This document shows, in pieces, positions 1 through 64,000 of a stretch of DNA of 64,000 bases; within the stretch, counting starts at the first letter, position 1; each line of letters begins with the position of its first letter. The notes under the pieces were generated by a model, which worked only from the letters and a program-made list of their open reading frames with translations, had not been told where the DNA came from and made no database searches. Made by a program: the position numbers and the translations under genes. This DNA comes from Pedobacter montanisoli. GTDB taxonomy: Bacteria > Bacteroidota > Bacteroidia > Sphingobacteriales > Sphingobacteriaceae. The DNA lies in the NCBI RefSeq assembly GCF_022809115.1, contig NZ_JALGBH010000001.1, forward strand, positions 1,178,001 through 1,242,000, read 5' to 3'.

Positions 1-296
1 TTGATACAAGGAGAGAAGCCGCATATGTGGATGCGGATCAATTGGTATTTCCGCTTACAGTTAGAGTATGGAAGGCGGGCGATAAGTTTAAGCCTTTGGG
101 TATGAAACAATTTAAGAAACTCAGTGATTTTTTTATAGACCAAAAAGTGCCTTTGCCGCAGAAAAACGAAAACCTGGTTTTGGTAAACGGCAATGATGAA
201 ATTATCTGGCTGGCTGGAATAAGGCAGGACGATCGCTATAAATTAACTGCAAGCACAAAAAAAGTTGCTATATTCGAACTGTTAAATATCATTTAA
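1..296 (+). CDS. tilS: tRNA(Ile)-lysidine synthase TilS, C-terminal part (5' truncated by window)
   Basis: The reading frame is open from the window edge (first full codon at base 3) to the TAA at 294-296, so only about the last 97 codons are present. The segment with R-x-W-x-x-GD, PLGM, KKLSDFFID and the final GIRQDDRYK matches the C-terminal substrate-binding domain of TilS, which ligates lysine to C34 of the AUA-reading tRNA-Ile in the cytoplasm. A GTG at base 27 is internal, not a start, because the family match (residues before it, DTREAAY) continues upstream. The ATP-binding N-terminal domain lies outside the window. Confidence 0.88.
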   Translation, partial: DTRREAAYVDADQLVFPLTVRVWKAGDKFKPLGMKQFKKLSDFFIDQKVPLPQKNENLVLVNGNDEIIWLAGIRQDDRYKLTASTKKVAIFELLNII

Positions 297-308
297 TTTA
301 AGCGACCA

Positions 309-791
309 ATGGACAGTAAATATCCTTTCGTTGAGAAACAATACATAGGCAGGGATTATATCCGTATTTGTATCAGGTTATTGATGGCTGCATTTTGTTT
401 TGGTGCTTATGTTTATGAAAGAGACCGTGATAATACTGTAGATCTGTTTCTTGTGGTAGGCTTTGGTATCATAGCTGTATCTATCATTCTCTTGTTTTTA
501 ATTCAGTATAAAACCACTATAACCAATAAAAGTGTAATTATAGATGGTTTATGGACTGCAAAAAGAGTAAAAATAGACTTGAATAGCATTGTAAATGTGC
601 GTAAGGCTACCTATAGCAATTATCTTTTTAATAATCCCGTTTATAACCTGCATAAAAAAGGAAGCATCAGATTTTACTCTTCAGGTAAGGATGCTGTTGT
701 ACTTACAGATCGTGATGGTTTAGAGTATTTTATTGGTACTCAAAGACCTAACGAGATGCTCTTGGTTATCCAAAAGGAAATGAACGGTTAA
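309..791 (+). CDS. Small membrane protein with PH-like cytoplasmic part, unknown function
   Basis: 160 aa. Two hydrophobic segments are visible (about residues 19-36 and 46-66), forming a hairpin in the inner membrane, followed by a roughly 90-residue soluble region rich in beta-strand pattern (TTITNKSVIIDGLW, then RVKIDLNSIVNVRK). That layout resembles bacterial PH-like (DUF304-type) proteins, but this is a structural impression, not a firm family assignment. It begins 12 bp after tilS stops and may be cotranscribed with it. I do not recognise a specific function. Confidence 0.7.
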   Translation: MDSKYPFVEKQYIGRDYIRICIRLLMAAFCFGAYVYERDRDNTVDLFLVVGFGIIAVSIILLFLIQYKTTITNKSVIIDGLWTAKRVKIDLNSIVNVRKATYSNYLFNNPVYNLHKKGSIRFYSSGKDAVVLTDRDGLEYFIGTQRPNEMLLVIQKEMNG

Positions 792-899
792 ATCCAGTAT
801 CCCTTCAATTTTAATTTGCTTTTTCATTACAATAAGTTTTAAATTAGGAATAGTTATTGCCTTACTAAGGCATGTTATATGTTAATTAAATTGAACAAT

Positions 900-1361
900 A
901 TGAAAAAAATCTACACCTTGTTAACCGTCGGATTTAGTTTATTGTCAGCAAATGTTTTTGCTCAAAAATATACCTCACAGGTTTCTAAAGATTCTTTAAC
1001 CACTTTAAACTATAGGTTAGATGCTCTAAAGGCAAGCCAAAAGTTGTATGAGCTTAAGATTAAAGAGGCCGATGAAGAGGCTGAAGTTGAAAAACTAAGG
1101 GTAAAACTCACAGATGCCAATGCCAAAGCGGAACAAGCCGCAAAGAAAAATACATCTGTTGCCGAACTTTTAAAAGATGGAAAAACAGAGCATAAGAATG
1201 TAGCTAAAGCTGCTAAAGCTGCTCAATCTGAAATGGCTGCAGCCGCTAAGGCCTTAGAAAAATACAATAAGCAAATTAAAAGAGTTGAGGATTTACGTGC
1301 CCAGATACAAAGTGAAGAGCAAAAAATTACACAGAAAAGCTCACAAGTTGTATTTAAATAA
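900..1361 (+). CDS. Exported coiled-coil, alanine/lysine-rich protein, unknown function
   Basis: Start chosen at ATG 900 rather than the upstream in-frame ATG 879, because the later Met gives a clean Sec signal peptide (KK, hydrophobic core, AFA-Q cleavage near residue 22). The mature part of about 130 residues is almost entirely charged/alanine-rich helix (KLYELKIKEADEEAEVEKL, then KAAKAAQSEMAAAAKALEK), which predicts a long coiled coil in the periplasm. No catalytic motif is seen. A strong terminator follows at 1388. Small coiled-coil exported proteins of this type are common and unassigned in Sphingobacteriaceae. Confidence 0.7.
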   Translation: MKKIYTLLTVGFSLLSANVFAQKYTSQVSKDSLTTLNYRLDALKASQKLYELKIKEADEEAEVEKLRVKLTDANAKAEQAAKKNTSVAELLKDGKTEHKNVAKAAKAAQSEMAAAAKALEKYNKQIKRVEDLRAQIQSEEQKITQKSSQVVFK

Positions 1362-1387
1362 AGGTTATAATTTTTTTAAATAAGAGC

Positions 1388-1425
1388 AGCCGCATTATTC
1401 CTAAAAAATATGCGGCTCTTTTTAT
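1388..1425 (+). terminator. Intrinsic terminator after the coiled-coil protein gene
   Basis: AGCCGCAT pairs with ATGCGGCT across a loop of 14 bases and is followed by CTTTTTATTTTT. Confidence 0.8.
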
Positions 1426-1505
1426 TTTTAATTACAGACCATTAACAAAAAGTTAAATGTATATCGGTTACTTTGTTTTATAAAAACAGCAAATCATTAA
1501 ACTAA

Positions 1506-2636
1506 ATGAAAATAGGGATTGTTTGTTATCCTACCTTTGGAGGTAGCGGCGTTGTAGCCACCGAGTTGGGTAAAGCTTTGGCAAATCAGGGGCACCAGGT
1601 ACATTTTATAACCTATAGCCAGCCAGCCAGACTAGACTTCTTCTCAGCCAATTTGTTCTATCATGAAGTAGCGGTAAGAGATTATCCTCTTTTTGATTAC
1701 GCACCTTATGAATCGGCTTTGGCCAGTAAATTGGTAGATGTGGTAAGGTTTGAGCAACTAGACCTGTTACATGTACATTATGCCATTCCGCATGCTTCTG
1801 CCGCTTTTATGGCAAAACAGATTTTAGCCACATACGGTATAAATATTCCTGTAGTAACCACCTTGCATGGAACAGATATTACACTGGTAGGAAAAGATGC
1901 TACTTACAAACCCGTAGTTACTTTTTCTATTAATCAGAGTGATGGTGTTACAACAGTATCCCAGGATCTAAAAGACGATACTTACCGCCATTTTGAGATT
2001 ACCAAAGACATCAGAGTAATACCAAACTTTATAGATTTTAACCGTTTTAGTCTGCAACCCAAAGATCATTTTAAGAAAGCCATTGCACCAAACAATGAAC
2101 GGATTTTAATTCATACCTCTAACTTTAGAAAGGTTAAACGCACGGCTGATGTGATTAAAATGTTTCAGAAAGTTCAGGAAGTAATTCCTTCAAAGCTGCT
2201 AATGGTGGGCGATGGCCCTGAACGTTCGGCAGATGAACAATTGTGCCGTACACTAAATATCTGCGATAATGTTCGCTTTCTAGGTAAGCAGGATGCTATT
2301 GAAGAAATTCTTTCGGTATCAGACCTGTTTATTATCCCGTCAGAAAATGAGAGTTTTGGTTTGGCCGCTTTAGAAGCGATGGCTTGTAAGGTTCCGGTAA
2401 TCTCTTCAAATGCAGGAGGTTTGCCAGAGCTGAATATAGACGGCTTTTGTGGCTATATGAGCAATGTGGGCGATGTAGATGATATGGCACAAAAAGCAAT
2501 CTCCATTTTAAAAGATGATGAAACTTTACAAAGGTTTAAAGAGAATGCATTAACGAGGGCTAAAGATTTCGATCTGAAAAAAATATTGCCTCAATATATT
2601 GAGCTTTACAATGAAGTGATGCAAATCAAATCATAA
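1506..2636 (+). CDS. bshA: N-acetyl-alpha-D-glucosaminyl L-malate synthase BshA
   Basis: 376 aa GT4 glycosyltransferase. The N-terminus (KIGIVCYPTFGGSGVVATELG) and LHVHYAIPHA/TTLHGTDITLVG are the signatures of BshA, which transfers GlcNAc from UDP-GlcNAc to L-malate in the first step of bacillithiol synthesis. The C-terminal half has the GT4 nucleotide-sugar site: VGDGPER and the E-x7-E block in SENESFGLAALEAM. Length is as expected for the family. Bacillithiol genes are typical of Bacteroidota as well as Firmicutes. The other bsh genes are not in this window. It is monocistronic, with a terminator at 2658. Confidence 0.92.
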   Translation: MKIGIVCYPTFGGSGVVATELGKALANQGHQVHFITYSQPARLDFFSANLFYHEVAVRDYPLFDYAPYESALASKLVDVVRFEQLDLLHVHYAIPHASAAFMAKQILATYGINIPVVTTLHGTDITLVGKDATYKPVVTFSINQSDGVTTVSQDLKDDTYRHFEITKDIRVIPNFIDFNRFSLQPKDHFKKAIAPNNERILIHTSNFRKVKRTADVIKMFQKVQEVIPSKLLMVGDGPERSADEQLCRTLNICDNVRFLGKQDAIEEILSVSDLFIIPSENESFGLAALEAMACKVPVISSNAGGLPELNIDGFCGYMSNVGDVDDMAQKAISILKDDETLQRFKENALTRAKDFDLKKILPQYIELYNEVMQIKS

Positions 2637-2657
2637 TAGAATAAATAACCTGAAAAG

Positions 2658-2693
2658 AAAAAGGTGTCTAAAATTAATTAGACACCTTTTTTT
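2658..2693. terminator. Bidirectional terminator between convergent bshA and pseudouridine synthase genes
   Basis: AAAAAGGTGTCTAA / TTAGACACCTTTTT perfect stem with a 6-base loop; A-run on one side and T-run on the other allow use on both strands. The distal T-run overlaps the stop codon of the minus-strand gene. Confidence 0.88.
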
Positions 2694-3831
2694 ATTTGAT
2701 TAGATGTTTAATCTGTATCAGTTCGTGCTCATCAAGGTAACGCCATCTGCCCCTTGGTAAATCTTTTTTGGTTAAGTTACCATAAACTACACGGTCAAGT
2801 TTTACCACATCATAACCTAAGTGTTCAAAAATCCTTCTTACGATACGGTTTTTTCCACTGTGTATCTGAATGCCTATTTCGCGTTTACTACCTCCGCTTA
2901 CAAAAGAAATATTGTCTGGCTTAATAAAACCATCTTCTAGGTCCAAACCAAATTGAATTTTGTTGAAATCACCTTGTGTAAGATTTTTGTTCAGTTCAAC
3001 ATGATAAATCTTAGTAATGCCGTTTCTCGGGTGCGAAAGTTTATCAGCCAGTTCACCATCATTGGTCATTAATAACAAGCCTGTTGTATTTCTATCTAAG
3101 CGACCTACAGGGTAAATGCGTTCTCTGCTGGCATTATCAACCAATTGCATTACAGTACGGCGTTCCTGGGGATCATCGGTAGTTGTGATGTAGTCTTTTG
3201 GTTTATTTAAAAGTACATAGATTTTTTTCTCCCGTTTAAGCAATTCGCCATTGTAACGTACTTCATCTTTAAACGGATCTACTTTAAAACCTAATTCAGA
3301 AACCACCTTGCCATTTACGCTGATTACACCAGCCTCTATAAGTTCGTCGGCTTTTCTTCTTGAGCAAATACCTGAATTAGAAATGTAGCGGTTTAAACGG
3401 ATGGTATCTTGTTCAACACTGGTCTTTTTCCTTGGTCTTAAAACAGGAGCTACTCTTTCTCCTTTATCCTCGTTGGCAGTGTTATGATTGTATTTTGAGA
3501 TTTCTCTTTTTCTGAACGGGCGGTTATCTGAAAACTTACCCTGTTCATCTCTTTTGTAACCTTCTTTGCCTTTATAGCCTTCTTTACTGCGGGTACCGCG
3601 GTCAAATTTTGAAGGTTTAGAATCAAATTTATTAAATTCTTTGTTTTTACTATCCTTGTTATCTTTAAATCTTGGCGAAGGACCGTTTTCTTTAAAATTT
3701 CTTGGTGTGAAATTCTGTGAATCCTTTTTACCTGATTTAGAAAAGGGCTTCTCAGCAGTTCTTCTTCCTCCTCTTTTTTCGCCCTTACCAGACTTGTCAT
3801 CCCGACTGTTCTTGTGGTTATCTTTGCTCAT
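2692..3831 (-). CDS. rluB: 23S rRNA pseudouridine synthase, RluB/RsuA family, with long basic N-terminal extension
   Basis: Isomerises uridine to pseudouridine in rRNA. From the C-terminal side: an S4 RNA-binding domain (LNRYISNSGICSRRKADELI, VNGK) followed by the catalytic domain with the GRLDRNTTGLLL block that carries the catalytic Asp, and an RIFEHLGY terminus typical of the RluB/RluE/RluF/RsuA branch. The first ~140 residues are low-complexity and rich in Lys, Arg, Asp, Asn, Gly and Phe, predicted disordered and RNA-binding. The frame opens at 3876, but the likely start is the Met at 3831 or 3834 (MSKDN); the upstream stretch is hydrophobic and atypical. The exact target uridine cannot be told from sequence. 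Confidence 0.85.
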   Translation of the reverse strand: MSKDNHKNSRDDKSGKGEKRGGRRTAEKPFSKSGKKDSQNFTPRNFKENGPSPRFKDNKDSKNKEFNKFDSKPSKFDRGTRSKEGYKGKEGYKRDEQGKFSDNRPFRKREISKYNHNTANEDKGERVAPVLRPRKKTSVEQDTIRLNRYISNSGICSRRKADELIEAGVISVNGKVVSELGFKVDPFKDEVRYNGELLKREKKIYVLLNKPKDYITTTDDPQERRTVMQLVDNASRERIYPVGRLDRNTTGLLLMTNDGELADKLSHPRNGITKIYHVELNKNLTQGDFNKIQFGLDLEDGFIKPDNISFVSGGSKREIGIQIHSGKNRIVRRIFEHLGYDVVKLDRVVYGNLTKKDLPRGRWRYLDEHELIQIKHLIK

Positions 3832-3978
3832 CATATATTCAAAATGCATAAAATATGCGGATGCAAAATTACACAAAATGTGCTAATGTATTTCTAAAAA
3901 AATGCGCTAAAAGAATAAAAATAGAATCGATGTTTAAAGTGCTTTAGAGGCTGTTTTTTGCGGCTTATTTTGTAACTA

Positions 3979-4010
3979 TTTGATAATTAAATAAATATGT
4001 ATTATCTTTG
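3979..4010 (+). promoter_or_regulatory. Bacteroidota-type promoter for the lytic transglycosylase gene
   Basis: TTTG at 3979-3982, a 20-bp spacer, and TATCTTTG (TAnnTTTG) at 4003-4010, about 40 bp ahead of the ATG at 4049. Matches the -33/-7 consensus of the primary sigma factor of Bacteroidota. Confidence 0.7.
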
Positions 4011-4048
4011 CTGCCCTAAAATTATTGTTTAACTAAAAAAGGAGGAAG

Positions 4049-4834
4049 ATGTTTAAAAAACACCTCATTCCATTGGTAGCAATTTTAGTAATGCTACTTA
4101 TGGTAAAAGTGTTTGCTTATACACGACCGGCAGTAAAAACAAGTCTTGGAGAAGACAAAAAAATCAACATTATACAAAAGGCTGAGGAGCTTAAACCTAA
4201 ACACGAAGAGCAGTTGGCTTTTGCAGAAGAAACATTACCAGTAGGTGATGAAAAAGTAAGCAAAAAGATGAAAAAAGCATTAGCTGCCTTCTCTTATCAG
4301 AAATTACAAACTAACCGTTTGCATGAAAAGGCGGGGAAATGGTTCCCGATTATTGAGCCTATTCTGGCGGCATACGGTATTCCTAATGACTTTAAGTATT
4401 TGCCTTTGGTAGAATCCGGTTTATTAGACGGGGTTTCTCCTAAAGGAGCGGCTGGATATTGGCAATTTATGCCAGGTACAGCCCGCACTTATGGCTTAAA
4501 AGTTAATGGTCAGATAGACGAAAGATATAATCTGCGCAAATCTACCATAGCGGCATGCAAGTATCTCAATGAATTGTATGGTGTTTTTGAGAGCTGGACT
4601 TTAGTTGCAGCAGCTTACAATGTAGGCGATACGCATATGAAGAAACAGATTAGAAAACAGAAGCAGGATAACTACTTTAAGATGAAGCTGAACAGAGAAA
4701 CTGCCAGTTATGTTTATAAGCTGATATCTATGAAAGAGATCTTGGAAAATCCGGCGGTATATGGTTACAAGAATCAAAGACCATTTATTGCCTATAATGT
4801 TGAAAATGAAAATGCTAATACTGCAATTGAATAG
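4049..4834 (+). CDS. Lytic murein transglycosylase, SLT family (MltD-like catalytic domain)
   Basis: 261 aa. An N-terminal membrane/signal segment (residues ~6-24) is followed by a linker and one SLT domain (~95-225). Catalytic Glu is E122 in LPLVESGL; the family motifs GAAGYWQFMPGTAR and AAAYNVG are intact. It cleaves peptidoglycan glycan strands to 1,6-anhydroMurNAc ends in the periplasm. Unlike E. coli MltD no LysM repeats follow. A ggagg sequence lies 6-10 bases before ATG, one of the few Shine-Dalgarno-like sites here. Own promoter and terminator, so probably monocistronic. Confidence 0.88.
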   Translation: MFKKHLIPLVAILVMLLMVKVFAYTRPAVKTSLGEDKKINIIQKAEELKPKHEEQLAFAEETLPVGDEKVSKKMKKALAAFSYQKLQTNRLHEKAGKWFPIIEPILAAYGIPNDFKYLPLVESGLLDGVSPKGAAGYWQFMPGTARTYGLKVNGQIDERYNLRKSTIAACKYLNELYGVFESWTLVAAAYNVGDTHMKKQIRKQKQDNYFKMKLNRETASYVYKLISMKEILENPAVYGYKNQRPFIAYNVENENANTAIE

Positions 4835-4857
4835 CATTTACATGTGATAAGCAATTT

Positions 4858-4885
4858 GCCCCGGTTTTTAATCGGGGCTTTTTTA
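4858..4885 (+). terminator. Intrinsic terminator after lytic transglycosylase
   Basis: GCCCCG / CGGGGC stem with a 9-base loop and T-run. Confidence 0.85.
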
Positions 4886-4921
4886 TGTCTCAAAGTTTAA
4901 AAACGCTACATTAGCATTGTT

Positions 4922-5977
4922 ATGCATAACAGGAAATTAAAGGTTACAGCGGTAGAACAGCAGGTTAATGAAACGATAAAAATCACATTTGAAACGACAG
5001 ATGGTAAACCGTTTAGTTATAGTGCCGGACAGTTTTTAACCTTGGTATTTAATGTAAATAATAGGGAGTTGAGACGGTCTTATTCTTTTTGTAGTTCTCC
5101 TCATGTTGCCGAACCTCTGGCTATAGCTGTTAAATTGGTAGAGAATGGTGAAATTTCCAGATTTTTGCATCATCAGATAGCTGTGGGCGATGTTGTAGAA
5201 GCAACAGAACCCAATGGTCAGTTTATTTATGAAATCAATGCAGAAATAAAACGTACAGTTTTTCTGTTTGCCGCAGGTGTAGGTATCACGCCTTTGTTCT
5301 CTATCTTAAAATCGGCGCTTACAGCAGAAACGCACAGTGAGGTTGTACTTATTTTTAGTAACAGAACAGCCGAAGATGTGCTTTTTAAAGACGAGCTTGA
5401 CGCTTGGAAAGAAAGATATGCTGAAAGACTGACTCTGATTTATTTGTTCAGCAGTTCAAAAAACTTAATGCGGGCACGGTTAAATAGCTTCTTAATTGGC
5501 CAGTTGGTACATGAAAATATACATTTCGATGCTAAAGATGCACTTTTCTATACCTGCGGACCGGTAGATTATATGGATATGTGCAGAATTAAGCTTTTAG
5601 GCCTGGGTTATGCGCCTGTACAAATTAAAAGAGAGACCTTTGTTTTACCCGAAGATGAACAAGATGAAGATGATACCACTGAAAAGCTGGTAGATAAAAA
5701 TACCTATACTGTTAATTTGATTTTTCGAGGAAGTCAGTACCGTTTAGCGGTTCCTTATCCTAAGCGCATTCTGGATGTGGCATTAGAAAATAAAATAAAA
5801 CTGCCTTACAGTTGCAGCGGAGGTGTATGCAGTACCTGTGCAGCTACCTGTATAAAAGGAGATGTTCGTATGGATTATAACGAAGTGCTTACTGACGAAG
5901 AAATTGCCGAGGGCAGGGTTTTGGTTTGTACCGGACATCCTACACAAAACGATACGACCATAACCTGGGATGCATAA
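4922..5977 (+). CDS. Ferredoxin-NADP reductase-type flavoprotein with C-terminal 2Fe-2S domain (PaaE-like)
   Basis: 351 aa in three domains: FAD-binding barrel (~1-100, RRSYSFCSS), NAD(P)-binding domain (~105-235, GVGITPLFSIL and YTCGPVDYM), and a plant-type 2Fe-2S ferredoxin domain (~260-351) with ligands C298-x4-C303-x2-C306 and C336. This is the architecture of PaaE, HmpX-like and related oxygenase reductases, passing electrons from NAD(P)H to a partner oxygenase. No paa genes or other oxygenase subunits lie nearby, so the electron acceptor is unknown; stand-alone copies are usual in this phylum. Confidence 0.85.
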   Translation: MHNRKLKVTAVEQQVNETIKITFETTDGKPFSYSAGQFLTLVFNVNNRELRRSYSFCSSPHVAEPLAIAVKLVENGEISRFLHHQIAVGDVVEATEPNGQFIYEINAEIKRTVFLFAAGVGITPLFSILKSALTAETHSEVVLIFSNRTAEDVLFKDELDAWKERYAERLTLIYLFSSSKNLMRARLNSFLIGQLVHENIHFDAKDALFYTCGPVDYMDMCRIKLLGLGYAPVQIKRETFVLPEDEQDEDDTTEKLVDKNTYTVNLIFRGSQYRLAVPYPKRILDVALENKIKLPYSCSGGVCSTCAATCIKGDVRMDYNEVLTDEEIAEGRVLVCTGHPTQNDTTITWDA

Positions 5978-6036
5978 TCTGATCCATCTCGTTTCTTAAG
6001 TATTAAAAATCAGGTATTTGTTTTTTGAAATAATGC

Positions 6037-6067
6037 TTGATAAAGTAAAATTTTATTTTCTACTTTG
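6037..6067 (+). promoter_or_regulatory. Probable promoter of the threonine operon leader
   Basis: TTG at 6037-6039 and TACTTTG at 6061-6067, spacing 21 bp; close to but one base short of the TAnnTTTG consensus. It would start the transcript just ahead of the leader ORF at 6095. Confidence 0.45.
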
Positions 6068-6094
6068 CGGTGTACACAATACACTTACAGCAAA

Positions 6095-6157
6095 ATGCAA
6101 TTTAACACTTCAATTATTACAACAATTATTACCACCGGAATTTTTTCTGGGGGATAG
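6095..6157 (+). CDS. thrL: Threonine operon leader peptide (Thr/Ile-rich, 20 aa)
   Basis: A 20-codon ORF from ATG 6095 to TAG 6155-6157. Five of its residues are Thr and five are Ile, arranged TSIITTIITTGI, so 10 of 12 codons in the block at residues 5-16 are the two amino acids made from the downstream pathway (Thr directly, Ile from Thr). That bias, its position between promoter and thrA, and the terminator 40 bases later identify it as an attenuator leader peptide like E. coli ThrL. It is too short to be called by ordinary gene finders. Confidence 0.88.
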   Translation: MQFNTSIITTIITTGIFSGG

Positions 6158-6194
6158 CCTGTTGTTATAATCTGAAGAACATATAAACACAGAA

Positions 6195-6225
6195 AGCGCC
6201 CCCAAATTTTGGGGGCGCTTTTTTT
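6195..6225 (+). terminator. Attenuator terminator of the thr operon
   Basis: AGCGCCCCCAAA / TTTTGGGGGCGCT hairpin (nine GC-rich pairs at the base) followed directly by seven T, ending 23 bases before the thrA start. The GGGGG at 6149-6153, inside the last codons of the leader peptide, is complementary to the CCCCC at 6199-6203 and could form an alternative, antiterminating pairing when the ribosome stalls upstream. The pairing scheme is inference. Confidence 0.88.
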
Positions 6226-6247
6226 ATTTAACCATATCCTAAAAACG

Positions 6248-8695
6248 ATGAAAGTACTGAAATTCGGCGGCACATCCGTAGGTTCGGCCGAGAACATTAA
6301 AACACTTTTAAAACTTGTATTACAAGAAAAACAGAACGAAAACCCGGTAGTTGTATTATCGGCAATGAGTGGTGTAACCAATATGCTTACCGAAATGGCC
6401 GAAATGGCCGAACGGGGCGAGCCTTTTGCTGCACAACTTAAACAAATTGAAAACAAACATTTTGAGGTAATCAGGACGTTATTGCCTGCAGCAGATCAAA
6501 ATCCGGTTTTTACAAAGATCAAGATATTTTTGAATGAACTGGAAGATGTTTTACAGGCCGTTTCTTCATTAAAAGAACTAAGCCTGCAAACTAAAGACCT
6601 GATCTTGAGCTATGGCGAGAAATGCGCTACTTTTATGGTTAGTCATATTGCTAGGCAGTATATTGATAATCCCTTGTATGTTTTTGGAGCAGATTACATT
6701 AAAACTGATCACAATTTTGGTAATGCCAAAGTCGATACTGTTTTAACAGATCTCTTAATCAAAGATTTTTACCATTCAAATCAAGATAAAGTACTTTTTG
6801 TAACCGGCTTTATCGCCAGTAATACAGAAAATAAAGTAACCACTTTGGGTAGAGGCGGCTCAGATTATACTGCTGCAATATGGGGTTCGGCATTAGATGC
6901 AGAAGAAATACAAATATGGACAGATGTAAACGGCATGATGACCGCAGATCCCCGTATGGTAAAGAAAGCTTTTTCATTGGAGGAGTTAAGCTATACTGAA
7001 GCGATGGAACTGAGCTATTTCGGAGCCAAAGTCATTTATCCGCCTACCATGCTGCCTGCATTTCTTAAGAAAATACCTTTGGTTATCAAAAACACTTTTC
7101 AGCCCGATTTTAAAGGTACTTATATTAGAAGCGATGTAAAACCCTCTGTTATGCCTATTAAAGGTATATCTTCTATAGATCAGATCAGCATCATCAATTT
7201 ATCAGGAGGTGGAATGGTAGGAAAAGCAGGTTTTAGCGGGCGCTTGTTTTCCCTGCTATCCCGAGAACAGATCAACGTGGTATTGATTACCCAATCATCA
7301 TCAGAACATAGTATCACTTTTGCTGTAAAACCATCAGATGTAGAAACAGCTATCAAATTGATCGAGAAAGAATTTGAACTGGAACTCAATGCACAAAAAT
7401 TAAGTCGGCCAGAAGTAGAACATAACCTTGCCGTTTTAGCAGTGGTTGGAGAAAATATGAAACATACTCCCGGGATGAGTGGCAGGCTTTTTCATGCATT
7501 AGGCAGAAATGGTATTAATGTAAGAGCTATAGCGCAGGGATCTTCAGAATACAATATTTCGGTTATTATCGGGAAAGATGATTTATCAAAAGCGGTAAAT
7601 GCTGTTCACGATGCTTTTTTTACTGATCTTAAACGTACGTTGAACATCTTTTGCTTAGGAACAGGAAACATAGGGAAAACCCTTTTTACTCAGTTAAAAG
7701 AGCAGATGCCATTTTTAGCAAAGAATAATGATTTGCAAGTAAGGGTTACAGGTATAGGCAATACCCGGAAAATGATTTTTAATGCCGAGGGCTTAGATCT
7801 GAGTGCTTGGGAAACTGAATTGAACGAGCATGGCGAACAGGCGGAGTTGAAACAATTCATTGACCAGATGATAGCTATGAATTTACCAAACTGCGTTTTT
7901 GTGGATAATACCGCCAGCGAGGCACCTGTAACTTTTTACCAGCATATCTTTCAAAATACGATTTCTATAGTAACCTGTAACAAGAAAGGCAACTCAGCGG
8001 CCTATGCGCAATATAAATCATTTAAAGATGCAGCCCGTAAACATGGTGTAGATTTTTATTACGAAACCAATGTAGGTGCGGGATTACCTATCATACGCAC
8101 TTTAAAAGATTTGATGATGAGTGGCGATAAGATTACCAGGATAGAAGCAATTTTGTCGGGAACGATCTCTTACATCTTTAACAATTTTAAAGATGATGCC
8201 GGATTTTATGAAACTGTTAAACAGGCACAGGATTTAGGTTATACAGAACCCGATCCGCGTGATGATCTGAATGGTAAAGACTTTATGCGCAAGATGCTTA
8301 TTCTGGCTCGTGATGCGGGTCACAATCTCGAGGCAGATGATGTAAAGATTGATAATATTTTGCCTGATTCATGTTTGCAGGCTCCAACAGTAGAAGCTTT
8401 TTATCAGGAACTGGAGCGCAATGCCGCTTATTTTGAAACACTTAAAAATAAAGCAAAAGACCAAAATAAGGTATTACGCTACATCGGTAAACTGGAAGAT
8501 GGAAAAGCTGAAATCAGCTTACAGATGGTAGATGAAAATCATCCTTTTTATATGCTTTCGGGTAGTGATAATATTATCTCATTTACCACAGATCGCTATA
8601 TGAACAGACCAATGGTGGTAAAGGGACCGGGAGCGGGAGCTGAAGTAACTGCAGCTGGTGTTTTTGCTGATATCATTAACGTGGGGAGAGCATAA
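6248..8695 (+). CDS. thrA: Bifunctional aspartokinase / homoserine dehydrogenase
   Basis: 815 aa from ATG 6248; the in-frame ATG at 6209 lies within the attenuator hairpin and is rejected. Catalyses the first and third steps from aspartate to threonine. Order: aspartokinase (~1-290, starts KVLKFGGTSVG, GRGGSDYTAA), tandem ACT regulatory domains (~305-460, SSEHSITFAV and AIAQGSSEYNIS) that normally bind threonine, then homoserine dehydrogenase (~465-815, FCLGTGNIGKT nucleotide-binding, GAGLPIIRTL, YTEPDPRDDLNGKD). Length equals E. coli ThrA (820). First gene of thrABC, controlled by the upstream leader and terminator and probably also by allosteric Thr. Confidence 0.95.
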   Translation: MKVLKFGGTSVGSAENIKTLLKLVLQEKQNENPVVVLSAMSGVTNMLTEMAEMAERGEPFAAQLKQIENKHFEVIRTLLPAADQNPVFTKIKIFLNELEDVLQAVSSLKELSLQTKDLILSYGEKCATFMVSHIARQYIDNPLYVFGADYIKTDHNFGNAKVDTVLTDLLIKDFYHSNQDKVLFVTGFIASNTENKVTTLGRGGSDYTAAIWGSALDAEEIQIWTDVNGMMTADPRMVKKAFSLEELSYTEAMELSYFGAKVIYPPTMLPAFLKKIPLVIKNTFQPDFKGTYIRSDVKPSVMPIKGISSIDQISIINLSGGGMVGKAGFSGRLFSLLSREQINVVLITQSSSEHSITFAVKPSDVETAIKLIEKEFELELNAQKLSRPEVEHNLAVLAVVGENMKHTPGMSGRLFHALGRNGINVRAIAQGSSEYNISVIIGKDDLSKAVNAVHDAFFTDLKRTLNIFCLGTGNIGKTLFTQLKEQMPFLAKNNDLQVRVTGIGNTRKMIFNAEGLDLSAWETELNEHGEQAELKQFIDQMIAMNLPNCVFVDNTASEAPVTFYQHIFQNTISIVTCNKKGNSAAYAQYKSFKDAARKHGVDFYYETNVGAGLPIIRTLKDLMMSGDKITRIEAILSGTISYIFNNFKDDAGFYETVKQAQDLGYTEPDPRDDLNGKDFMRKMLILARDAGHNLEADDVKIDNILPDSCLQAPTVEAFYQELERNAAYFETLKNKAKDQNKVLRYIGKLEDGKAEISLQMVDENHPFYMLSGSDNIISFTTDRYMNRPMVVKGPGAGAEVTAAGVFADIINVGRA

Positions 8696-8696
8696 C

Positions 8697-9629
8697 ATGA
8701 AAAAGCAGATTAAAGTATTTGCTCCCGCTACTGTAGCCAATGTGGTATGCGGTTTTGATGTGTTGGGTTTTGCCGTAAATGAACCTGGAGATGAAGTAGA
8801 AATGACTTTAACAGATCAACCGGGAGTTAAAATTGTACAGATAACAGGTGATAATGGAAAACTCCCTTTGGAAAGTCATAAAAATACAGTAAGTGTATCT
8901 GTACAGCATTATCTGAAACACATCAACAGAGAAGATGTGGGTGTAGAAATCACTTTACATAAGAAAATGCCTATAGGTAGTGGACTAGGTTCAAGTTCGG
9001 CAAGCACAGTTGCAGGTCTTTTTGCCATTAACCAATTAATGGGTAGTCGATTAACAGCAAAAGAATTGATTCCATTTGCTATGAAGGGTGAAGAACTGGC
9101 TTGTGGTTATGGTCATGCAGATAATGTAGCTCCTGCTCTAATGGGAGGCTTTGTACTGATTAGAAGCTATGATCCTTTGGATATTATATCTCTGCCAGTA
9201 CCAACCAATTTACATGCAGCTATCGTTTATCCCGAAGTTGATGTGCCTACCAAAGATGCCCGGCAAATGATCCGTACAAAAATTCAGTTGAAAGATGCGG
9301 TTACACAATGGGGCAATGTTGCAGGTCTGGTAAGTGGGTTGTTTTTAGATGATCTGGATTTAGTGGGACGTAGTATGAAAGATGTGTTGGTAGAACCTTT
9401 TCGTTCTATTCTGATACCGGGTTTTGAAGAATTGAGAAATATAGCCATAGAAAACGGAGCAGTAGGATTTGGCATATCGGGTTCAGGGCCGTCGGTTTTT
9501 GCATTGACCAAAGATTCTCTTACTGCCAGGAAAATAACCGATTTACAGCAGGCGCATCTTACAAAAATGAAAATCAACAGTTCTGCTTTTGTATCAGCCG
9601 TAAATACTGAAGGGCCTAAGCTATTGTAA
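8697..9629 (+). CDS. thrB: Homoserine kinase
   Basis: 310 aa from ATG 8697, one base after the thrA stop, hence translationally close to it; the longer frame from 8658 overlaps thrA and gives an unsupported N-terminus. GHMP kinase: the phosphate loop PIGSGLGSSSAS at about residues 90-101 and GISGSGPSVFAL near the C-terminus are both intact. Phosphorylates homoserine to O-phosphohomoserine for ThrC. Middle gene of the operon. Confidence 0.95.
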   Translation: MKKQIKVFAPATVANVVCGFDVLGFAVNEPGDEVEMTLTDQPGVKIVQITGDNGKLPLESHKNTVSVSVQHYLKHINREDVGVEITLHKKMPIGSGLGSSSASTVAGLFAINQLMGSRLTAKELIPFAMKGEELACGYGHADNVAPALMGGFVLIRSYDPLDIISLPVPTNLHAAIVYPEVDVPTKDARQMIRTKIQLKDAVTQWGNVAGLVSGLFLDDLDLVGRSMKDVLVEPFRSILIPGFEELRNIAIENGAVGFGISGSGPSVFALTKDSLTARKITDLQQAHLTKMKINSSAFVSAVNTEGPKLL

Positions 9630-9670
9630 TCTGGCCTCCAATTATTTGTACATATAATCAATATTGAAAA

Positions 9671-10978
9671 ATGGAATTCTATTCAACCCAAAATAAAAAC
9701 CTTCGCGTATCCTTTAAGGATGCTGTTTTTAACAGTATGCCTTTAGATAAAGGATTGTATATGCCTGAGTCTATTCCCCGGTTAAGCAGTCGATTTATTG
9801 ACCAGATAGAAAAATACAATTTGCCGGAAATTGCTTTTGAAGTGGCTTCTGCCTTATTGCAAAACGAAATACCTTCCGAAACGTTAAGAAAGCTTATAGA
9901 AGATGCTGTAAATTTTGAAGCACCCGTGGTAAAGCTCGATAATTCTACTTACGTGCTAGAATTATTTCATGGTCCTTCTTTAGCTTTTAAAGATTTTGGA
10001 GCGCGTTTTATGAGCAGGGTAATGAGCTACTTTTTGCAGGCAGACGAACCTTTGCTAGATGTATTGGTGGCTACATCTGGTGATACCGGAGGAGCAGTGG
10101 CTTTAGGTTTTTTAGGTGTGCCGAATACGCGGGTTACTATTCTTTATCCTAAAGGAAAGGTTAGCCCAATACAAGAACTGCAGTTAACCACAAATGGGCA
10201 AAATATAAGAGCAATAGAAATTGAAGGTACTTTTGATGATTGTCAGGCATTGGTTAAACAGGCTTTTGCAGATGAAGAATTGAACCTTAAATTACGCTTA
10301 ACTTCTGCTAACTCCATTAATATTGCCCGTTTAATACCGCAAACTTTTTATTATTTCAATGCTTATGCTCAACTTAAACGCAAAGGTGTTGAACAAGTAA
10401 CTTTTGCTGTACCGAGCGGTAATTTCGGGAATATAGGTGCTGGCCTGCTGGCTTATAGGATGGGCTTACCTGTAAAGCAGTTTATTGCTGCGACTAATGT
10501 AAACGATACGGTTCCCCGTTATTTGGAATCGGGGATTTACCAAACCAAACCATCTGTGCCTACTTATGCAAACGCTATGGATGTAGGTGCACCCAGCAAC
10601 TGGGTACGCATTATGGATTTGTTTCATAATGATATGGAAGCCGTAAAAACGATGATCAAAGCTTATCGTTTTACCGATGAAGAAACCTTAAATGGTATGA
10701 AAGCGATTTTTGATAAATATAATTACATCGCTTGTCCGCATACAGCCATTGCATATCTGGCAACCGAAAGGTATAAAAGTGAAAATAAGACAAATGATGA
10801 AACAACGGTATTTTTGTCAACTGCGCATCCTTGTAAATTTCCTGAAGTGTTTCCTGTAGAAATGGCTGCTAAGATAGAAGTTCCGGCTCAGGTTAGGGAT
10901 TTGATGCACAAGCCTAAGCAATCTGAGCAATTGGCAGCTGATTTTAATGTGTTTAAGGCTTACTTGATGCAATTTTAA
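9671..10978 (+). CDS. thrC: Threonine synthase
   Basis: 435 aa PLP enzyme converting O-phosphohomoserine to threonine. The PLP lysine is K107 in SLAFKDFGARF; the phosphate-binding SGDTGGA and the SGNFGNIGAG loop follow. Shorter type of threonine synthase as in Proteobacteria/Bacteroidota. Begins 41 bp after thrB and is the last gene of the operon; transcription would end in the repeat-containing hairpin at 10981-11099. Confidence 0.95.
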   Translation: MEFYSTQNKNLRVSFKDAVFNSMPLDKGLYMPESIPRLSSRFIDQIEKYNLPEIAFEVASALLQNEIPSETLRKLIEDAVNFEAPVVKLDNSTYVLELFHGPSLAFKDFGARFMSRVMSYFLQADEPLLDVLVATSGDTGGAVALGFLGVPNTRVTILYPKGKVSPIQELQLTTNGQNIRAIEIEGTFDDCQALVKQAFADEELNLKLRLTSANSINIARLIPQTFYYFNAYAQLKRKGVEQVTFAVPSGNFGNIGAGLLAYRMGLPVKQFIAATNVNDTVPRYLESGIYQTKPSVPTYANAMDVGAPSNWVRIMDLFHNDMEAVKTMIKAYRFTDEETLNGMKAIFDKYNYIACPHTAIAYLATERYKSENKTNDETTVFLSTAHPCKFPEVFPVEMAAKIEVPAQVRDLMHKPKQSEQLAADFNVFKAYLMQF

Positions 10979-10980
10979 TT

Positions 10981-11099
10981 AAAAAGGGTTGTTTATAGAC
11001 TATAATGTCAGACTGAGCTTGTCGAAGTCTCTCTATGGTAGAGGCTTTACATTTCGACAGGCTCAATGTGACACAGGCCTATTTAAAACAACCCTTTTT
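10981..11099. repeat. Palindromic repeat element nested inside a terminator stem (copy 1)
   Basis: Outer arms AAAAAGGGTTGTTT (10981-10994) and AAACAACCCTTTTT (11086-11099) are perfect 14-base complements, like a bidirectional intrinsic terminator between convergent thrC and the glycosidase gene. Between them sits an imperfect inverted repeat, TGTCAGACTGAGCTTGTCGAA near 11007 against TTCGACAGGCTCAATGTGACA near 11052, only three mismatches, with a small inner hairpin (CTCT..AGAG). A related core occurs in the element at 41888-42012. No coding capacity. Confidence 0.8.
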
Positions 11100-11107
11100 A
11101 TAGCAAA

Positions 11108-12604
11108 TTATAAATTAATAATATCTGCTTTACTTTCATTTCCTATTCTGTCAACCGCCGTAACCATAATGGCTTTTAAGGTCTGTGTAGATTTGACTTT
11201 ACCATTTAGCTCAATGGTTTTTGGCAATTGAAGGAATGAACTCTTGGCATTTAAGGTACGGTATGTCCACTTGGTGCCATACTGGGTATAAACTACATAT
11301 TTAAATACATCTTTAGCGTCTTTTTGTGCCCATTTGATGTATAGGTCATTGTCCCGGTTTTCTGTAGTTACTGTAGGTGCCGCTGGAAGGTTTTTATTTA
11401 ACCATGGAGATTGAGGTACCAAAGCTTCTTCCTGATAAGGGCCTGCTAATAAATCTTTACGCAAACTTTCATGTTGAACTAAAGCTGCAATGCTCCAGTG
11501 TGCCACTCCGGGCGATGAAGGTGTAATTGCACGTGAAATCATGATCTGATTGATGATTTCGTCGCTGTTTTTTTCACCGCCGCCTATTCCACTGTTTAAT
11601 CCGGGCCATAAGTGGCGTTGTTTAGTGTTTTCTGAATTCCACCAGTTCAATAACACAGGAAAACTTAAAGGTATATTATTAATTTGCCAATATAATTGTG
11701 GCATAAAATAATCTATCCAGCCTTTATTTAACCATAATTTGGCATCGGCATAGAGTTTATCATATTGATCCATTCCCCTGATTGATTCGGGATAACCCGG
11801 GCGCCATATACCAAAAGGACTGATCCCGAATTTTACATATTTTTTCTCTGCCTTAATAGTTTTGTAAACACGCTCCACAAAAGTATTTACCTGTTCTCTG
11901 CGCCAGTCACCTCTTGATAATTTGCCGCCTTTGTTTTGGTAAGCAGCATAACTTTCATCATCAGGAAAATCGGCGCCGCCATTGTATTCGGCGTAAGGAT
12001 AAAAATAATCGTCAAAATGTACACCATCTATATCATATCGTTTAACAATATCTTTTACCACGGCAACAGCCAGATCCTGCGTTCCTTTTTTTGAAGGATC
12101 GAACCACCAATAGCCTTGTTTTAATTTTACTACCAGATCAGGATGTTTCTTCACTACTGAGAAATCGCTAACAGGGCCACCGGCAATGTGATGTGCACGG
12201 TAAGGATTTAACCAAACATGAAGTTCCATACCACGTTCATGAGCAGCATTTACCCAAAATTCTAAAGGATCATAATAAGGATCGGGTGCTTTACCTTGTT
12301 CTCCTGTTAGGTAATATGACCAGGGTTCCAGATCGCTTTTATAAAATGCGTCTGCCTGAGGTCTGATCTGAAAAATAACTGCATTAAAATTATTTTTCTG
12401 CAACATATCTAATAAAGCAATGGCTTCATCCTGTTGTTGCTGTGTGCTAAGACCCGGTTTGCTTGGCCAGTTGATATTAGCAACACTTGCTATCCAAGCT
12501 GCCCTGAATTCACGCTGCGCCTTGGGGCCATTTACAATTTGACTTTTTACTTGTAAGATGATTAAACAGCTGAGGAGTGTAAAAATGATGGTTTTTTTAA
12601 GCAT
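11108..12604 (-). CDS. Secreted glycoside hydrolase-like 10 (DUF187/GHL10) protein
   Basis: 498 aa with a signal peptide (LKKTIIFTLLSCLIIL, cut after VKSQ). The catalytic-type TIM barrel (~30-390) carries family landmarks: REFRAAWIASVANINWPS, VIFQIRPQADAFY, HVWLNPYRAHH, YDIDGVHFDDYFYPY with paired acids, and FGISPFGIWRPG. GHL10 enzymes are putative glycosidases; a relative is thought to act on peptidoglycan-like glycans, but the substrate here is not known. C-terminal ~95 residues look like a fibronectin-III module (PAAPTVT..., KYVVYTQYG). Monocistronic, converging on thrC. Confidence 0.85.
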   Translation of the reverse strand: MLKKTIIFTLLSCLIILQVKSQIVNGPKAQREFRAAWIASVANINWPSKPGLSTQQQQDEAIALLDMLQKNNFNAVIFQIRPQADAFYKSDLEPWSYYLTGEQGKAPDPYYDPLEFWVNAAHERGMELHVWLNPYRAHHIAGGPVSDFSVVKKHPDLVVKLKQGYWWFDPSKKGTQDLAVAVVKDIVKRYDIDGVHFDDYFYPYAEYNGGADFPDDESYAAYQNKGGKLSRGDWRREQVNTFVERVYKTIKAEKKYVKFGISPFGIWRPGYPESIRGMDQYDKLYADAKLWLNKGWIDYFMPQLYWQINNIPLSFPVLLNWWNSENTKQRHLWPGLNSGIGGGEKNSDEIINQIMISRAITPSSPGVAHWSIAALVQHESLRKDLLAGPYQEEALVPQSPWLNKNLPAAPTVTTENRDNDLYIKWAQKDAKDVFKYVVYTQYGTKWTYRTLNAKSSFLQLPKTIELNGKVKSTQTLKAIMVTAVDRIGNESKADIINL

Positions 12605-12845
12605 GATCGCAAAGTATTTTTCTCAATAATAAAAATATTTTGTCTAAATACCGCATATACCTGCAAAACAAAACATAAAGCAGCAATATAAAAGCTTATT
12701 TTCTTGGTTTTTGATACAACCAAAGCGTTTGTTCTATAAACTTATTTTATAAAGATATACTCGTGTTAAGATGTTAGAGAAAAAAGGAGAACAATTTGTG
12801 CATTAAGCTGTTATAGTTGATGTTGTTAAACTAAATTTTAATCAT

Positions 12846-13556
12846 ATGAAGAAATTATTCGCTGAATTTTTCGGTACCTTCTGGTTGGTTTTTGGAGGAT
12901 GTGGCAGTGCAATTTTTGCCGCAGGCATACCCAATTTAGGGATTGGCTTTGCTGGTGTTGCACTGGCATTCGGATTAACGGTACTTACAATGGCTTATGC
13001 CGTTGGCTCTATTTCGGGAGGGCATTTTAATCCTGCGGTATCTGTAGGGCTGGCTGTGGGAGGTCGTTTCCCTATGAAAGATTTAATCCCTTATATTGTG
13101 TCACAATGTTTGGGTGCAATGTTGGCAGCCACAGCACTTTACATGATCTCTTTAGGTCATGCTGATTTTGCAATTGATAACACAAAACCCGGCGCTTTTG
13201 CCGCCAATGGTTATGGAGCGCTATCGCCTAACGGCTACGCACTTGCTTCAGCATTTTTAGCAGAATTTATACTTACGGCTTTTTTTCTGATTATTATCCT
13301 CGGAGCTACTGCCCCTACCTCAAATGGAAAATTTGCAGGTTTGGCCATAGGCTTAGGACTTACACTTATCCACCTCATTTCTATTCCTATAACCAATACA
13401 TCGGTTAATCCTGCCAGATCTACTTCACAGGCTATTATGGCGGGAGGTGAGTACGTAAATCAATTGTGGCTATTCTGGACAGCACCTATTTTGGGTGCAA
13501 TTGCAGGAGCTTTGATTTATACTTACTTAATTAGCAAAAGAGAAACAGCTCAATAA
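12846..13556 (+). CDS. aqpZ: Aquaporin Z
   Basis: 236 aa, six membrane segments and two half-helices bearing NPA motifs: N62-P-A in GGHFNPAV and N188-P-A-R in TSVNPARS. The selectivity-filter residues F42, H176, T185 and R191 match those of E. coli AqpZ (F43, H174, T183, R189), pointing to a water-selective pore rather than a glycerol facilitator. Inner membrane. The 240-bp upstream spacer shared with the divergent glycosidase gene shows no operator I can identify. Confidence 0.95.
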
Positions 13557-13563
13557 AACGCAA

Positions 13564-13597
13564 AGAAATCCCGTTACCCGAAAACGGGATTTCTTTT
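13564..13597. terminator. Bidirectional terminator between aqpZ and metF
   Basis: AGAAATCCCGTT / AACGGGATTTCT, 12-base perfect stem with a 7-base loop between convergent genes. Confidence 0.85.
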
Positions 13598-13610
13598 ATA
13601 TAGTTTTTAA

Positions 13611-14564
13611 TTAAAATATAGCACGTGCGATTTGCTGAGTCTGTTCAGGCTTGCCCATGGTATAAAAATGTAGTACCGGAGCACCAAACTCAATGAGTTC
13701 TTTACATTGTTTGATCATAAAGTGGGTGCCTACTTCTTTCACTTCCTGCGCTGTTTTACAATGATGAACAGCATCTGTAAGATCATCGGGCAGATCGATA
13801 TGGAAAATCTTTGGTAAACTGATTAATTGTTTGGCGGTACTGATGGGTTTTAAGCCCGGAATAATGGGCACATTAATATCGTTCTCCCTGCACTTCTTTA
13901 CAAAATCAAAATATTTCTGATTGTCGAAAAACATCTGCGTTACGATGAATTCTGCACCCAAGTCAACTTTGTGCTTCAGGTATTTAAAATCTGTGTTGAG
14001 GTTAGGAGCTTCAAAGTGTTTTTCGGGATAACCAGCTACACCAATGCAAAAATCACTTTTAAAAGTATCAATATCTTCATGTAGAAATTTACCATTATTG
14101 TGGTTTTTGATATGTTGCACCAGATCGCTGGCATAAGTATGTCCGCCGGGAGTAGGCACAAAGCTTGCATCGGCCTGACGAGAATCTCCACGCAGAGCCA
14201 ATACGTTATCTATTCCTAAAAACTGAAGGTCTATCAGCGCATTTTCGGTTTCTTCTTTGGTAAATCCACCGCAAATTAAATGAGGTACAGCATCAATGCC
14301 ATATTTGTTAATGATTGCAGCGCAAATGGCAATGGTACCTGGGCGTTTACGGTAGGATATTTTTTGTAATAAACCATCGCCTTTATCTTTGTAGATATAA
14401 TCTTCTCGTAATGAAGTTACATCAATAAAAGGAGGGTTAAATTCTAATAAAGGTTCAATTGAATCATAAACCCATTGTATGCTTTGGCCTTTTATAGGCG
14501 GTAGCAGTTCAAATGAGAATAAGGTCTTGCCTTTTGCATTTTTAATATGTTCTGTTATTTTCAT
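13611..14564 (-). CDS. metF: Methylenetetrahydrofolate reductase [NAD(P)H]
   Basis: 317 aa FAD-dependent TIM barrel reducing 5,10-methylene-THF to 5-methyl-THF, the methyl donor used by MetH. Visible landmarks: FSFELLPP near the N-terminus (catalytic Glu), DVTSLREDY, NVLALRGD, EFIVTQMFFDN and the FYTMG-type C-terminus. Slightly longer than E. coli MetF (296). It lies downstream of metH and the broken S23 gene on the same strand, so it probably shares the riboswitch-controlled transcript; a GT-rich tract (14571-14603) separates it from the pseudogene. Confidence 0.95.
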   Translation of the reverse strand: MKITEHIKNAKGKTLFSFELLPPIKGQSIQWVYDSIEPLLEFNPPFIDVTSLREDYIYKDKGDGLLQKISYRKRPGTIAICAAIINKYGIDAVPHLICGGFTKEETENALIDLQFLGIDNVLALRGDSRQADASFVPTPGGHTYASDLVQHIKNHNNGKFLHEDIDTFKSDFCIGVAGYPEKHFEAPNLNTDFKYLKHKVDLGAEFIVTQMFFDNQKYFDFVKKCRENDINVPIIPGLKPISTAKQLISLPKIFHIDLPDDLTDAVHHCKTAQEVKEVGTHFMIKQCKELIEFGAPVLHFYTMGKPEQTQQIARAIF

Positions 14565-14570
14565 TGGTTG

Positions 14571-14603
14571 GTTTGTTGGTTGTTTAGTTTGTTAGTTGCT
14601 TGG
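14571..14603. repeat. GT-rich GTTNGTT tract
   Basis: Low-complexity run of GTTGGTT/GTTTGTT/GTTAGTT units just upstream of metF. The inverse type (AACTAAAAAACTAA, 14966-14980; ACAACTAAT, 14988-14996) occurs on the other side of the S23 pseudogene, and a matching pair occurs in the era-der spacer. Confidence 0.6.
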
Positions 14604-14652
14604 TACATAGCTTTACTAATCCTACGCAATCCCAATAATAGTATCTTTTATA

Positions 14653-14963
14653 TTATCCTTTGTTTAAATATCTGATATAGCCATTTATTAACTTTCCAAG
14701 TATTTCAATTTGGGCAATACATTCGTTCGCTTGCTCTTCCGAATTGTTTCCTTTGTATGTTGTCTTCCCGAACCTTCCGCAATATTTGATGGTACTGAAA
14801 CAGCACAACGTCTGATTTGAGAGGTTAGTCCGTACGTTTCTTCTTTCGGAAAATTAGCTGTAATCTTATAAACTTGGGCGGTAAATGTTCTTGCAACTTT
14901 CCAAACCTCTAGCTCTGTATATTTCTGATATGCCATATTGTTATTGAACTGCATTAATCCCAA
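14653..14963 (-). pseudogene. Four-helix-bundle (S23 / 23S rRNA intervening-sequence) protein gene, internally deleted and frameshifted
   Basis: Translation from the Met at 14936 (or 14963) gives the hallmark N-terminal half of S23-family proteins: YTELEVWKVA, then QIRRCAVSVPSNIAEGSGR. After HTKETI the frame runs into an unrelated 16-residue tail and stops at 14688. In another frame the downstream bases encode NSEEQANECIAQIEILGKLI and then NGYIRYLNKG, stopping at 14653-14655, which is the expected C-terminal helix of the same family. The central roughly 25-30 codons are missing at the junction, so an out-of-frame internal deletion has broken the gene. S23 proteins are ~118-aa pentameric helical bundles of unclear function, mobile among Bacteroidota. 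Lies between metH and metF. Confidence 0.8.
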
Positions 14964-14991
14964 ATAACTAAAAAACTAATTATCCATACAA

Positions 14992-17900
14992 CTAATATGC
15001 TAAATTAGGAGCCAGCCAGCGTTCTGCTTCTTCAAGTGGCATAGATTTACGTTGTGCATAATCCTCTACCTGATCTTTGGTGATTTTATTCAATCCAAAA
15101 TATTTAGACTCGGGGTGCGAAAAGTAAAAGCCGCTTACCGCTGCAGTAGGATACATGGCGTAGCTTTCGGTTATGTGCAGGCCAATTTCTTCATCTGCAT
15201 TTAGTAAGGCAAACAGAGTTCCTTTTTCGGTATGTTCTGGGCAGGCAGGGTAACCCGGTGCCGGACGTATACCTAAGTACTGCTCTTTAATCAGCTCTTC
15301 GTTGGTAAAATGTTCATCTTTTGCATAGCCCCAGTATTCTTTACGTACCATTTCGTGCAGTTTTTCGGCAAATGCTTCTGCAAGACGATCGGCCAGTGCT
15401 TTAATTAAAATGCTGTTGTAATCATCATGATTGCGTTCATACTCTGCTACCAATTCATCGCAACCAATACCTGCAGTTAGGGCGAAAGCGCCAAAATAAT
15501 CTTTTACTCCGCTCTCTTTCGGTGCAATAAAATCTGATAATGCGTAATAAGGTTGTCCTTCAGGTTTTTCTGCCTGCTGGCGTAAGGTATGAATACGTAC
15601 TTTATCTGCTTTTCCGTTTTTCAGTCGGTCGCTTTGAGCTAAAAGCTGTGCATCAAGTTCCAGCTCTATATCATCGCCAATTGAAGTAGCCGGCCAGAAG
15701 CCTAATACGGCTTTAGCTTTCAGCAATTTTTCATCTACTACTGTTTTTAATAAGGCCTGTGCATCATCAAATAATTTCCGGGCTTCAACACCCACATTCT
15801 TATCCTCAAATATTTTAGGGTAACTGCCCCTGAGTTCCCAGGTATGGAAAAACGGTGTCCAGTCTATATAAGGAATAAGCTCGGTAAGCGGGAAATCATG
15901 TAGTACTTTTGTGCCCGTAAATGAAGGCGCAGAAGCTACCTTGTTTAAATCTATCTTAAATTTTGCTGCCCTTGCTTCTTCAATACTTTTAAATCTTTTA
16001 TCAGAGCGCTTGTTCAAATGCGCTTCACGGGCTTTGTTATACTCTTCTTTAATCTGCGCAATATAATTGTTCTTCAGCTCGCCGTTCATTAAAGTACTAC
16101 ATACCGTAACGCTTCTTGAAGCATCCAATACATGAATGGTAGGGCCTGAGTAATTCGGAGCAATTTTTACAGCTGCATGGATGCGTGAAGTGGTTGCGCC
16201 ACCCACAATAAGCGGTATGTTAAAGCCTTCGCGTTCCATTTCTTTGGCAAAATGCACCATCTCATCTAAAGACGGCGTAATTAGTCCGCTTAGGCCAATA
16301 ATATCTGCATTAATCTCTTTGGCTTTTTTAATGATATCCTGTGCAGGAACCATTACGCCCATGTCTACAATTTCAAAGTTGTTACAGGCTAAAACCACAC
16401 CTACAATATTTTTTCCGATATCGTGTACATCGCCTTTTACGGTAGCTAAAAGGATTCGACCTGCCGAAGCACCCTGATCTAAATCGGGATTGGCCTGTTT
16501 TTCTGCTTCAATAAAGGGCAAGAGGTAGGCTACAGCCTTTTTCATTACACGGGCAGATTTTACTACTTGAGGTAAAAACATTTTCCCTGATCCAAACAAG
16601 TCACCCACGATGTTCATGCCATCCATTAAAGGACCTTCTATCACTTGTATAGGACGTGGATATTTCTGACGGGCTTCTTCTACATCTTCATCCAGGTATT
16701 CGATAATACCTTTAACCAAGGCATGCGAAAGGCGTTCTTCAACAGTTTCTTTGCGCCAGGTTTCATCTTTGCTGAGGACTTTGCCTTTGTTTTTTACTGT
16801 TTCAGCAAATTCTACTAAACGCTCGGTAGCATCAGGTCTGCGATTTAACAGTACATCTTCTACTTTTTGTAATAATTCGGGTTCAATTTCTTCGTAAACC
16901 TCCAACATTCCTGCATTTACAATACCCATATCTAAGCCAGCTTTAATGGCATGATACAGAAAAGCAGAGTGCATGGCTTCGCGAACTACATTGTTTCCTC
17001 TAAAAGAGAAAGAGATATTGGAAACCCCACCGCTCACTTTTGCCAGAGGTAGGTTTTCTTTGATCCATTTGGTAGCTTTTATAAAATCTACTGCATAATT
17101 ATTGTGTTCTTCTAAACCGGTAGCTACCGTTAAGATATTAGGGTCGAAAATGATATCTTGGGGTGGAAAACCGACTTCGTTCACTAAAATATAATAGCTG
17201 CGTTTACAGATTTCTGTTCTACGTTCGTAATTGTCGGCCTGTCCTTGTTCATCAAAAGCCATTACCACTACCGCTGCACCATATTTTAAGATTTGGCGGG
17301 CATGAGATTTAAAGCTTTCTTCTCCTTCTTTTAAAGAAATTGAATTGACAATTCCTTTCCCCTGCAAGCATTTTAACCCAGCTTCTATCACACTCCATTT
17401 AGAAGAATCGACCATGATAGGTAATTTTGCAATTTCAGGTTCAGAAGCAATCAGGTTTAAGAATTTGGTCATGGCCGCTTCTGAATCCAGCATGCCCTCA
17501 TCCATATTTACGTCGATGATCTGGGCACCGCCTTGAACCTGCTGAAGTGCAACAGAAAGTGCTGCTTCATAATCGCCACTTAAAATGAGTTTAGAAAATT
17601 TTGGGGAACCCGTAATGTTTGTGCGTTCACCTACGTTCACAAAAATACTTTCGGGTGTTATGGTAACGGGTTCAAGACCGCTTAAACGTAAATAAGGATT
17701 TACGAAAGGAATTTTGCGGGGTTGGGCTTTTTTAGCCTTTTTGGCTATACAACCAATGTGCTCAGGTGTGGTTCCGCAGCATCCGCCTACAATGTTTACA
17801 AAACCAGATTCAATAAAGTCTTCTACCAAATGAGCGGTTTCATGCGGTAACTCATCATAAGCACCAAATTCATTAGGCAGGCCGGCATTGGGATAAGCAG

Positions 17901-18693
17901 AAACAAAGCAGGCTGCTTTTGCCGCCAGTTCTTCTATATATGGACGCATTTCTTTAGCGCCTAAAGCACAATTGAATCCAATACTTAAAGGCTTGGCATG
18001 TGCTACTGAATTTAAGAATGCTTCTGCCGTTTGCCCTGATAAAGTTCTTCCCGAGGCATCGGTAATGGTTCCCGAAATCATGATTTCGAGCTTGCGGCCT
18101 ATGATCTCTTCGTAATCTTTAATGGCGGCAATGGCAACCTTAGCATTTAAAGTATCGAAAATCGTTTCTATCAATAGTACATCAGCCCCACCATCTACCA
18201 GGCCTTTAACCTGTTCATAATAGGCCTCATATAATTCATCGTAAGAGATGGCTCTGAAGCCGGGATCGTTTACATCTGGCGATAAGGATAAAGTACGGTT
18301 TGTAGGACCAATGGCTCCGGCAACAAAACAAACCCTGCCGGGATTTGCTGCCATAAAATCGGCAGTAGCTTTTTTGGCAATTCTGGCACCTTCAAAACTC
18401 AGTTCATACGAAAGCTCTTCCATTTGGTAATCAGCCATGGAAATGCGTTGCGTACTAAAGGTATTGGTTTCTATAATATCGGCTCCCGCTTGCAGGTATT
18501 TGGTGTGAATAGCCTTGATGATATCAGGACGGGTAATGTTTAACAAATCGTTATTCCCCTTTACATCACAAGGGTGGTTTTTAAAGCGCTCGCCTCTAAA
18601 ATCTTCTTCGGTAAGTTGATATTGCTGTATCATGGTGCCCATTGCACCATCAATCACCAAAATCTTATTTTCTAATTCTTTTCTAATATCCAT
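14992..18693 (-). CDS. metH: Cobalamin-dependent methionine synthase
   Basis: 1233 aa, full length (E. coli 1227), all four modules. Homocysteine-binding barrel (~1-325) with zinc ligands in GFNCALG and GGCCGTT; methyl-THF (pterin-binding) barrel (~350-620, [18 protein letters not shown]); cobalamin module (~645-890) with the DxHxxG motif in [10 protein letters not shown] and GLSGLI; and C-terminal AdoMet-dependent reactivation domain (~900-1220, [15 protein letters not shown]). Transfers the methyl group from methyl-THF to homocysteine in the cytoplasm. First gene of metH-(S23 pseudogene)-metF, preceded by a SAM-I riboswitch, so expression should fall when AdoMet is abundant. Confidence 0.97.
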
Positions 18694-18803
18694 TTCTTAA
18701 GATAGGAGAGATGAAGAGAAAGATGCGTTGACTTAACGGTTTATCTTTAACTCAAATCTATAAAAGGCTTATCTAAAAGATGGTACGTGATCGTAATCCT
18801 AAA

Positions 18804-18900
18804 CTTATCTTTCCCCGGTTACGGGTAGAATGTAGCACCTTGTTAGCACAGGTTGCTAAGACATCGTAGGGTCTAATCCCTCCGCCTTTCTTAATAAGCA
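18804..18900 (-). promoter_or_regulatory. SAM-I (S-box) riboswitch upstream of metH
   Basis: Read on the minus strand from about 18898 to 18804: CTTATTAAGAAAGGCGGAGG, GAUUAGACCC, GAUGUCUUAGCAACC, AAGGUGCUACAUUCU and finally GGGGAAAGATAAG. These are the S-box consensus blocks in order (P1 5' strand with the GGMGGA-type block, ...GCAACC, AAGGUGCUA, P1 3' strand). CTTAT and ATAAG close P1. The 110-bp stretch from 18694 to 18803 before metH has no clear GC-rich hairpin with a T-run; a second AGATAAG at 18769-18775 could compete with the P1 3' strand. Whether control is by termination or translation is therefore unclear. Confidence 0.88.
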
Positions 18901-18966
18901 GTACAAAAATGTAACATCGCTTTGTTATTTCCAAAAAAGAGGCGATAATAACCAAATAAAATTACA

Positions 18967-18993
18967 AAGGCCATGCAAAATTGCACGGCCTTC
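18967..18993 (-). terminator. Terminator of the Bax inhibitor-like gene
   Basis: AAGGCCGTGCAA / TTGCATGGCCTT on the minus strand (one GU pair), followed by TGTAATTTTATTT. Together with the riboswitch it accounts for the 328-bp non-coding stretch 18694-19021. Confidence 0.7.
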
Positions 18994-19021
18994 GGTATAA
19001 TATTCTGAGGTGACTAAAAAA

Positions 19022-19759
19022 TTATCGTCTGTTTCCAAAAATTCTTAATAGAGAGATAAACAGATTAATAAAGGTAATGTATAGAGATAAGGCACCCATT
19101 AAGGCTAATTTTTTGCTATCTGCAATAGCTATTTCATTACCGTGTTCGTCTAATCCTTCACCTATTCTTTTAATCTCTTGGACTTTATAAGCAGTTAAAG
19201 CAGTAAATATTGCTACACCTGCAAAACCTAAAATATAATCTAAAGTACCGCTGCCTAAGAACATATTAATAACGCTTATTATAACCAAGCCAATTACACC
19301 GGCCATTAATATAGGACCAAACCTACTTAAATCAACATTGGTTGTATAGCCCATAATAGCCATTACCCCGAAAATAACTGCTGCCGCTGCAAAACAGATA
19401 GCTATAGATGAAAAAGTGTATATTAAAAGAATAAAGCTTAACATTACCCCTGTTAATATAGAATATAATAGAAAGATACCTACCAACGCAGGAAAAGATA
19501 ATCTTTGCATAGCTGCTCCCATTATCATAACTAATCCAAGTGGTGCAAATATGGTGATATAGCCAAAAATGGTGAAGCCGTTTTCATTTACTAGATAAGA
19601 TAGCATAGCAGGAGTAGTAGCCAATAAGTAGGCTGATACTGTAGAAACTGCTAAAGCCACAAACATCCATAAAAATACATTGGCAAAGAATTTTTTTGAG
19701 GCTGAAGTTTCTTGTACAAAAACTGAATCGTTCTGGTATTGATAATTTTGTTGTTCCAT
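19022..19759 (-). CDS. Bax inhibitor-1/YccA family inner-membrane protein
   Basis: 245 aa with seven hydrophobic segments after a ~25-residue hydrophilic N-terminus. Family landmarks are FxxVFLWMFVALAVSTVSAYL in the first helix and the conserved Asp-containing stretch near the C-terminus (AIADSKKLALMGALSLYITFIN). Relatives are pH-sensitive calcium leak channels (BsYetJ) or interact with FtsH (YccA); the role here is not known. Own terminator downstream. Confidence 0.88.
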   Translation of the reverse strand: MEQQNYQYQNDSVFVQETSASKKFFANVFLWMFVALAVSTVSAYLLATTPAMLSYLVNENGFTIFGYITIFAPLGLVMIMGAAMQRLSFPALVGIFLLYSILTGVMLSFILLIYTFSSIAICFAAAAVIFGVMAIMGYTTNVDLSRFGPILMAGVIGLVIISVINMFLGSGTLDYILGFAGVAIFTALTAYKVQEIKRIGEGLDEHGNEIAIADSKKLALMGALSLYITFINLFISLLRIFGNRR

Positions 19760-19796
19760 TCTTATTAAAAATTGGTTATTGGTTAAAAATACTATT

Positions 19797-20363
19797 TTAG
19801 TTTAACCTTTTGGTCAATATTTCTTCAACTTTTTTATAAACCTGTAAAGGTTTTAGTTTGCGCCAGTGCAAATCATCCAGTTCACCACCAAAATTGATAT
19901 AGTAATCGATACCGTTATCTCTAAATTCTTTAACCACATGCTCATTGAAATTTACTCCGGCTACCCATCCTTCTTCAACTTCCTGAAACCATTCTTCGTA
20001 ATAACTATCGTCTGAAGCATGAAAATTCAATACATTTTCACCTATCAGGATAAATTTATTAATGCCTTCATCTATCATTAACTCAATGATCTCGCGCTTT
20101 AGTATCATGATGTCATTGGTAATGGCATCATTCCATTCGCCTATAAATTCAATAATTGCATAGCAACGCTCATAATCAACAAATAAAACTTTGAGATAAA
20201 GTGTATTTGAACCAAAAGCATCCCATTGTGGGTGCAAAAGAAAATTATAGATCTGCTTATCGAAATAAAACTCAGAATATTCTGTATTGTAAAATGGTGA
20301 TCGCTCATCTTCTGCAGCAATATAATCATCACGCCATTGGTAATATGGTTCTATCTCGTGCAT
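19797..20363 (-). CDS. Conserved hypothetical acidic protein
   Basis: 188 aa, no signal peptide or membrane segment, rich in aromatic and acidic residues (YYQWRDDYIAAEDERSPFY, EEWFQEVEEGWVAGVNF). It looks like a soluble cytoplasmic single-domain protein with alternating strands and helices. I do not recognise the family. It lies 37 bp upstream of the Bax inhibitor-like gene on the same strand and may be cotranscribed. Confidence 0.75.
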   Translation of the reverse strand: MHEIEPYYQWRDDYIAAEDERSPFYNTEYSEFYFDKQIYNFLLHPQWDAFGSNTLYLKVLFVDYERCYAIIEFIGEWNDAITNDIMILKREIIELMIDEGINKFILIGENVLNFHASDDSYYEEWFQEVEEGWVAGVNFNEHVVKEFRDNGIDYYINFGGELDDLHWRKLKPLQVYKKVEEILTKRLN

Positions 20364-20419
20364 TTACGGATTTTCAGGGTAAAAAATAAAGAGATTTTTT
20401 AGATGATCTGATCTGCTTT

Positions 20420-21223
20420 TTAATGTTTAGCTTCAACGGCTTTACGTACACTTCCGTATTTGTTTAGCAATGCCGATGCTTCTTCCTGGCTAATATTTAA
20501 CTCGGTCATTACCATTTGTGTGCCTCTATCAACCAGTTTATGATTAGTCAGTTGCATATCAACCATGCGGTTACCTTTTACGCGACCTAATTTGATCATT
20601 ACTGTTGTACTTAGCATATTTAGTACCAGTTTTTGTGCAGTTCCCGATTTCATGCGGGTAGAACCTGTTAAAAATTCAGGTCCAACTACCACTTCAACAG
20701 GATAATCTGCTGCTGCAACAACAGGTCCGCCATGGTTACAAATGATACATCCGGTTAAAATACCATGTTTACGGGCCATATTTAATCCACCAATTACATA
20801 AGGTGTAGTGCCTGATGCGGCTAAACCTACTAAAGAGTCGTTTTCATTAAGTTCGTATTCCTGCAGATCTTTCCATGCCTGTTCATCATCATCTTCGGCA
20901 AACTCTACTGCTTTACGTATCGCTGTGTCACCTCCCGCAATAATACCTACTACCATATCAAAAGGAACACCGAAGGTTGGAGGGCATTCTGAGGCATCAA
21001 CAATGCCTAAACGTCCGCTGGTACCAGCTCCAATATAAAACAATCTTCCACCGTTTTGCATTCTTTCTGCTACTGCGGTAGCTAATTTTTCTATTTGAGG
21101 GAGCGCATTTTCTACAGCCAGTGGTACTAATTTATCTTCGTTATTTATGTTCTTTAATATCTCTGATACAGACATTTTATCAATGTCTTTATATTTTGAT
21201 TCTTGTTCGGTAATTCTGTTCAT
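20420..21223 (-). CDS. murQ: N-acetylmuramic acid 6-phosphate etherase
   Basis: 267 aa SIS-domain enzyme cleaving the lactyl ether of MurNAc-6-P to GlcNAc-6-P in peptidoglycan recycling. Landmarks: RLFYIGAGTSGRLGIVDASE, PPTFG, GIIAGGDTAIRKAVEFAED, AASGTTPYVIG and GPEFLTGSTRMKSGTAQKL, the last two forming the substrate site. About 30 residues shorter than E. coli MurQ, lacking part of the C-terminal UBA-like helix region, as in other Bacteroidota copies. Divergent from ctpA; no phosphotransferase murP is nearby. Confidence 0.95.
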   Translation of the reverse strand: MNRITEQESKYKDIDKMSVSEILKNINNEDKLVPLAVENALPQIEKLATAVAERMQNGGRLFYIGAGTSGRLGIVDASECPPTFGVPFDMVVGIIAGGDTAIRKAVEFAEDDDEQAWKDLQEYELNENDSLVGLAASGTTPYVIGGLNMARKHGILTGCIICNHGGPVVAAADYPVEVVVGPEFLTGSTRMKSGTAQKLVLNMLSTTVMIKLGRVKGNRMVDMQLTNHKLVDRGTQMVMTELNISQEEASALLNKYGSVRKAVEAKH

Positions 21224-21257
21224 TCTATAAATCGGGATAAATCTCTTAACTTATAAA

Positions 21258-21278
21258 CACACTTTTTTAGAAAGTGTG
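21258..21278 (-). other. Hairpin in the murQ leader
   Basis: CACACTTT / AAAGTGTG perfect 8-bp inverted repeat with a 5-base loop, 35-55 bp ahead of murQ in the divergent murQ-ctpA spacer. May be an operator or leader hairpin; too little context to decide. Confidence 0.35.
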
Positions 21279-21363
21279 CTTTAAACACAAATATCGAGAA
21301 TAAAAATTAAAAAACTCAAAAGTAATTTCAGCGTTGTTATGAAATAAGAAGATTAAATTTTTG

Positions 21364-21371
21364 TAACTTTG
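21364..21371 (+). promoter_or_regulatory. Candidate -7 element of ctpA
   Basis: TAACTTTG matches TAnnTTTG 15 bp before the ATG, but no well-spaced -33 TTTG is seen, so the call is tentative. Confidence 0.35.
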
Positions 21372-21385
21372 TGTAGTTCATTTAC

Positions 21386-22993
21386 ATGAAAAAGAATAAC
21401 CGTTCTGCCTTACTGCTGGCTTTAATTTATGTGGTGTTTTTAGTTGGAGGTATGTATCTGGGTTACAGACTTCTGAGCCGTTCTGAATTTGAGCGTAGTA
21501 AACAGGTAACGGCAACAAGTACTGAAGCCGATAGGGTAGAAGATATTATTCACATCATCAAGAAAAAATATGTGGATGAAGTCAGTACCTCTCATTTAAA
21601 GAGTGACACTTCTATAGACAGTATCTTAAATCAGTTAGATCCACATACCACTTATCTGCCACCTGCTAAAGCCGAAGAATTGAGTCAGTCTTTAGATGGT
21701 AATTTTGAAGGAATTGGGGTTGAGTATTATATTTTAAATGATACGTTGTTGGTTACCAATGTTTTGAAAGATGGCCCCGCTTTTTCTTCAGGCTTAAGAC
21801 AAGGAGATAAAATCTTAAAAATTGACAGTATGGTGGTTAGCGGCAGATCTTTGCCGCGATCTGAAGTAACGGGAAGAATAAAAGGGAAAAAAGGAAGTTA
21901 TGTTAAACTGCAGGTTTTACATCAGGGACTGAGTAATCCGGTTTCTTTAAATATCAGAAGAGGACGTGTGGAAGTAAGTAGCATTGATGCAGCTTACATG
22001 CTGAATGCTGAAACAGCTTATATTAAGATCAGCAGATTTGGTGCAAATACCGACGCAGATTTCGTGAATGCTATTAAAGCTTTGAAAACCAAAGGCATGA
22101 AAAAGATGGTGCTGGATCTACGGGATAACGGCGGCGGTTATTTAAGTGCTGCAACGGGGCTGGCTAACCAGTTTTTCCCCGAAAATAAACTGATTGTTTA
22201 TACCGAGGGTAAACATGAACCCCGAACAGATTATTTTACCACAGGTGGTGCTGAATTTGCACAGGGGAAGGTTGCTGTACTGATCAATGAGAATTCGGCT
22301 TCTGCCAGCGAGATTTTTGCAGGTGCTATTCAGGATCTGAACCGGGGAATTATCATTGGTCGAAGGTCTTTTGGTAAGGGGCTTGTGCAGGAGCAGTTCG
22401 CGTTTGAAGATGGAGCAGCTTTAAACCTTACCGTAGCAAGATATTATACGCCGCTAGGCAGAAGTATCCAAAAATCTTATAAAAATGGATTGAAAGCTTA
22501 TCAGCACGAAATAGAAGACCGATTAAGTACGGGTGAACTTACCGCAGAAAATAAACAGATAGACAGTATTAACAAGACCATGCCTTATGTGGTTAAAAAT
22601 GGCAAAAGGGTTTTTGCAGGCGGAGGCATACAGCCTGATATTTACGTGAAACTGGATACAACAGGCTATAATAAATTCTATGCAGGTTTACAAAGTAAAA
22701 ATGTGATGATCGATTTTGTTTTTGATGTATTATCAGAAAGATACAATGCTGATCAGTTAAACCAGAATTTAAGTGCTTTTACCATAAGCGAGCAGGACTT
22801 TACAGATTTTCTAAAATATGCTAAACAAAAACAGGTTGTAGCTGATGCTAAACAGATTAACGCAGCCAAACCTTTGATCTATAATGCGCTTAAAATTCTG
22901 CTCTGCAAGTTTTATTTAGGTGATAATGGTTATTACAGAGCGCTGAATTTAAACGATAATGTTGTGAAACAGGCCTTAAATGCTTTGCAATAA
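21386..22993 (+). CDS. S41-family C-terminal processing peptidase (CtpA/Prc type)
   Basis: 535 aa. N-terminal membrane anchor or uncleaved signal (~8-30), S41 N-terminal helices (VEDIIHIIKKKYVDEV), PDZ domain (~95-180, GIGVEY, LKDGPAFSSGLRQGDKIL), and the S41 protease domain with the Ser/Lys dyad in NENSASASEIFAGA and GRRSFGKGLVQ, followed by a ~150-residue C-terminal extension. Acts in the periplasm on C-terminal degradation signals and precursors. Bacteroidota carry several paralogues; which substrate this one uses cannot be read from sequence. Confidence 0.9.
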   Translation: MKKNNRSALLLALIYVVFLVGGMYLGYRLLSRSEFERSKQVTATSTEADRVEDIIHIIKKKYVDEVSTSHLKSDTSIDSILNQLDPHTTYLPPAKAEELSQSLDGNFEGIGVEYYILNDTLLVTNVLKDGPAFSSGLRQGDKILKIDSMVVSGRSLPRSEVTGRIKGKKGSYVKLQVLHQGLSNPVSLNIRRGRVEVSSIDAAYMLNAETAYIKISRFGANTDADFVNAIKALKTKGMKKMVLDLRDNGGGYLSAATGLANQFFPENKLIVYTEGKHEPRTDYFTTGGAEFAQGKVAVLINENSASASEIFAGAIQDLNRGIIIGRRSFGKGLVQEQFAFEDGAALNLTVARYYTPLGRSIQKSYKNGLKAYQHEIEDRLSTGELTAENKQIDSINKTMPYVVKNGKRVFAGGGIQPDIYVKLDTTGYNKFYAGLQSKNVMIDFVFDVLSERYNADQLNQNLSAFTISEQDFTDFLKYAKQKQVVADAKQINAAKPLIYNALKILLCKFYLGDNGYYRALNLNDNVVKQALNALQ

Positions 22994-23113
22994 AATTTTC
23001 TAACTGCTCACTAACAATTAAAATACCGGTTAGCTCTCTTTTTCTTTTTCCTTTCGGTTTAATATTTTATTAAAATTTTTATTTCAGAATTTTATTTTGA
23101 ATTGAAATTATTT

Positions 23114-23145
23114 TTTGAAATATAGTTTTACTGGCTGTAGCTTTG
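23114..23145 (+). promoter_or_regulatory. Bacteroidota-type promoter of the histidine decarboxylase gene
   Basis: TTTG at 23114-23117, 20-bp spacer, TAGCTTTG at 23138-23145, 20 bp before the ATG. Good match to the -33/-7 consensus; implies a very short 5' leader. Confidence 0.7.
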
Positions 23146-23164
23146 CATTTCAAACATATAGCCG

Positions 23165-24295
23165 ATGCCGTTACAAAATTTATTGCCTGGAGATTTAAAA
23201 ACCTTACAGAACTTACTGCAAAAAGTAAAGACCAATACCGATCATTTTATGGGTTATCCGGTTGCTAAAGATTTCGATTATACCGATTTGCTACCCTTTT
23301 TAAATTACCCGATGAACAATCTGGGAGATCCTTTTGTAGATTCTACTTATGCGGTTGATTCAAGAGAGATGGAAAAGGAAGTCATTGCTTTCTTTGCTTC
23401 TCTATTCAGAGCTAACTTAGACGATTGGTGGGGTTATGTAACCAATGGTGGTTCTGAGGGAAATCTGTATGGTTTGTATTTGGCTCGTGAGCTGCACCCT
23501 AAGGGAATGGTTTATTATTCTGAAGCTACACATTACAGTGTACAAAAGAATTTGCATTTATTGAATATGCCCAATATCGTGATCAGTGCTCAGGAAAACG
23601 GTGAGATAGATTATGAGGATTTAGAAAGAACGATTGGCATGAACAGGCATATTCCGGTGATTATTATGGCGAATATTGGCACTACCATGACCGAAGCCCG
23701 AGATGATATTGCGAAGATCAAAGCCATATTGAAGAAATTAGCAATCAAGAATTACTATATCCATGCCGATGGGGCCTTATCGGGTAGTTACAGTGCTTTT
23801 ATTGAGCCAAGACCAGCATTTGATTTTGCTGATGGCGCAGATAGCATTGCCATAAGCGGACATAAATTTTTTGGTTCGCCTATGCCTTGTGGCGTTGTAG
23901 TGGTAAAGAAATCTAACCGTAATCGTATCGCTAGATCTGTGGCTTATATTGGTAGCATGGATACCACCATAACAGGATCAAGAAACGGGCATAGTCCTTT
24001 GTTTTTATGGTACACCATTAAGAAGTTAGGCATAGAGGGTTTACGTGAACGTGCGGTACACAGTTTGGCCGTTGCCCAATATGCTACTGATAAATTGAAT
24101 GAGATAGGCGTAAAAGCATGGCGCAATCCTAATACCATAACGGTTAATTTTCCTGCTCCAGATCCGGTTATACGACAAAAATGGCAACTGGCTTCAGAAA
24201 ACGGCTGGTCGCATATTATTTGTATGCCAAACGTACAAAAAGAACACATTGATGCACTGATTGCCGAAATGGCAGCACAGCCAGTTTTGATTTAA
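23165..24295 (+). CDS. hdc: PLP-dependent histidine decarboxylase
   Basis: 376 aa group II decarboxylase, the same length as the Morganella enzyme (378). The PLP lysine is K234 in SISGHKFFGSP-type context (SGHKFFG), H123 stacks on the ring in SEATHYS, and D202 in HADGALSG contacts the ring nitrogen; the substrate-proximal GYP at ~30 and WGYVTNGGSEGN are also present. Predicted to make histamine and CO2 from histidine in the cytoplasm. No histidine/histamine antiporter or siderophore biosynthesis gene is adjacent. A related amino acid as substrate cannot be excluded. Confidence 0.85.
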   Translation: MPLQNLLPGDLKTLQNLLQKVKTNTDHFMGYPVAKDFDYTDLLPFLNYPMNNLGDPFVDSTYAVDSREMEKEVIAFFASLFRANLDDWWGYVTNGGSEGNLYGLYLARELHPKGMVYYSEATHYSVQKNLHLLNMPNIVISAQENGEIDYEDLERTIGMNRHIPVIIMANIGTTMTEARDDIAKIKAILKKLAIKNYYIHADGALSGSYSAFIEPRPAFDFADGADSIAISGHKFFGSPMPCGVVVVKKSNRNRIARSVAYIGSMDTTITGSRNGHSPLFLWYTIKKLGIEGLRERAVHSLAVAQYATDKLNEIGVKAWRNPNTITVNFPAPDPVIRQKWQLASENGWSHIICMPNVQKEHIDALIAEMAAQPVLI

Positions 24296-24328
24296 AACCT
24301 TAAAACATACGTTCTAATTAGCGCTCTC

Positions 24329-25630
24329 TTATTTCTGTCTGAAATAGATTTGGATAGGCACTCCCGAAAAATCGAAATTCTCACGCAATTTATTCTCCAA
24401 GAAGCGTTTGTAAGGCTCTTTAATATATTGAGGCAGGTTACAGAAGAAAGCGAACATAGGTGCTACTCCATTGATCTGCGTAATGTATTTGATCTTGATG
24501 TACTTTCCTTTGGTTGCTGGTGGTGGATAATTCTCAATAATAGGCAACATTACATCGTTTAACTTAGAAGTCGGTATTTTTTTGCTGCGGTTCTGGTAAA
24601 CTTCCATGGCGGTTTCAACCGCTTTAAAAATACGCTGTTTGTTCAATACCGATGTAAAGATAACCGGAACATCTGTAAAAGGCTGTAGCTTTTCTTTGAT
24701 CTGATCTTCAAAAACCTTCATGGTTTTATTGTTCTTTTCAATTAAATCCCATTTGTTCACTAAAATTACAACGCCTTTCTTGTTCTTTTCGGCTAAATGG
24801 AAAATATTGATATCCTGCGCTTCCAGACCTTCTATGGCATCCAGCATTAAAATACATACATCGGCTTCTTCCAAAGCTTTGATGGTACGCATTACTGAAT
24901 AAAACTCTATGTTTTCTTTAACTTTGGTTTTTTTGCGCAGCCCGGCAGTATCTATAAACATGAACTCATGCCCAAACTGGTTATAATGTATATGGATCGA
25001 ATCACGGGTGGTGCCTGCAATAGGCGTTACAATGTTACGGTCTTTGCCCATTAATGCGTTAACCAAAGATGATTTACCTACATTAGGGCGACCAATAATG
25101 GTGATTTTAGGTAGCTTGCTTTCTTCTTCCTCAACATTCTCCAAATGACTTACCACCTGATCAAGCAAGTCGCCAGTACCTGAGCCGGTCATTGAAGAAA
25201 TGGTATAAATGTCTCCTAAACCTAAACTGTAAAACACAGCAGAATCATGTTCAAGATTATTGTTGTCAACCTTGTTTACCACTACAAAAACAGGTTTTTT
25301 GCTGCGACGTAAGATATCGGCTATTTCATCATCCAGATCAGTTACGCCTGTAGTTACATCTACCATAAAAAGCAAAACGGTAGCCTCTTCAATGGCAATA
25401 ACCACTTGTTCACGTATGGCAGCTTCAAAAACATCGTCAGAACCTGCAACATAACCCCCGGTATCAATTACGGTAAATTTTTTGTCGGTCCACTCTGCAA
25501 TACCATAATGCCTATCACGTGTTACACCGCTAAAATCGTCAACAATAGCTTTTCTGCTTTCCGTTAAACGGTTAAAAAGTGTTGATTTACCTACGTTTGG
25601 TCTTCCTACAATTGCTATAATGTTGCTCAT
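24329..25630 (-). CDS. der: Ribosome biogenesis GTPase Der (EngA)
   Basis: 433 aa with tandem GTPase domains, each with a full G1 loop ([12 protein letters not shown] near 8 and [12 protein letters not shown] near 181), DTGG/DTAG G3 motifs and NKVD/NKWD G4 motifs, then the KH-like C-terminal domain. Works in late 50S subunit assembly. Length normal. It follows era on the same strand with a ~210-bp spacer. Confidence 0.97.
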
Positions 25631-25648
25631 GATATTATGGTTTGTTAG

Positions 25649-25840
25649 TTTGTTGGTCGGTTCGTTGGTTAGATATAATGCATTTTACCTATTCTGTCGA
25701 AAAGCCCTATTTCTGCTAACGTTTTAAGCTCCAAAGGATTTAAACCTTTAAAGGAGTGCAAAGGTACGGTATTTTATCGATATGACGAAGTGGTTGAGTG
25801 GCAAATTGTTAGTGGCAGAATAATCCTAAACAACCAACAA
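25649..25840. repeat. era-der spacer bounded by inverted GTTAGTT-type tracts
   Basis: GGTTTGTTAGTTTGTTGGTC (from 25649) and CAACCAACAACTAAC (from 25829) are near-inverse, and enclose about 160 bp with no ORF. Between them lie GTTAGTGG and an imperfect AAAGGATTTAAACCTTT palindrome. TACCTTTG on the minus strand (bases 25759-25766) could be a -7 element for der. Confidence 0.5.
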
Positions 25841-26719
25841 CTAACTGTCGTATCCAAAACTCTTCAAGTAATTCTTTTTACTGCGCCAGTCTGGTATCAC
25901 TTTCACAAACAACTGTAAAAATATCTTTTGATCTATAAATTTCTCAATGTCTTTACGGGCTTCTGTGCCCACTTTTTTTAGTGCACTACCACCTTTGCCT
26001 ATCAGGATATTTTTCTGCGAATCGCGTTCAACAATAATTTCGGCGCTGATACGGGTAAGTCCGTCTTCTTCTTTAAATGAAGTGATAATTACTTCGGTAC
26101 TGTAAGGGATTTCTTTCTGGTAATTTAAAAAGATCTTTTCTCTGATAATCTCTGAAGCAAAGAAACGTAAATGCCTGTCTGTAAGATCTTCTTTATCGTA
26201 ATAAGCCGGATGCTCGGGCAAATGCTCCAAAATAAGAGGTAATAAGCCTTCCAAATTGTACTGATGTAATGCCGAAATGGCAAAAATGTACAACGGATTA
26301 AGTTTCTCCTGCCAGAAAGCAGTTTTTTCGGCAACGAGTTCCTGTGTAGCCGTATCTATTTTATTGATCAATACCACTAAGGGAATGTTGCTGTTTGCAA
26401 TTTTTTCTAAAACGTCGTTTTCATCATGCTTTTCATGAATGTCGGTTACAAAGAGAATGAGGTCGGCATCTGATAAAGATAAGCTCACAGCGCTCATCAT
26501 CGAATCTTGTAATTCGTATTTAGGTTTGATAATGCCGGGCGTATCAGAAAAAACAATCTGATAATCTTCTGAGTTTACTATCCCCAATATACGGTGACGC
26601 GTAGTCTGTGCTTTTGGGGTAATAATAGATAGTTTTTCGCCCACTATGGCATTCATTAATGTAGATTTTCCTACGTTAGGTTTACCAATAATACTTACAA
26701 AGCCTGCTTTATGTGCCAT
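25841..26719 (-). CDS. era: GTPase Era
   Basis: 292 aa: N-terminal GTPase domain ([24 protein letters not shown]) and C-terminal KH domain with the IGKGGSALKKVG loop that binds the 3' end of 16S rRNA. Required for 30S maturation. Normal length. ATG at 26719 is close to the promoter that drives the divergent tRNA genes. Confidence 0.97.
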   Translation of the reverse strand: MAHKAGFVSIIGKPNVGKSTLMNAIVGEKLSIITPKAQTTRHRILGIVNSEDYQIVFSDTPGIIKPKYELQDSMMSAVSLSLSDADLILFVTDIHEKHDENDVLEKIANSNIPLVVLINKIDTATQELVAEKTAFWQEKLNPLYIFAISALHQYNLEGLLPLILEHLPEHPAYYDKEDLTDRHLRFFASEIIREKIFLNYQKEIPYSTEVIITSFKEEDGLTRISAEIIVERDSQKNILIGKGGSALKKVGTEARKDIEKFIDQKIFLQLFVKVIPDWRSKKNYLKSFGYDS

Positions 26720-26744
26720 CTTCTAATATTTTTTTAAAAAAAAT

Positions 26745-26775
26745 TTGCGATACAAAGAAACGAATTATATCTTTG
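26745..26775 (+). promoter_or_regulatory. Promoter of the tRNA cluster
   Basis: TTTG at 26745-26748, 19-bp spacer, TATCTTTG at 26768-26775, about 60 bp before the tRNA-fMet gene. Confidence 0.7.
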
Positions 26776-26836
26776 CATTCCAATTCGGAACAAGTGTTAA
26801 GGATTTAACATTAAAAATAAGAAGAATTGTATATAG

Positions 26837-26912
<76 letters not shown>

Positions 26913-26941
26913 AATAAGTGCAAGGTAGCACTTGAAATAAT

Positions 26942-27013
26942 GGCCCGTTCGTCTAGGGGTTAGGACGCCAGATTTTCATTCTGGAAACAGGGGTTCGATT
27001 CCCCTACGGGCTA
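26942..27013 (+). tRNA. tRNA-Glu (TTC), copy 1
   Basis: Acceptor GGCCCGT/ACGGGCT, anticodon loop TTTTCAT in stem CCAGA/TCTGG, T-loop GGTTCGATT. The CCA end is not encoded (CG follows the discriminator A). Confidence 0.92.
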
Positions 27014-27015
27014 CG

Positions 27016-27052
27016 AAAAACATCAATCAAAAATTAAGGTTGGTGTTTTTTT
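27016..27052 (+). terminator. Terminator after tRNA-Glu copy 1
   Basis: AAACATCAATC / GGTTGGTGTTT stem with two GU pairs and a 9-base loop, then a T-run. Confidence 0.7.
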
Positions 27053-27095
27053 ATGCAGATTAAAGAGCGTATATCTGCTTGGTTTACTGAATTTT

Positions 27096-27167
27096 GGTCC
27101 ATTCGTCTAGGGGTGAGGACGCCAGATTTTCATTCTGGAAACAGGGGTTCGATTCCCCTATGGACTA
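27096..27167 (+). tRNA. tRNA-Glu (TTC), copy 2
   Basis: Same core as copy 1 but with acceptor stem GGTCCAT/ATGGACT: two base-pair changes relative to copy 1, both compensated on the opposite strand, plus one T-to-G change in the D loop (GGGGTG versus GGGGTT). CCA not encoded. Confidence 0.92.
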
Positions 27168-27170
27168 CTT

Positions 27171-27204
27171 AAGGAAACATGCTTATTGCATGTTTCCTTT
27201 TTTT
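27171..27204 (+). terminator. Terminator after tRNA-Glu copy 2
   Basis: AAGGAAACATGC / GCATGTTTCCTT perfect 12-bp stem, 5-base loop and T-run. Confidence 0.9.
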
Positions 27205-27453
27205 ATGCTTAAAAAGTTAAAAACAAATGGTTCTTATCTAATTGTGATATAATTGCACCTTCCAAACAAGCTTTTTAATTTAAAATTTAGTAATAATACG
27301 TCATAAAACCTATATATATAGCCTGTTCCTTTTTAGCTATTGTAATTTCATTTTATAATTCGAATATTGACAAATAATACACTTTTGGCTAAGCAGGTTT
27401 CTAATTGTATTGAATTTATTCGTATCTTAATATTTAGAGTAATAAATGAAATT

Positions 27454-29574
27454 TTGGATACCTTTAAATTATTAACCTCTAAGTCAATCTGTTTAGGCCT
27501 GCTAATCCTGATATTTTTAGGGGCTTGTAAAAAGTACCTAAAACATCAAGAGGATTATCCCGAGCAAACTCAAGTGATCATTACGCGTGCTGCGGCTTTA
27601 TCTAAAGAAGATCCTAGGTTGTTAATCCATTATATTGATTCATTATCAAAAAACTTTACTTCGGCAGGCCCAGGAGATCGTTGGAAATTACTTTCTGTGA
27701 AATCTAATATGTATATATTTAACCTGCGAGATACTGCTGAGGCGTTTAAAGTAATAGACAGCATGTATGCAATTGTTAAAGATAAGGTTGATAGGTATCC
27801 TCAGAACTATGCTTGGACTTTATATAACCATGCTAAGCTATTGTTGTATGTAAATCGTAATGATGAAGCTTTTGATCATTTTTATGATGGTTTGGAGTTT
27901 GCCAAGAAACATCTTGACAGCTGTGATGTTGGTACTTTTTACGATGCTTTGGGGCGTATGAAGATCAAACAATTGAAATTTGATCAAGCAATACCTTATT
28001 TCAAGAAAGCGGCAAAATACGTTGGTACCTGCAAACCTTCGCCCAAAGAACCTGGTAGAATACCTTTCATTCAATCTACGCTTAATGACATAGGAATGTG
28101 TTATGAGCGTATAAATAAATTAGACAGTGCAATCCATTACTATCAACAAGCTCTAGATACCTTATATTATCAAGAGAAAAGATATCGCCTAGAGAAAAAT
28201 ATTACTGATTATTATCGTGGAGAATTTTTGGGGAATTTGGGAGGTGTTTATGCGCTAACAGGAAAAGAAAAGCAAGCAGAAGAATATCTTAAAACAAGTG
28301 CAGCATTAACCATAAAGCCAGATTGTCGCTGTTCAGAATCAATCTCTTCTCTAAACAAGCTTTTTAAGCTATATCTTGCTCAAAACAGGTTTTCGGATGC
28401 AAACAATCTTTTGCAGCAAATAAAGATTGAGATTGATAAAAATCCCTCACTTAAAGAGGATTTAGATCAATGGTTGCTTTATCACGAGTTAAGCTGGAAA
28501 TATTTTGATCTGAAAGGACAAACCCATCAGGCTTATCGCGCTATAAATTCTTATTACCACCTTAGAGATTCTATTGCTGATGTTCGTAAGCAGCTTATAT
28601 CCATTGATATAGAAAATAAATTTAAGTTTAAAGAACAACAACAACAGTTAGCTTTGCTGGCAAAAGATAATAAGATTAAGAATCTTTCCTTATTTACAGC
28701 GGTTGTTTTTGTAGTGATGGCGGTTTTGATTATCTGGATTGTAATTGTGAATTTGAAAAAAAGTCGTAGACAAGTATTAAAATTAACCACCCTCAACAAA
28801 CGAGTTTATGAGCAGAATGAGCAATTACAATATACACTTCAGGATCTAGAGCAAAGCCAGCGAGAAAATACCGAGATGCTTCTGGTAGTTGCCCATGATC
28901 TTCGTAATCCAATAGGGGCAATGACCATGTTGTCACAACTGATGCTTAAAGCAGATAGGAGTAAAGAAGATCAACACAGCTTGAACTTAATTAGAGAAGC
29001 AGGAGATCGCTCTCTTGCATTGGTAAATGATCTGTTAAAAACCAACACCCAAAAAGAAAAACTTAAAAAAGAGGCTTTAGATGTTCGGGCATTATTGAAA
29101 TATTGTGTTGGTCTTTTGGAAATTAAGGCTGCACAAAAACAATTGTGCATTGAGCTCGATGCAAAACCAACTATAATTTACGGTGATCGTGAGAAGTTAT
29201 GGCGTGTAATTAGCAATTTGATAGGAAATGCAGTTAAGTTTAGTCATTCAAATACAACAATAAAAGTAAGCTTAACGCCTGAAAAAGAATATGTGCTTAT
29301 TGCCGTTGCTGATCAAGGCATTGGGATCCCGATTGAATTACAGACAAAAATATTTGATATGCCAAGTGAAACAAAACGGGTTGGTACAGCAGGTGAGGCA
29401 ACCTTTGGACTTGGATTAGCCATTTCTAGACAAATTGTTGAAGCACATGGAGGAAAGATATGGTTTGAAAGTATTCAAAATCAGTGTACTACTTTTTTTG
29501 TAAGGTTGCCAACATGCGTTGCAAATCCGCATACGGGTTCGACATCTTGCAACTTCCCTCTACGGAAATTTTAA
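27454..29574 (+). CDS. Lipoprotein/TPR sensor histidine kinase
   Basis: Periplasmic TPR region (~50-400 of the open frame), one membrane helix (LFTAVVFVVMAVLIIWIVIVN), coiled coil, HisKA domain with phospho-acceptor His in VVAHDLRNPIGAM, and HATPase domain (NLIGNAVKFSH, DQGIGIP, TFGLGLAISRQIVEAHGG). The N-terminal LIFLGACKK is a lipobox. No ATG occurs in frame before about residue 112; TTG 27454 gives a proper 25-residue lipoprotein signal and is preferred to TTG 27367, where the open frame begins. An orphan kinase: no response regulator adjoins it. The last ~17 residues after FFVRLP are unlike the family and look like read-through tail. Ends inside the terminator at 29573. Confidence 0.8.
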   Translation: MDTFKLLTSKSICLGLLILIFLGACKKYLKHQEDYPEQTQVIITRAAALSKEDPRLLIHYIDSLSKNFTSAGPGDRWKLLSVKSNMYIFNLRDTAEAFKVIDSMYAIVKDKVDRYPQNYAWTLYNHAKLLLYVNRNDEAFDHFYDGLEFAKKHLDSCDVGTFYDALGRMKIKQLKFDQAIPYFKKAAKYVGTCKPSPKEPGRIPFIQSTLNDIGMCYERINKLDSAIHYYQQALDTLYYQEKRYRLEKNITDYYRGEFLGNLGGVYALTGKEKQAEEYLKTSAALTIKPDCRCSESISSLNKLFKLYLAQNRFSDANNLLQQIKIEIDKNPSLKEDLDQWLLYHELSWKYFDLKGQTHQAYRAINSYYHLRDSIADVRKQLISIDIENKFKFKEQQQQLALLAKDNKIKNLSLFTAVVFVVMAVLIIWIVIVNLKKSRRQVLKLTTLNKRVYEQNEQLQYTLQDLEQSQRENTEMLLVVAHDLRNPIGAMTMLSQLMLKADRSKEDQHSLNLIREAGDRSLALVNDLLKTNTQKEKLKKEALDVRALLKYCVGLLEIKAAQKQLCIELDAKPTIIYGDREKLWRVISNLIGNAVKFSHSNTTIKVSLTPEKEYVLIAVADQGIGIPIELQTKIFDMPSETKRVGTAGEATFGLGLAISRQIVEAHGGKIWFESIQNQCTTFFVRLPTCVANPHTGSTSCNFPLRKF

Positions 29575-29599
29575 AACCGCTAATCAATTAGCGGTTTTT
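29573..29599. terminator. Bidirectional terminator between kinase and VOC genes
   Basis: AAAACCGCTAAT / ATTAGCGGTTTT perfect stem with a 2-base centre, T-run on the plus strand. Confidence 0.85.
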
Positions 29600-29614
29600 C
29601 TATTGCGATCAAAA

Positions 29615-30088
29615 TTAATCTTTAGGTTCCCATAGTTCAATTTTATTGCCTTCTGCATCAAGAATATGCACAAATTTACCGTAGTCGTAGGTTTCTATTT
29701 TATCTACAATAGTTACTCCCTCTTTTTTCAATTCTTCAACAAGCGCTTCAAGATCTGCAACCCTGTAATTGATCATAAAATCTTTTGCAGAAGGTTCAAA
29801 ATATTTGGTGGTTTCGGCAAATGGACTCCATTGCGTTTGGGCTTTTTTGCTATGATCTTCTCCTTCGTACCATTCAAAAGTTGCACCATAAGGATTTGTA
29901 TCTAAGCCAAGGTGTTTTTGATACCACTCTGTCATTTTTTTAGGGTCTTTGCATTTAAAGAAAATGCCGCCAATGCCCGTTACTTTTTTCATTGCTGATT
30001 TATTTTGTGTTGAAATGATTGTTTTAAGCGTAAAACCCGACAGAAAAGATGTCGCGATGACTGAAACTATTAATAATGTTCTTTTCAT
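29615..30088 (-). CDS. VOC (glyoxalase/bleomycin-resistance-like) family protein, exported or membrane-anchored
   Basis: 157 aa. Residues 1-30 form a signal/anchor (KRTLLIVSVIATSFLSGFTL), then a single VOC domain begins at KKVTGIGGIFFKCKDPKKMTEWYQ and ends with GKFVHILDAEGNKIELWEP. The final ExxE/W block carries the metal-ligand Glu of the family. VOC proteins range from glyoxalases to dioxygenases and drug-binding proteins, so no reaction is assigned. A start at the internal Met of the VOC domain (29992) would give a cytoplasmic form; the signal peptide is good enough to prefer the long one. Confidence 0.75.
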   Translation of the reverse strand: MKRTLLIVSVIATSFLSGFTLKTIISTQNKSAMKKVTGIGGIFFKCKDPKKMTEWYQKHLGLDTNPYGATFEWYEGEDHSKKAQTQWSPFAETTKYFEPSAKDFMINYRVADLEALVEELKKEGVTIVDKIETYDYGKFVHILDAEGNKIELWEPKD

Positions 30089-30278
30089 TGTAAGTGTTTG
30101 TGATTCTTAAATATACGTAGCAGACCAGATAAATAAAATTTTAACTAGCCATTTTAAGGCAGAAAAGCATGACTCTAATAATGATATGAGGATAAAGAAA
30201 AGCCCTTATTCAAGTGTTTTTCCTTTAAAACAACCTTGTCATTTGTTACCTTTGCCGCCTCATAAAATAATTGAACCT

Positions 30279-31133
30279 ATGTTAAAATCAAGTTTTCAAA
30301 AACTGTTTATTGCTTTCGCTTTTTCCTTATGCTTCCTGAATGCTTTTTCCCAAAACAAAAAAATAAATGTAATCTTAATCGGAACCTATCATTTTAATAA
30401 TCCAGGAAATGATGCTGTAAAGGCCAAGGAAAGAAATATCCTTTCGGAAGAAAGCCAAAAAGACCTGGAGCAGATTACCAATCAGTTACAAAAAAAGTAT
30501 CAACCTGATCAGATTTTTGTAGAAAGCAATTTCAATCAAAAGGCTAAGCTGGATCAACAATACCAATTATATTTTAACAATGAGTTTGCTAAATTTACAG
30601 ATACTGTAACAAAGCCTCGTATGAAAAGGTTTTACATAGAAGGTGAGACCTATCAGCTAGCTTTCAGATTGGCAAAAAAATCAGGAAATAAAGAAGTTTA
30701 TCCGATAGATACCTTGATAGAAATGCGCTTTGACCTGTTGCAGAAAATGGTAAAAGCAGATCCTGTAGCTAACAAGATTTTTGAGGAGACACTGGCAAGC
30801 TTAACGGCAAGATCTAATGATTGTTTAAGCAAAAAGAATTTAAAGGAGGTTTTGCTATGTATGAATGAAGAGGCTGATTTTAACCGGAACAAAGGTTTCT
30901 ACATTTCTTTTGCCAATGCATTGGGCAAAGATGGAAAGTACTTTGGGGCACACCTGGTTGCTGATTGGTATAAACGAAATTTAATCATGTATGCAAATAT
31001 TCAACATCAATTAAAGCCTAGTGCCAAAAACGTTGTGGTGTTGGTTGGCGGAGGACATGCTGCAATGTTCAGGGAATTCTTCAAAAATGATGAGAACTTT
31101 AATTTAATTGAACTGAAGGAGGCTTTTAAATAG
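30279..31133 (+). CDS. Secreted DUF5694-type protein
   Basis: 284 aa from ATG 30279, which yields a signal peptide (KSSFQKLFIAFAFSLCFLN, cut at AFSQ). The open frame starts at 30186, but a TACCTTTG promoter element (30247-30254) lies inside that extension, supporting the later start. The start of the mature protein, INVILIGTYHFNNPG, and the end, VVLVGGGHAAMFREF, resemble DUF5694 and more distantly the TraB/GumN (EreA-like) fold with its GTxH and GxxH motifs. Function unknown; a periplasmic metallo-hydrolase-like role is only a guess. Confidence 0.75.
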   Translation: MLKSSFQKLFIAFAFSLCFLNAFSQNKKINVILIGTYHFNNPGNDAVKAKERNILSEESQKDLEQITNQLQKKYQPDQIFVESNFNQKAKLDQQYQLYFNNEFAKFTDTVTKPRMKRFYIEGETYQLAFRLAKKSGNKEVYPIDTLIEMRFDLLQKMVKADPVANKIFEETLASLTARSNDCLSKKNLKEVLLCMNEEADFNRNKGFYISFANALGKDGKYFGAHLVADWYKRNLIMYANIQHQLKPSAKNVVVLVGGGHAAMFREFFKNDENFNLIELKEAFK

Positions 31134-31196
31134 CTGTGTAAGAAGTAGTGCTTAAGATAGATAAAAGTATTCTGGATCAATATAGAACCAGACAGG

Positions 31197-31236
31197 AGTA
31201 TCCATTTAATTTAAAAAATGGATACTTTCTTTTTTT
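31197..31236 (+). terminator. Terminator after the DUF5694 gene
   Basis: AGTATCCATTT / AAATGGATACT stem followed by TTCTTTTTTT. Confidence 0.85.
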
Positions 31237-31239
31237 AGA

Positions 31240-31448
31240 TTTGTTCCGAGTTCAATCAGGAAGTTCAGCATGATGAAAATTTTTCTCGTCACTCTGACTT
31301 GGAGCAATGCGGAAAGCTACAGAGTAAACCGAGCCTAAGCAAGCTCATCGAAGGTAATTTGTTTCAGGGTCTCTTTGTAGGGCAGTACAAGAATGTTTTA
31401 GATTCTGAAACAAAGTTCAGAATGACGATAACTGTTTCAGTGTGATGG
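31240..31448. repeat. Degenerate composite intergenic repeat (third palindromic element)
   Basis: Fills the rest of the 315-bp gap between convergent genes and has no ORF. It contains TTTGTTTCAGGGTCT (31358-31372) inverted against AGATTCTGAAACAAA (31400-31414, two mismatches), followed by GTTCAGAATGACG, plus a CGTCACTCTGACTTGG arm near 31289 and AAGCTCATCGAAGG near 31342. The sequence type (CATTCTGAACTTTGTTTCAG) differs from the GAGCTTGTCGAAG type at 10981 and 41888, though AGCTCATCGAAG echoes it. Confidence 0.6.
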
Positions 31449-32633
31449 TTAATCAGCAGGTCTGGTATCTGTTCTGCGTGTACCGTCATACAATTCGTAG
31501 GTTAGCAATCTGCAATCCAATTTACCATTGTAAAATTCAATTCTGCGTTCAGCTTTCAAACCAATCTTCTTAGCCAGGTCAGGGTTACCTGTAAAAATAT
31601 AGCCCCTGTAACCTTTACAATACTGTTTCATGAAATCGCCCATGCGTTTGTACGTAAGCTCCAGTTTCTGGTGTGTACCCAAACGCTCGCCATACTCAGG
31701 ATTAAAAACAACCACGCCCTTTCCATTTTCGGGCACAGGTGTTGCTGCAAAATCACATACCTCAAAATGAATCAACTGATCAACTCCTGCAGTTTTAGCA
31801 TTTTTACGACTCACATCAACCGCATCTTCAGAAATATCGGTAGCATAAATCTGTATATCTGTATTTTTTACAACCTGATCCTTTAATATTCTTCTTTCGG
31901 CAAAAAATACCAGTTCATCATATCCTATAATGTGCATAAAAGCATAATTCATCCTGAATAAGCCCGGGCGTCTGTTAGTGGCAATCAAAGCAGCTTCAAT
32001 GGCTAAAGTTCCAGAGCCGCACATCGGGTTCACAAAAGGCGATTTCTGATCCCACTGTGTAGCAAAGATTACGCTTGAAGCCAAAGCCTCGAGCATAGGC
32101 GCTTTTCCCGGAATTTTGCGGTAACCATGCTTGCTCAGCGTTTCACCACTGCTGTCTATAAAAATTTCGGCATTATTGTCTTGCCAGTACAGGTGAATGA
32201 CAGCTTTGTTAACCTCATTTCCAGAATTAGGACGCATCCCCTTTTGTGCTTTAATCCTATCGGCAATGGCATCCTTAACCTTTAAATTGGCAAAAAGCGG
32301 AGTAGTAATATGTACATTGTTTACATTTGAGGTTACAGAGAAATAACCTGCAAAATCAATCAGTTCTTCCCATTCCAATTGCACCAATGTGTCATACAAT
32401 TCGGCAGGAGTATCAGCCTTAAAGCTTTGTAAACTATATAAAATCTGACTTGCACAACGCAGGTTCAAATTGAGTTTTATACATTCAGTAAGCGTTATGT
32501 TTAACTCTACCCCTGTTTGAAATGTTCTAACCGGTTCATAACCAAGTTCTGTAATCTCTTTTTCCAGGTATGGAGATAACCTTTTGTTGCAGGTTACAAT
32601 GACCTTGCTTTTTGTGTGGAAAACTTGTTTCAT
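31449..32633 (-). CDS. THUMP-domain class I SAM-dependent RNA methyltransferase (RlmL N-terminal type)
   Basis: 394 aa: THUMP RNA-binding domain (~1-160) and a Rossmann methyltransferase domain (~165-385) of the UPF0020/TrmN-RlmL group. Motifs: PFVNPMCGSGTLAIEAAL (SAM-binding) and VVFNPEYGERLG, in place of the more common NPPYGER; the Glu variant also occurs in relatives from this phylum. By homology to E. coli RlmL it should form m2G in 23S rRNA, but it lacks the fused RlmK half. Cytoplasmic. Confidence 0.85.
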   Translation of the reverse strand: MKQVFHTKSKVIVTCNKRLSPYLEKEITELGYEPVRTFQTGVELNITLTECIKLNLNLRCASQILYSLQSFKADTPAELYDTLVQLEWEELIDFAGYFSVTSNVNNVHITTPLFANLKVKDAIADRIKAQKGMRPNSGNEVNKAVIHLYWQDNNAEIFIDSSGETLSKHGYRKIPGKAPMLEALASSVIFATQWDQKSPFVNPMCGSGTLAIEAALIATNRRPGLFRMNYAFMHIIGYDELVFFAERRILKDQVVKNTDIQIYATDISEDAVDVSRKNAKTAGVDQLIHFEVCDFAATPVPENGKGVVVFNPEYGERLGTHQKLELTYKRMGDFMKQYCKGYRGYIFTGNPDLAKKIGLKAERRIEFYNGKLDCRLLTYELYDGTRRTDTRPAD

Positions 32634-32698
32634 AACGATTGCGAAGTTATCAATAAAAATATAGAGATTTGATTGGAGAGATAATAAAAAGATTTGAC

Positions 32699-33064
32699 AT
32701 GGAAATTAAAGGCAAGGTGCATGAAATTGGCGCTGTACAACAAGTAACCGAAACGTTTAAAAAACGTGACTTAATTATAGAATACGTAGAAAACCCACAA
32801 TACCCTGAATACATCAGATTTGAAGCTACGCAAGATAAAACATCTTTATTTGATACGGTAAAACCGGGTGATGAAGTGGAAGTTTCTTTTAACCTACGTG
32901 GCAGACCATGGACAAACAGAGAAGGTGTAACCACATATTTTAACACCCTTTCGGTTTGGCGCTTAACTGCCCTTACCAATACCGCTACGCCGGCCGCTCA
33001 ACCGGCTTTTGCAGCACCAGCTGATTTAAATACGACTGCTGAAGAAGACGATTTGCCATTTTAA
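32699..33064 (+). CDS. DUF3127 (single-strand DNA-binding protein-like) protein with acidic tip
   Basis: 121 aa from ATG 32699 (MEIKGKVHEIG); the in-frame upstream start at 32669 adds a sequence unlike the family and overlaps the divergent promoter region. Beta-rich body (ETFKKRDLIIEYVENPQYPE, VEVSFNLRGRPW) fits a small OB fold. After an Ala/Pro linker it ends in EEDDLPF, closely like the DDDIPF tip by which SSB recruits repair and replication partners. That suggests a DNA-associated role, but the biochemical function is not established. Confidence 0.82.
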   Translation: MEIKGKVHEIGAVQQVTETFKKRDLIIEYVENPQYPEYIRFEATQDKTSLFDTVKPGDEVEVSFNLRGRPWTNREGVTTYFNTLSVWRLTALTNTATPAAQPAFAAPADLNTTAEEDDLPF

Positions 33065-33088
33065 TAAATTTTTAAGGAAACAATTGAG

Positions 33089-33123
33089 GCCATCCGGAGT
33101 AATTTCTGGATGGCTTTTTTTAT
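33089..33123 (+). terminator. Terminator after the DUF3127 gene
   Basis: GCCATCCGGA / TCTGGATGGC stem (one GU) and a run of T. Confidence 0.88.
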
Positions 33124-33194
33124 GCTTTTCACTGTTAAAAATTGTTAAATGAAGGCGGGTTAGTGCTTACTTGCTTATTTTTGAATGAGATAAC

Positions 33195-35024
33195 ATGAAA
33201 AAGAGAAACCTCTGGATTATTACGGCTTTAATGACAATAGCCCTTTTGGGAGTATTTGTAATGCAATTGTTTTACATCAGAGAATCTTATTCCCTGAAAT
33301 TACAGTTGTTTGATCAGGATGTGAACCAGGTGCTTGCGTCGGTGGTAAACAACATACAAAAACGTAATGTGGTAAAGCATTTTGACGAAAGAGATCGGGT
33401 TTCGCAAAGAGAACACACTTCAAGGATAAGAAGCCAGACAGATTCTATTGTTGCTTTTAAAGTAAGATTCAAAGAAAATGAAGCTATCAGAAAATATAAA
33501 CAGCAACAACAATTGGTAGATTATCTGAATTTTCAGGATAGTGCAATCAGAGCCAATTATTTTTCACCTACCATTATTAGCGAAGAAACTTATAGAGCCT
33601 TTACCAATCCTAACCCGGGAAGTAACGGCCTTAAATACGAAGTTAAAGATATCAAGGACAGTAATGGTAATTTGGTTGACAGACGCATTATTACCAATAT
33701 TGCCAGTATAAGGCGTCTGCCTGGAATCAATAACCTGCCCGATACCATCAGATACATTGCCATTAATCCATCCAATTATTTACCTTATACAGTTTCACTG
33801 GCCAGTAAAGATCCAGAATTGGTTCGGAAATTTAAGGTTGAAGATGCCAAGGCAGAACGTAAATATCAAATGGAACTGGAACGCCTGTATGCAGATACTT
33901 TAAACATATATGAAACAACAAGCTATAACCTGGTGCAGGATGTAGCTAAAGAATTACAGAATAAAGATGTGCCTTTAGAGAACAGAGTGCCTAGTAAAGA
34001 TGATCTCGATACATTGATTAGAAAAGAACTCTTAAGCCGCAATATTAACCTGCCTTATAGCTTTTGGCTAACCCCTTCAAAAAATCAGGATAAGATCATT
34101 TACAGGAATGCTGTCAATAAAAATGACGAGCTTCTACCTAAAAATACCTATCAGAAGGTTGTTTTTGGTAATGATATTGCCATTGCCGACCCCGGAATGC
34201 TTTACTTGAGTTTCCCTTCTAAAAACAGCCTGATCTTAAGTAATATGTTTGTAACACTTGCATCATCAGCGAGTTTGTTATTGATATTAATCTTTATTTT
34301 TACTTATACCATCATGTCTATAGTAAGACAGAAAAAATTGTCTGAAATGAAAAATGATTTCATCAATAACATGACTCATGAATTTAAAACTCCGGTAGCT
34401 ACTATTATGATTGCAAGTGAGGCTTTGAAAGATCCTGATATTATTGGCGATAAGAACAGAGTTAACCGGTTGGCCAATGTTATTTATGATGAAAATGTGC
34501 GCTTAGGTAATCACATTGAACAGGTATTGAATGCAGCAAGAGCCGATAGGAAAGAAATTAAGTTTGATGTTAAGCCAGTTAAAATCAATGAATTGATTGC
34601 AGCTGTGGTAGATAGCATGAGCTTACAGCTACAAAAAAGAGATACTCAGCTTACTTTGCATCTGGATGCCATTACAGATGAACTGGAAGGCGATGAACTA
34701 CATTTATCAAACGTAATTTATAACCTGATAGATAACGCCATTAAATACAGTGTAAACGAACCTAAGATTACCATAGAGACTGCAAGCAGTTTTAGCCATA
34801 TCAATATAAAAATTACTGACGAAGGTATTGGGATGACCCGTGAGCAGACCAAACGTATATTTGACCAGTTTTACAGAGTACCAACCGGAAATTTACACAA
34901 TGTAAAGGGTTTTGGTTTGGGACTAAATTACGTGCAGGATATTATTACCCAAATGCATGGCAAAATTAAAGTAAACAGTGAAAAAGATAAGGGAACCACA
35001 TTTGAAATAATCCTTCCGATATAA
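33195..35024 (+). CDS. Two-component sensor histidine kinase (RprX-like)
   Basis: 609 aa, with membrane helices at ~5-27 and ~345-372 enclosing a ~315-residue periplasmic sensor domain. HisKA (His in NNMTHEFKTPVATIM), then HATPase with N box NLIDNAIKYS, DEGIGM, and GFGLGLNYVQDI. Autophosphorylates and hands phosphate to the response regulator whose gene starts 10 bp downstream. The pair resembles RprX/RprY of Bacteroides in size and layout; that link is inference. Confidence 0.9.
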   Translation: MKKRNLWIITALMTIALLGVFVMQLFYIRESYSLKLQLFDQDVNQVLASVVNNIQKRNVVKHFDERDRVSQREHTSRIRSQTDSIVAFKVRFKENEAIRKYKQQQQLVDYLNFQDSAIRANYFSPTIISEETYRAFTNPNPGSNGLKYEVKDIKDSNGNLVDRRIITNIASIRRLPGINNLPDTIRYIAINPSNYLPYTVSLASKDPELVRKFKVEDAKAERKYQMELERLYADTLNIYETTSYNLVQDVAKELQNKDVPLENRVPSKDDLDTLIRKELLSRNINLPYSFWLTPSKNQDKIIYRNAVNKNDELLPKNTYQKVVFGNDIAIADPGMLYLSFPSKNSLILSNMFVTLASSASLLLILIFIFTYTIMSIVRQKKLSEMKNDFINNMTHEFKTPVATIMIASEALKDPDIIGDKNRVNRLANVIYDENVRLGNHIEQVLNAARADRKEIKFDVKPVKINELIAAVVDSMSLQLQKRDTQLTLHLDAITDELEGDELHLSNVIYNLIDNAIKYSVNEPKITIETASSFSHINIKITDEGIGMTREQTKRIFDQFYRVPTGNLHNVKGFGLGLNYVQDIITQMHGKIKVNSEKDKGTTFEIILPI

Positions 35025-35034
35025 AAATAAAACC

Positions 35035-35730
35035 ATGAAACGAATACTATTAGTTGAAGATGATCCAAATTTAGGCCTGCTGCTGCAAGACTACCTACAG
35101 CTTAAGGGTAATTTTGAGGTAATTTTATGTACAGATGGAGAAGAAGGATTTAAAGCTTTTTCAAAACAGCATTTTGACCTCTGCATACTGGATGTGATGA
35201 TGCCTAAGAAAGATGGGTTTACCTTAGGTAAGGAGATCAGAAAGATTAATCAGCAGGTACCTATTATTTTTGCCACAGCTAAATCAATGATAGAAGATAA
35301 AGCTTCGGCATATGATTTAGGAGGTGATGATTACATTACCAAACCTTTCAGAATAGAAGAACTGCTTTTGAGGATCAATGCGCTTTTAAAACGTATAACC
35401 ACAACAGAAACTACTCCAGCAGAACCTGAGCCAACACAATTTGAAATTGGAAAATATATTTTTGATTATACTACACAGCAGATCAACTTTAACGGTACAC
35501 AACAAAAATTATCAACCAAAGAAGCAGAGTTATTGCGCTTGCTTTGCTTAAAAATGAATAGCGTTTTAACCCGTGAAGAGGCCCTGCTTAATATCTGGCA
35601 TGACGACAATTATTTTAACGGGCGCAGTATGGATGTTTTTTTAAGTAAGCTTCGTAAATACTTAAAAGAGGATCCTAAGGTAGAAATTATTAATGTACAT
35701 GGAAAAGGGTACAAGCTTATTGTAAGCTAA
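35035..35730 (+). CDS. OmpR-family response regulator (RprY-like)
   Basis: 231 aa. Receiver domain (~1-120) with acidic pocket ED (residues ~8-9), phospho-acceptor Asp in CILDVMMPKKDG and Lys in DDYITKPF; DNA-binding winged helix (~130-231) with TKEAELLRLLC and RSMDVFLSKLRKYL. Cognate to the kinase immediately upstream (10-bp spacing). Its regulon is unknown. Confidence 0.92.
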   Translation: MKRILLVEDDPNLGLLLQDYLQLKGNFEVILCTDGEEGFKAFSKQHFDLCILDVMMPKKDGFTLGKEIRKINQQVPIIFATAKSMIEDKASAYDLGGDDYITKPFRIEELLLRINALLKRITTTETTPAEPEPTQFEIGKYIFDYTTQQINFNGTQQKLSTKEAELLRLLCLKMNSVLTREEALLNIWHDDNYFNGRSMDVFLSKLRKYLKEDPKVEIINVHGKGYKLIVS

Positions 35731-35750
35731 TACCCTTTGTTTTGGTTCAC

Positions 35751-36533
35751 TTAAAGTGTAAACCATTTATAGTTTTCATTTGCTGTTTTTCCCCAACTTT
35801 TAAACGCTTCTTTTAAAATATCGTAGAGCTGTTTATGGTTTACAGCTTTACCTTTTGTAGGTGCTTTTAATTTATCATCTGTAATGGGCTGATCGTTTAC
35901 AGAAGTAGCAAACCAGGTTACATGCTCATAAGGTAAAGCTACACCTAAGATCATACCCGGTAAACCGCTAAAACCTTCAGGACCACCGCTTACAGCAATC
36001 TCATCGGTATAAAAGGCCACTACATAAACCGAATCCATAATCAATGCATTGGCTCTGCGGCAATTGTAGCCGGCAATATCTCTGAACTCATCGGTAATCT
36101 TCCAGTTTATTTTTCTTGTACTATCGTTAATGAGGTAATTTTGTTCATATACCTTTTTTAAAATGGTACTGGTACCCTCATTTACTTTAGTTAAGATGGT
36201 ATTATTTTGTTGAAACTGGATTAGGTCTAAGAAACCATTAGAGGCCACAGCATCCTCTATAGGTGTAAAAAGTGTTTTGTTGTTGGCAAATGTAAGTTTG
36301 CTTTTTTGAAGTTTAAACTGCGGATTGTTTTTCTGGTAATTCTCAACAAACGTTTTACTGAAAATGTTATCGCTGTTACCCCATAATTCCATTTGCTTTT
36401 TGATCAAAGCAAATGAATTTATTCTTTTCTCAAATTCAATGGTACCCTGTGTTACAAAACGTGTGTGCTGTGCATAGCTTTTATGCATGGCAACCAATAA
36501 TATGATGATAATGAAATTTTTTATCTTGTTCAT
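35751..36533 (-). CDS. GLPGLI-family exported protein
   Basis: 260 aa from the Met at 36533, four bases after the upstream gene ends; this start gives a signal peptide (IKNFIIIILLVAMHKSYA-Q). The family's name motif appears as FSGLPGMILGV. Bacteroidota-specific family of unknown function, often encoded directly behind an outer-membrane barrel of the type found here. Likely periplasmic or surface partner of that barrel and cotranscribed with it. Confidence 0.85.
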   Translation of the reverse strand: MNKIKNFIIIILLVAMHKSYAQHTRFVTQGTIEFEKRINSFALIKKQMELWGNSDNIFSKTFVENYQKNNPQFKLQKSKLTFANNKTLFTPIEDAVASNGFLDLIQFQQNNTILTKVNEGTSTILKKVYEQNYLINDSTRKINWKITDEFRDIAGYNCRRANALIMDSVYVVAFYTDEIAVSGGPEGFSGLPGMILGVALPYEHVTWFATSVNDQPITDDKLKAPTKGKAVNHKQLYDILKEAFKSWGKTANENYKWFTL

Positions 36534-36537
36534 GGCT

Positions 36538-39321
36538 CTAAGGTTTTTGAGGTGCACCACCACCCATTTTATTGAAATCCCAAACTAATGAGAACATGAA
36601 GTAGCGGTTAATGTTGTTCGATGTGGTTTGAGTTATACTGTTGGCATTGCTAAAACGGTCAAAACCACGATTCTGGTTAAAAATATCGTTAACGCTTAAT
36701 ACGAGTTTTAGGTTTTCTTGTTTAAAGAAAGCTTTGGTTAAACTGGCGTTCATAATAAATTGCTCAATGCTTTGGTCATATGTAGCCGATTTTGGTTCAT
36801 AAGAATAATCTCCATTGGTTCTTATACTTATTTTTTGAGGCAATTTGGCACTCATATCAAAATAGCCTGACGTACCCCAACCTTTATTGCTCATTTGTTT
36901 TTGTAATGAGGCTTCCTGTGCCCTATAACGCGGGCCGAAACTAAAATAATAATTGATTTTGTCTTTAAAAGATGACAATTCCAAACTTGGGCCATAACTT
37001 GTACTGGTAGAAGTGTTCATCTCGCCGTTAACGTAGTTGTAATTTTTAGAATTGTTAAAATTCAAATTAATCCCCCCACTCATTCCATTTAAAACAGGAA
37101 TTTTTCTATTATATCCTAGATATGCATAACCAGAAAAAGGTGTTTTTTCATGCAGATTTGCAGATCTATAAATAGTTACACCCTTACCATCGGTGGTATT
37201 ATTGCTTACAATAGGATTATTGGTAAAACGGTAGTTGGCATTAAAATAAAAACTCTCGCTTGAAATAACTTTATAAGTTCTGTAATTAAGTCGTATGTTA
37301 CTGCTGTAAGAAGGTTTCAGGTCTGGGTTCCCTTCTGGAATATTTAACGGATCGTCATTGGTTTTTACGGGTTGTAGCTGTGCTACACTTGGCTGGGTAG
37401 TATTTCCATTATAGCCAATTGAAAACGATCTCTGAGCAGAGAATTTATAGGTATAAGAGGCCTGTGGTAACCAGTTAATAAAATTGCGGTCAAACTTTTG
37501 ATTGGTTAAATGCTCTAGCTGATTAAAACTGGCAAAATTGGTTTTATTACCAAAATTAAGTACCGTTTTACCTTTAACATAATTAAATACAGCTCCTACC
37601 TGGTGCGTAAGCTGATCTGATTCAAAGTAATTGCTGTATTCACCATTTAGCTGGTCATAAACACCGGGAACAGATGCATCATAAGTTCTTTTATCGGCTT
37701 TGCCATTTATAAAAGTAAGCCCGTAGTTAGCTACCAGAGTAAAGAATTTACTCAATGGTTCATTATAAGTGAAGTTTGTACTTATTTTAAAAGTCGAAAG
37801 ATTATTGTCTTTTAACTGATCTATAGCTTCTGTTTTGTAGTTAACCTCCTTCTCATTAAAAAACTTGTTTAAAGAGTTGATATAACCATCACTATTGCTC
37901 TGGTTATAAGATTGGCTTAAATTGAGAGAATAATTCCTGCCAGGTTTTTTGAATTTTTTAGCATATAAGGCGTTTAAATTAAAAGCCTGTTGTTTACTTT
38001 TATCATCATTGGTACGCCCTGAAGTATTTACAAGCGTATTATCACCTCGTTTTGTAACGGAATTATAAGAACTGTTCTTGGTCATAGTGCTAAGGCTTCC
38101 GTCTATAGTAACTTTTAAATTAGAGGTTGTATCAATTTTAATCGTATAGGTACCGTCAACTTTTTGTTTAAACGATTTGCTGTTGGTTAACTCTCTACTA
38201 TTAGAGTTAAAAATGCCATCAGGCAGATTGTTTTGGTTTAAAGTATTTTTATCAAGAAATACATTCATATTACCTAACTTATAATTGGTATTGATGCCTT
38301 GCTTATCATCGTTCCATTTATTTTCATAATGGAAACCCCCATTTGTCGATTTAGGTAAACCTTCGCCCCAGAACTGACTGCCAATATCGTCAGTTGAGTA
38401 CATAATCATACCACCATCACTTGTCATTTCCATATTGCCAGACATGCTGCCGTATTTACCTGCATCTTCCCATCCCAAGCCTGTTCTGTTAGTGTTACTT
38501 GAGGTTACATAAGCAGCAACCTTCTCTTTGTTCTTAAACTTATTGAACATGCCTTGCAATACATAAAAATCCTGTGTGGCATAACCAGCCTCAGCTTTTC
38601 CGAAATACCCTTGTTTTTTATCTTCTTTCAGTACAATATTGAGGGTTTGCTTTTTCTGTCCATCATCAACACCGGTAAATGCAGCCTGATCGCTGCTTTT
38701 TTCAAAAAGCTGTACTTTATCAACCATATCTGCCCGTAGGTTTTTGGTAACCAAAGTAGGGTCGTCGCCAAAAAACTCTTCACCATCTACCAGAACTTTT
38801 TCCACAGCTTTGCCTTGCGCTGTAATCTTACCGTTTGCATCAACCTGTAAGCCGGGAAATTTCTTTAGCAGATCCTCTACCTTATCATTGGGTTGTATGG
38901 TATAAGCTGCGGCATTAAACTCGGTGGTATCGCCTTTAATTTTGATGGCAGTAGCCTGTCCTTTGATAATTACCTCATTTAAAAGCTTAGATTTTAATTT
39001 CATATCTATGCTTTTCAGATCAATGTGGTTTTGCTCGTTGCTTAAGGTAAAGGGATTAACATAATCAACATATTCAGGGTAGGTGAGTAAGAGAATAAAA
39101 TTCCCATGTTTTAAATTGTTCAACGCAAAACTACCGTCAGCAGCAGCTCGGGTAAATTTGTAAAGCGTAGAATCCTTAGCATTTAAAATACTAATAGTTG
39201 CATTGGTGAGTTTCACTTTTGCGGCAACATCTTCAACTATTCCCTTTATAGAATTGTTCTGTCCGCGGGCAGTTATGCCTATTATTAAATAACAGCATAA
39301 CAGCAAAAGAGCTTTCTTCAT
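36538..39321 (-). CDS. Outer-membrane beta-barrel protein with carboxypeptidase-like regulatory domain (TonB-receptor-like)
   Basis: 927 aa: signal peptide (KKALLLLCCYLIIGITARG), carboxypeptidase-regulatory-like domain (~25-110, SIKGIVEDVAAKVKLTNATI), plug-like domain (~120-230, VEDLLKKFPGLQVDANGKI, VEKVLVDGEEFFGDDP) and a long C-terminal barrel of alternating strands ending ...FSLVWDF followed by a proline/glycine tail. Belongs to the outer membrane beta-barrel family 3 rather than classic SusC. No TonB box or SusD neighbour is seen. Probably forms a functional pair with the GLPGLI protein downstream. Confidence 0.85.
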   Translation of the reverse strand: MKKALLLLCCYLIIGITARGQNNSIKGIVEDVAAKVKLTNATISILNAKDSTLYKFTRAAADGSFALNNLKHGNFILLLTYPEYVDYVNPFTLSNEQNHIDLKSIDMKLKSKLLNEVIIKGQATAIKIKGDTTEFNAAAYTIQPNDKVEDLLKKFPGLQVDANGKITAQGKAVEKVLVDGEEFFGDDPTLVTKNLRADMVDKVQLFEKSSDQAAFTGVDDGQKKQTLNIVLKEDKKQGYFGKAEAGYATQDFYVLQGMFNKFKNKEKVAAYVTSSNTNRTGLGWEDAGKYGSMSGNMEMTSDGGMIMYSTDDIGSQFWGEGLPKSTNGGFHYENKWNDDKQGINTNYKLGNMNVFLDKNTLNQNNLPDGIFNSNSRELTNSKSFKQKVDGTYTIKIDTTSNLKVTIDGSLSTMTKNSSYNSVTKRGDNTLVNTSGRTNDDKSKQQAFNLNALYAKKFKKPGRNYSLNLSQSYNQSNSDGYINSLNKFFNEKEVNYKTEAIDQLKDNNLSTFKISTNFTYNEPLSKFFTLVANYGLTFINGKADKRTYDASVPGVYDQLNGEYSNYFESDQLTHQVGAVFNYVKGKTVLNFGNKTNFASFNQLEHLTNQKFDRNFINWLPQASYTYKFSAQRSFSIGYNGNTTQPSVAQLQPVKTNDDPLNIPEGNPDLKPSYSSNIRLNYRTYKVISSESFYFNANYRFTNNPIVSNNTTDGKGVTIYRSANLHEKTPFSGYAYLGYNRKIPVLNGMSGGINLNFNNSKNYNYVNGEMNTSTSTSYGPSLELSSFKDKINYYFSFGPRYRAQEASLQKQMSNKGWGTSGYFDMSAKLPQKISIRTNGDYSYEPKSATYDQSIEQFIMNASLTKAFFKQENLKLVLSVNDIFNQNRGFDRFSNANSITQTTSNNINRYFMFSLVWDFNKMGGGAPQKP

Positions 39322-39598
39322 ATCTGGCTGGTTTGATTTGGGAGTTAAATTAAAACTAAAATCTTAGTTTTAAAAGTAGAATTTTAAGATTTAACATTTT
39401 GTAACATTATTTAACACTTGTATGATAATTAATTGGGCGGTATTTTACTGAGCATATATCATTAAAAGGGGGTATTATTAAGTATTATAATTTTAAATTT
39501 GCTCCAGATTAGCAAGTAACAATTATGATAGTCAAACTTTTATAGATAGGTTTGGCCTTTCAGTTTACCTGACCCAGCTTAAGAAAAATTAGTTTTTA

Positions 39599-41884
39599 AT
39601 GATAGAAGATTTATCACTTGCACCTGCAGAGATCGCGGCAAAATTTATTAACCAAACGCATCGTCATGTTTTTTTAACAGGTAAGGCTGGTACAGGAAAA
39701 ACTACTTTCTTAAAAGAAATTATTGCTAAAACGCATAAGAAAACCATTATTGTAGCACCTACAGGCATTGCGGCTATTAATGCGGGAGGTGTAACGATAC
39801 ACTCATTATTCCAGCTTCCTTTTGGTACTTTTATACCTCGTATTCTTACTGAGAATCAATTTGCAGGACAGCATTACCATAATCCTCAAACTTTGGTAAA
39901 GCATTTAGGGATGAATGCTGTAAAAAGGCGGATGCTGTTGGATTTAGAGTTACTGATCATAGATGAGGTAAGTATGTTGCGTGCCGATTTGTTAGATGCC
40001 ATAGATTTTGTATTGAGATTTGTGCGCAGAAATAATGCAGGTTTTGGAGGTGTGCAACTCCTGTTTATAGGTGATTTACATCAGCTACCTCCTGTGGTAA
40101 AAAGTACGGAATGGAATCTTTTAAGCTCATGTTATAGCAGTGCTTTCTTTTTTGATGCACTGGCATTAAGGAACCAGCCTCCGGTTTACATTGAACTTGA
40201 AAAAATATACCGTCAGGATGATAACACTTTCATCAGCTTATTGAACAACCTACGCAATAATAAAACTAACGAAGCAGATATTGCTTTGCTGGAGCAATAT
40301 TATAAGGCTGATTTCGAGCCTTCATTAAAAGATAATTACATTACCTTAACTACGCATAATCATAAAGCTGATGGCTTGAACAAAAGCAATCTGGAGAAAC
40401 TAAAATCTAAATCTTTTTTTTACAAGGCTCATATTGAGGGTGATTTTCCTGAAAATGCTTTCCCGGCCGAAGGCACTTTAGAATTAAAAGTAGGAGCGCA
40501 GGTCATGTTTATCAAAAACGACCCGCGGGGAGAGCAGCGGTTTTTTAATGGTAAGCTGGCTGTTGTAACCCATTTAAGCAATTCGTTTATAGAAGTACAG
40601 CCTGATGGTGAAGCAGAAACATTGGTATTGGAGCAATATAGTTGGAAAAATATCAAGTACACCACTAATAAAACAACCAACGAGATTGAAGAAGATGTCA
40701 TCGGAACTTTTACCCAGTTTCCTCTTAAGCTAGCTTGGGCAATAACCGTACATAAAAGCCAAGGATTAACTTTTGATAAAGCCATTATAGATATTGGGGA
40801 TGCTTTTGCTCCGGGACAGATTTACGTGGCTTTATCGCGATTACGTTCATTAAATGGTTTGGTGCTTACTTCTTTAATGGGCAACAGGGTAATAAGGGCA
40901 GATCAGAATGTTACTTATTTTTCTCGGCTTAAAGAGCAACAGGGCGATTTGCAGACACAGATCAAAAAAGAGAGAGGGCTTTATATCAGGCATATCCTGA
41001 TCAATAGTTTTGACTTTACTCATCTGGATATATATACATATGAGCATGCTTTCAGTTACTCAAAAGATGAAAAAAGATCGGTTAAACAACACTATGCAAA
41101 ATGGGCAGAACAATTGCAAACAGATATCAAAGCGCTCAAGGTAAATGCCGATAAGTTTTTAAAGCAGATAGAAAGAATATTTGCCACAGAAAATACTGAA
41201 CAATTAAATATATTAAGCGAAAGGATAGAAGCTGCGACCCAATATTTTAACCCTTTGTTGCAACAATATAGCCGTTCTGTTTTTGATACCATAGAGGAAA
41301 TTAAGCAGCAAAAGCAAACCAAGACTTATCATCGAGAATTGTTGGATTTGGAGGCGATGATTTACGAGCAATACAAGAGGATTGCCAAAGCGGGATTATT
41401 GTTGCGGGCTGCTGTTAATAATATAGAATTAGACAAAGAAGCCTTTGCTTCTCTGAATGAAAATCCTGAACGGGAAGCACAAATCCTAAGAGCTTATACT
41501 TTAGCCAATGACGAAGAGCTTACAGAAGAAACTTATTTTAGCAAACCTAAAAAGGTTAAAAAAGCCCAGAAGGTAAAAGAACCTAAAGAAGATACCAAAG
41601 CCATTACGTTAAGGTTATTTAAAGAAGGAAAAACGCCAACGGAAATAGCACAGGAAAGGAAAATGGCCAAAGCCACTATTGAAGGGCATTTGGCGTATTT
41701 TGTAGCTCAGCAAATCATCAATGCCAAAGAAGTTATAGCTCCGAAAAAACTAGAAGAAATTCTACACGTCATTAGGGAACATAAGACTATAAAGTTGGGA
41801 GAACTGAAAGAAATTCTGCCTAAAAATATAGATTATGCCGAAATCAAAATAGGTATAGCCGCTTATCTTGCAGAAGGAGAGTAA
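39599..41884 (+). CDS. PIF1-like superfamily 1 helicase with C-terminal helix-turn-helix domain
   Basis: 761 aa. AAA/RecD2-like ATPase core in the first ~440 residues: Walker A FLTGKAGTGKTT, IIDEVSML (Walker B), VQLLFIGDLHQLPPV, and the C-terminal helicase motifs WAITVHKSQGLTFDKAIID and YVALSRLRSL. After a charged linker the last ~120 residues contain TEIAQERKMAKATIEGHLAY, a winged-helix-like HTH of the type at the C-terminus of RecQ/WRN helicases. Likely 5'-3' DNA helicase in replication or repair. Monocistronic. The 277-bp upstream spacer shows no gene or clear repeat. Confidence 0.87.
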   Translation: MIEDLSLAPAEIAAKFINQTHRHVFLTGKAGTGKTTFLKEIIAKTHKKTIIVAPTGIAAINAGGVTIHSLFQLPFGTFIPRILTENQFAGQHYHNPQTLVKHLGMNAVKRRMLLDLELLIIDEVSMLRADLLDAIDFVLRFVRRNNAGFGGVQLLFIGDLHQLPPVVKSTEWNLLSSCYSSAFFFDALALRNQPPVYIELEKIYRQDDNTFISLLNNLRNNKTNEADIALLEQYYKADFEPSLKDNYITLTTHNHKADGLNKSNLEKLKSKSFFYKAHIEGDFPENAFPAEGTLELKVGAQVMFIKNDPRGEQRFFNGKLAVVTHLSNSFIEVQPDGEAETLVLEQYSWKNIKYTTNKTTNEIEEDVIGTFTQFPLKLAWAITVHKSQGLTFDKAIIDIGDAFAPGQIYVALSRLRSLNGLVLTSLMGNRVIRADQNVTYFSRLKEQQGDLQTQIKKERGLYIRHILINSFDFTHLDIYTYEHAFSYSKDEKRSVKQHYAKWAEQLQTDIKALKVNADKFLKQIERIFATENTEQLNILSERIEAATQYFNPLLQQYSRSVFDTIEEIKQQKQTKTYHRELLDLEAMIYEQYKRIAKAGLLLRAAVNNIELDKEAFASLNENPEREAQILRAYTLANDEELTEETYFSKPKKVKKAQKVKEPKEDTKAITLRLFKEGKTPTEIAQERKMAKATIEGHLAYFVAQQIINAKEVIAPKKLEEILHVIREHKTIKLGELKEILPKNIDYAEIKIGIAAYLAEGE

Positions 41885-41887
41885 AAG

Positions 41888-42012
41888 AAAAAGGCTATTT
41901 AAAATAACTGTCACATTGCTTCCCGAAGTATCAGGACAAGTTGTCGAAATGCATTTTTAGAGAGGCTTCGACAAGCTCAGCCTGACAGTGTTGTTGCTTT
42001 AAACAGCCTTTT
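41888..42012. repeat. Palindromic repeat element nested inside a terminator stem (copy 2)
   Basis: Outer arms AAAAGGCTATTTAAA and TTTAAACAGCCTTTT (15 bp, one mismatch) lie between convergent helicase and efflux genes. Inside is ACTGTCA...GTTGTCGAA on the left and TTCGACAAGCTCAGCCTGACAGT on the right, the same core as in copy 1. The left arm is interrupted by about 21 bases containing the small palindrome TCCCGAAGTATCAGGA. No ORF. Confidence 0.8.
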
Positions 42013-42029
42013 ATATTAAGCTTAGCAAA

Positions 42030-43433
42030 TTATTTCCATCCACCGCCCAGCGCACGGTACAAGTTAACCACAGCTTGCAATTTTTGCAACTTGTCGTTAA
42101 CAGCACTTAGCTGTGCATTTAATAAACTTTGCTCCGAAGTTAACACATCGGTATAATTGGTAGCCGAACTATATTTTAACAATTCTTCTGTAAACTCAAC
42201 CGCTTTTTGTAAAGAAGCAATTTGCTTTGCTCTTGAAGTTTCTTTTTCTATTGCAGTTTGGTAGGCATATAATGCGTTTGAAACTTCGCCTCCGGCTGTT
42301 AAGATCGTTTTCTTAAAATCGTTGAACGCAATTTGCTGGTTCGCTTTAGCGGTTTCTAAGCGGACTTTATTTTGTCCGCGGTTAAAAATGGGCTGAGTTA
42401 ATCCACCTACAATGTTATAGAAGATAGAATTATCAAACAAGTTTTGAAGCTTTAAACTGGATAAACCACCATTAGCCGTTAAAGTTAATGAAGGATAGAA
42501 ATAAGTTTTGGCCACATTGGTGTTTTCAAAAGCCGATCTGAAAGCAAACTCTGCTTGTTGTACATCCGGACGATTTTTGAGCAATAAGCTCGGCACTCCG
42601 GTGTTCAAATTGGTATAAACTTGTTGGTTGTCTATGTTACTGCGTTGAATTTGTCCGGCAGGTCTGTTCAATAAAATACTTAAAGCATTTTCGGTTTCTC
42701 TGATGCTTCTTTTCAAATCAGGGATGCTCACCTCGGCTGCATATTTATTGGCTTCGCTTTGCACTACTGCCGCACCATTTACTATACCGGCTTCTTTTAA
42801 AGATTTAATGGTTTCAACACTTTTTTCTCTAACTCTTAAAGTTTGCTCAGTAATCTTTAACTGCTGGTCTAATGCAATTAAGCTATAATAAGCATTGGCT
42901 ATATTACTGATCAGCTGGGTTTGAACCACTCTTTTTGCCGCATCTGTTTGTAGAAAAGAAGCTAAAGCAGAACGCTTGCTGCTTGCCAGTTTACCCCATA
43001 CATCTAATTCCCATGCAGCACTTAGTTGCACCTTGTAAAGTTGGGTTTCAGTATTGATATTTACGCCCGAAGGAAAGTTTAAAGCTGCAGAAGACTGTTT
43101 ATTATCTGCAACAGAAACATCGGCCGTTAAAGTAGGCAAAAATGCTAATTTGCTTCCTGTTAAATTGGCCTGCGCTATTCGCATACGTTCTATAGCACTT
43201 TTCAGGTCAAGATTGTTACTTAAACCTTCCTGTATTAAAGCTCTCAAGGCCTCATCTTTAAAAAGGACTGAAGGCTGCAAATCGGCAATGCTGGTACTAT
43301 CTGTACTACTTATACCTCTGTACAGGTTTTCTGTTTTGAGCTCGGGTTGTTTATATTTTTGTGTAACGCAAGATGCAAAGCTTAAAGCAATGAAACCTGC
43401 CACAAAAATGAATATGTTCTTATTGTTGTTCAT
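42030..43433 (-). CDS. Outer-membrane efflux lipoprotein of RND pump (NodT/OprM family)
   Basis: 467 aa from Met at 43433, chosen because it places a lipobox (ALSFASC) after a typical signal; the longer frame overlaps the permease gene. Two outer-membrane-factor repeats with long helices (NLDLKSAIERMRIAQANLTG, NYTDVLTSEQSLLNAQLSA). Forms the trimeric tunnel of the tripartite pump. Last gene of an adaptor-permease-tunnel operon on the minus strand. Confidence 0.92.
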   Translation of the reverse strand: MNNNKNIFIFVAGFIALSFASCVTQKYKQPELKTENLYRGISSTDSTSIADLQPSVLFKDEALRALIQEGLSNNLDLKSAIERMRIAQANLTGSKLAFLPTLTADVSVADNKQSSAALNFPSGVNINTETQLYKVQLSAAWELDVWGKLASSKRSALASFLQTDAAKRVVQTQLISNIANAYYSLIALDQQLKITEQTLRVREKSVETIKSLKEAGIVNGAAVVQSEANKYAAEVSIPDLKRSIRETENALSILLNRPAGQIQRSNIDNQQVYTNLNTGVPSLLLKNRPDVQQAEFAFRSAFENTNVAKTYFYPSLTLTANGGLSSLKLQNLFDNSIFYNIVGGLTQPIFNRGQNKVRLETAKANQQIAFNDFKKTILTAGGEVSNALYAYQTAIEKETSRAKQIASLQKAVEFTEELLKYSSATNYTDVLTSEQSLLNAQLSAVNDKLQKLQAVVNLYRALGGGWK

Positions 43434-43449
43434 TTCTAAAGACTGTTTT

Positions 43450-46400
43450 TTATTCGTCTGTATCTTCTTTAACCTCTTCAAAATTTAAATGTGTTTGCTC
43501 TTGAATTAAATCTTCTTCAAAAGGAGATTTTGAGCTTACTTTTTCCTGTAAAGTCTGGAACACGATAAATAATATCGGGATTACGAATACCCCTAAAATG
43601 GTTCCAAAAAGCATTCCACCTACAGCACCCACACCAATAGAATTATTACCGGCGGCACCTACTCCGGTAGATAGCATCAATGGTAATAAACCTAAGATAA
43701 ATGCAAAGGATGTCATTAAAATAGGCCTTAACCTAGCGGTAGCCCCATCTAAAGCTGCATGTAAAATGCTCATGCCCCTTCTTCGCCTGTCAACGGCAAA
43801 TTCTACGATCAGGATGGCATTTTTGGCCAATAAACCAATTAACATGATCAGTGTAATCTGGGTATAGATATTATTATCGATGCCAAAGATCTTACCAAAA
43901 ATGAATACTCCCGCCATACCTACAGGTAGGGATAAAATAACGGCTATTGGTAATACATAACTTTCATATTGTGCACAAAGCAGGAAGTAAACAAATACCA
44001 GACACAGTAAGAAAATATATACCGTTTGGCTACCTGCATTCTGTTCTTCTCTAGATAAGCCCGAGAACTCATAACCGAATCCCGGAGGGAGATTTTTAAC
44101 AGCTTCTTCTTTAATGGCATTGATGGCATCACCAGAACTGAAACCTGGGCTAGGGTTACCCGTAATGGTAATAGCCGTATAAAGGTTAAAACGTGAGATG
44201 GTTTGTGGACCATATACTTTCTGGAGACTGATAAATCCTTTTATAGGTGCCATTGTTCCGCCCGGTGTGCGTACATAAACATTATTTAAACTCTCTAAAT
44301 TAGCCCTGTACTGAGGGTCTGCCTGATAAACCACACGGTACTGCTTGCCAAATTTATTAAAGTTAGAAGCGTAGATACCACCATAATAACCTTGTAGAAC
44401 GCTCATTACTTCATTAAGTGAAAGACCTGCCTGTTTAATTTTAGGCACATTGGCTGTAATAAGGTATTGCGGATAATTAGGGTTAAATGAAGTAGATGCG
44501 TATTGTATTTCAGAACGTTGATTTAAAGCGCCAATAAACTTACTGCTTACCTGCGTAAAGTTCTCAATGCTTCCGCCTGTACGATCTTGTAACTGAAGTT
44601 CAAAACCACCGCTCGAACCGAAACCAGAAATAGTAGGTGGTGCAAAGAAAATGATACGGGCTTCTTTGATACCAGCAGTTTTTGCAAAAAGCTCTTTAAT
44701 GATCGCTTTTACATCGCGTTTTCTTTCGTTCCAAGGCTTTAACCTTGAAATTACCATACCGTTAGAACTTCCGCTACCACTTAACATACCACGGCCGTTT
44801 ACCTGTAAGGTTAATCTTACCTCTGGAATTTCTTTAACAATATCGTTTACTTTGTTTAACACCTCTGCGGTACGTTCCATTGAAGAACCTGGAGGCAAGG
44901 CAATATCAGACATGATTGAGCCTAAATCTTCGTTTGGTACAAAGCCTTTAGGTGTGCTATACATCAACCATCCAAAAGCAAGGGTAGCAATTAATAAACC
45001 TAAACCAGCAATCCACTTTTTATGTGCTAAGAAGTTAACAGACTTACGGTATTTAGCTGTCATGCTGTTAAAAGAAGCATTGAATGCAGCATAAAAACGT
45101 TTTATGAAAGTTGTTTTTTCATGCTCCGGATGATCTTTATGTGGTTTTAAAAGTAAAGCACAAAGCGCAGGGCTTAAGGTTAAGGCATTGATGGCCGATA
45201 ACACAATGGAAATAGCTAGTGTTAAACCAAACTGTTTAAAGAACACACCTGATGAACCGCTGATAAAACTTACCGGGATAAATACCGCCGACATTACCAA
45301 TGTAATGGAAATGATTGCTCCGGTAATCTCATCCATAGCATCTTTTGTGGCCGATTTTGCCGAAGTATATTTACCCGTTTCTAACTTGGCATGTACTGCT
45401 TCAACCACCACAATGGCATCATCTACCACAATACCTATGGCCAATACCAAAGCAAACAGCGTTAACAGGTTTATGGTAAAACCAAATAAACTAAGGAAGA
45501 AGAATGTACCAATAATAGCAACCGGTACAGATATGGCTGGGATTAAAGTAGATTTAAAATCTTGCAGGAAAATAAACACCACAATAAATACCAGGATAAA
45601 TGCTTCAAAAAGAGTATGCAACACTTTTTCAATGGATGCATCCAAGAAATCGTTTACGTTGGTAAGAACAGTATATTTTACACCCGAAGGAAAAGTGTGC
45701 GATGCACTTTCAATAGCAGCCAATGCGCCTTCAATAACTTCTTTGGCGTTAGAGCCTGCAGTTTGGTTAATAGCAAAACCTAAACCCGGTTTACCATTTA
45801 ATTTAATAGAACTGGCATAGCTTTGTGCACCCATTTCAATACGGGCAATATCTTTTAATTTTAATACCTGTCCGTTTGCTGCGGTTCTAACGATAATATC
45901 GCCAAACTGGCTTTCGTCTTTTAAACGGCCTGTATATTTTAAAGTATATTGAAAAGATTGCTGACCTTGCTCGCCCAACTGACCTGGTGCGGCTTCAATA
46001 TTCTGTTCGGCAAGTACAGCGCTGATATCGGCAGGAATCAATCCATAAGCAGCCATTACATCAGGTTTTAACCAGATACGCATAGTGTAAATAGACTGGC
46101 CGAAAGCGTTTACATCACCTACACCCGGTACACGTTTAATTTGCGGGATAATATTGATTTCAGCATAGTTCTGTAAGAACTTCTGATCATACTCAGGTTT
46201 TTCTCCGTATAAAGAGAAAATCAGTACGTTACTGGCCTGGCGTTTGGCCGTAATTACACCTGCACGTGTAACTTCGGCAGGTAATAAACTGGTTGCCCTA
46301 GCAACACGGTTTTGCACGTTTACGGCGGCAAGATCGGGATTAGTACCCAATTTAAAATAAACGGTAATATTTGCCGAACCGTCGTTACCAGCTGTTGAAG

Positions 46401-46635
46401 TCATGTAAGTCATGTTTTCAACCCCGTTTATTTGCTCTTCGAGCGGAATAACCACACTACTCATTACCACATCGGCATTGGCACCTTGATATGATGCGGA
46501 TACCTGAATGGTTGGAGGCGCAATTTCTGGATATTGAGAAACCGGCAAAGTAATGATACCTAAGATACCCAGTATAACAATGATAATGGAGATAACTGTA
46601 GATAAAACCGGCCTTTCTATAAATTTCTTAAACAT
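43450..46635 (-). CDS. RND efflux permease (AcrB/HAE1 family)
   Basis: 1061 aa, twelve membrane helices in two repeats with large periplasmic loops. N-terminus FIERPVLSTVISIIIVILG and the helix-4 DD pair in GIVVDDAIVVVEAVHAK (proton relay), with the matching Lys region in the second half (LAKNAILIVEFAVD), mark it as an HAE1 multidrug proton antiporter rather than a metal pump. C-terminus has an acidic tail. Translated between adaptor and outer-membrane genes of the same operon. Substrates cannot be deduced. Confidence 0.95.
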   Translation of the reverse strand: MFKKFIERPVLSTVISIIIVILGILGIITLPVSQYPEIAPPTIQVSASYQGANADVVMSSVVIPLEEQINGVENMTYMTSTAGNDGSANITVYFKLGTNPDLAAVNVQNRVARATSLLPAEVTRAGVITAKRQASNVLIFSLYGEKPEYDQKFLQNYAEINIIPQIKRVPGVGDVNAFGQSIYTMRIWLKPDVMAAYGLIPADISAVLAEQNIEAAPGQLGEQGQQSFQYTLKYTGRLKDESQFGDIIVRTAANGQVLKLKDIARIEMGAQSYASSIKLNGKPGLGFAINQTAGSNAKEVIEGALAAIESASHTFPSGVKYTVLTNVNDFLDASIEKVLHTLFEAFILVFIVVFIFLQDFKSTLIPAISVPVAIIGTFFFLSLFGFTINLLTLFALVLAIGIVVDDAIVVVEAVHAKLETGKYTSAKSATKDAMDEITGAIISITLVMSAVFIPVSFISGSSGVFFKQFGLTLAISIVLSAINALTLSPALCALLLKPHKDHPEHEKTTFIKRFYAAFNASFNSMTAKYRKSVNFLAHKKWIAGLGLLIATLAFGWLMYSTPKGFVPNEDLGSIMSDIALPPGSSMERTAEVLNKVNDIVKEIPEVRLTLQVNGRGMLSGSGSSNGMVISRLKPWNERKRDVKAIIKELFAKTAGIKEARIIFFAPPTISGFGSSGGFELQLQDRTGGSIENFTQVSSKFIGALNQRSEIQYASTSFNPNYPQYLITANVPKIKQAGLSLNEVMSVLQGYYGGIYASNFNKFGKQYRVVYQADPQYRANLESLNNVYVRTPGGTMAPIKGFISLQKVYGPQTISRFNLYTAITITGNPSPGFSSGDAINAIKEEAVKNLPPGFGYEFSGLSREEQNAGSQTVYIFLLCLVFVYFLLCAQYESYVLPIAVILSLPVGMAGVFIFGKIFGIDNNIYTQITLIMLIGLLAKNAILIVEFAVDRRRRGMSILHAALDGATARLRPILMTSFAFILGLLPLMLSTGVGAAGNNSIGVGAVGGMLFGTILGVFVIPILFIVFQTLQEKVSSKSPFEEDLIQEQTHLNFEEVKEDTDE

Positions 46636-46705
46636 AGTATCGATTTACGATTTTAAATTTATGATGATAAAGTTAAGCCTCATACGAGAGGGCAGCAGCT
46701 AAAAT

Positions 46706-47890
46706 TTATGGTTTTTGCGTTTTAATATCAGCAAAAACAGAATCGGCAGGTTTATTTACAGGCTTGATCTTATCACCTTCTTTTAAACCTGAAAAACCTT
46801 CCAAAATAATTTTATCGCCTGTTTTTAAGCCGTTGGTTACTACAAAGAAATTGCCTTTGGTTAACTCCATAATTTCTATGTTGGTGATTTTTACACCTCC
46901 TGTATCTGTTACCAGATAAACAAATTTCTTACCCTGTATGTCTGTGGTTGATTTTTGAGGAACCAAGATGGCATTTTTTAGGTATTGAGGTACTCTGATC
47001 GATGCACTTCCTCCGGTTCTGAGTAAGCCATTAGGATTTGAGAAAGTAGCTCTTAAGCTCGAAGCGCCAGTTTGGCTGTTGATTTGTCCGCTAACCGTTT
47101 CGATTTTCCCTTTCTCATTGTAAATGCTTCCATCGGCCAATACCAATGAAACGGCAGGCATTTGTTTAATTTTATCAGCCAGATTATTTCCTTTTACATT
47201 TCGAGAAATATCAAGCAGTTGCTTTTCGTTTAAAGAGAAATAAGCAAAAACTTTAGAAATATTAGATACAGTGGTTAAAGGTAACTGACTGTTGCTGCTT
47301 ACCAAAGCACCTACTTTATAAGGAATTGTTCCTATAACCCCGTTTACCGGACTTGCAACTACAGTATAACCTAAGTTAACTTTTGCATTAACCAAAGCTG
47401 CTTTTGCCTGAGCAAGGTTAGCCTTTTTTGCAGTTAATGTAAGCTCAGCATTCTGAAGGTCAAACTTGCTGATGATGTCCTTTTCTACTAAAGGTTTTGT
47501 TTTGTTATACTGCAATTGAGCTGCATTAACATCTGCTTCAGCACTTTTAATAGCAGCTTCGGCAGTTCTTACCGCCTGCTCATACTGAGGTGCGTTAATG
47601 GCAAATAAAGGTTGCCCCTGTTTTACGGTAGCGCCTTCATCAACATATATACGCTCAATAAAGCCATCGATCTTTGGTCTAATATCTACATTCTGCATAC
47701 CTTCTAAAGTAGCAGGATAATCAGTTTCAAGAGAAGTGTTTTGCTCATCAACCTGCACAACAGGATAAGGTTGCGGACCTGTAGGCCCCGCAGGTGCACC
47801 TGCTTTTTGACCTTTATCGCCGCCGCTACAAGCGGCAACCAGTATGCTAAATGTACCTGCTAAGGTTAAAAATTGTGTTGCTTTTTTCAT
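46706..47890 (-). CDS. RND efflux periplasmic adaptor (membrane fusion lipoprotein)
   Basis: 394 aa lipoprotein (LVAACSGG lipobox), followed by barrel-sandwich hybrid halves (YPATLEGMQNVDIRPKIDGF, VVASPVNGVIGTIP) flanking a helical hairpin (~95-165), then beta-barrel and membrane-proximal domains. First gene of the efflux operon. A 12-bp inverted repeat 53-82 bp upstream is a candidate operator or leader hairpin. Confidence 0.92.
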   Translation of the reverse strand: MKKATQFLTLAGTFSILVAACSGGDKGQKAGAPAGPTGPQPYPVVQVDEQNTSLETDYPATLEGMQNVDIRPKIDGFIERIYVDEGATVKQGQPLFAINAPQYEQAVRTAEAAIKSAEADVNAAQLQYNKTKPLVEKDIISKFDLQNAELTLTAKKANLAQAKAALVNAKVNLGYTVVASPVNGVIGTIPYKVGALVSSNSQLPLTTVSNISKVFAYFSLNEKQLLDISRNVKGNNLADKIKQMPAVSLVLADGSIYNEKGKIETVSGQINSQTGASSLRATFSNPNGLLRTGGSASIRVPQYLKNAILVPQKSTTDIQGKKFVYLVTDTGGVKITNIEIMELTKGNFFVVTNGLKTGDKIILEGFSGLKEGDKIKPVNKPADSVFADIKTQKP

Positions 47891-47942
47891 ATATATGTTA
47901 CTGAGTTTGATGCTTTTGATAATATGTCTATACTAAAAATAG

Positions 47943-47972
47943 AAACCATTAAACGAGATGGTTTAATGGTTT
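47943..47972. promoter_or_regulatory. Perfect inverted repeat ahead of the RND efflux operon
   Basis: AAACCATTAAAC, 6-base spacer, GTTTAATGGTTT. On the transcribed (minus) strand it is followed by CTATTTTTAG, so it could be either a dyad operator for a TetR-like repressor or a weak leader terminator. A further half-like AAATGGTTT lies near 48037. The rest of the 354-bp stretch 47891-48244 holds no gene I can support. Confidence 0.55.
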
Positions 47973-48244
47973 TATGATTGAGATATTGATTTTTAAAATC
48001 AGGGGAAAAACTTGGTATGACCAAATCATGAAATAAATGGTTTCTGTTGCGTAACAACCTATTAATGCTTGATTTGATGATATTCCTTTTTACCAAGTTG
48101 CAGTATTTTAATTATTAAAACGACAACAAAAATAGCAGAGCGTTGTTTCGCCAAAGTCAGAGAAATCTCATTTAATCAATTGATTGAATTTTGTTACAAA
48201 ATAGGTTGTGTGTAATGCCGCAGAACCTATTTATGATGAGAAGA

Positions 48245-49030
48245 TTAAACTATTATCTTTCCTTCAAAAACTTTCTCGGCGGGGCCACATAAAAATACAT
48301 CAGAGAAAACCTGACCGTTATAATTGAATTTTATTTCCAGGTTACCACCTAAAACTTTAACAGGAGTTTCAATATGGCCTATGCGGTTATCTTTCTTTGC
48401 CATGGCCATAGCAACGGCAGTTACGCCTGTTCCGCATGCATAAGTTTCATCTTCAACGCCACGTTCAAAGGTGCGTACAAATAAATGATTCGGCTTTTTT
48501 TCCACAAAGTTTACATTAATGCCATTTACTTTATAGGTATCGTTATTCCTGATTTCGTAACCGTGTTTGTACACATCTAATGCTTCTAAACCACTTACTT
48601 CCTTTACATAATGAGGAGAGCCCGTGTTGAGCACAAAGGCATCTTCATCATTGGCAATTTGCTCTACATCTATCATTTGCAGCTCTACCCAGTTGCCTTC
48701 TTCTGTAATTTTGGCATAGTGCGGGCCATCAACTGCCAAAAAATTAGTTTCATTTTCAATGATACCCAGATGTTTGGCAAAAGCAACAATGCAACGTCCG
48801 CCATTACCACACATCGTACCCACATTGCCATCGGCATTGTAGTAATGCATTTCAAAATCGTACTCAGGATGTGAGGTTAAAAACATTAATCCGTCGCCTC
48901 CTATGCCAAATCTTCTGTCGCAAAGTTGGGCAACAAGCGCATTGTCGATATTTTTTAAGGGTGCTTCGCGGTGATCTATCACAATAAAATCATTTCCTGC
49001 CCCCTGGTATTTATAGAAAGAGATATTCAT
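48245..49030 (-). CDS. dapF: Diaminopimelate epimerase
   Basis: 261 aa cofactor-independent epimerase converting LL-DAP to meso-DAP for peptidoglycan and lysine. The two catalytic cysteines are C74 in GTMCGNGGRC and C199 in YACGTGVTAVA; KYQGAGNDFIVID at the N-terminus is the family signature. Normal length for Bacteroidota. No other dap gene adjoins. Confidence 0.95.
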   Translation of the reverse strand: MNISFYKYQGAGNDFIVIDHREAPLKNIDNALVAQLCDRRFGIGGDGLMFLTSHPEYDFEMHYYNADGNVGTMCGNGGRCIVAFAKHLGIIENETNFLAVDGPHYAKITEEGNWVELQMIDVEQIANDEDAFVLNTGSPHYVKEVSGLEALDVYKHGYEIRNNDTYKVNGINVNFVEKKPNHLFVRTFERGVEDETYACGTGVTAVAMAMAKKDNRIGHIETPVKVLGGNLEIKFNYNGQVFSDVFLCGPAEKVFEGKIIV

Positions 49031-49210
49031 ATTTTCTTCATTTAATGATGAAATATTTGCCTATGCTGTTAAACAATTATTTAAGAGCTAATTGTTTTAA
49101 CATTTTTTAACATCAAAAGATGTGTTATAAATGTACAAATATCGTTGATATGGTATTAAATTTGAATACTTGACATTAAAAATTGATTTTACGAGAATAA
49201 AAGTAATAAT

Positions 49211-50776
49211 ATGCAAATGAAAAAAATAGGTTTGATTGTGCTGGCTGCCTTTATAGGAGGGGTAGCTGCAATAGGCGCCTATAAGTTATTTGAGCGCCAC
49301 GATGATGGTTTTACAATTGCAGACAGACAAAATATGATGTTTGCAAAAAATCCTATAGTTTCCTCATCTACTGGTGCGCCTGATTTTGTCCAGGCAGCAG
49401 CAGCTGTTTCTCCAGCAGTGGTACACATTAAAACTACGTATGCCGCTAAATCGGGTAATGGAGGCAGAGATATGGGTGATATTTTTGAGCAGTTCTTTGG
49501 TTTTGGAGGTGGTGGTATGCAACGCGTTCCGCGTCAGCCGCAAGCTGCTTCAGGATCGGGAGTAATCCTAACTTCTGATGGGTATATTGCAACGAATAAT
49601 CACGTAGTTGATGGCGCAGATAAAATAGAAGTAATTTTATCTAACAGACGTAAGGTAACTGCAAAAGTTGTTGGTAAAGACTCTAACACAGACTTAGCCC
49701 TAATTAAAATTGATGTTAATGGATTGCCTTTTATAAAAATGGGCAACTCAGATAACGTACAGGTAGGAGAGTGGGTATTGGCTGTTGGTTTCCCTTTAGA
49801 TTTACAAACTACCGTTACAGCAGGTATTGTGAGTGCTAAAGCACGCAATATTGGTATCTTAAATCGTGAGAGCGGACAAATGACCCAGGAAGAGTATGAA
49901 GAATACCAAAGAACAGGTAAATTACCAAGCCGTACCAATAATTCTATAGAAGCATTTATTCAGACAGATGCAGCCATTAATCCTGGAAACAGCGGAGGCG
50001 CCTTAGTAAATGCAAATGGAGAACTGATCGGTATTAATGCAGCTATTGCTTCACAAACTGGCAGAAATGAAGGGTATGGATTTGCGATCCCTGTTAATCT
50101 GGCTAAGAAGATTTTAGAAGATTTCAGGAAATACGGTTCAGTAAAACGTGGCTATATAGGCGTATCATTTAAACCTTTAGATGCTGATATGGCTGAGGAA
50201 TTAAAAACCAAAGAAATAGCAGGTTTATATGTGAGCGAAGTTGTTCCGAATGGAGGTGCTGAAGCTGCGGGTATTAAATCGGGAGATATCATTAAAAAAG
50301 TAAATGGTGTTGATATTTATGATTCACCAGATCTGCAGGAAAAAATAGGGCGTATGAGCCCTGGTGATAAAGTAAATTTAACTGTTCTAAAAACAGATGG
50401 TTCATTAAAAAATGTATCAGTTACTTTAAAACCTGAAGGTGTGATTAACCCTGTACTGGCTAAAAATAATACTAAAGAGAAAGCCACAGGAACTAACATC
50501 AGTGCATTAGGTGCAAGTTTTGCGCCTGCAAGCGATGCTCAGAAATCTAAATATGGTATTAAAAATGGGGTAGTAGTAACCGATGTTGTTCCGGGTAAAT
50601 TATTTGATTACTGGGACGTGCACAAAGGGTTGATCATTACCAAAGTGAATGGTACCGCTGTAAATAGTGCTGCTGATATACAGAAAGCTCTGCCTGCCTC
50701 AAGAGATGGTAAGGTTACTATTACAGGAGTGAGCGAGAGAGGTGCATTTACTTTCTCTTTTAATGGAGGAGAATAA
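49211..50776 (+). CDS. Do-family periplasmic serine protease (HtrA/DegQ)
   Basis: 521 aa. Signal/anchor (~4-24); trypsin-like domain with triad H131 (ATNNHVVDG), D161 (SNTDLALIKI) and S261 (NPGNSGGALV); two PDZ domains (~310-400 RGYIGVSFKPL; ~420-515 NGVVVTDVVPGK). An extra glycine-rich loop (GFGGGGMQRVP) lies ahead of the His. Degrades and refolds misfolded periplasmic proteins. ATG 49211 or ATG 49217 could start it. Followed by its own terminator. Confidence 0.93.
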   Translation: MQMKKIGLIVLAAFIGGVAAIGAYKLFERHDDGFTIADRQNMMFAKNPIVSSSTGAPDFVQAAAAVSPAVVHIKTTYAAKSGNGGRDMGDIFEQFFGFGGGGMQRVPRQPQAASGSGVILTSDGYIATNNHVVDGADKIEVILSNRRKVTAKVVGKDSNTDLALIKIDVNGLPFIKMGNSDNVQVGEWVLAVGFPLDLQTTVTAGIVSAKARNIGILNRESGQMTQEEYEEYQRTGKLPSRTNNSIEAFIQTDAAINPGNSGGALVNANGELIGINAAIASQTGRNEGYGFAIPVNLAKKILEDFRKYGSVKRGYIGVSFKPLDADMAEELKTKEIAGLYVSEVVPNGGAEAAGIKSGDIIKKVNGVDIYDSPDLQEKIGRMSPGDKVNLTVLKTDGSLKNVSVTLKPEGVINPVLAKNNTKEKATGTNISALGASFAPASDAQKSKYGIKNGVVVTDVVPGKLFDYWDVHKGLIITKVNGTAVNSAADIQKALPASRDGKVTITGVSERGAFTFSFNGGE

Positions 50777-50784
50777 AAACTGAG

Positions 50785-50837
50785 AGAGATCATCTTAAAG
50801 CACCACTAATTAGAGTTTTTGAGATGGTCTCTTTTTT
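50785..50837 (+). terminator. Terminator of the htrA-type gene
   Basis: AGAGATCATCT / AGATGGTCTCT stem (one GU) with a 26-base loop and six T. Confidence 0.7.
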
Positions 50838-50850
50838 ACCTTATTAGAAT

Positions 50851-50882
50851 AAAAAAAGCCTGTGTTTAACACAGGCTTTTTA
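50851..50882 (-). terminator. Terminator of the DUF4197 gene
   Basis: AAAAGCCTGTGTT / AACACAGGCTTTT; on the minus strand followed by TTT. Sits back to back with the preceding terminator. Confidence 0.8.
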
Positions 50883-50968
50883 CTTGCAGATAAAAATAGG
50901 TGGCTTGCCTTTATATGATACAACTTTCGATTTTAACGCCCCTAAATATAAAGAATCAGTTAGGTTTG

Positions 50969-51715
50969 TTATCTTTTTTTGCTGTCAGCGTAACCAAATA
51001 CTTTCTGCAATAATGTTGTTGAACGGGCGCCTATATTATCTCTGATCTTTAATTCTTCCTGTGCTACCTGAACAAACATACCGTCAATGGCTTTTTGAGC
51101 CACATAACTGGTAAGGTCTGTTGTTACAGGTTTTACCAAAGGTATTTTATTGTAGGCGCTTGCAGCATCCGTCCAGTATTTTGTGGCACCTACCTTACTT
51201 AAACTGCTGGCAATTACAGGCGAAAATTTCTCCATTAACTGTGCGGTAGTAACTCTTTTAAAATATTGGGTAGCCGCGTCTTTATTACCCAATAAAATAT
51301 TGGTAGCATCGGCAATGGTCATTTGTTTTATCGCGTTTACAAAAATAGGCTTGGCTTCTTTTGCCGCATCTTCGGCAGCACGGTTCAAGCTTAAAATAAC
51401 ATTATCAGCCAAGCTGTTTAAACCAAGGCTCCTCAACGTGCTTTCTACTTTTTGTGCTTCTGTTGGAAACAATATTTTTATTGCCATATTGCCAAAGAAA
51501 CCATCTCTTGCCGATAAACGATCTGCTCCGGCACTGGTACCCAGTTCTAATGCCTGTTTCAAAGCATTGCCTATTTCTAAACTGGTAGGCGTACCAGTAG
51601 CTCCTGTAGCTACCTGGCCTAAAATTCCACTTATTTGTTGTTGTGATTGTACATCGCAGCTGCTACAAGTAACTGTAGCTGCAATTAACATGCTTAACGC
51701 TATCTTTTTATTCAT
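50969..51715 (-). CDS. DUF4197 exported lipoprotein
   Basis: 248 aa. Signal with a late lipobox-like TCSSC, so probably an outer-membrane or periplasmic lipoprotein. The mature part is helical and matches DUF4197: ALKQALELGTSAGADRLSA, KILFPTEAQKVESTLRSLG, LNRAAEDAAKEAKPIF. Function unknown. Monocistronic, divergent from the sigma-factor pair. Confidence 0.85.
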   Translation of the reverse strand: MNKKIALSMLIAATVTCSSCDVQSQQQISGILGQVATGATGTPTSLEIGNALKQALELGTSAGADRLSARDGFFGNMAIKILFPTEAQKVESTLRSLGLNSLADNVILSLNRAAEDAAKEAKPIFVNAIKQMTIADATNILLGNKDAATQYFKRVTTAQLMEKFSPVIASSLSKVGATKYWTDAASAYNKIPLVKPVTTDLTSYVAQKAIDGMFVQVAQEELKIRDNIGARSTTLLQKVFGYADSKKR

Positions 51716-51902
51716 TTGATTTGAAGACTAAAGTTCAATGACTAGAATTGCTACAATATTAATAAATCTTTTACGATCAATGCGGCTGTCGCTTAAATAA
51801 ATAGATTATCGTCTTATTTAAGAGGTAATGTGTTTTTTAAAATTAAACGCTCATGTCAAAAAATATTTTTATAATTGAATAAGATTAAAGTTTAATGTCC
51901 AC

Positions 51903-52481
51903 TTGAAGTTTATCAAAAATACATCCAAAAATCAAAACCCTGACGATGCAGAGTTGGTTGCCCTTTACCAAAAAAGTGGCGATCTGGATGTGTTGGGTAA
52001 TCTCTATAACAGGTACATGCATTTGGTGTACGGTGTTTGCCTGAGTTATTTTAAAGATGAAGAGCAGAGCAAAGATGCTGTTATGCAGATTTTTGAAGAA
52101 TTGGTTGTTAAACTGCGGGTTCATCAGGTTCAGAATTTCAAAAGCTGGTTGCATGTCTTAACCCGTAATCATTGCTTAATGGCCCTGCGTAAACAAAATA
52201 GAAATCCATTGGTGCCAATGGATGAGAACTTTGTGGAAAAAGATGATTTTGTGCATCTGGATATTGACGATACAAAAGAAACGCAGCTAAGCATTATGGA
52301 AAAGTGCATGGAAACGCTTTCTGAAGAGCAGAGAAAAAGTGTAGATTTATTTTATCTGCAAGAAAAATGCTATAAGGAAGTTGCCGAAATTACAGGCTAC
52401 GATATGCTTAAAGTAAAAAGCTATATCCAGAATGGTAAACGAAATTTAAAAATTTGTATAGAGAAAAACAGTGGCTTATAA
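51903..52481 (+). CDS. ECF-type RNA polymerase sigma factor
   Basis: 192 aa, starting at TTG 51903; no in-frame ATG precedes region 2. Sigma region 2 (~28-95, LYNRYMHLVYGVCLSYF, SWLHVLTRNHCLMALR) and region 4 (~135-185, LSEEQRKSVDLFYLQEKCYK). Directs transcription of an unknown regulon. The stop codon overlaps the start of the next gene by 11 bp, tying it to its likely anti-sigma partner. Confidence 0.88.
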   Translation: MKFIKNTSKNQNPDDAELVALYQKSGDLDVLGNLYNRYMHLVYGVCLSYFKDEEQSKDAVMQIFEELVVKLRVHQVQNFKSWLHVLTRNHCLMALRKQNRNPLVPMDENFVEKDDFVHLDIDDTKETQLSIMEKCMETLSEEQRKSVDLFYLQEKCYKEVAEITGYDMLKVKSYIQNGKRNLKICIEKNSGL

Positions 52482-53406
52482 CGATTGGTTAGATATTGAG
52501 GTATTAGAAGATTACCTTGACGGTAGGCTGGATGCTAAAGAGATGCATCAGGTGGAAAAACTATCCCTTGAAGATCCCTTTGTTGCTCAGGCTTTAGAAG
52601 GTCTGGCTGCCAGTAAAAAACGAACCTATCATCTTTCGCTCTTACAAAAGCAATTACAAGAGCGTTTGCAGCAGAAACCTGTTGAACGTAAAATGTGGCG
52701 TTTAACTTCTCATCGTTTAAGCATTGCGGCTACTGCTGCAGTTGTATTTATATCAGTTAGTATTCTGTTCTGGATGCGGGAGACCAATAGACAGAAGCAG
52801 GCAGAACTGGCTGCAAACAAACCTAAAAATATAGAAGTAAATCTGGCACCACAGGCTGCTGATGTTCCTGAAAGCCAAAAAAATGAATCACAGGTTGTGC
52901 CTGAAAAAGTAGAGGCAGAGTTAGATCATACTTTAAAAAACAATAGCGAGGCACTTGCCCGAAACAATAAACAGACTGATAAAAATCAGAAAGATATTGC
53001 TCCATCACAAGAAATAGTAACAGCAGCAGAACCACCGATGGCTGCACAGGCTAAACGGTCAATGGCAAAACCAGAAAGTTTAGGTGTGGCCGCAATGAGC
53101 AGCCCGGTAGCCTTATCTGTACCTAAAGCAGATAGTATTTCATCTAAGCCTCAACCTTTAAACGGATGGACTACCTACCAAAATTATTTAACAGAACAGA
53201 ACAGAGTAAGTAAAAATCAGGAATTGGGCAAAACAGTAGAACTGCATTTTCTTATAGATAGAAATGGTTTACCAGCTAAAATAGAAGTAACCAAATCTGC
53301 AGGAGGGCAGCTGGATAATGAGGCAGTACGTTTAGTTAAAGAGGGTTCTAAGTGGAAGTATATTGAAGGAACTCCTAACCAAGTTATATTGAAAGTACAA
53401 TTTTAA
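52471..53406 (+). CDS. Anti-sigma-like membrane protein fused to a TonB C-terminal-type domain
   Basis: 311 aa from GTG 52471, overlapping the sigma gene by 11 bp. N-terminal ~85 residues are acidic and helical (LEDYLDGRLDAKEMHQVEKL), as in cytoplasmic anti-sigma domains; one membrane helix (~92-110, TAAVVFISVSILFWM); a Lys/Gln/Ala-rich periplasmic linker; and a C-terminal ~85-residue domain (ELGKTVELHFLIDRNGLP, GGQLDNEAVRLVKEGSKW) of TonB_C type. Combines sigma sequestration with a periplasmic domain that might sense envelope or TonB-linked state; the sensing role is inference. Confidence 0.8.
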   Translation: MAYNDWLDIEVLEDYLDGRLDAKEMHQVEKLSLEDPFVAQALEGLAASKKRTYHLSLLQKQLQERLQQKPVERKMWRLTSHRLSIAATAAVVFISVSILFWMRETNRQKQAELAANKPKNIEVNLAPQAADVPESQKNESQVVPEKVEAELDHTLKNNSEALARNNKQTDKNQKDIAPSQEIVTAAEPPMAAQAKRSMAKPESLGVAAMSSPVALSVPKADSISSKPQPLNGWTTYQNYLTEQNRVSKNQELGKTVELHFLIDRNGLPAKIEVTKSAGGQLDNEAVRLVKEGSKWKYIEGTPNQVILKVQF

Positions 53407-53438
53407 TGCTAAAACCGTACTTTCAATAAGTTATATCA

Positions 53439-54866
53439 TTAGCACTCAGGCAGACTTATAGGCACTTTGGTTGCCAGACCACCATCAGAGGTTTCTTTGT
53501 ATTTCACGTTCATGTCAAGAGCGGTTTCCCACATGGTATTTACTACTGCATCCAAACTTACTTTAGCTTTATCTGGGTTACTTTGTAATGCAAGCTGACT
53601 TGCTGTGATGGCTTTGATGGCGCCCATGGTATTGCGTTCGATACAAGGAATTTGTACCAGCCCGCCAATAGGATCGCAAGTTAAACCTAAATGATGCTCC
53701 ATAGCGATTTCTGCGGCCATTAAAACCTGTCGCTGAGATCCTCCCAAACATTCGGTTAAAGCCGCAGCAGCCATTGCAGATGAAACTCCAATCTCTGCCT
53801 GGCAGCCACCCATTGCGGCCGATATGGTAGCACCTTTTTTAAAGATACTGCCAATCTCACTTGCACAGGCAATGAACTGTATAATCTTATCTTCTGTATA
53901 GCCATTGCAAAATGTGATGAAATATTGCAAAACAGCCGGAATAACGCCCGATGCACCATTGGTTGGGGCCGTAACCACACGACCAAAAGCAGCATTCTCT
54001 TCATTTACAGCTAAAGCAAAACAGCTTACCCAGTCTAATATATAATTAAAACCAGTTCCGCCATTTTGGATAGCTTTAACCCAAGTGTTGTAATCCGTAT
54101 AAGTCTGGTTATTAATCAGTCTTTTATTTAGTTTGGCAGCACGACGGGCTACATTTAATCCTCCCGGTAAAAAACCATCGGTGTGGCAGCCGCGATAGAT
54201 ACAATCTCTGATTACGTGAAAATGCTCTAAAATACCTTTGCGGGTTTTTTCTTCAGGACGCCATGCAGCTTCATTTTCCATTACAATTTCACTTACCTTA
54301 AGCCCTGTAGATAAGCACCAGTGCAGTAATTCACTGGCTTTTTCAACAGGAAAAGGTAGCTCTACAGATTCTTTATCGCTGTTCTCCTGACCTTCTTTTA
54401 CTACAAAACCGCCTCCAATAGAATAATAGGTTTCAGAAATGGCTTTTCCGTTATTTAAAAAAGCCTGAAAGGTTACGGCATTTGGATGGAAAGGCAAACT
54501 TTCATTAAACAGGAAAATCAGGTCTTCGGCATAAGTGAAGCTAATTTCATGTTTAGCAGCCAAACTAAGCTTCTGTTCCCCTTTAATCTGGTTAACAGTA
54601 CTGTCTATTGCATTTACATCAAAAGTTACAGGATCACCCCCTGATAAGCCTAATAATATGGCGATATCTGTTCCATGTCCTTTGCCTGTTTTAGCCAAAG
54701 AGCCATATAATAATATTTTAACCTGCTCTACATTGTTAAGCACATTGTGCTGAATGAGCAGATCAGTAAATTTCTGGGCTGCACGCCACGGACCTAATGT
54801 GTGCGAACTTGAAGGGCCGATACCTATTTTAAAAATATCGAAAACGGAGATTTGTTCTTGTTGCAT
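53439..54866 (-). CDS. sdaA: L-serine ammonia-lyase (iron-sulfur type)
   Basis: 475 aa single-chain serine dehydratase making pyruvate and ammonia. N-terminal beta domain begins [20 protein letters not shown]; the C-terminal alpha domain has the FeS-ligand cysteines in [13 protein letters not shown]-like and [19 protein letters not shown] contexts and [14 protein letters not shown]. Length normal for the SdaA type. Monocistronic; 24 bp upstream of its start lies the end of the repressor gene on the same strand, so read-through from that gene is possible. Confidence 0.95.
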
Positions 54867-54890
54867 GATTTGTATACAAAATTACAAGGT

Positions 54891-55577
54891 TTAAATAATA
54901 TTTCTCGTTATTTTCCCTTTAATAATGTATAATGATAAGATATCTTGTTTTTGTATGATAATATCGCCTTTATAGTTGGGGTTTGATGATCTTAGAATTA
55001 CTTTCTTTTCATCAGTATGTTCATGGATAATTTTAATGGCCTTAATTTCATTGGCATTTTCGTTTGTAATAACCACATAGGCTTCTCCCCAAAGTATAAT
55101 ACTTTTATTTTTTACTTCCTTAACGGCTATTACATCGCCTGCTGCATACCGTGGGTACATACTATCGCCATAAACGGGTAGGTAAGCGGTGCAATCATTA
55201 AAGGGTTTATAGCTTACAAAATAATCGGGCTTTTCTTCCATGGCTGTTAAGCTGTTTATTTCTGTAAGCTTAACATCATAATAAGGTACTCTATTATCTT
55301 CAATCTCCTCGTAAGGGTTTATGCCTTCGGTTAGTTCAGAATTGTATTTAGGCTCTATGCCGGTTAATACCCAGTTCATGTTTGCGTTCTCAAATACCCT
55401 TGAGAAATCAATGAGTATATCTGCTGAGGGTTTAGCGGCGTTATCTCTTTCTAAACGATATAATTTTTCAGGACTTTTATATCCTAACCGCTTAGATAAA
55501 TCGTTGGCATTTTTACATCCTTCTTCAAGAGCGAAAGACATCATTCTCTCAAATATGTTTGAATTATTTTTCAACAT
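54891..55577 (-). CDS. HTH repressor with S24 (LexA/CI-like) peptidase domain
   Basis: 228 aa. N-terminal XRE-type HTH (~10-70, NANDLSKRLGYKSPEKLYRL) and C-terminal S24 domain (~115-228) with the Ser of VYGDSMYPRY (S139) and candidate Lys K179 or K182 in EIKAIKII. No Ala-Gly or Cys-Gly cleavage site is visible in the linker (75-135), so self-cleavage is uncertain. Divergent from the two genes at 55674 and 56512, with operator-like repeats in the 97-bp spacer that also overlap its own start; expected to control itself and that pair. Resembles phage-type repressors but no phage genes are present. Confidence 0.85.
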   Translation of the reverse strand: MLKNNSNIFERMMSFALEEGCKNANDLSKRLGYKSPEKLYRLERDNAAKPSADILIDFSRVFENANMNWVLTGIEPKYNSELTEGINPYEEIEDNRVPYYDVKLTEINSLTAMEEKPDYFVSYKPFNDCTAYLPVYGDSMYPRYAAGDVIAVKEVKNKSIILWGEAYVVITNENANEIKAIKIIHEHTDEKKVILRSSNPNYKGDIIIQKQDILSLYIIKGKITRNII

Positions 55578-55608
55578 TGTTTGAATTCTTCAAATGTGTT
55601 TGTAAATT
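55556..55608. promoter_or_regulatory. Operator-like repeat array in the repressor/HEPN divergent spacer
   Basis: TGTTTGAATT occurs at 55556-55565 and 55578-55587, and TGTTTGTAAATT from 55597: spacings of 22 and 19 bp, about two helical turns. The middle copy is half of a perfect dyad TTTGAATTCTTCAAA (55580-55594); TTGAA-N6-TTCAA lies at 55559-55574. Binding by the S24 repressor is inferred. Confidence 0.6.
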
Positions 55609-55673
55609 TAATGGTAAGTAGAGCTAATATAAGAAATAACCTAATCTATAACTAACATCTTATCTTTTCAATT

Positions 55674-56504
55674 ATGGAGAATTTGCAATCGGTTTACAAA
55701 GGCTACTTTAAAAAGGCCTTACAAAAAAATCCTATTTACGGAGAAAGCACAAATCCTTATGAAATTATCAGCAATTTTTTTGATGCAGCAAGCATTGAAG
55801 ATCATTTATTGTTGTTAAGGAGGATATATAAGAATGCCATAAGCCTGAAATCTTTTAACCGGGATATTGCAGATGTTTTATATAGATATAAACTGATTTC
55901 TCAACTTTTAAATGCTACGTGGGTGGTTTATAAAACAGATGTGAAATTTTCTAAAAGTATTGGCCTGTCCGGTAAGCATAAATTGAAAGGTAAGGTATTA
56001 AGTGATACTAAGCTAGCTGCTTACCTAAAGCCTGATGAAATAGTTGACCCTTATTTAGTGTTTGAAATACTTTACAAGGAACTAAGTTTATATAAACTTC
56101 AGGATCAATTGTATGAGATGTTGAATCTGAGTCTTTGTTCTAATGAACATGCTGAAGAACAGGTAAAAATCAAAAAGGTTTATAAATCATTAGTTAAAGT
56201 TTTGATATGCTGTTGGCTAATTTTTAAGAATGAGATCGCAAGTCATCATACAACAGAAACGGTTATAGAGTCTGTAAAGGAAAATGAAGATCGCGGTTTT
56301 TTTACTTCAGTTAATGATTCTTTAAATACGTTAATTAAAACACGCTCACCTGTTAAATTATCTATGAGTTTGCGTAAAATGCTGGTAGATTATACGCTGT
56401 ATAATGCGAATGGACTGCCTCTTGATTTTGAAGAGGTAGTAAGTGATTATTACCGGTTAAACAATTTCTTAGATCATGTAATTAATAACGGTAACGAAAA
56501 TTAG
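55674..56504 (+). CDS. Unrecognised protein in the repressor-controlled pair
   Basis: 276 aa, no signal or membrane segment; predicted mostly helical with many Lys and Leu (LYRYKLISQLLNATWVVYK, SLVKVLICCWLIFKNEIASH). A basic strip (SKSIGLSGKHKLKGKVLS) sits in the middle. I do not recognise the family. It starts 97 bp from the divergent repressor gene, and its stop is 7 bp before the next gene, so the two genes form one transcription unit. Confidence 0.7.
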   Translation: MENLQSVYKGYFKKALQKNPIYGESTNPYEIISNFFDAASIEDHLLLLRRIYKNAISLKSFNRDIADVLYRYKLISQLLNATWVVYKTDVKFSKSIGLSGKHKLKGKVLSDTKLAAYLKPDEIVDPYLVFEILYKELSLYKLQDQLYEMLNLSLCSNEHAEEQVKIKKVYKSLVKVLICCWLIFKNEIASHHTTETVIESVKENEDRGFFTSVNDSLNTLIKTRSPVKLSMSLRKMLVDYTLYNANGLPLDFEEVVSDYYRLNNFLDHVINNGNEN

Positions 56505-56511
56505 TGAAGCA

Positions 56512-57621
56512 ATGGATATATACCCAATCATGTACAGGGAAACTGATCAGGACATGCATGAGCAGTCTTTCAGTAGGTTTTTTAATAAATATAGTCAGTT
56601 AGATATTTACCATCATCTGCAAAAGTTTTGGCAATGTTACAGAGAAAGCAATCAGTTAACTGGGCATCTTTGCCATAAAGAATCAGATTTTTTAGAGGAG
56701 CTTTTAAATGTGCTGAACAGCTTAGCTTCGAGTTATCAGTGTAATGAAGATGAAATGTTTATTGATTGTTCTTTTTCTGAACATACACTGGTATCTTTTG
56801 ATGGGATTGTTTCTTTACTTAAGCAGGCTATACCTATTGGTACTATTTACAATATCAGCAGTGAAAAAAATAAACTGGATCTGATTATTGTTTTAGAAAA
56901 ATGTTGTGGTAAGCCTTTAGAAACGTTTGAAAACGTTATAGACATGAGTTTGCTCGGTTATCCTGATAGTGTTTGTACGCTGCATACTTTTGGTTATTTA
57001 AAACAACAGATGTTAGAAGGAAATTTCTTTTACAGTTCTGTTTGTATTGAAAAAAACGTTGTTTACAGAAAAAGCACTGCAGAGTTATTGCCTTGTGCAG
57101 GTGTTAAAATTTATAAAGTGATGATAGCTCGTTGTAAACATGTGTTTGATGCAGAAATGAAAAAAGCTTCTTCATTTTTAAGCGGGGCCGTAAATTATAT
57201 TGATACCGGTTCTTATGAACTGGCCGTTTTTATGTTGCAGCAAACAGCAGAACTTACTTACAGATGTTTTTTAAATATTATGAGAGGCAAGGATATAAAA
57301 TGCCATTCACTTATTGTGTTAAGACGTAATTTGAAACGTTTTGCACCTTATCTTATAGGTATTTTTTCTGCGGATGAAAAAGAAGAACTACATGATCTGG
57401 AAATTCTTGAAAAAGGTTACTGTGATGCCCGTTACAATCGTGAATATACCATTACAGAAGAAACTGTAAGTTCTTTATACCAGAAAGTAAACATGTTGTA
57501 TCAGAAAGCTTTTATCTTGTTTGCAGATAAGGTAAAAGATCTGCAAGATGAGCAGCTACATGCGGTACAGTTTCCTGATGCTAAAAATCAAACTCAAGAA
57601 TACTGCTGTCTTTTAGCATAG
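56512..57621 (+). CDS. HEPN-domain protein with degenerate nucleotidyltransferase-like N-terminal region
   Basis: 369 aa, cytoplasmic. Residues ~215-340 are a HEPN domain: ASSFLSGAVNYIDTGSYELA, then MLQQTAELTYRCFL, an R258-x6-H265 spacing that fits the R-x4-6-H RNase motif, and the DARYNREY block. Residues ~100-190 resemble a minimal nucleotidyltransferase fold: IYNIS at 112-116 where GS would be, and KLDLIIVL at 121-128 where SDxDL would be, so the catalytic residues look lost. MNT and HEPN proteins usually come as two-gene toxin-antitoxin pairs; here they are one chain. C-terminal 41 bp overlap the convergent mgtC-like gene. Function is inferred only. Confidence 0.75.
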   Translation: MDIYPIMYRETDQDMHEQSFSRFFNKYSQLDIYHHLQKFWQCYRESNQLTGHLCHKESDFLEELLNVLNSLASSYQCNEDEMFIDCSFSEHTLVSFDGIVSLLKQAIPIGTIYNISSEKNKLDLIIVLEKCCGKPLETFENVIDMSLLGYPDSVCTLHTFGYLKQQMLEGNFFYSSVCIEKNVVYRKSTAELLPCAGVKIYKVMIARCKHVFDAEMKKASSFLSGAVNYIDTGSYELAVFMLQQTAELTYRCFLNIMRGKDIKCHSLIVLRRNLKRFAPYLIGIFSADEKEELHDLEILEKGYCDARYNREYTITEETVSSLYQKVNMLYQKAFILFADKVKDLQDEQLHAVQFPDAKNQTQEYCCLLA

Positions 57622-58249
57622 CCTGAACAAACTGGTGATGGTGCTGCGGGGTACCAACGGCATTCCAGGTACCTGTAATAATGCCTTTGGCTAGCTGGTG
57701 CTTACCCCTGTCGGCCTTTAATTTAAATTGTTTAAAGAGTTGTTCATATTCATCAAAATCCTGATCGTTAAAGTGTTTTACAATACGATAGGTACGTTTG
57801 GTGAACCTGCGTTCTACTATACTCTCAACAGAAGGGAAGATCAGGAGTGCAAACAGTACTACGATAGTTACGCCAACAGCTTGTATAAAATATCCTGAAC
57901 CTACCGCCATACCAATAGCTGCCACAATCCAGATTACACAGGCAGTGGTTAAACCTTTAACTCGGTTCTCTTCTTTAAAGATTACGCCCGCCCCTAAAAA
58001 GCCTATACCTGTTACAATATTTGAAGCAATACGATCATGACTGCTTACCCCGATTTTAATGGAAAGAATAGTAAATAAAGAAGCACCAAGTCCTATCATG
58101 ATCATGGTTTTTAATCCGGCAGATTTGCTTCGATATTCACGTTCTGCACCAATGATTCCACATAGAAGTATGGTTAGCAGAAACTTATTTACTTCTGCCA
58201 TGGTGAGGTACTTATTATTGTCGCCAAGAAACTTAAACAATTCTTCCAT
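57581..58249 (-). CDS. MgtC/SapB-family membrane protein
   Basis: 222 aa with five membrane helices in the first ~145 residues: FLLTILLCGIIGAEREYRSK, GLKTMIMIGLGA, NIVTGIGFLGAGVIFKE (the family signature) and GLTTACVIWIVAAIGMAVG, then a soluble C-terminal ~70 residues. Related proteins affect magnesium homeostasis and intracellular survival or F-ATP synthase, but the mechanism is not settled. Its 3' end overlaps the HEPN gene by 41 bp. Confidence 0.87.
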   Translation of the reverse strand: MEELFKFLGDNNKYLTMAEVNKFLLTILLCGIIGAEREYRSKSAGLKTMIMIGLGASLFTILSIKIGVSSHDRIASNIVTGIGFLGAGVIFKEENRVKGLTTACVIWIVAAIGMAVGSGYFIQAVGVTIVVLFALLIFPSVESIVERRFTKRTYRIVKHFNDQDFDEYEQLFKQFKLKADRGKHQLAKGIITGTWNAVGTPQHHHQFVQAMLKDSSILEFDF

Positions 58250-58310
58250 GTAGGTAAATATAAGTAATTGCTTTGGCTGTTTTTTGAGAAATAGAAAAAC
58301 TGATTAAATA

Positions 58311-58344
58311 AAAATCCCCCAGAATTTGTGTTCCGAGGGATTTT
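58311..58344 (-). terminator. Terminator of the groE transcript
   Basis: On the minus strand AAAATCCCTC / GGGGGATTTT, one GU pair, then TTTATTTA. Confidence 0.75.
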
Positions 58345-58421
58345 ATATAAGGTTTAAAGACTAAAGAAGCTTAGAGCTTGCAAATAGCTTTATGCTTTTA
58401 GCTCCTGTCTTTCGGCTGCTA

Positions 58422-60059
58422 TTACATCATGCCGCCCATGCCACCGCCCATTGGCGGATGAGCAGCACCAGCACCTGCTTCTTCTGGTTCATCCGCTAAA
58501 ACAACTTCTGTTGTTAATAACATTGATGCAATTGAAGCAGCATTCTCTAAAGCTACACGAGATACTTTAGTTGGGTCGATAACACCGGCACCAATTAAGT
58601 TCTCATAAACATCTGTACGGGCATTGTAACCGAAATCGGCATTACCGTCTTTTACTTTTTGCACTACGATAGAACCTTCAATACCTGCATTCTCGCAAAT
58701 TTGACGTAATGGCTCTTCGATAGCGCGCTTCACGATTGCGATACCAGTAGTTTCATCATCATTATCACCTTTTAGATTGGTTAAAGCTCCTACCGCACGG
58801 ATGAAAGCAACACCACCACCAGCAACAATACCTTCTTCTACAGCTGCACGAGTTGCGTGTAAAGCATCGTCAACGCGATCTTTTTTCTCTTTCATTTCAA
58901 CTTCTGAAGCGGCACCTACATAAAGTACGGCAACACCACCAGAAAGTTTAGCTAAACGCTCTTGTAATTTTTCTTTATCGTAATCTGAAGTAGTTGTCTC
59001 GATTTGAGCTTTAATCTGGCCTACACGAGCTTTAATGTCTTCAGTTTTACCTGAACCATTGATTACAGTAGTATTGTCTTTATCAACAACTACTTTTTCT
59101 GCAGTACCTAAATAGCTTAAATCAGCATTTTCTAATTTATAACCTCTTTCTTCAGAAATTACAGTACCACCAGTTAAGATAGCGATGTCTTCTAACATTG
59201 CTTTTCTTCTATCGCCAAAGCCAGGAGCTTTAACTGCAGCAACTTTTAGTGAACCACGGATTTTGTTTACTACCAAAGTAGCTAAAGCTTCGCCGTCTAG
59301 GTCTTCAGAGATAATTAAAAGCGGTTTACCAGTTTGAACAGTTTTTTCTAAAACAGGCAACAATTCTTTCATGTTGCTGATTTTTTTATCATAGATTAAG
59401 ATGAAAGGCGCATCTAGCTCAGCCTCCATTTTATCAGCATTGGTTACAAAGTATGGAGAAAGGTAACCTCTGTCAAATTGCATACCTTCTACAGTTTTTA
59501 CTTCTGTTTCAGTACCTTTTGCTTCTTCTACAGTAATTACGCCGTCTTTACCTACTTTTTGCATTGCTTCTGCAATTAAAGAACCAATAACTTCGTCATT
59601 ATTGGCAGAGATAGAAGCAACTTGTTTGATTTTATTGTTGTCTTCGCCTACAGTTTGTGATTGCTCTTTTAAGTTAGCTACCACAGCTGCAACTGCTTTA
59701 TCAATACCACGTTTTAAATCCATTGGATTTGCACCTGCAGCTACGTTTTTAATACCAGCAGTAACAATTGCTTGCGCCAATACGGTAGCAGTGGTAGTTC
59801 CATCACCTGCAATATCAGCAGTTTTAGAAGCTACTTCTTTTACCATTTGTGCACCCATGTTTTCAATTGGGTCTTTTAAATCAATTTCTTTAGCTACAGA
59901 TACACCGTCTTTAGTAATGGTTGGTGAACCGAATTTTTTATCGATAATTACGTTACGTCCTTTTGGACCTAAAGTTACTTTTACTGCATTTGCTAAAACA
60001 TCAACACCTTTTTTTAAAGCATCACGGGCTTCAACGTTATATTTTACTTGTTTTGCCAT
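58422..60059 (-). CDS. groL: Chaperonin GroEL
   Basis: 545 aa 60-kDa chaperonin; ATP site motifs [24 protein letters not shown] and [11 protein letters not shown], and the flexible GGMGGMM tail. Folds proteins in the cavity capped by GroES. Downstream of groES with a 125-bp spacer that contains repeated GAATGATTG sequences. No CIRCE element (TTAGCACTC-N9-GAGTGCTAA) is present. Confidence 0.98.
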
Positions 60060-60184
60060 TTCTTTATGAAATTTTGAATGATTGGATGAGAGAATGATTG
60101 AATATTCCCTCGAATTTTTTAATAATTACTTCTGATTTGTGCTGAATTTACTCATTCGAAATTCAATCACTTAATCATTAATTT

Positions 60185-60463
60185 TTATCCGATTACAGCG
60201 TAAACATCGCTTTCACGCATAATTAAGTACTCTTTACTTTCATGAGTGATTTCTGTACCGGCAAATTTTTCGTATAACACAATATCACCAACTTTTACAG
60301 TCATTGGTTCATCTTTTTTACCAGATCCAACAGCAACTACAGTTCCTTGTTGAGGTTTTTCTTTAGCGGTATCAGGAATATAGATACCCGACGCTGTTTT
60401 TTCTTCGGCAGGAGCAGCTTCTACTACAATCCTGTCTCCAATTGGTTTTAAATTTAAAGCCAT
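60185..60463 (-). CDS. groES: Co-chaperonin GroES
   Basis: 92 aa; mobile loop [19 protein letters not shown] and the start [11 protein letters not shown] are diagnostic. Heptameric lid of GroEL. First gene of groES-groEL, downstream of the secG terminator, so it has its own promoter in 60464-60621. Confidence 0.97.
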
Positions 60464-60530
60464 AACTCTAATAATATTTATTTTGATTTAAAATGTTTAA
60501 TTTAACAGTTAACGTTTTATCAGTTTTTAT

Positions 60531-60540
60531 GCCAATTGGC
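60531..60540. promoter_or_regulatory. GCCAATTGGC palindrome upstream of groES
   Basis: 10-bp perfect palindrome about 70 bp ahead of the groES ATG. On the minus strand a related CTGACAGCTTTGCCA lies just upstream, so the region may hold a stress-responsive promoter. Only a candidate. Confidence 0.35.
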
Positions 60541-60621
60541 TTTTGTCTGAAAAACTTGGCAAAGCTGTCAGTTTCTTAAAATAAGTTTAACACAGGAGTG
60601 TCAGTCTGACAGTGCCATGTT

Positions 60622-60659
60622 AAACAAAAAAACTCCGCAGTAATCTACTGCGGAGTTTT
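60622..60659 (-). terminator. Terminator of the secG operon
   Basis: AAAACTCCGCAGTA / TACTGCGGAGTTTT with a 3-base centre; minus-strand T-run TTTGTTTAAC. Confidence 0.9.
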
Positions 60660-60679
60660 ATGTAAAATATGTTTAAGCC

Positions 60680-61027
60680 TTATTTTTTTGTACTGTCACC
60701 AGTTTTAGTCGGAGTAGCTTCTTGTTTTTGTAAGCCACCTCCAATTACCGACGGAGTTGCTGTTTTGTTGATATGGTCGTCAATTTTTGAACCTGTAGCT
60801 GCACCACCGTTTTTTGAAGCTACTGTAATAGCCATGCTAAAAACAACAAGTAATGCTAATAAAACCCATGTTCCTTTTTCTAAAACATCGCCTGTGCGTT
60901 GTACGCCAAACATATTGCTGTTAGCGCCGCCTGTAGCTAAACCACCACCTTTAGGGTTTTGAACTAAAACAAAAAGACCTAAAGCAATGCATACAACAAC
61001 TAATAAAATAATTAAAAAGGTTACCAT
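60680..61027 (-). CDS. secG: Preprotein translocase subunit SecG
   Basis: 115 aa with two membrane helices (FLIILLVVVCIALGLFVLVQ and GTWVLLALLVVFSMAITVAS) around the conserved loop NPKGGGLATGGANSNMFG. The C-terminal ~40 residues form a Lys/Thr-rich extension usual in Bacteroidota. Part of the SecYEG channel. Fourth gene of the sigma-54 activator-lptE-TPR-secG row on the minus strand. Confidence 0.93.
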   Translation of the reverse strand: MVTFLIILLVVVCIALGLFVLVQNPKGGGLATGGANSNMFGVQRTGDVLEKGTWVLLALLVVFSMAITVASKNGGAATGSKIDDHINKTATPSVIGGGLQKQEATPTKTGDSTKK

Positions 61028-61039
61028 AATATCGTTATT

Positions 61040-62341
61040 CTAAATTTTCTTTTCTAATGATTGGATAAGGTCGGCAAAGTAACGGCTTTTTTCTGGAAAC
61101 TTCAAACTTAATTTTTGATAAGTGTCTATTGCCTTGTGATAAAGCATCTGTTCAATGTAGATCGACGCTAAAGTTTCTGATACTAAATCATAGTTATCTT
61201 CAGCGCTTTTCTTGGCCTTATTTTCGTTATTGATCTGATCTGGTTTTAAAGGCTTGATCTGCGGATCATTTTTAATAAAATTATCTATCAGCTCACTTTC
61301 TTTGGTAGTGATACTGATAATAGCGCCATGTTCATCTTCTTCAAGTGGAGACTGGGCATGGAAAATATGCTCTACATATTGTTGCTGAAGCTCAGAACCT
61401 GTGTTTTTGGTATTGGTTTTCTGTGTTACAAAAGGTCTGAAAACAGCTTCGTAATGTTTACGTGTTTTAGCAAGCCACCAAAGAAAAGTAAACGGAAGTT
61501 TATCATCGTCATATTTACTTACTTTGGCTTCGGTATCAACATTGTTTTTTTCAGGCTCGGTGATATTTAAAGCAGAAGTTGTTTCTTCAACATCTCTTGC
61601 GGTTTCTGTGTCTTCATCTACCTTCTCCGAAACAAAATCTCTGTCGAAATAGAAAAAATCGGTATTGGCTAAACTCTCAGGCTTTAAATTGTCAGTGTCT
61701 GTTTTTTCTTCAGAAACCGTATGGTTTATGCCTGCGTATTCATTTGCAGGTTCTTCTAAGAAATCTGCATAATGTTCTTGAGGGATGTCAGTATTTGTAC
61801 TGTCTAAACTTTCAATTACAGGTGTTTCTTCTGTATGATGAACCGGGTCTGCCTTTGGCGTTTCTGTAGCTTCCGGAATAATCAGTTCATTGATTTCTTC
61901 AAAAACTTCCTGTTCATCTGGTTCAGCAGCAAGAACTATAGTTTCATGATAAGCTGCTGTCTTTTCCTGATGTGTAACAGGTTCTTCCTGATGTGTTTGA
62001 TACGTATTGTTAGGCTCTGCTTGATTTTCAGTACTAATTGGCAAGGCAGTTTCAACAGAATCGTATTTTACAACTTCAATTTCATTAAACTTCTTTAATG
62101 ATCTGGGGTTGTTTATTAATCTGTGCAGAACTGTACCATTGTTATAGATAGCTGCTTTAGTTAGTGACTTTGCAGCTTCGGGTGTATTGCTTTCTGCCTT
62201 GGCCAGCAAAAGATATAATTGCTGGTAATAAGGATATTTTTGAGTAAGTGTATGCAACATTTCAGCATGCTCAGATGTTACCAGCCAAGGTTGTGCCAGT
62301 AATTTAGAAAGCTGCTGTTTATGTTGATAATCTAACTCCAT
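61040..62341 (-). CDS. Conserved hypothetical protein with acidic linker and TPR-like C-terminus
   Basis: 433 aa, no signal peptide. N-terminal ~90 residues are helical (LLAQPWLVTSEHAEMLHTLT, YPYYQQLYLLLAKAE), then ~200 acidic Glu/Thr-rich residues likely disordered, and a C-terminal helical hairpin (LASIYIEQMLYHKAIDTYQK, SLKFPEKSRYFADLI) with the W/F/Y-rich spacing of a TPR. Located between lptE and secG in an arrangement typical of this phylum. Function unknown; a link to envelope biogenesis is suggested only by context. Confidence 0.8.
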   Translation of the reverse strand: MELDYQHKQQLSKLLAQPWLVTSEHAEMLHTLTQKYPYYQQLYLLLAKAESNTPEAAKSLTKAAIYNNGTVLHRLINNPRSLKKFNEIEVVKYDSVETALPISTENQAEPNNTYQTHQEEPVTHQEKTAAYHETIVLAAEPDEQEVFEEINELIIPEATETPKADPVHHTEETPVIESLDSTNTDIPQEHYADFLEEPANEYAGINHTVSEEKTDTDNLKPESLANTDFFYFDRDFVSEKVDEDTETARDVEETTSALNITEPEKNNVDTEAKVSKYDDDKLPFTFLWWLAKTRKHYEAVFRPFVTQKTNTKNTGSELQQQYVEHIFHAQSPLEEDEHGAIISITTKESELIDNFIKNDPQIKPLKPDQINNENKAKKSAEDNYDLVSETLASIYIEQMLYHKAIDTYQKLSLKFPEKSRYFADLIQSLEKKI

Positions 62342-62373
62342 GTTGCTAAGATAGTAATTGAAAGCTCAATTTT

Positions 62374-62886
62374 TTACCATTGTGCAAAAGCATCATTAAA
62401 AATGTTCTCTGTAAGTTTGGCATTTACTTTCTTAATCAGGCCTCTCTCAATACTTTGTAATGTCTGCCCACCCAAAGTAAAATCTTCATATTGGGTAAAG
62501 CTTTTTTCAAAGCTGGTCTTAATTTTTCCTGTATCCAGGTTATTGATGTATTTAACAAAAACGGTAATGGTTAAACGGTTTGCGCCTGCCACAGGATTTT
62601 TGTTATCGGTAAAAGCAATTGGTTTAATATCGTAACCTGTAATGCGTCCTTCAAAAGTAGCATCGGCTTCATTTTGGGTAACCACCAGCCTGCTCTGTGT
62701 ACGTATTCTCTCTTTCAGATCTTCGGTAAACTGCTGACTTAGATCAGGAACTACCAAGGGAGCGTTATTTTCAAAAAAACGAACATTAACGGTTTTCATT
62801 CCGGCTGGAATAGATGCTCCGTTAAATTTATAGCTGCATCCAAACAGAACAATAATAGCAGCCAGTACGGCCCATATTTTTTTCAT
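62374..62886 (-). CDS. lptE: LPS-assembly lipoprotein LptE
   Basis: 170 aa lipoprotein (VLFGCSYKF lipobox). Family features are PAGMKTVNVRFFENNAPLV near the N-terminus, LSQQFTEDLKERI and the GRITGYDI strand. Plugs the LptD barrel to insert LPS in the outer membrane. Starts one base after the end of the sigma-54 activator gene, so translation is probably coupled. Confidence 0.9.
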   Translation of the reverse strand: MKKIWAVLAAIIVLFGCSYKFNGASIPAGMKTVNVRFFENNAPLVVPDLSQQFTEDLKERIRTQSRLVVTQNEADATFEGRITGYDIKPIAFTDNKNPVAGANRLTITVFVKYINNLDTGKIKTSFEKSFTQYEDFTLGGQTLQSIERGLIKKVNAKLTENIFNDAFAQW

Positions 62887-62887
62887 C

Positions 62888-64000
62888 TTAGCTCAGGTTT
62901 AATTCTTTAATTTTCCTGTATAAAGTACGTTCAGAAATACCCAGTTCCTGAGCCGCAAATTTTCTTTTTCCTTTGTGCTTTTTAAGTGCTTTCTTAATCA
63001 GGTCAGATTCTTTATCTACCAATGATAATGATTCTTCAACTTCCTCAGCATCATGCGCATAATTGTAGTCTGTAGGCATGTTGTTTGAAGGATGCTTGAT
63101 AGTTAAAGTAGGTTCATTAGGACTACTTAATTCAATATCCTGATAAAGCTGGTTGATATATGGCGAATTATCGGCTACGATGTGAGAAGTATTTCCACCA
63201 TTCTGGATAATTTCTGCAACCAGTTTTTTAAGGTCCATCATATCCTTCTTCATATCAAACAATACTTTGTAAAGGATATCACGTTCTGAAAAATCTTCTT
63301 TACTACCCGTATTTAAAGCCATAGGTAGCTGGTTACCCTGCTCATTAGGGATATAATTTAGTAAAGCCTGTGCACTTACATTGCGGTCTTTTTCTAATAC
63401 ACAGATTTGCTCGGCAATATTTTTCAATTGACGTACGTTACCGGGCCAACTGTAATTACTTAAAACCTGTATGGCATCGGGTTCTAAAACAATACCGGGG
63501 CTGCGGTATTTATCACTAAAATCGGCCGCAAACTTTCTGAATAAAAGATAGATGTCTTCCTTACGCTCTTTTAATGAAGGGATGCGTAATGGAACCGTAT
63601 TTAAACGATAGTATAAATCTTCACGGAATTTCCCTGATTTAACCCTGTCGTAAACATCAACGTTTGTTGCAGCTACAATGCGCACATCTGTTTTCTGAAC
63701 TTTAGAAGAACCTACACGCAGGTATTCGCCACTTTCTAAAACACGTAATAAACGGGCTTGTGTGCCTAAAGGGAGTTCGGCTACTTCATCTAAAAAGATG
63801 GTGCCGCCATTGGCTACTTCAAAATAACCTTTTCGTGCTTCGTGTGCTCCGGTAAAAGAACCTTTTTCGTGTCCGAAAAGTTCAGAATCTATGGTGCCTT
63901 CCGGTATAGCGCCACAGTTCACGGCAATAAAGGTTCCGTGTTTACGAGCGCTTAATTGATGTATAATATGTGAAAAGACTTCTTTACCACTACCACTTTC
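62888..64000 (-). CDS. Sigma-54-dependent transcriptional activator (5' end outside window)
   Basis: 370 residues remain; the frame is open to the window edge, which cuts through the Walker A motif (ESGSGKEVF at the edge). AAA+ core with the sigma-54 contact loop [20 protein letters not shown] (Walker B) and RIVAATNVD; then a ~100-residue linker and a Fis-type HTH at the C-terminus ([20 protein letters not shown]). No receiver or PAS domain can be judged because the N-terminus is missing. First gene in the row leading to secG. Confidence 0.93.

Follow-up and report, generated by a model that had tools for sequence, protein, structure and literature searches.

The thrABC operon of Pedobacter montanisoli is preceded by a region that is, with a probability of about 0.88, a canonical ribosome-mediated transcription attenuator, in which four segments form three competing hairpins. 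This reading is built on the anatomy of the region, its conservation, the specificity of the 1:2 and 2:3 pairings and a ribosome-compatible spacing, all established by computation. In the window, which designates the whole stretch of 64,000 nucleotides analysed, the three genes lie on the plus strand and are assigned by NCBIfam equivalog matches that pass their cut-offs, namely thrA (bifunctional aspartate kinase/homoserine dehydrogenase I, 6248-8695; 1034.9 versus 726 bits), thrB (homoserine kinase, 8697-9629; 384.5 versus 194 bits) and thrC (threonine synthase, 9671-10978; 293.8 versus 167.1 bits). Ahead of them, on the same strand, a leader ORF of 20 codons (6095-6157), translated as MQFNTSIITTIITTGIFSGG and closed by the stop codon at 6155-6157, contains five Thr and five Ile codons. 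Its codons Gly19-Gly20 hold the sequence GGGGG (6149-6153), and CCCCC follows at 6199-6203. Three defining features of the attenuator class are found here: a leader ORF with regulatory codons, a terminator before the first gene and, as a prediction, mutually exclusive 1:2 and 2:3 hairpins.

Promoters of Bacteroidota have a consensus made of -33 and -7 elements. A probable promoter on the plus strand (6037-6067) combines TTG at 6037-6039 with TACTTTG at 6061-6067, with a spacing of 21 nt, and many relatives have a TACTTTA/TACTTTG-like element that is equally far from the leader ATG. Comparison of related sequences also revealed a palindrome, GTGTA-N5-TACAC, just 5' of the leader (6070-6084, plus strand). 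It is placed after the promoter and ahead of the leader in 29 of the 32 loci L004-L035 and is not retained as such in other genera, where a different small hairpin is sometimes seen at that place.

According to the proposed mechanism, a sufficient supply of charged Thr (and Ile) tRNA would allow the ribosome to reach the leader stop codon (6155-6157) and to cover segment 2, and the 3:4 terminator would form. When Thr is scarce, the ribosome would stall on the Thr/Ile run and occupy segment 1; segment 2 would then pair with segment 3 through its GGGGG:CCCCC core, segment 4 would stay single-stranded and RNA polymerase would enter thrA. In a transcript whose leader is left untranslated, the 1:2 hairpin would form and lead to termination. 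We infer accordingly a translated leader, coupled transcription and translation, a working terminator and a response to Thr/Ile.

The three hairpins, all on the plus strand, were delineated by folding. The 3:4 intrinsic terminator (6191-6225, -25.4 kcal/mol, U-tract at 6219-6225) was also retrieved by a terminator scan, whose match at 6191-6223 comprises 15 pairs, 8 of them G-C, and then T. The 1:2 hairpin (6108-6177, -24.7 kcal/mol), also supported by a partner-swap test (see below), joins segment 1, which corresponds to the Thr/Ile codons, to segment 2, which consists of the end of the leader and the sequence after the stop codon and includes GGGGG. The 2:3 antiterminator hairpin (6148-6204, -16.0 kcal/mol), for which comparisons of pairing speak as well, links 6148-6153 with 6199-6204 and 6157-6158 with 6196-6197, so that GGGGG:CCCCC is the core of a longer pairing. 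As a whole, the 156-nt leader region folds with a z-score of -8.96, and none of 200 shuffles folds equally well.

Folding was also carried out with a masking ribosome. Without a ribosome, the 1:2 hairpin forms with GGGGG bound to the Thr codons, and the terminator then follows. With the ribosome stalled at Thr10 or Thr14 and the end of the transcript at 6204-6212, the 2:3 antiterminator is obtained, and with the ribosome on the stop codon neither 1:2 nor 2:3 is obtained, and nothing keeps the terminator from folding. The earlier note had proposed that a stalled ribosome frees GGGGG and that a ribosome on the stop codon covers it, and these modelled states agree with that proposal. A stall at Ile16 covers GGGGG and results in termination in the model. 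Once the transcript is free to 6216, the terminator is the more stable structure at equilibrium in every state, including that with a stalled ribosome, and therefore antitermination must be kinetic. The start of segment 2 lies at a median distance of 13.5 nt past the last Thr codon (quartiles 12-15; 14 in the window), that is, just beyond the edge of the ribosome if this edge is placed, as was assumed for the comparison, 12 nt after the start of the A site.

Sequence changes on the two sides of the 2:3 pairing go together. The end of the leader and the 5' arm of the terminator read GGGGC:GTCCC, GGGAC:GTCCC or GGGGC:GCCCC in Pedobacter-type relatives, ATCGGGAGC:GCTCCCGAT in L030 and GGAGGAAGG:CCTTCCTCC in many other genera. 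The mean energy of the 2:3 duplexes amounts to -15.7 kcal/mol for own arms versus -12.6 kcal/mol when they are crossed with the arms of other sequences, and to -9.4 kcal/mol (sd 3.0) with a shuffled segment 2; for the 38 leaders of the CTTCC type, the values are -17.2 with arms of their own type versus -9.9 to -10.7 with other types. A partner-swap test with 10000 permutations was conducted on 31 representatives of clusters at 80% identity. Own partners reached -16.53 versus -13.45 (sd 0.48) for swapped ones in 1:2, and -16.99 versus -15.26 (sd 0.37) in 2:3, and for both pairings the own value was attained in 0/10000 permutations. The median rank of the own partner among the 31 is 8 for 1:2 and 12 for 2:3, many segments pairing equally well or better elsewhere, because arms are shared among representatives. 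Covariation between 6149-6153 and 6199-6203, which the earlier note had asked for, is supported insofar as the arms change in step and own partners outperform swapped ones, but not by RNAalifold, which on the 70-sequence alignment described below recovers terminator pairs only and does not recover 1:2. Segment 2 is frequently a perfect GGAGG, which resembles a Shine-Dalgarno sequence; ribosomes of Bacteroidota are not known to use such a motif. Across 32 leaders with this form, it is found in frames 0, 1 and 2 in 16, 10 and 6 cases, respectively, and since all three leader frames are represented it would be the RNA, and not the peptide, that is under selection and conserved there.

These tests also bear on a simpler scheme, in which the position of the ribosome alone masks or frees GGGGG and 1:2 takes no part. 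The complementarity of GGGGG and CCCCC on which this scheme was founded stands, as the core of a 2:3 pairing in which own partners beat swapped ones, and so does the coverage of GGGGG by a ribosome on the stop codon. However, the claim of a two-state device that dispenses with a separate antiterminator hairpin finds no support, since GGGGG:CCCCC is itself that hairpin and competes with a 1:2 hairpin that is strong in the window and beats swapped partners in the 31 representatives (0/10000 permutations). On the strength of the fold, the swap test and the ribosome-masked folding, a scheme without 1:2 was rejected as improbable, and the four-segment attenuator is retained.

Of 201 genomes of the same family (Sphingobacteriaceae), own genome counted, 197 yielded a ThrA relative. 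Seventy family upstream regions were compared, namely that of the window, 29 from loci obtained by search and 40 chosen to span genera. This comparison, suggested beforehand as a check for conserved Thr/Ile leader codons, returned a Thr/Ile-rich leader ORF in 70/70 upstreams and a terminator detected by strict scan in 66/70; in the other four (L052, L057, L068 and L069), folding gives imperfect hairpins. A second set of named relatives, which overlaps the first in species, retained 77 of 80 loci after three with short upstreams were dropped. Its closest members belong to Pedobacter; the best of all, Pedobacter sp. UBA1951 (94% ThrA identity), has an upstream too short for use. A leader is present in 77/77 and is followed in order by a terminator in 75/77, two being without a strict terminator. 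Among 385 dinucleotide shuffles of this set, 51 contain a Thr/Ile-rich ORF, 3 a terminator and none both, and among the 77 reverse strands the corresponding numbers are 10, 51 and 0. A short Thr/Ile-rich ORF taken alone is weaker evidence, since 51/385 shuffles contain one; the ordered arrangement of leader and terminator before thrABC is, judged from sequence, strongly conserved. That a Thr/Ile leader and an intrinsic terminator precede thrABC had been stated at the outset with correct coordinates, and this part of the earlier note holds (75/77 relatives, 0/385 shuffles).

The same data weigh on the idea that the hairpin merely terminates transcription from upstream, or a small RNA, and that the Thr/Ile ORF is there by chance. 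In its favour, the plus strand carries an intrinsic terminator about 215 nt past the stop codon of the upstream gene. Against it stand the observations that leader and terminator are conserved jointly and in order in 75/77 named relatives versus 0/385 shuffles, that the end of the leader and the terminator arm vary together, and that a promoter-like element separates the upstream gene from the leader. Joint conservation as compared with shuffles led to its rejection as highly improbable, and attenuation by the translated leader is again preferred.

The thr switch of Pedobacter is an ordinary and well conserved one, much like the textbook case of E. coli. The E. coli thr attenuator, filed in Rfam as Thr_leader (RF00506), likewise has a Thr/Ile leader, three competing hairpins and a terminator before thrABC. 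The Thr_leader model aligns with 6099-6225 of the window over its whole length (model positions 1-118 of 118, 33.7 bits), and 17 of 20 relatives tested match at E <= 0.5 with 26.3-46.8 bits, the three without a match at this threshold being L058, L065 and L072. Formal membership was rejected, as the window (33.7 bits) and the 20 relatives (best 46.8) score below the 55 bits set as its gathering cut-off. The Thr_leader score alone is weak, since the window also has sub-threshold matches to Rfam families that are unrelated to it. The Pedobacter leader thus differs from Thr_leader in its sub-cut-off scores everywhere tested and in the phylum to which it belongs; in its predicted operation it works like that family, though it is not filed as a member. 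A thr attenuator is documented here across many genera of a phylum whose leaders score under the Rfam cut-off and are therefore missed by annotation with that library. If the predicted working is true, transcription and translation would be closely coupled in these bacteria.

By comparative genomics, Vitreschak et al. in 2004 reportedly proposed candidate attenuators that include threonine operons and some cases in Bacteroidetes/Chlorobi. A literature search, with most subscription journals outside its reach, found no paper describing the Pedobacter thr leader. A comparable case in Bacteroidota is Bacteroid-trp RNA (RF01692; PMC2864571), whose leader combines a stretch of regulatory codons with an intrinsic terminator; it differs by its Trp codons and trp genes, and it is absent among the Rfam matches obtained at E <= 5 in 5950-6350. 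For Flavobacterium psychrophilum, a study from 2021 reported strong indications of attenuation by leader peptides ahead of amino-acid operons, with the same proposed mechanism in the same phylum; as conserved 5' elements, the passages concerned name, among others, pheA and hisG, but not thrA (PMC9723704).

Outside the family, 74 upstreams were taken from 119 Bacteroidota genomes with a match. Among the first 60, a leader and a strict terminator in order occur in one, L108 (family f14); in L073 (f2), a CCTTCCTCC hairpin that lacks a good T-run stands behind a Met/Thr/Ile leader. In 26/74 upstreams (L074-L077, L084-L087, L089-L091, L094, L096-L102, L104, L117, L219-L221, L223 and L224), the end of a Thr leader is separated from thrA by 66-186 nt, and the strict scan detects no terminator behind this leader. 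A relaxed scan behind these 26 leaders found a terminator in 3/26 versus 90/1040 shuffles, which is no excess. A mini-hairpin overlaps the leader stop codon in 25/26 of them (20/21 and 5/5), versus 117/1200 random positions and 0/70 family leaders in the same test. The last Thr codon forms the base of its 5' arm, and its form is ACCCC-loop-GGGGT, or ACGGGG-TGA-CCCGT in family f8; it is spread over families f2, f3, f4, f8 and f21, and an alignment of the 26 stop-codon hairpins misplaces four f8 sequences. Behind the mini-hairpin, ACATATAAT or ACATATCAT is often found, and a CATAT-type motif follows the leader in 18/26 cases (13 and 5), a count made without a chance control. An Rfam search of 20 upstreams of this terminator-less type gave no leader-type match. 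Three further candidate thr leaders were discarded: two of L110, L116 and L124 reach to within 4 nt of the thrA start or past it, and one is far upstream and without a hairpin. The odds seem even that thrA in Bacteroidota is served by two leader designs, a canonical terminator attenuator of the Sphingobacteriaceae type and, in several other families, a terminator-less threonine-sensing leader, perhaps Rho- or translation-based. These terminator-less leaders may be the more interesting by-product of the analysis, and comparing them with the contrasting family attenuator would allow a switch of mechanism at one and the same gene to be tested.

The genome of P. montanisoli apparently has ilv and trp attenuators as well. 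A covariance model of the thr leader, R1, yielded a second full-length match (E 1.3e-7) at C2:236020-236156 on the minus strand (L234), where an Ile-rich leader and a terminator precede an ORF of 493 amino acids that, by its look, we take to be ilvD. As R1 contains 12 base pairs only, those of the terminator, it is mainly sequence and terminator that support this match, which was checked by eye. The third full-length match (L237) showed no convincing leader and was rejected. At C2:153130-153255 (L217), a leader of the Bacteroid-trp type, MRTLMLNTNWWWHNNFC followed by a stop codon and containing WWW, is accompanied by a terminator and scores 47.6 bits versus a cut-off of 49. Two other RNA elements were encountered, a sub-threshold Flavo-1 RNA match upstream of the thr leader of L042 (271-347, 31.5 bits versus a cut-off of 42) and a SAM riboswitch on the minus strand of the window (18802-18900, 64.8 bits).
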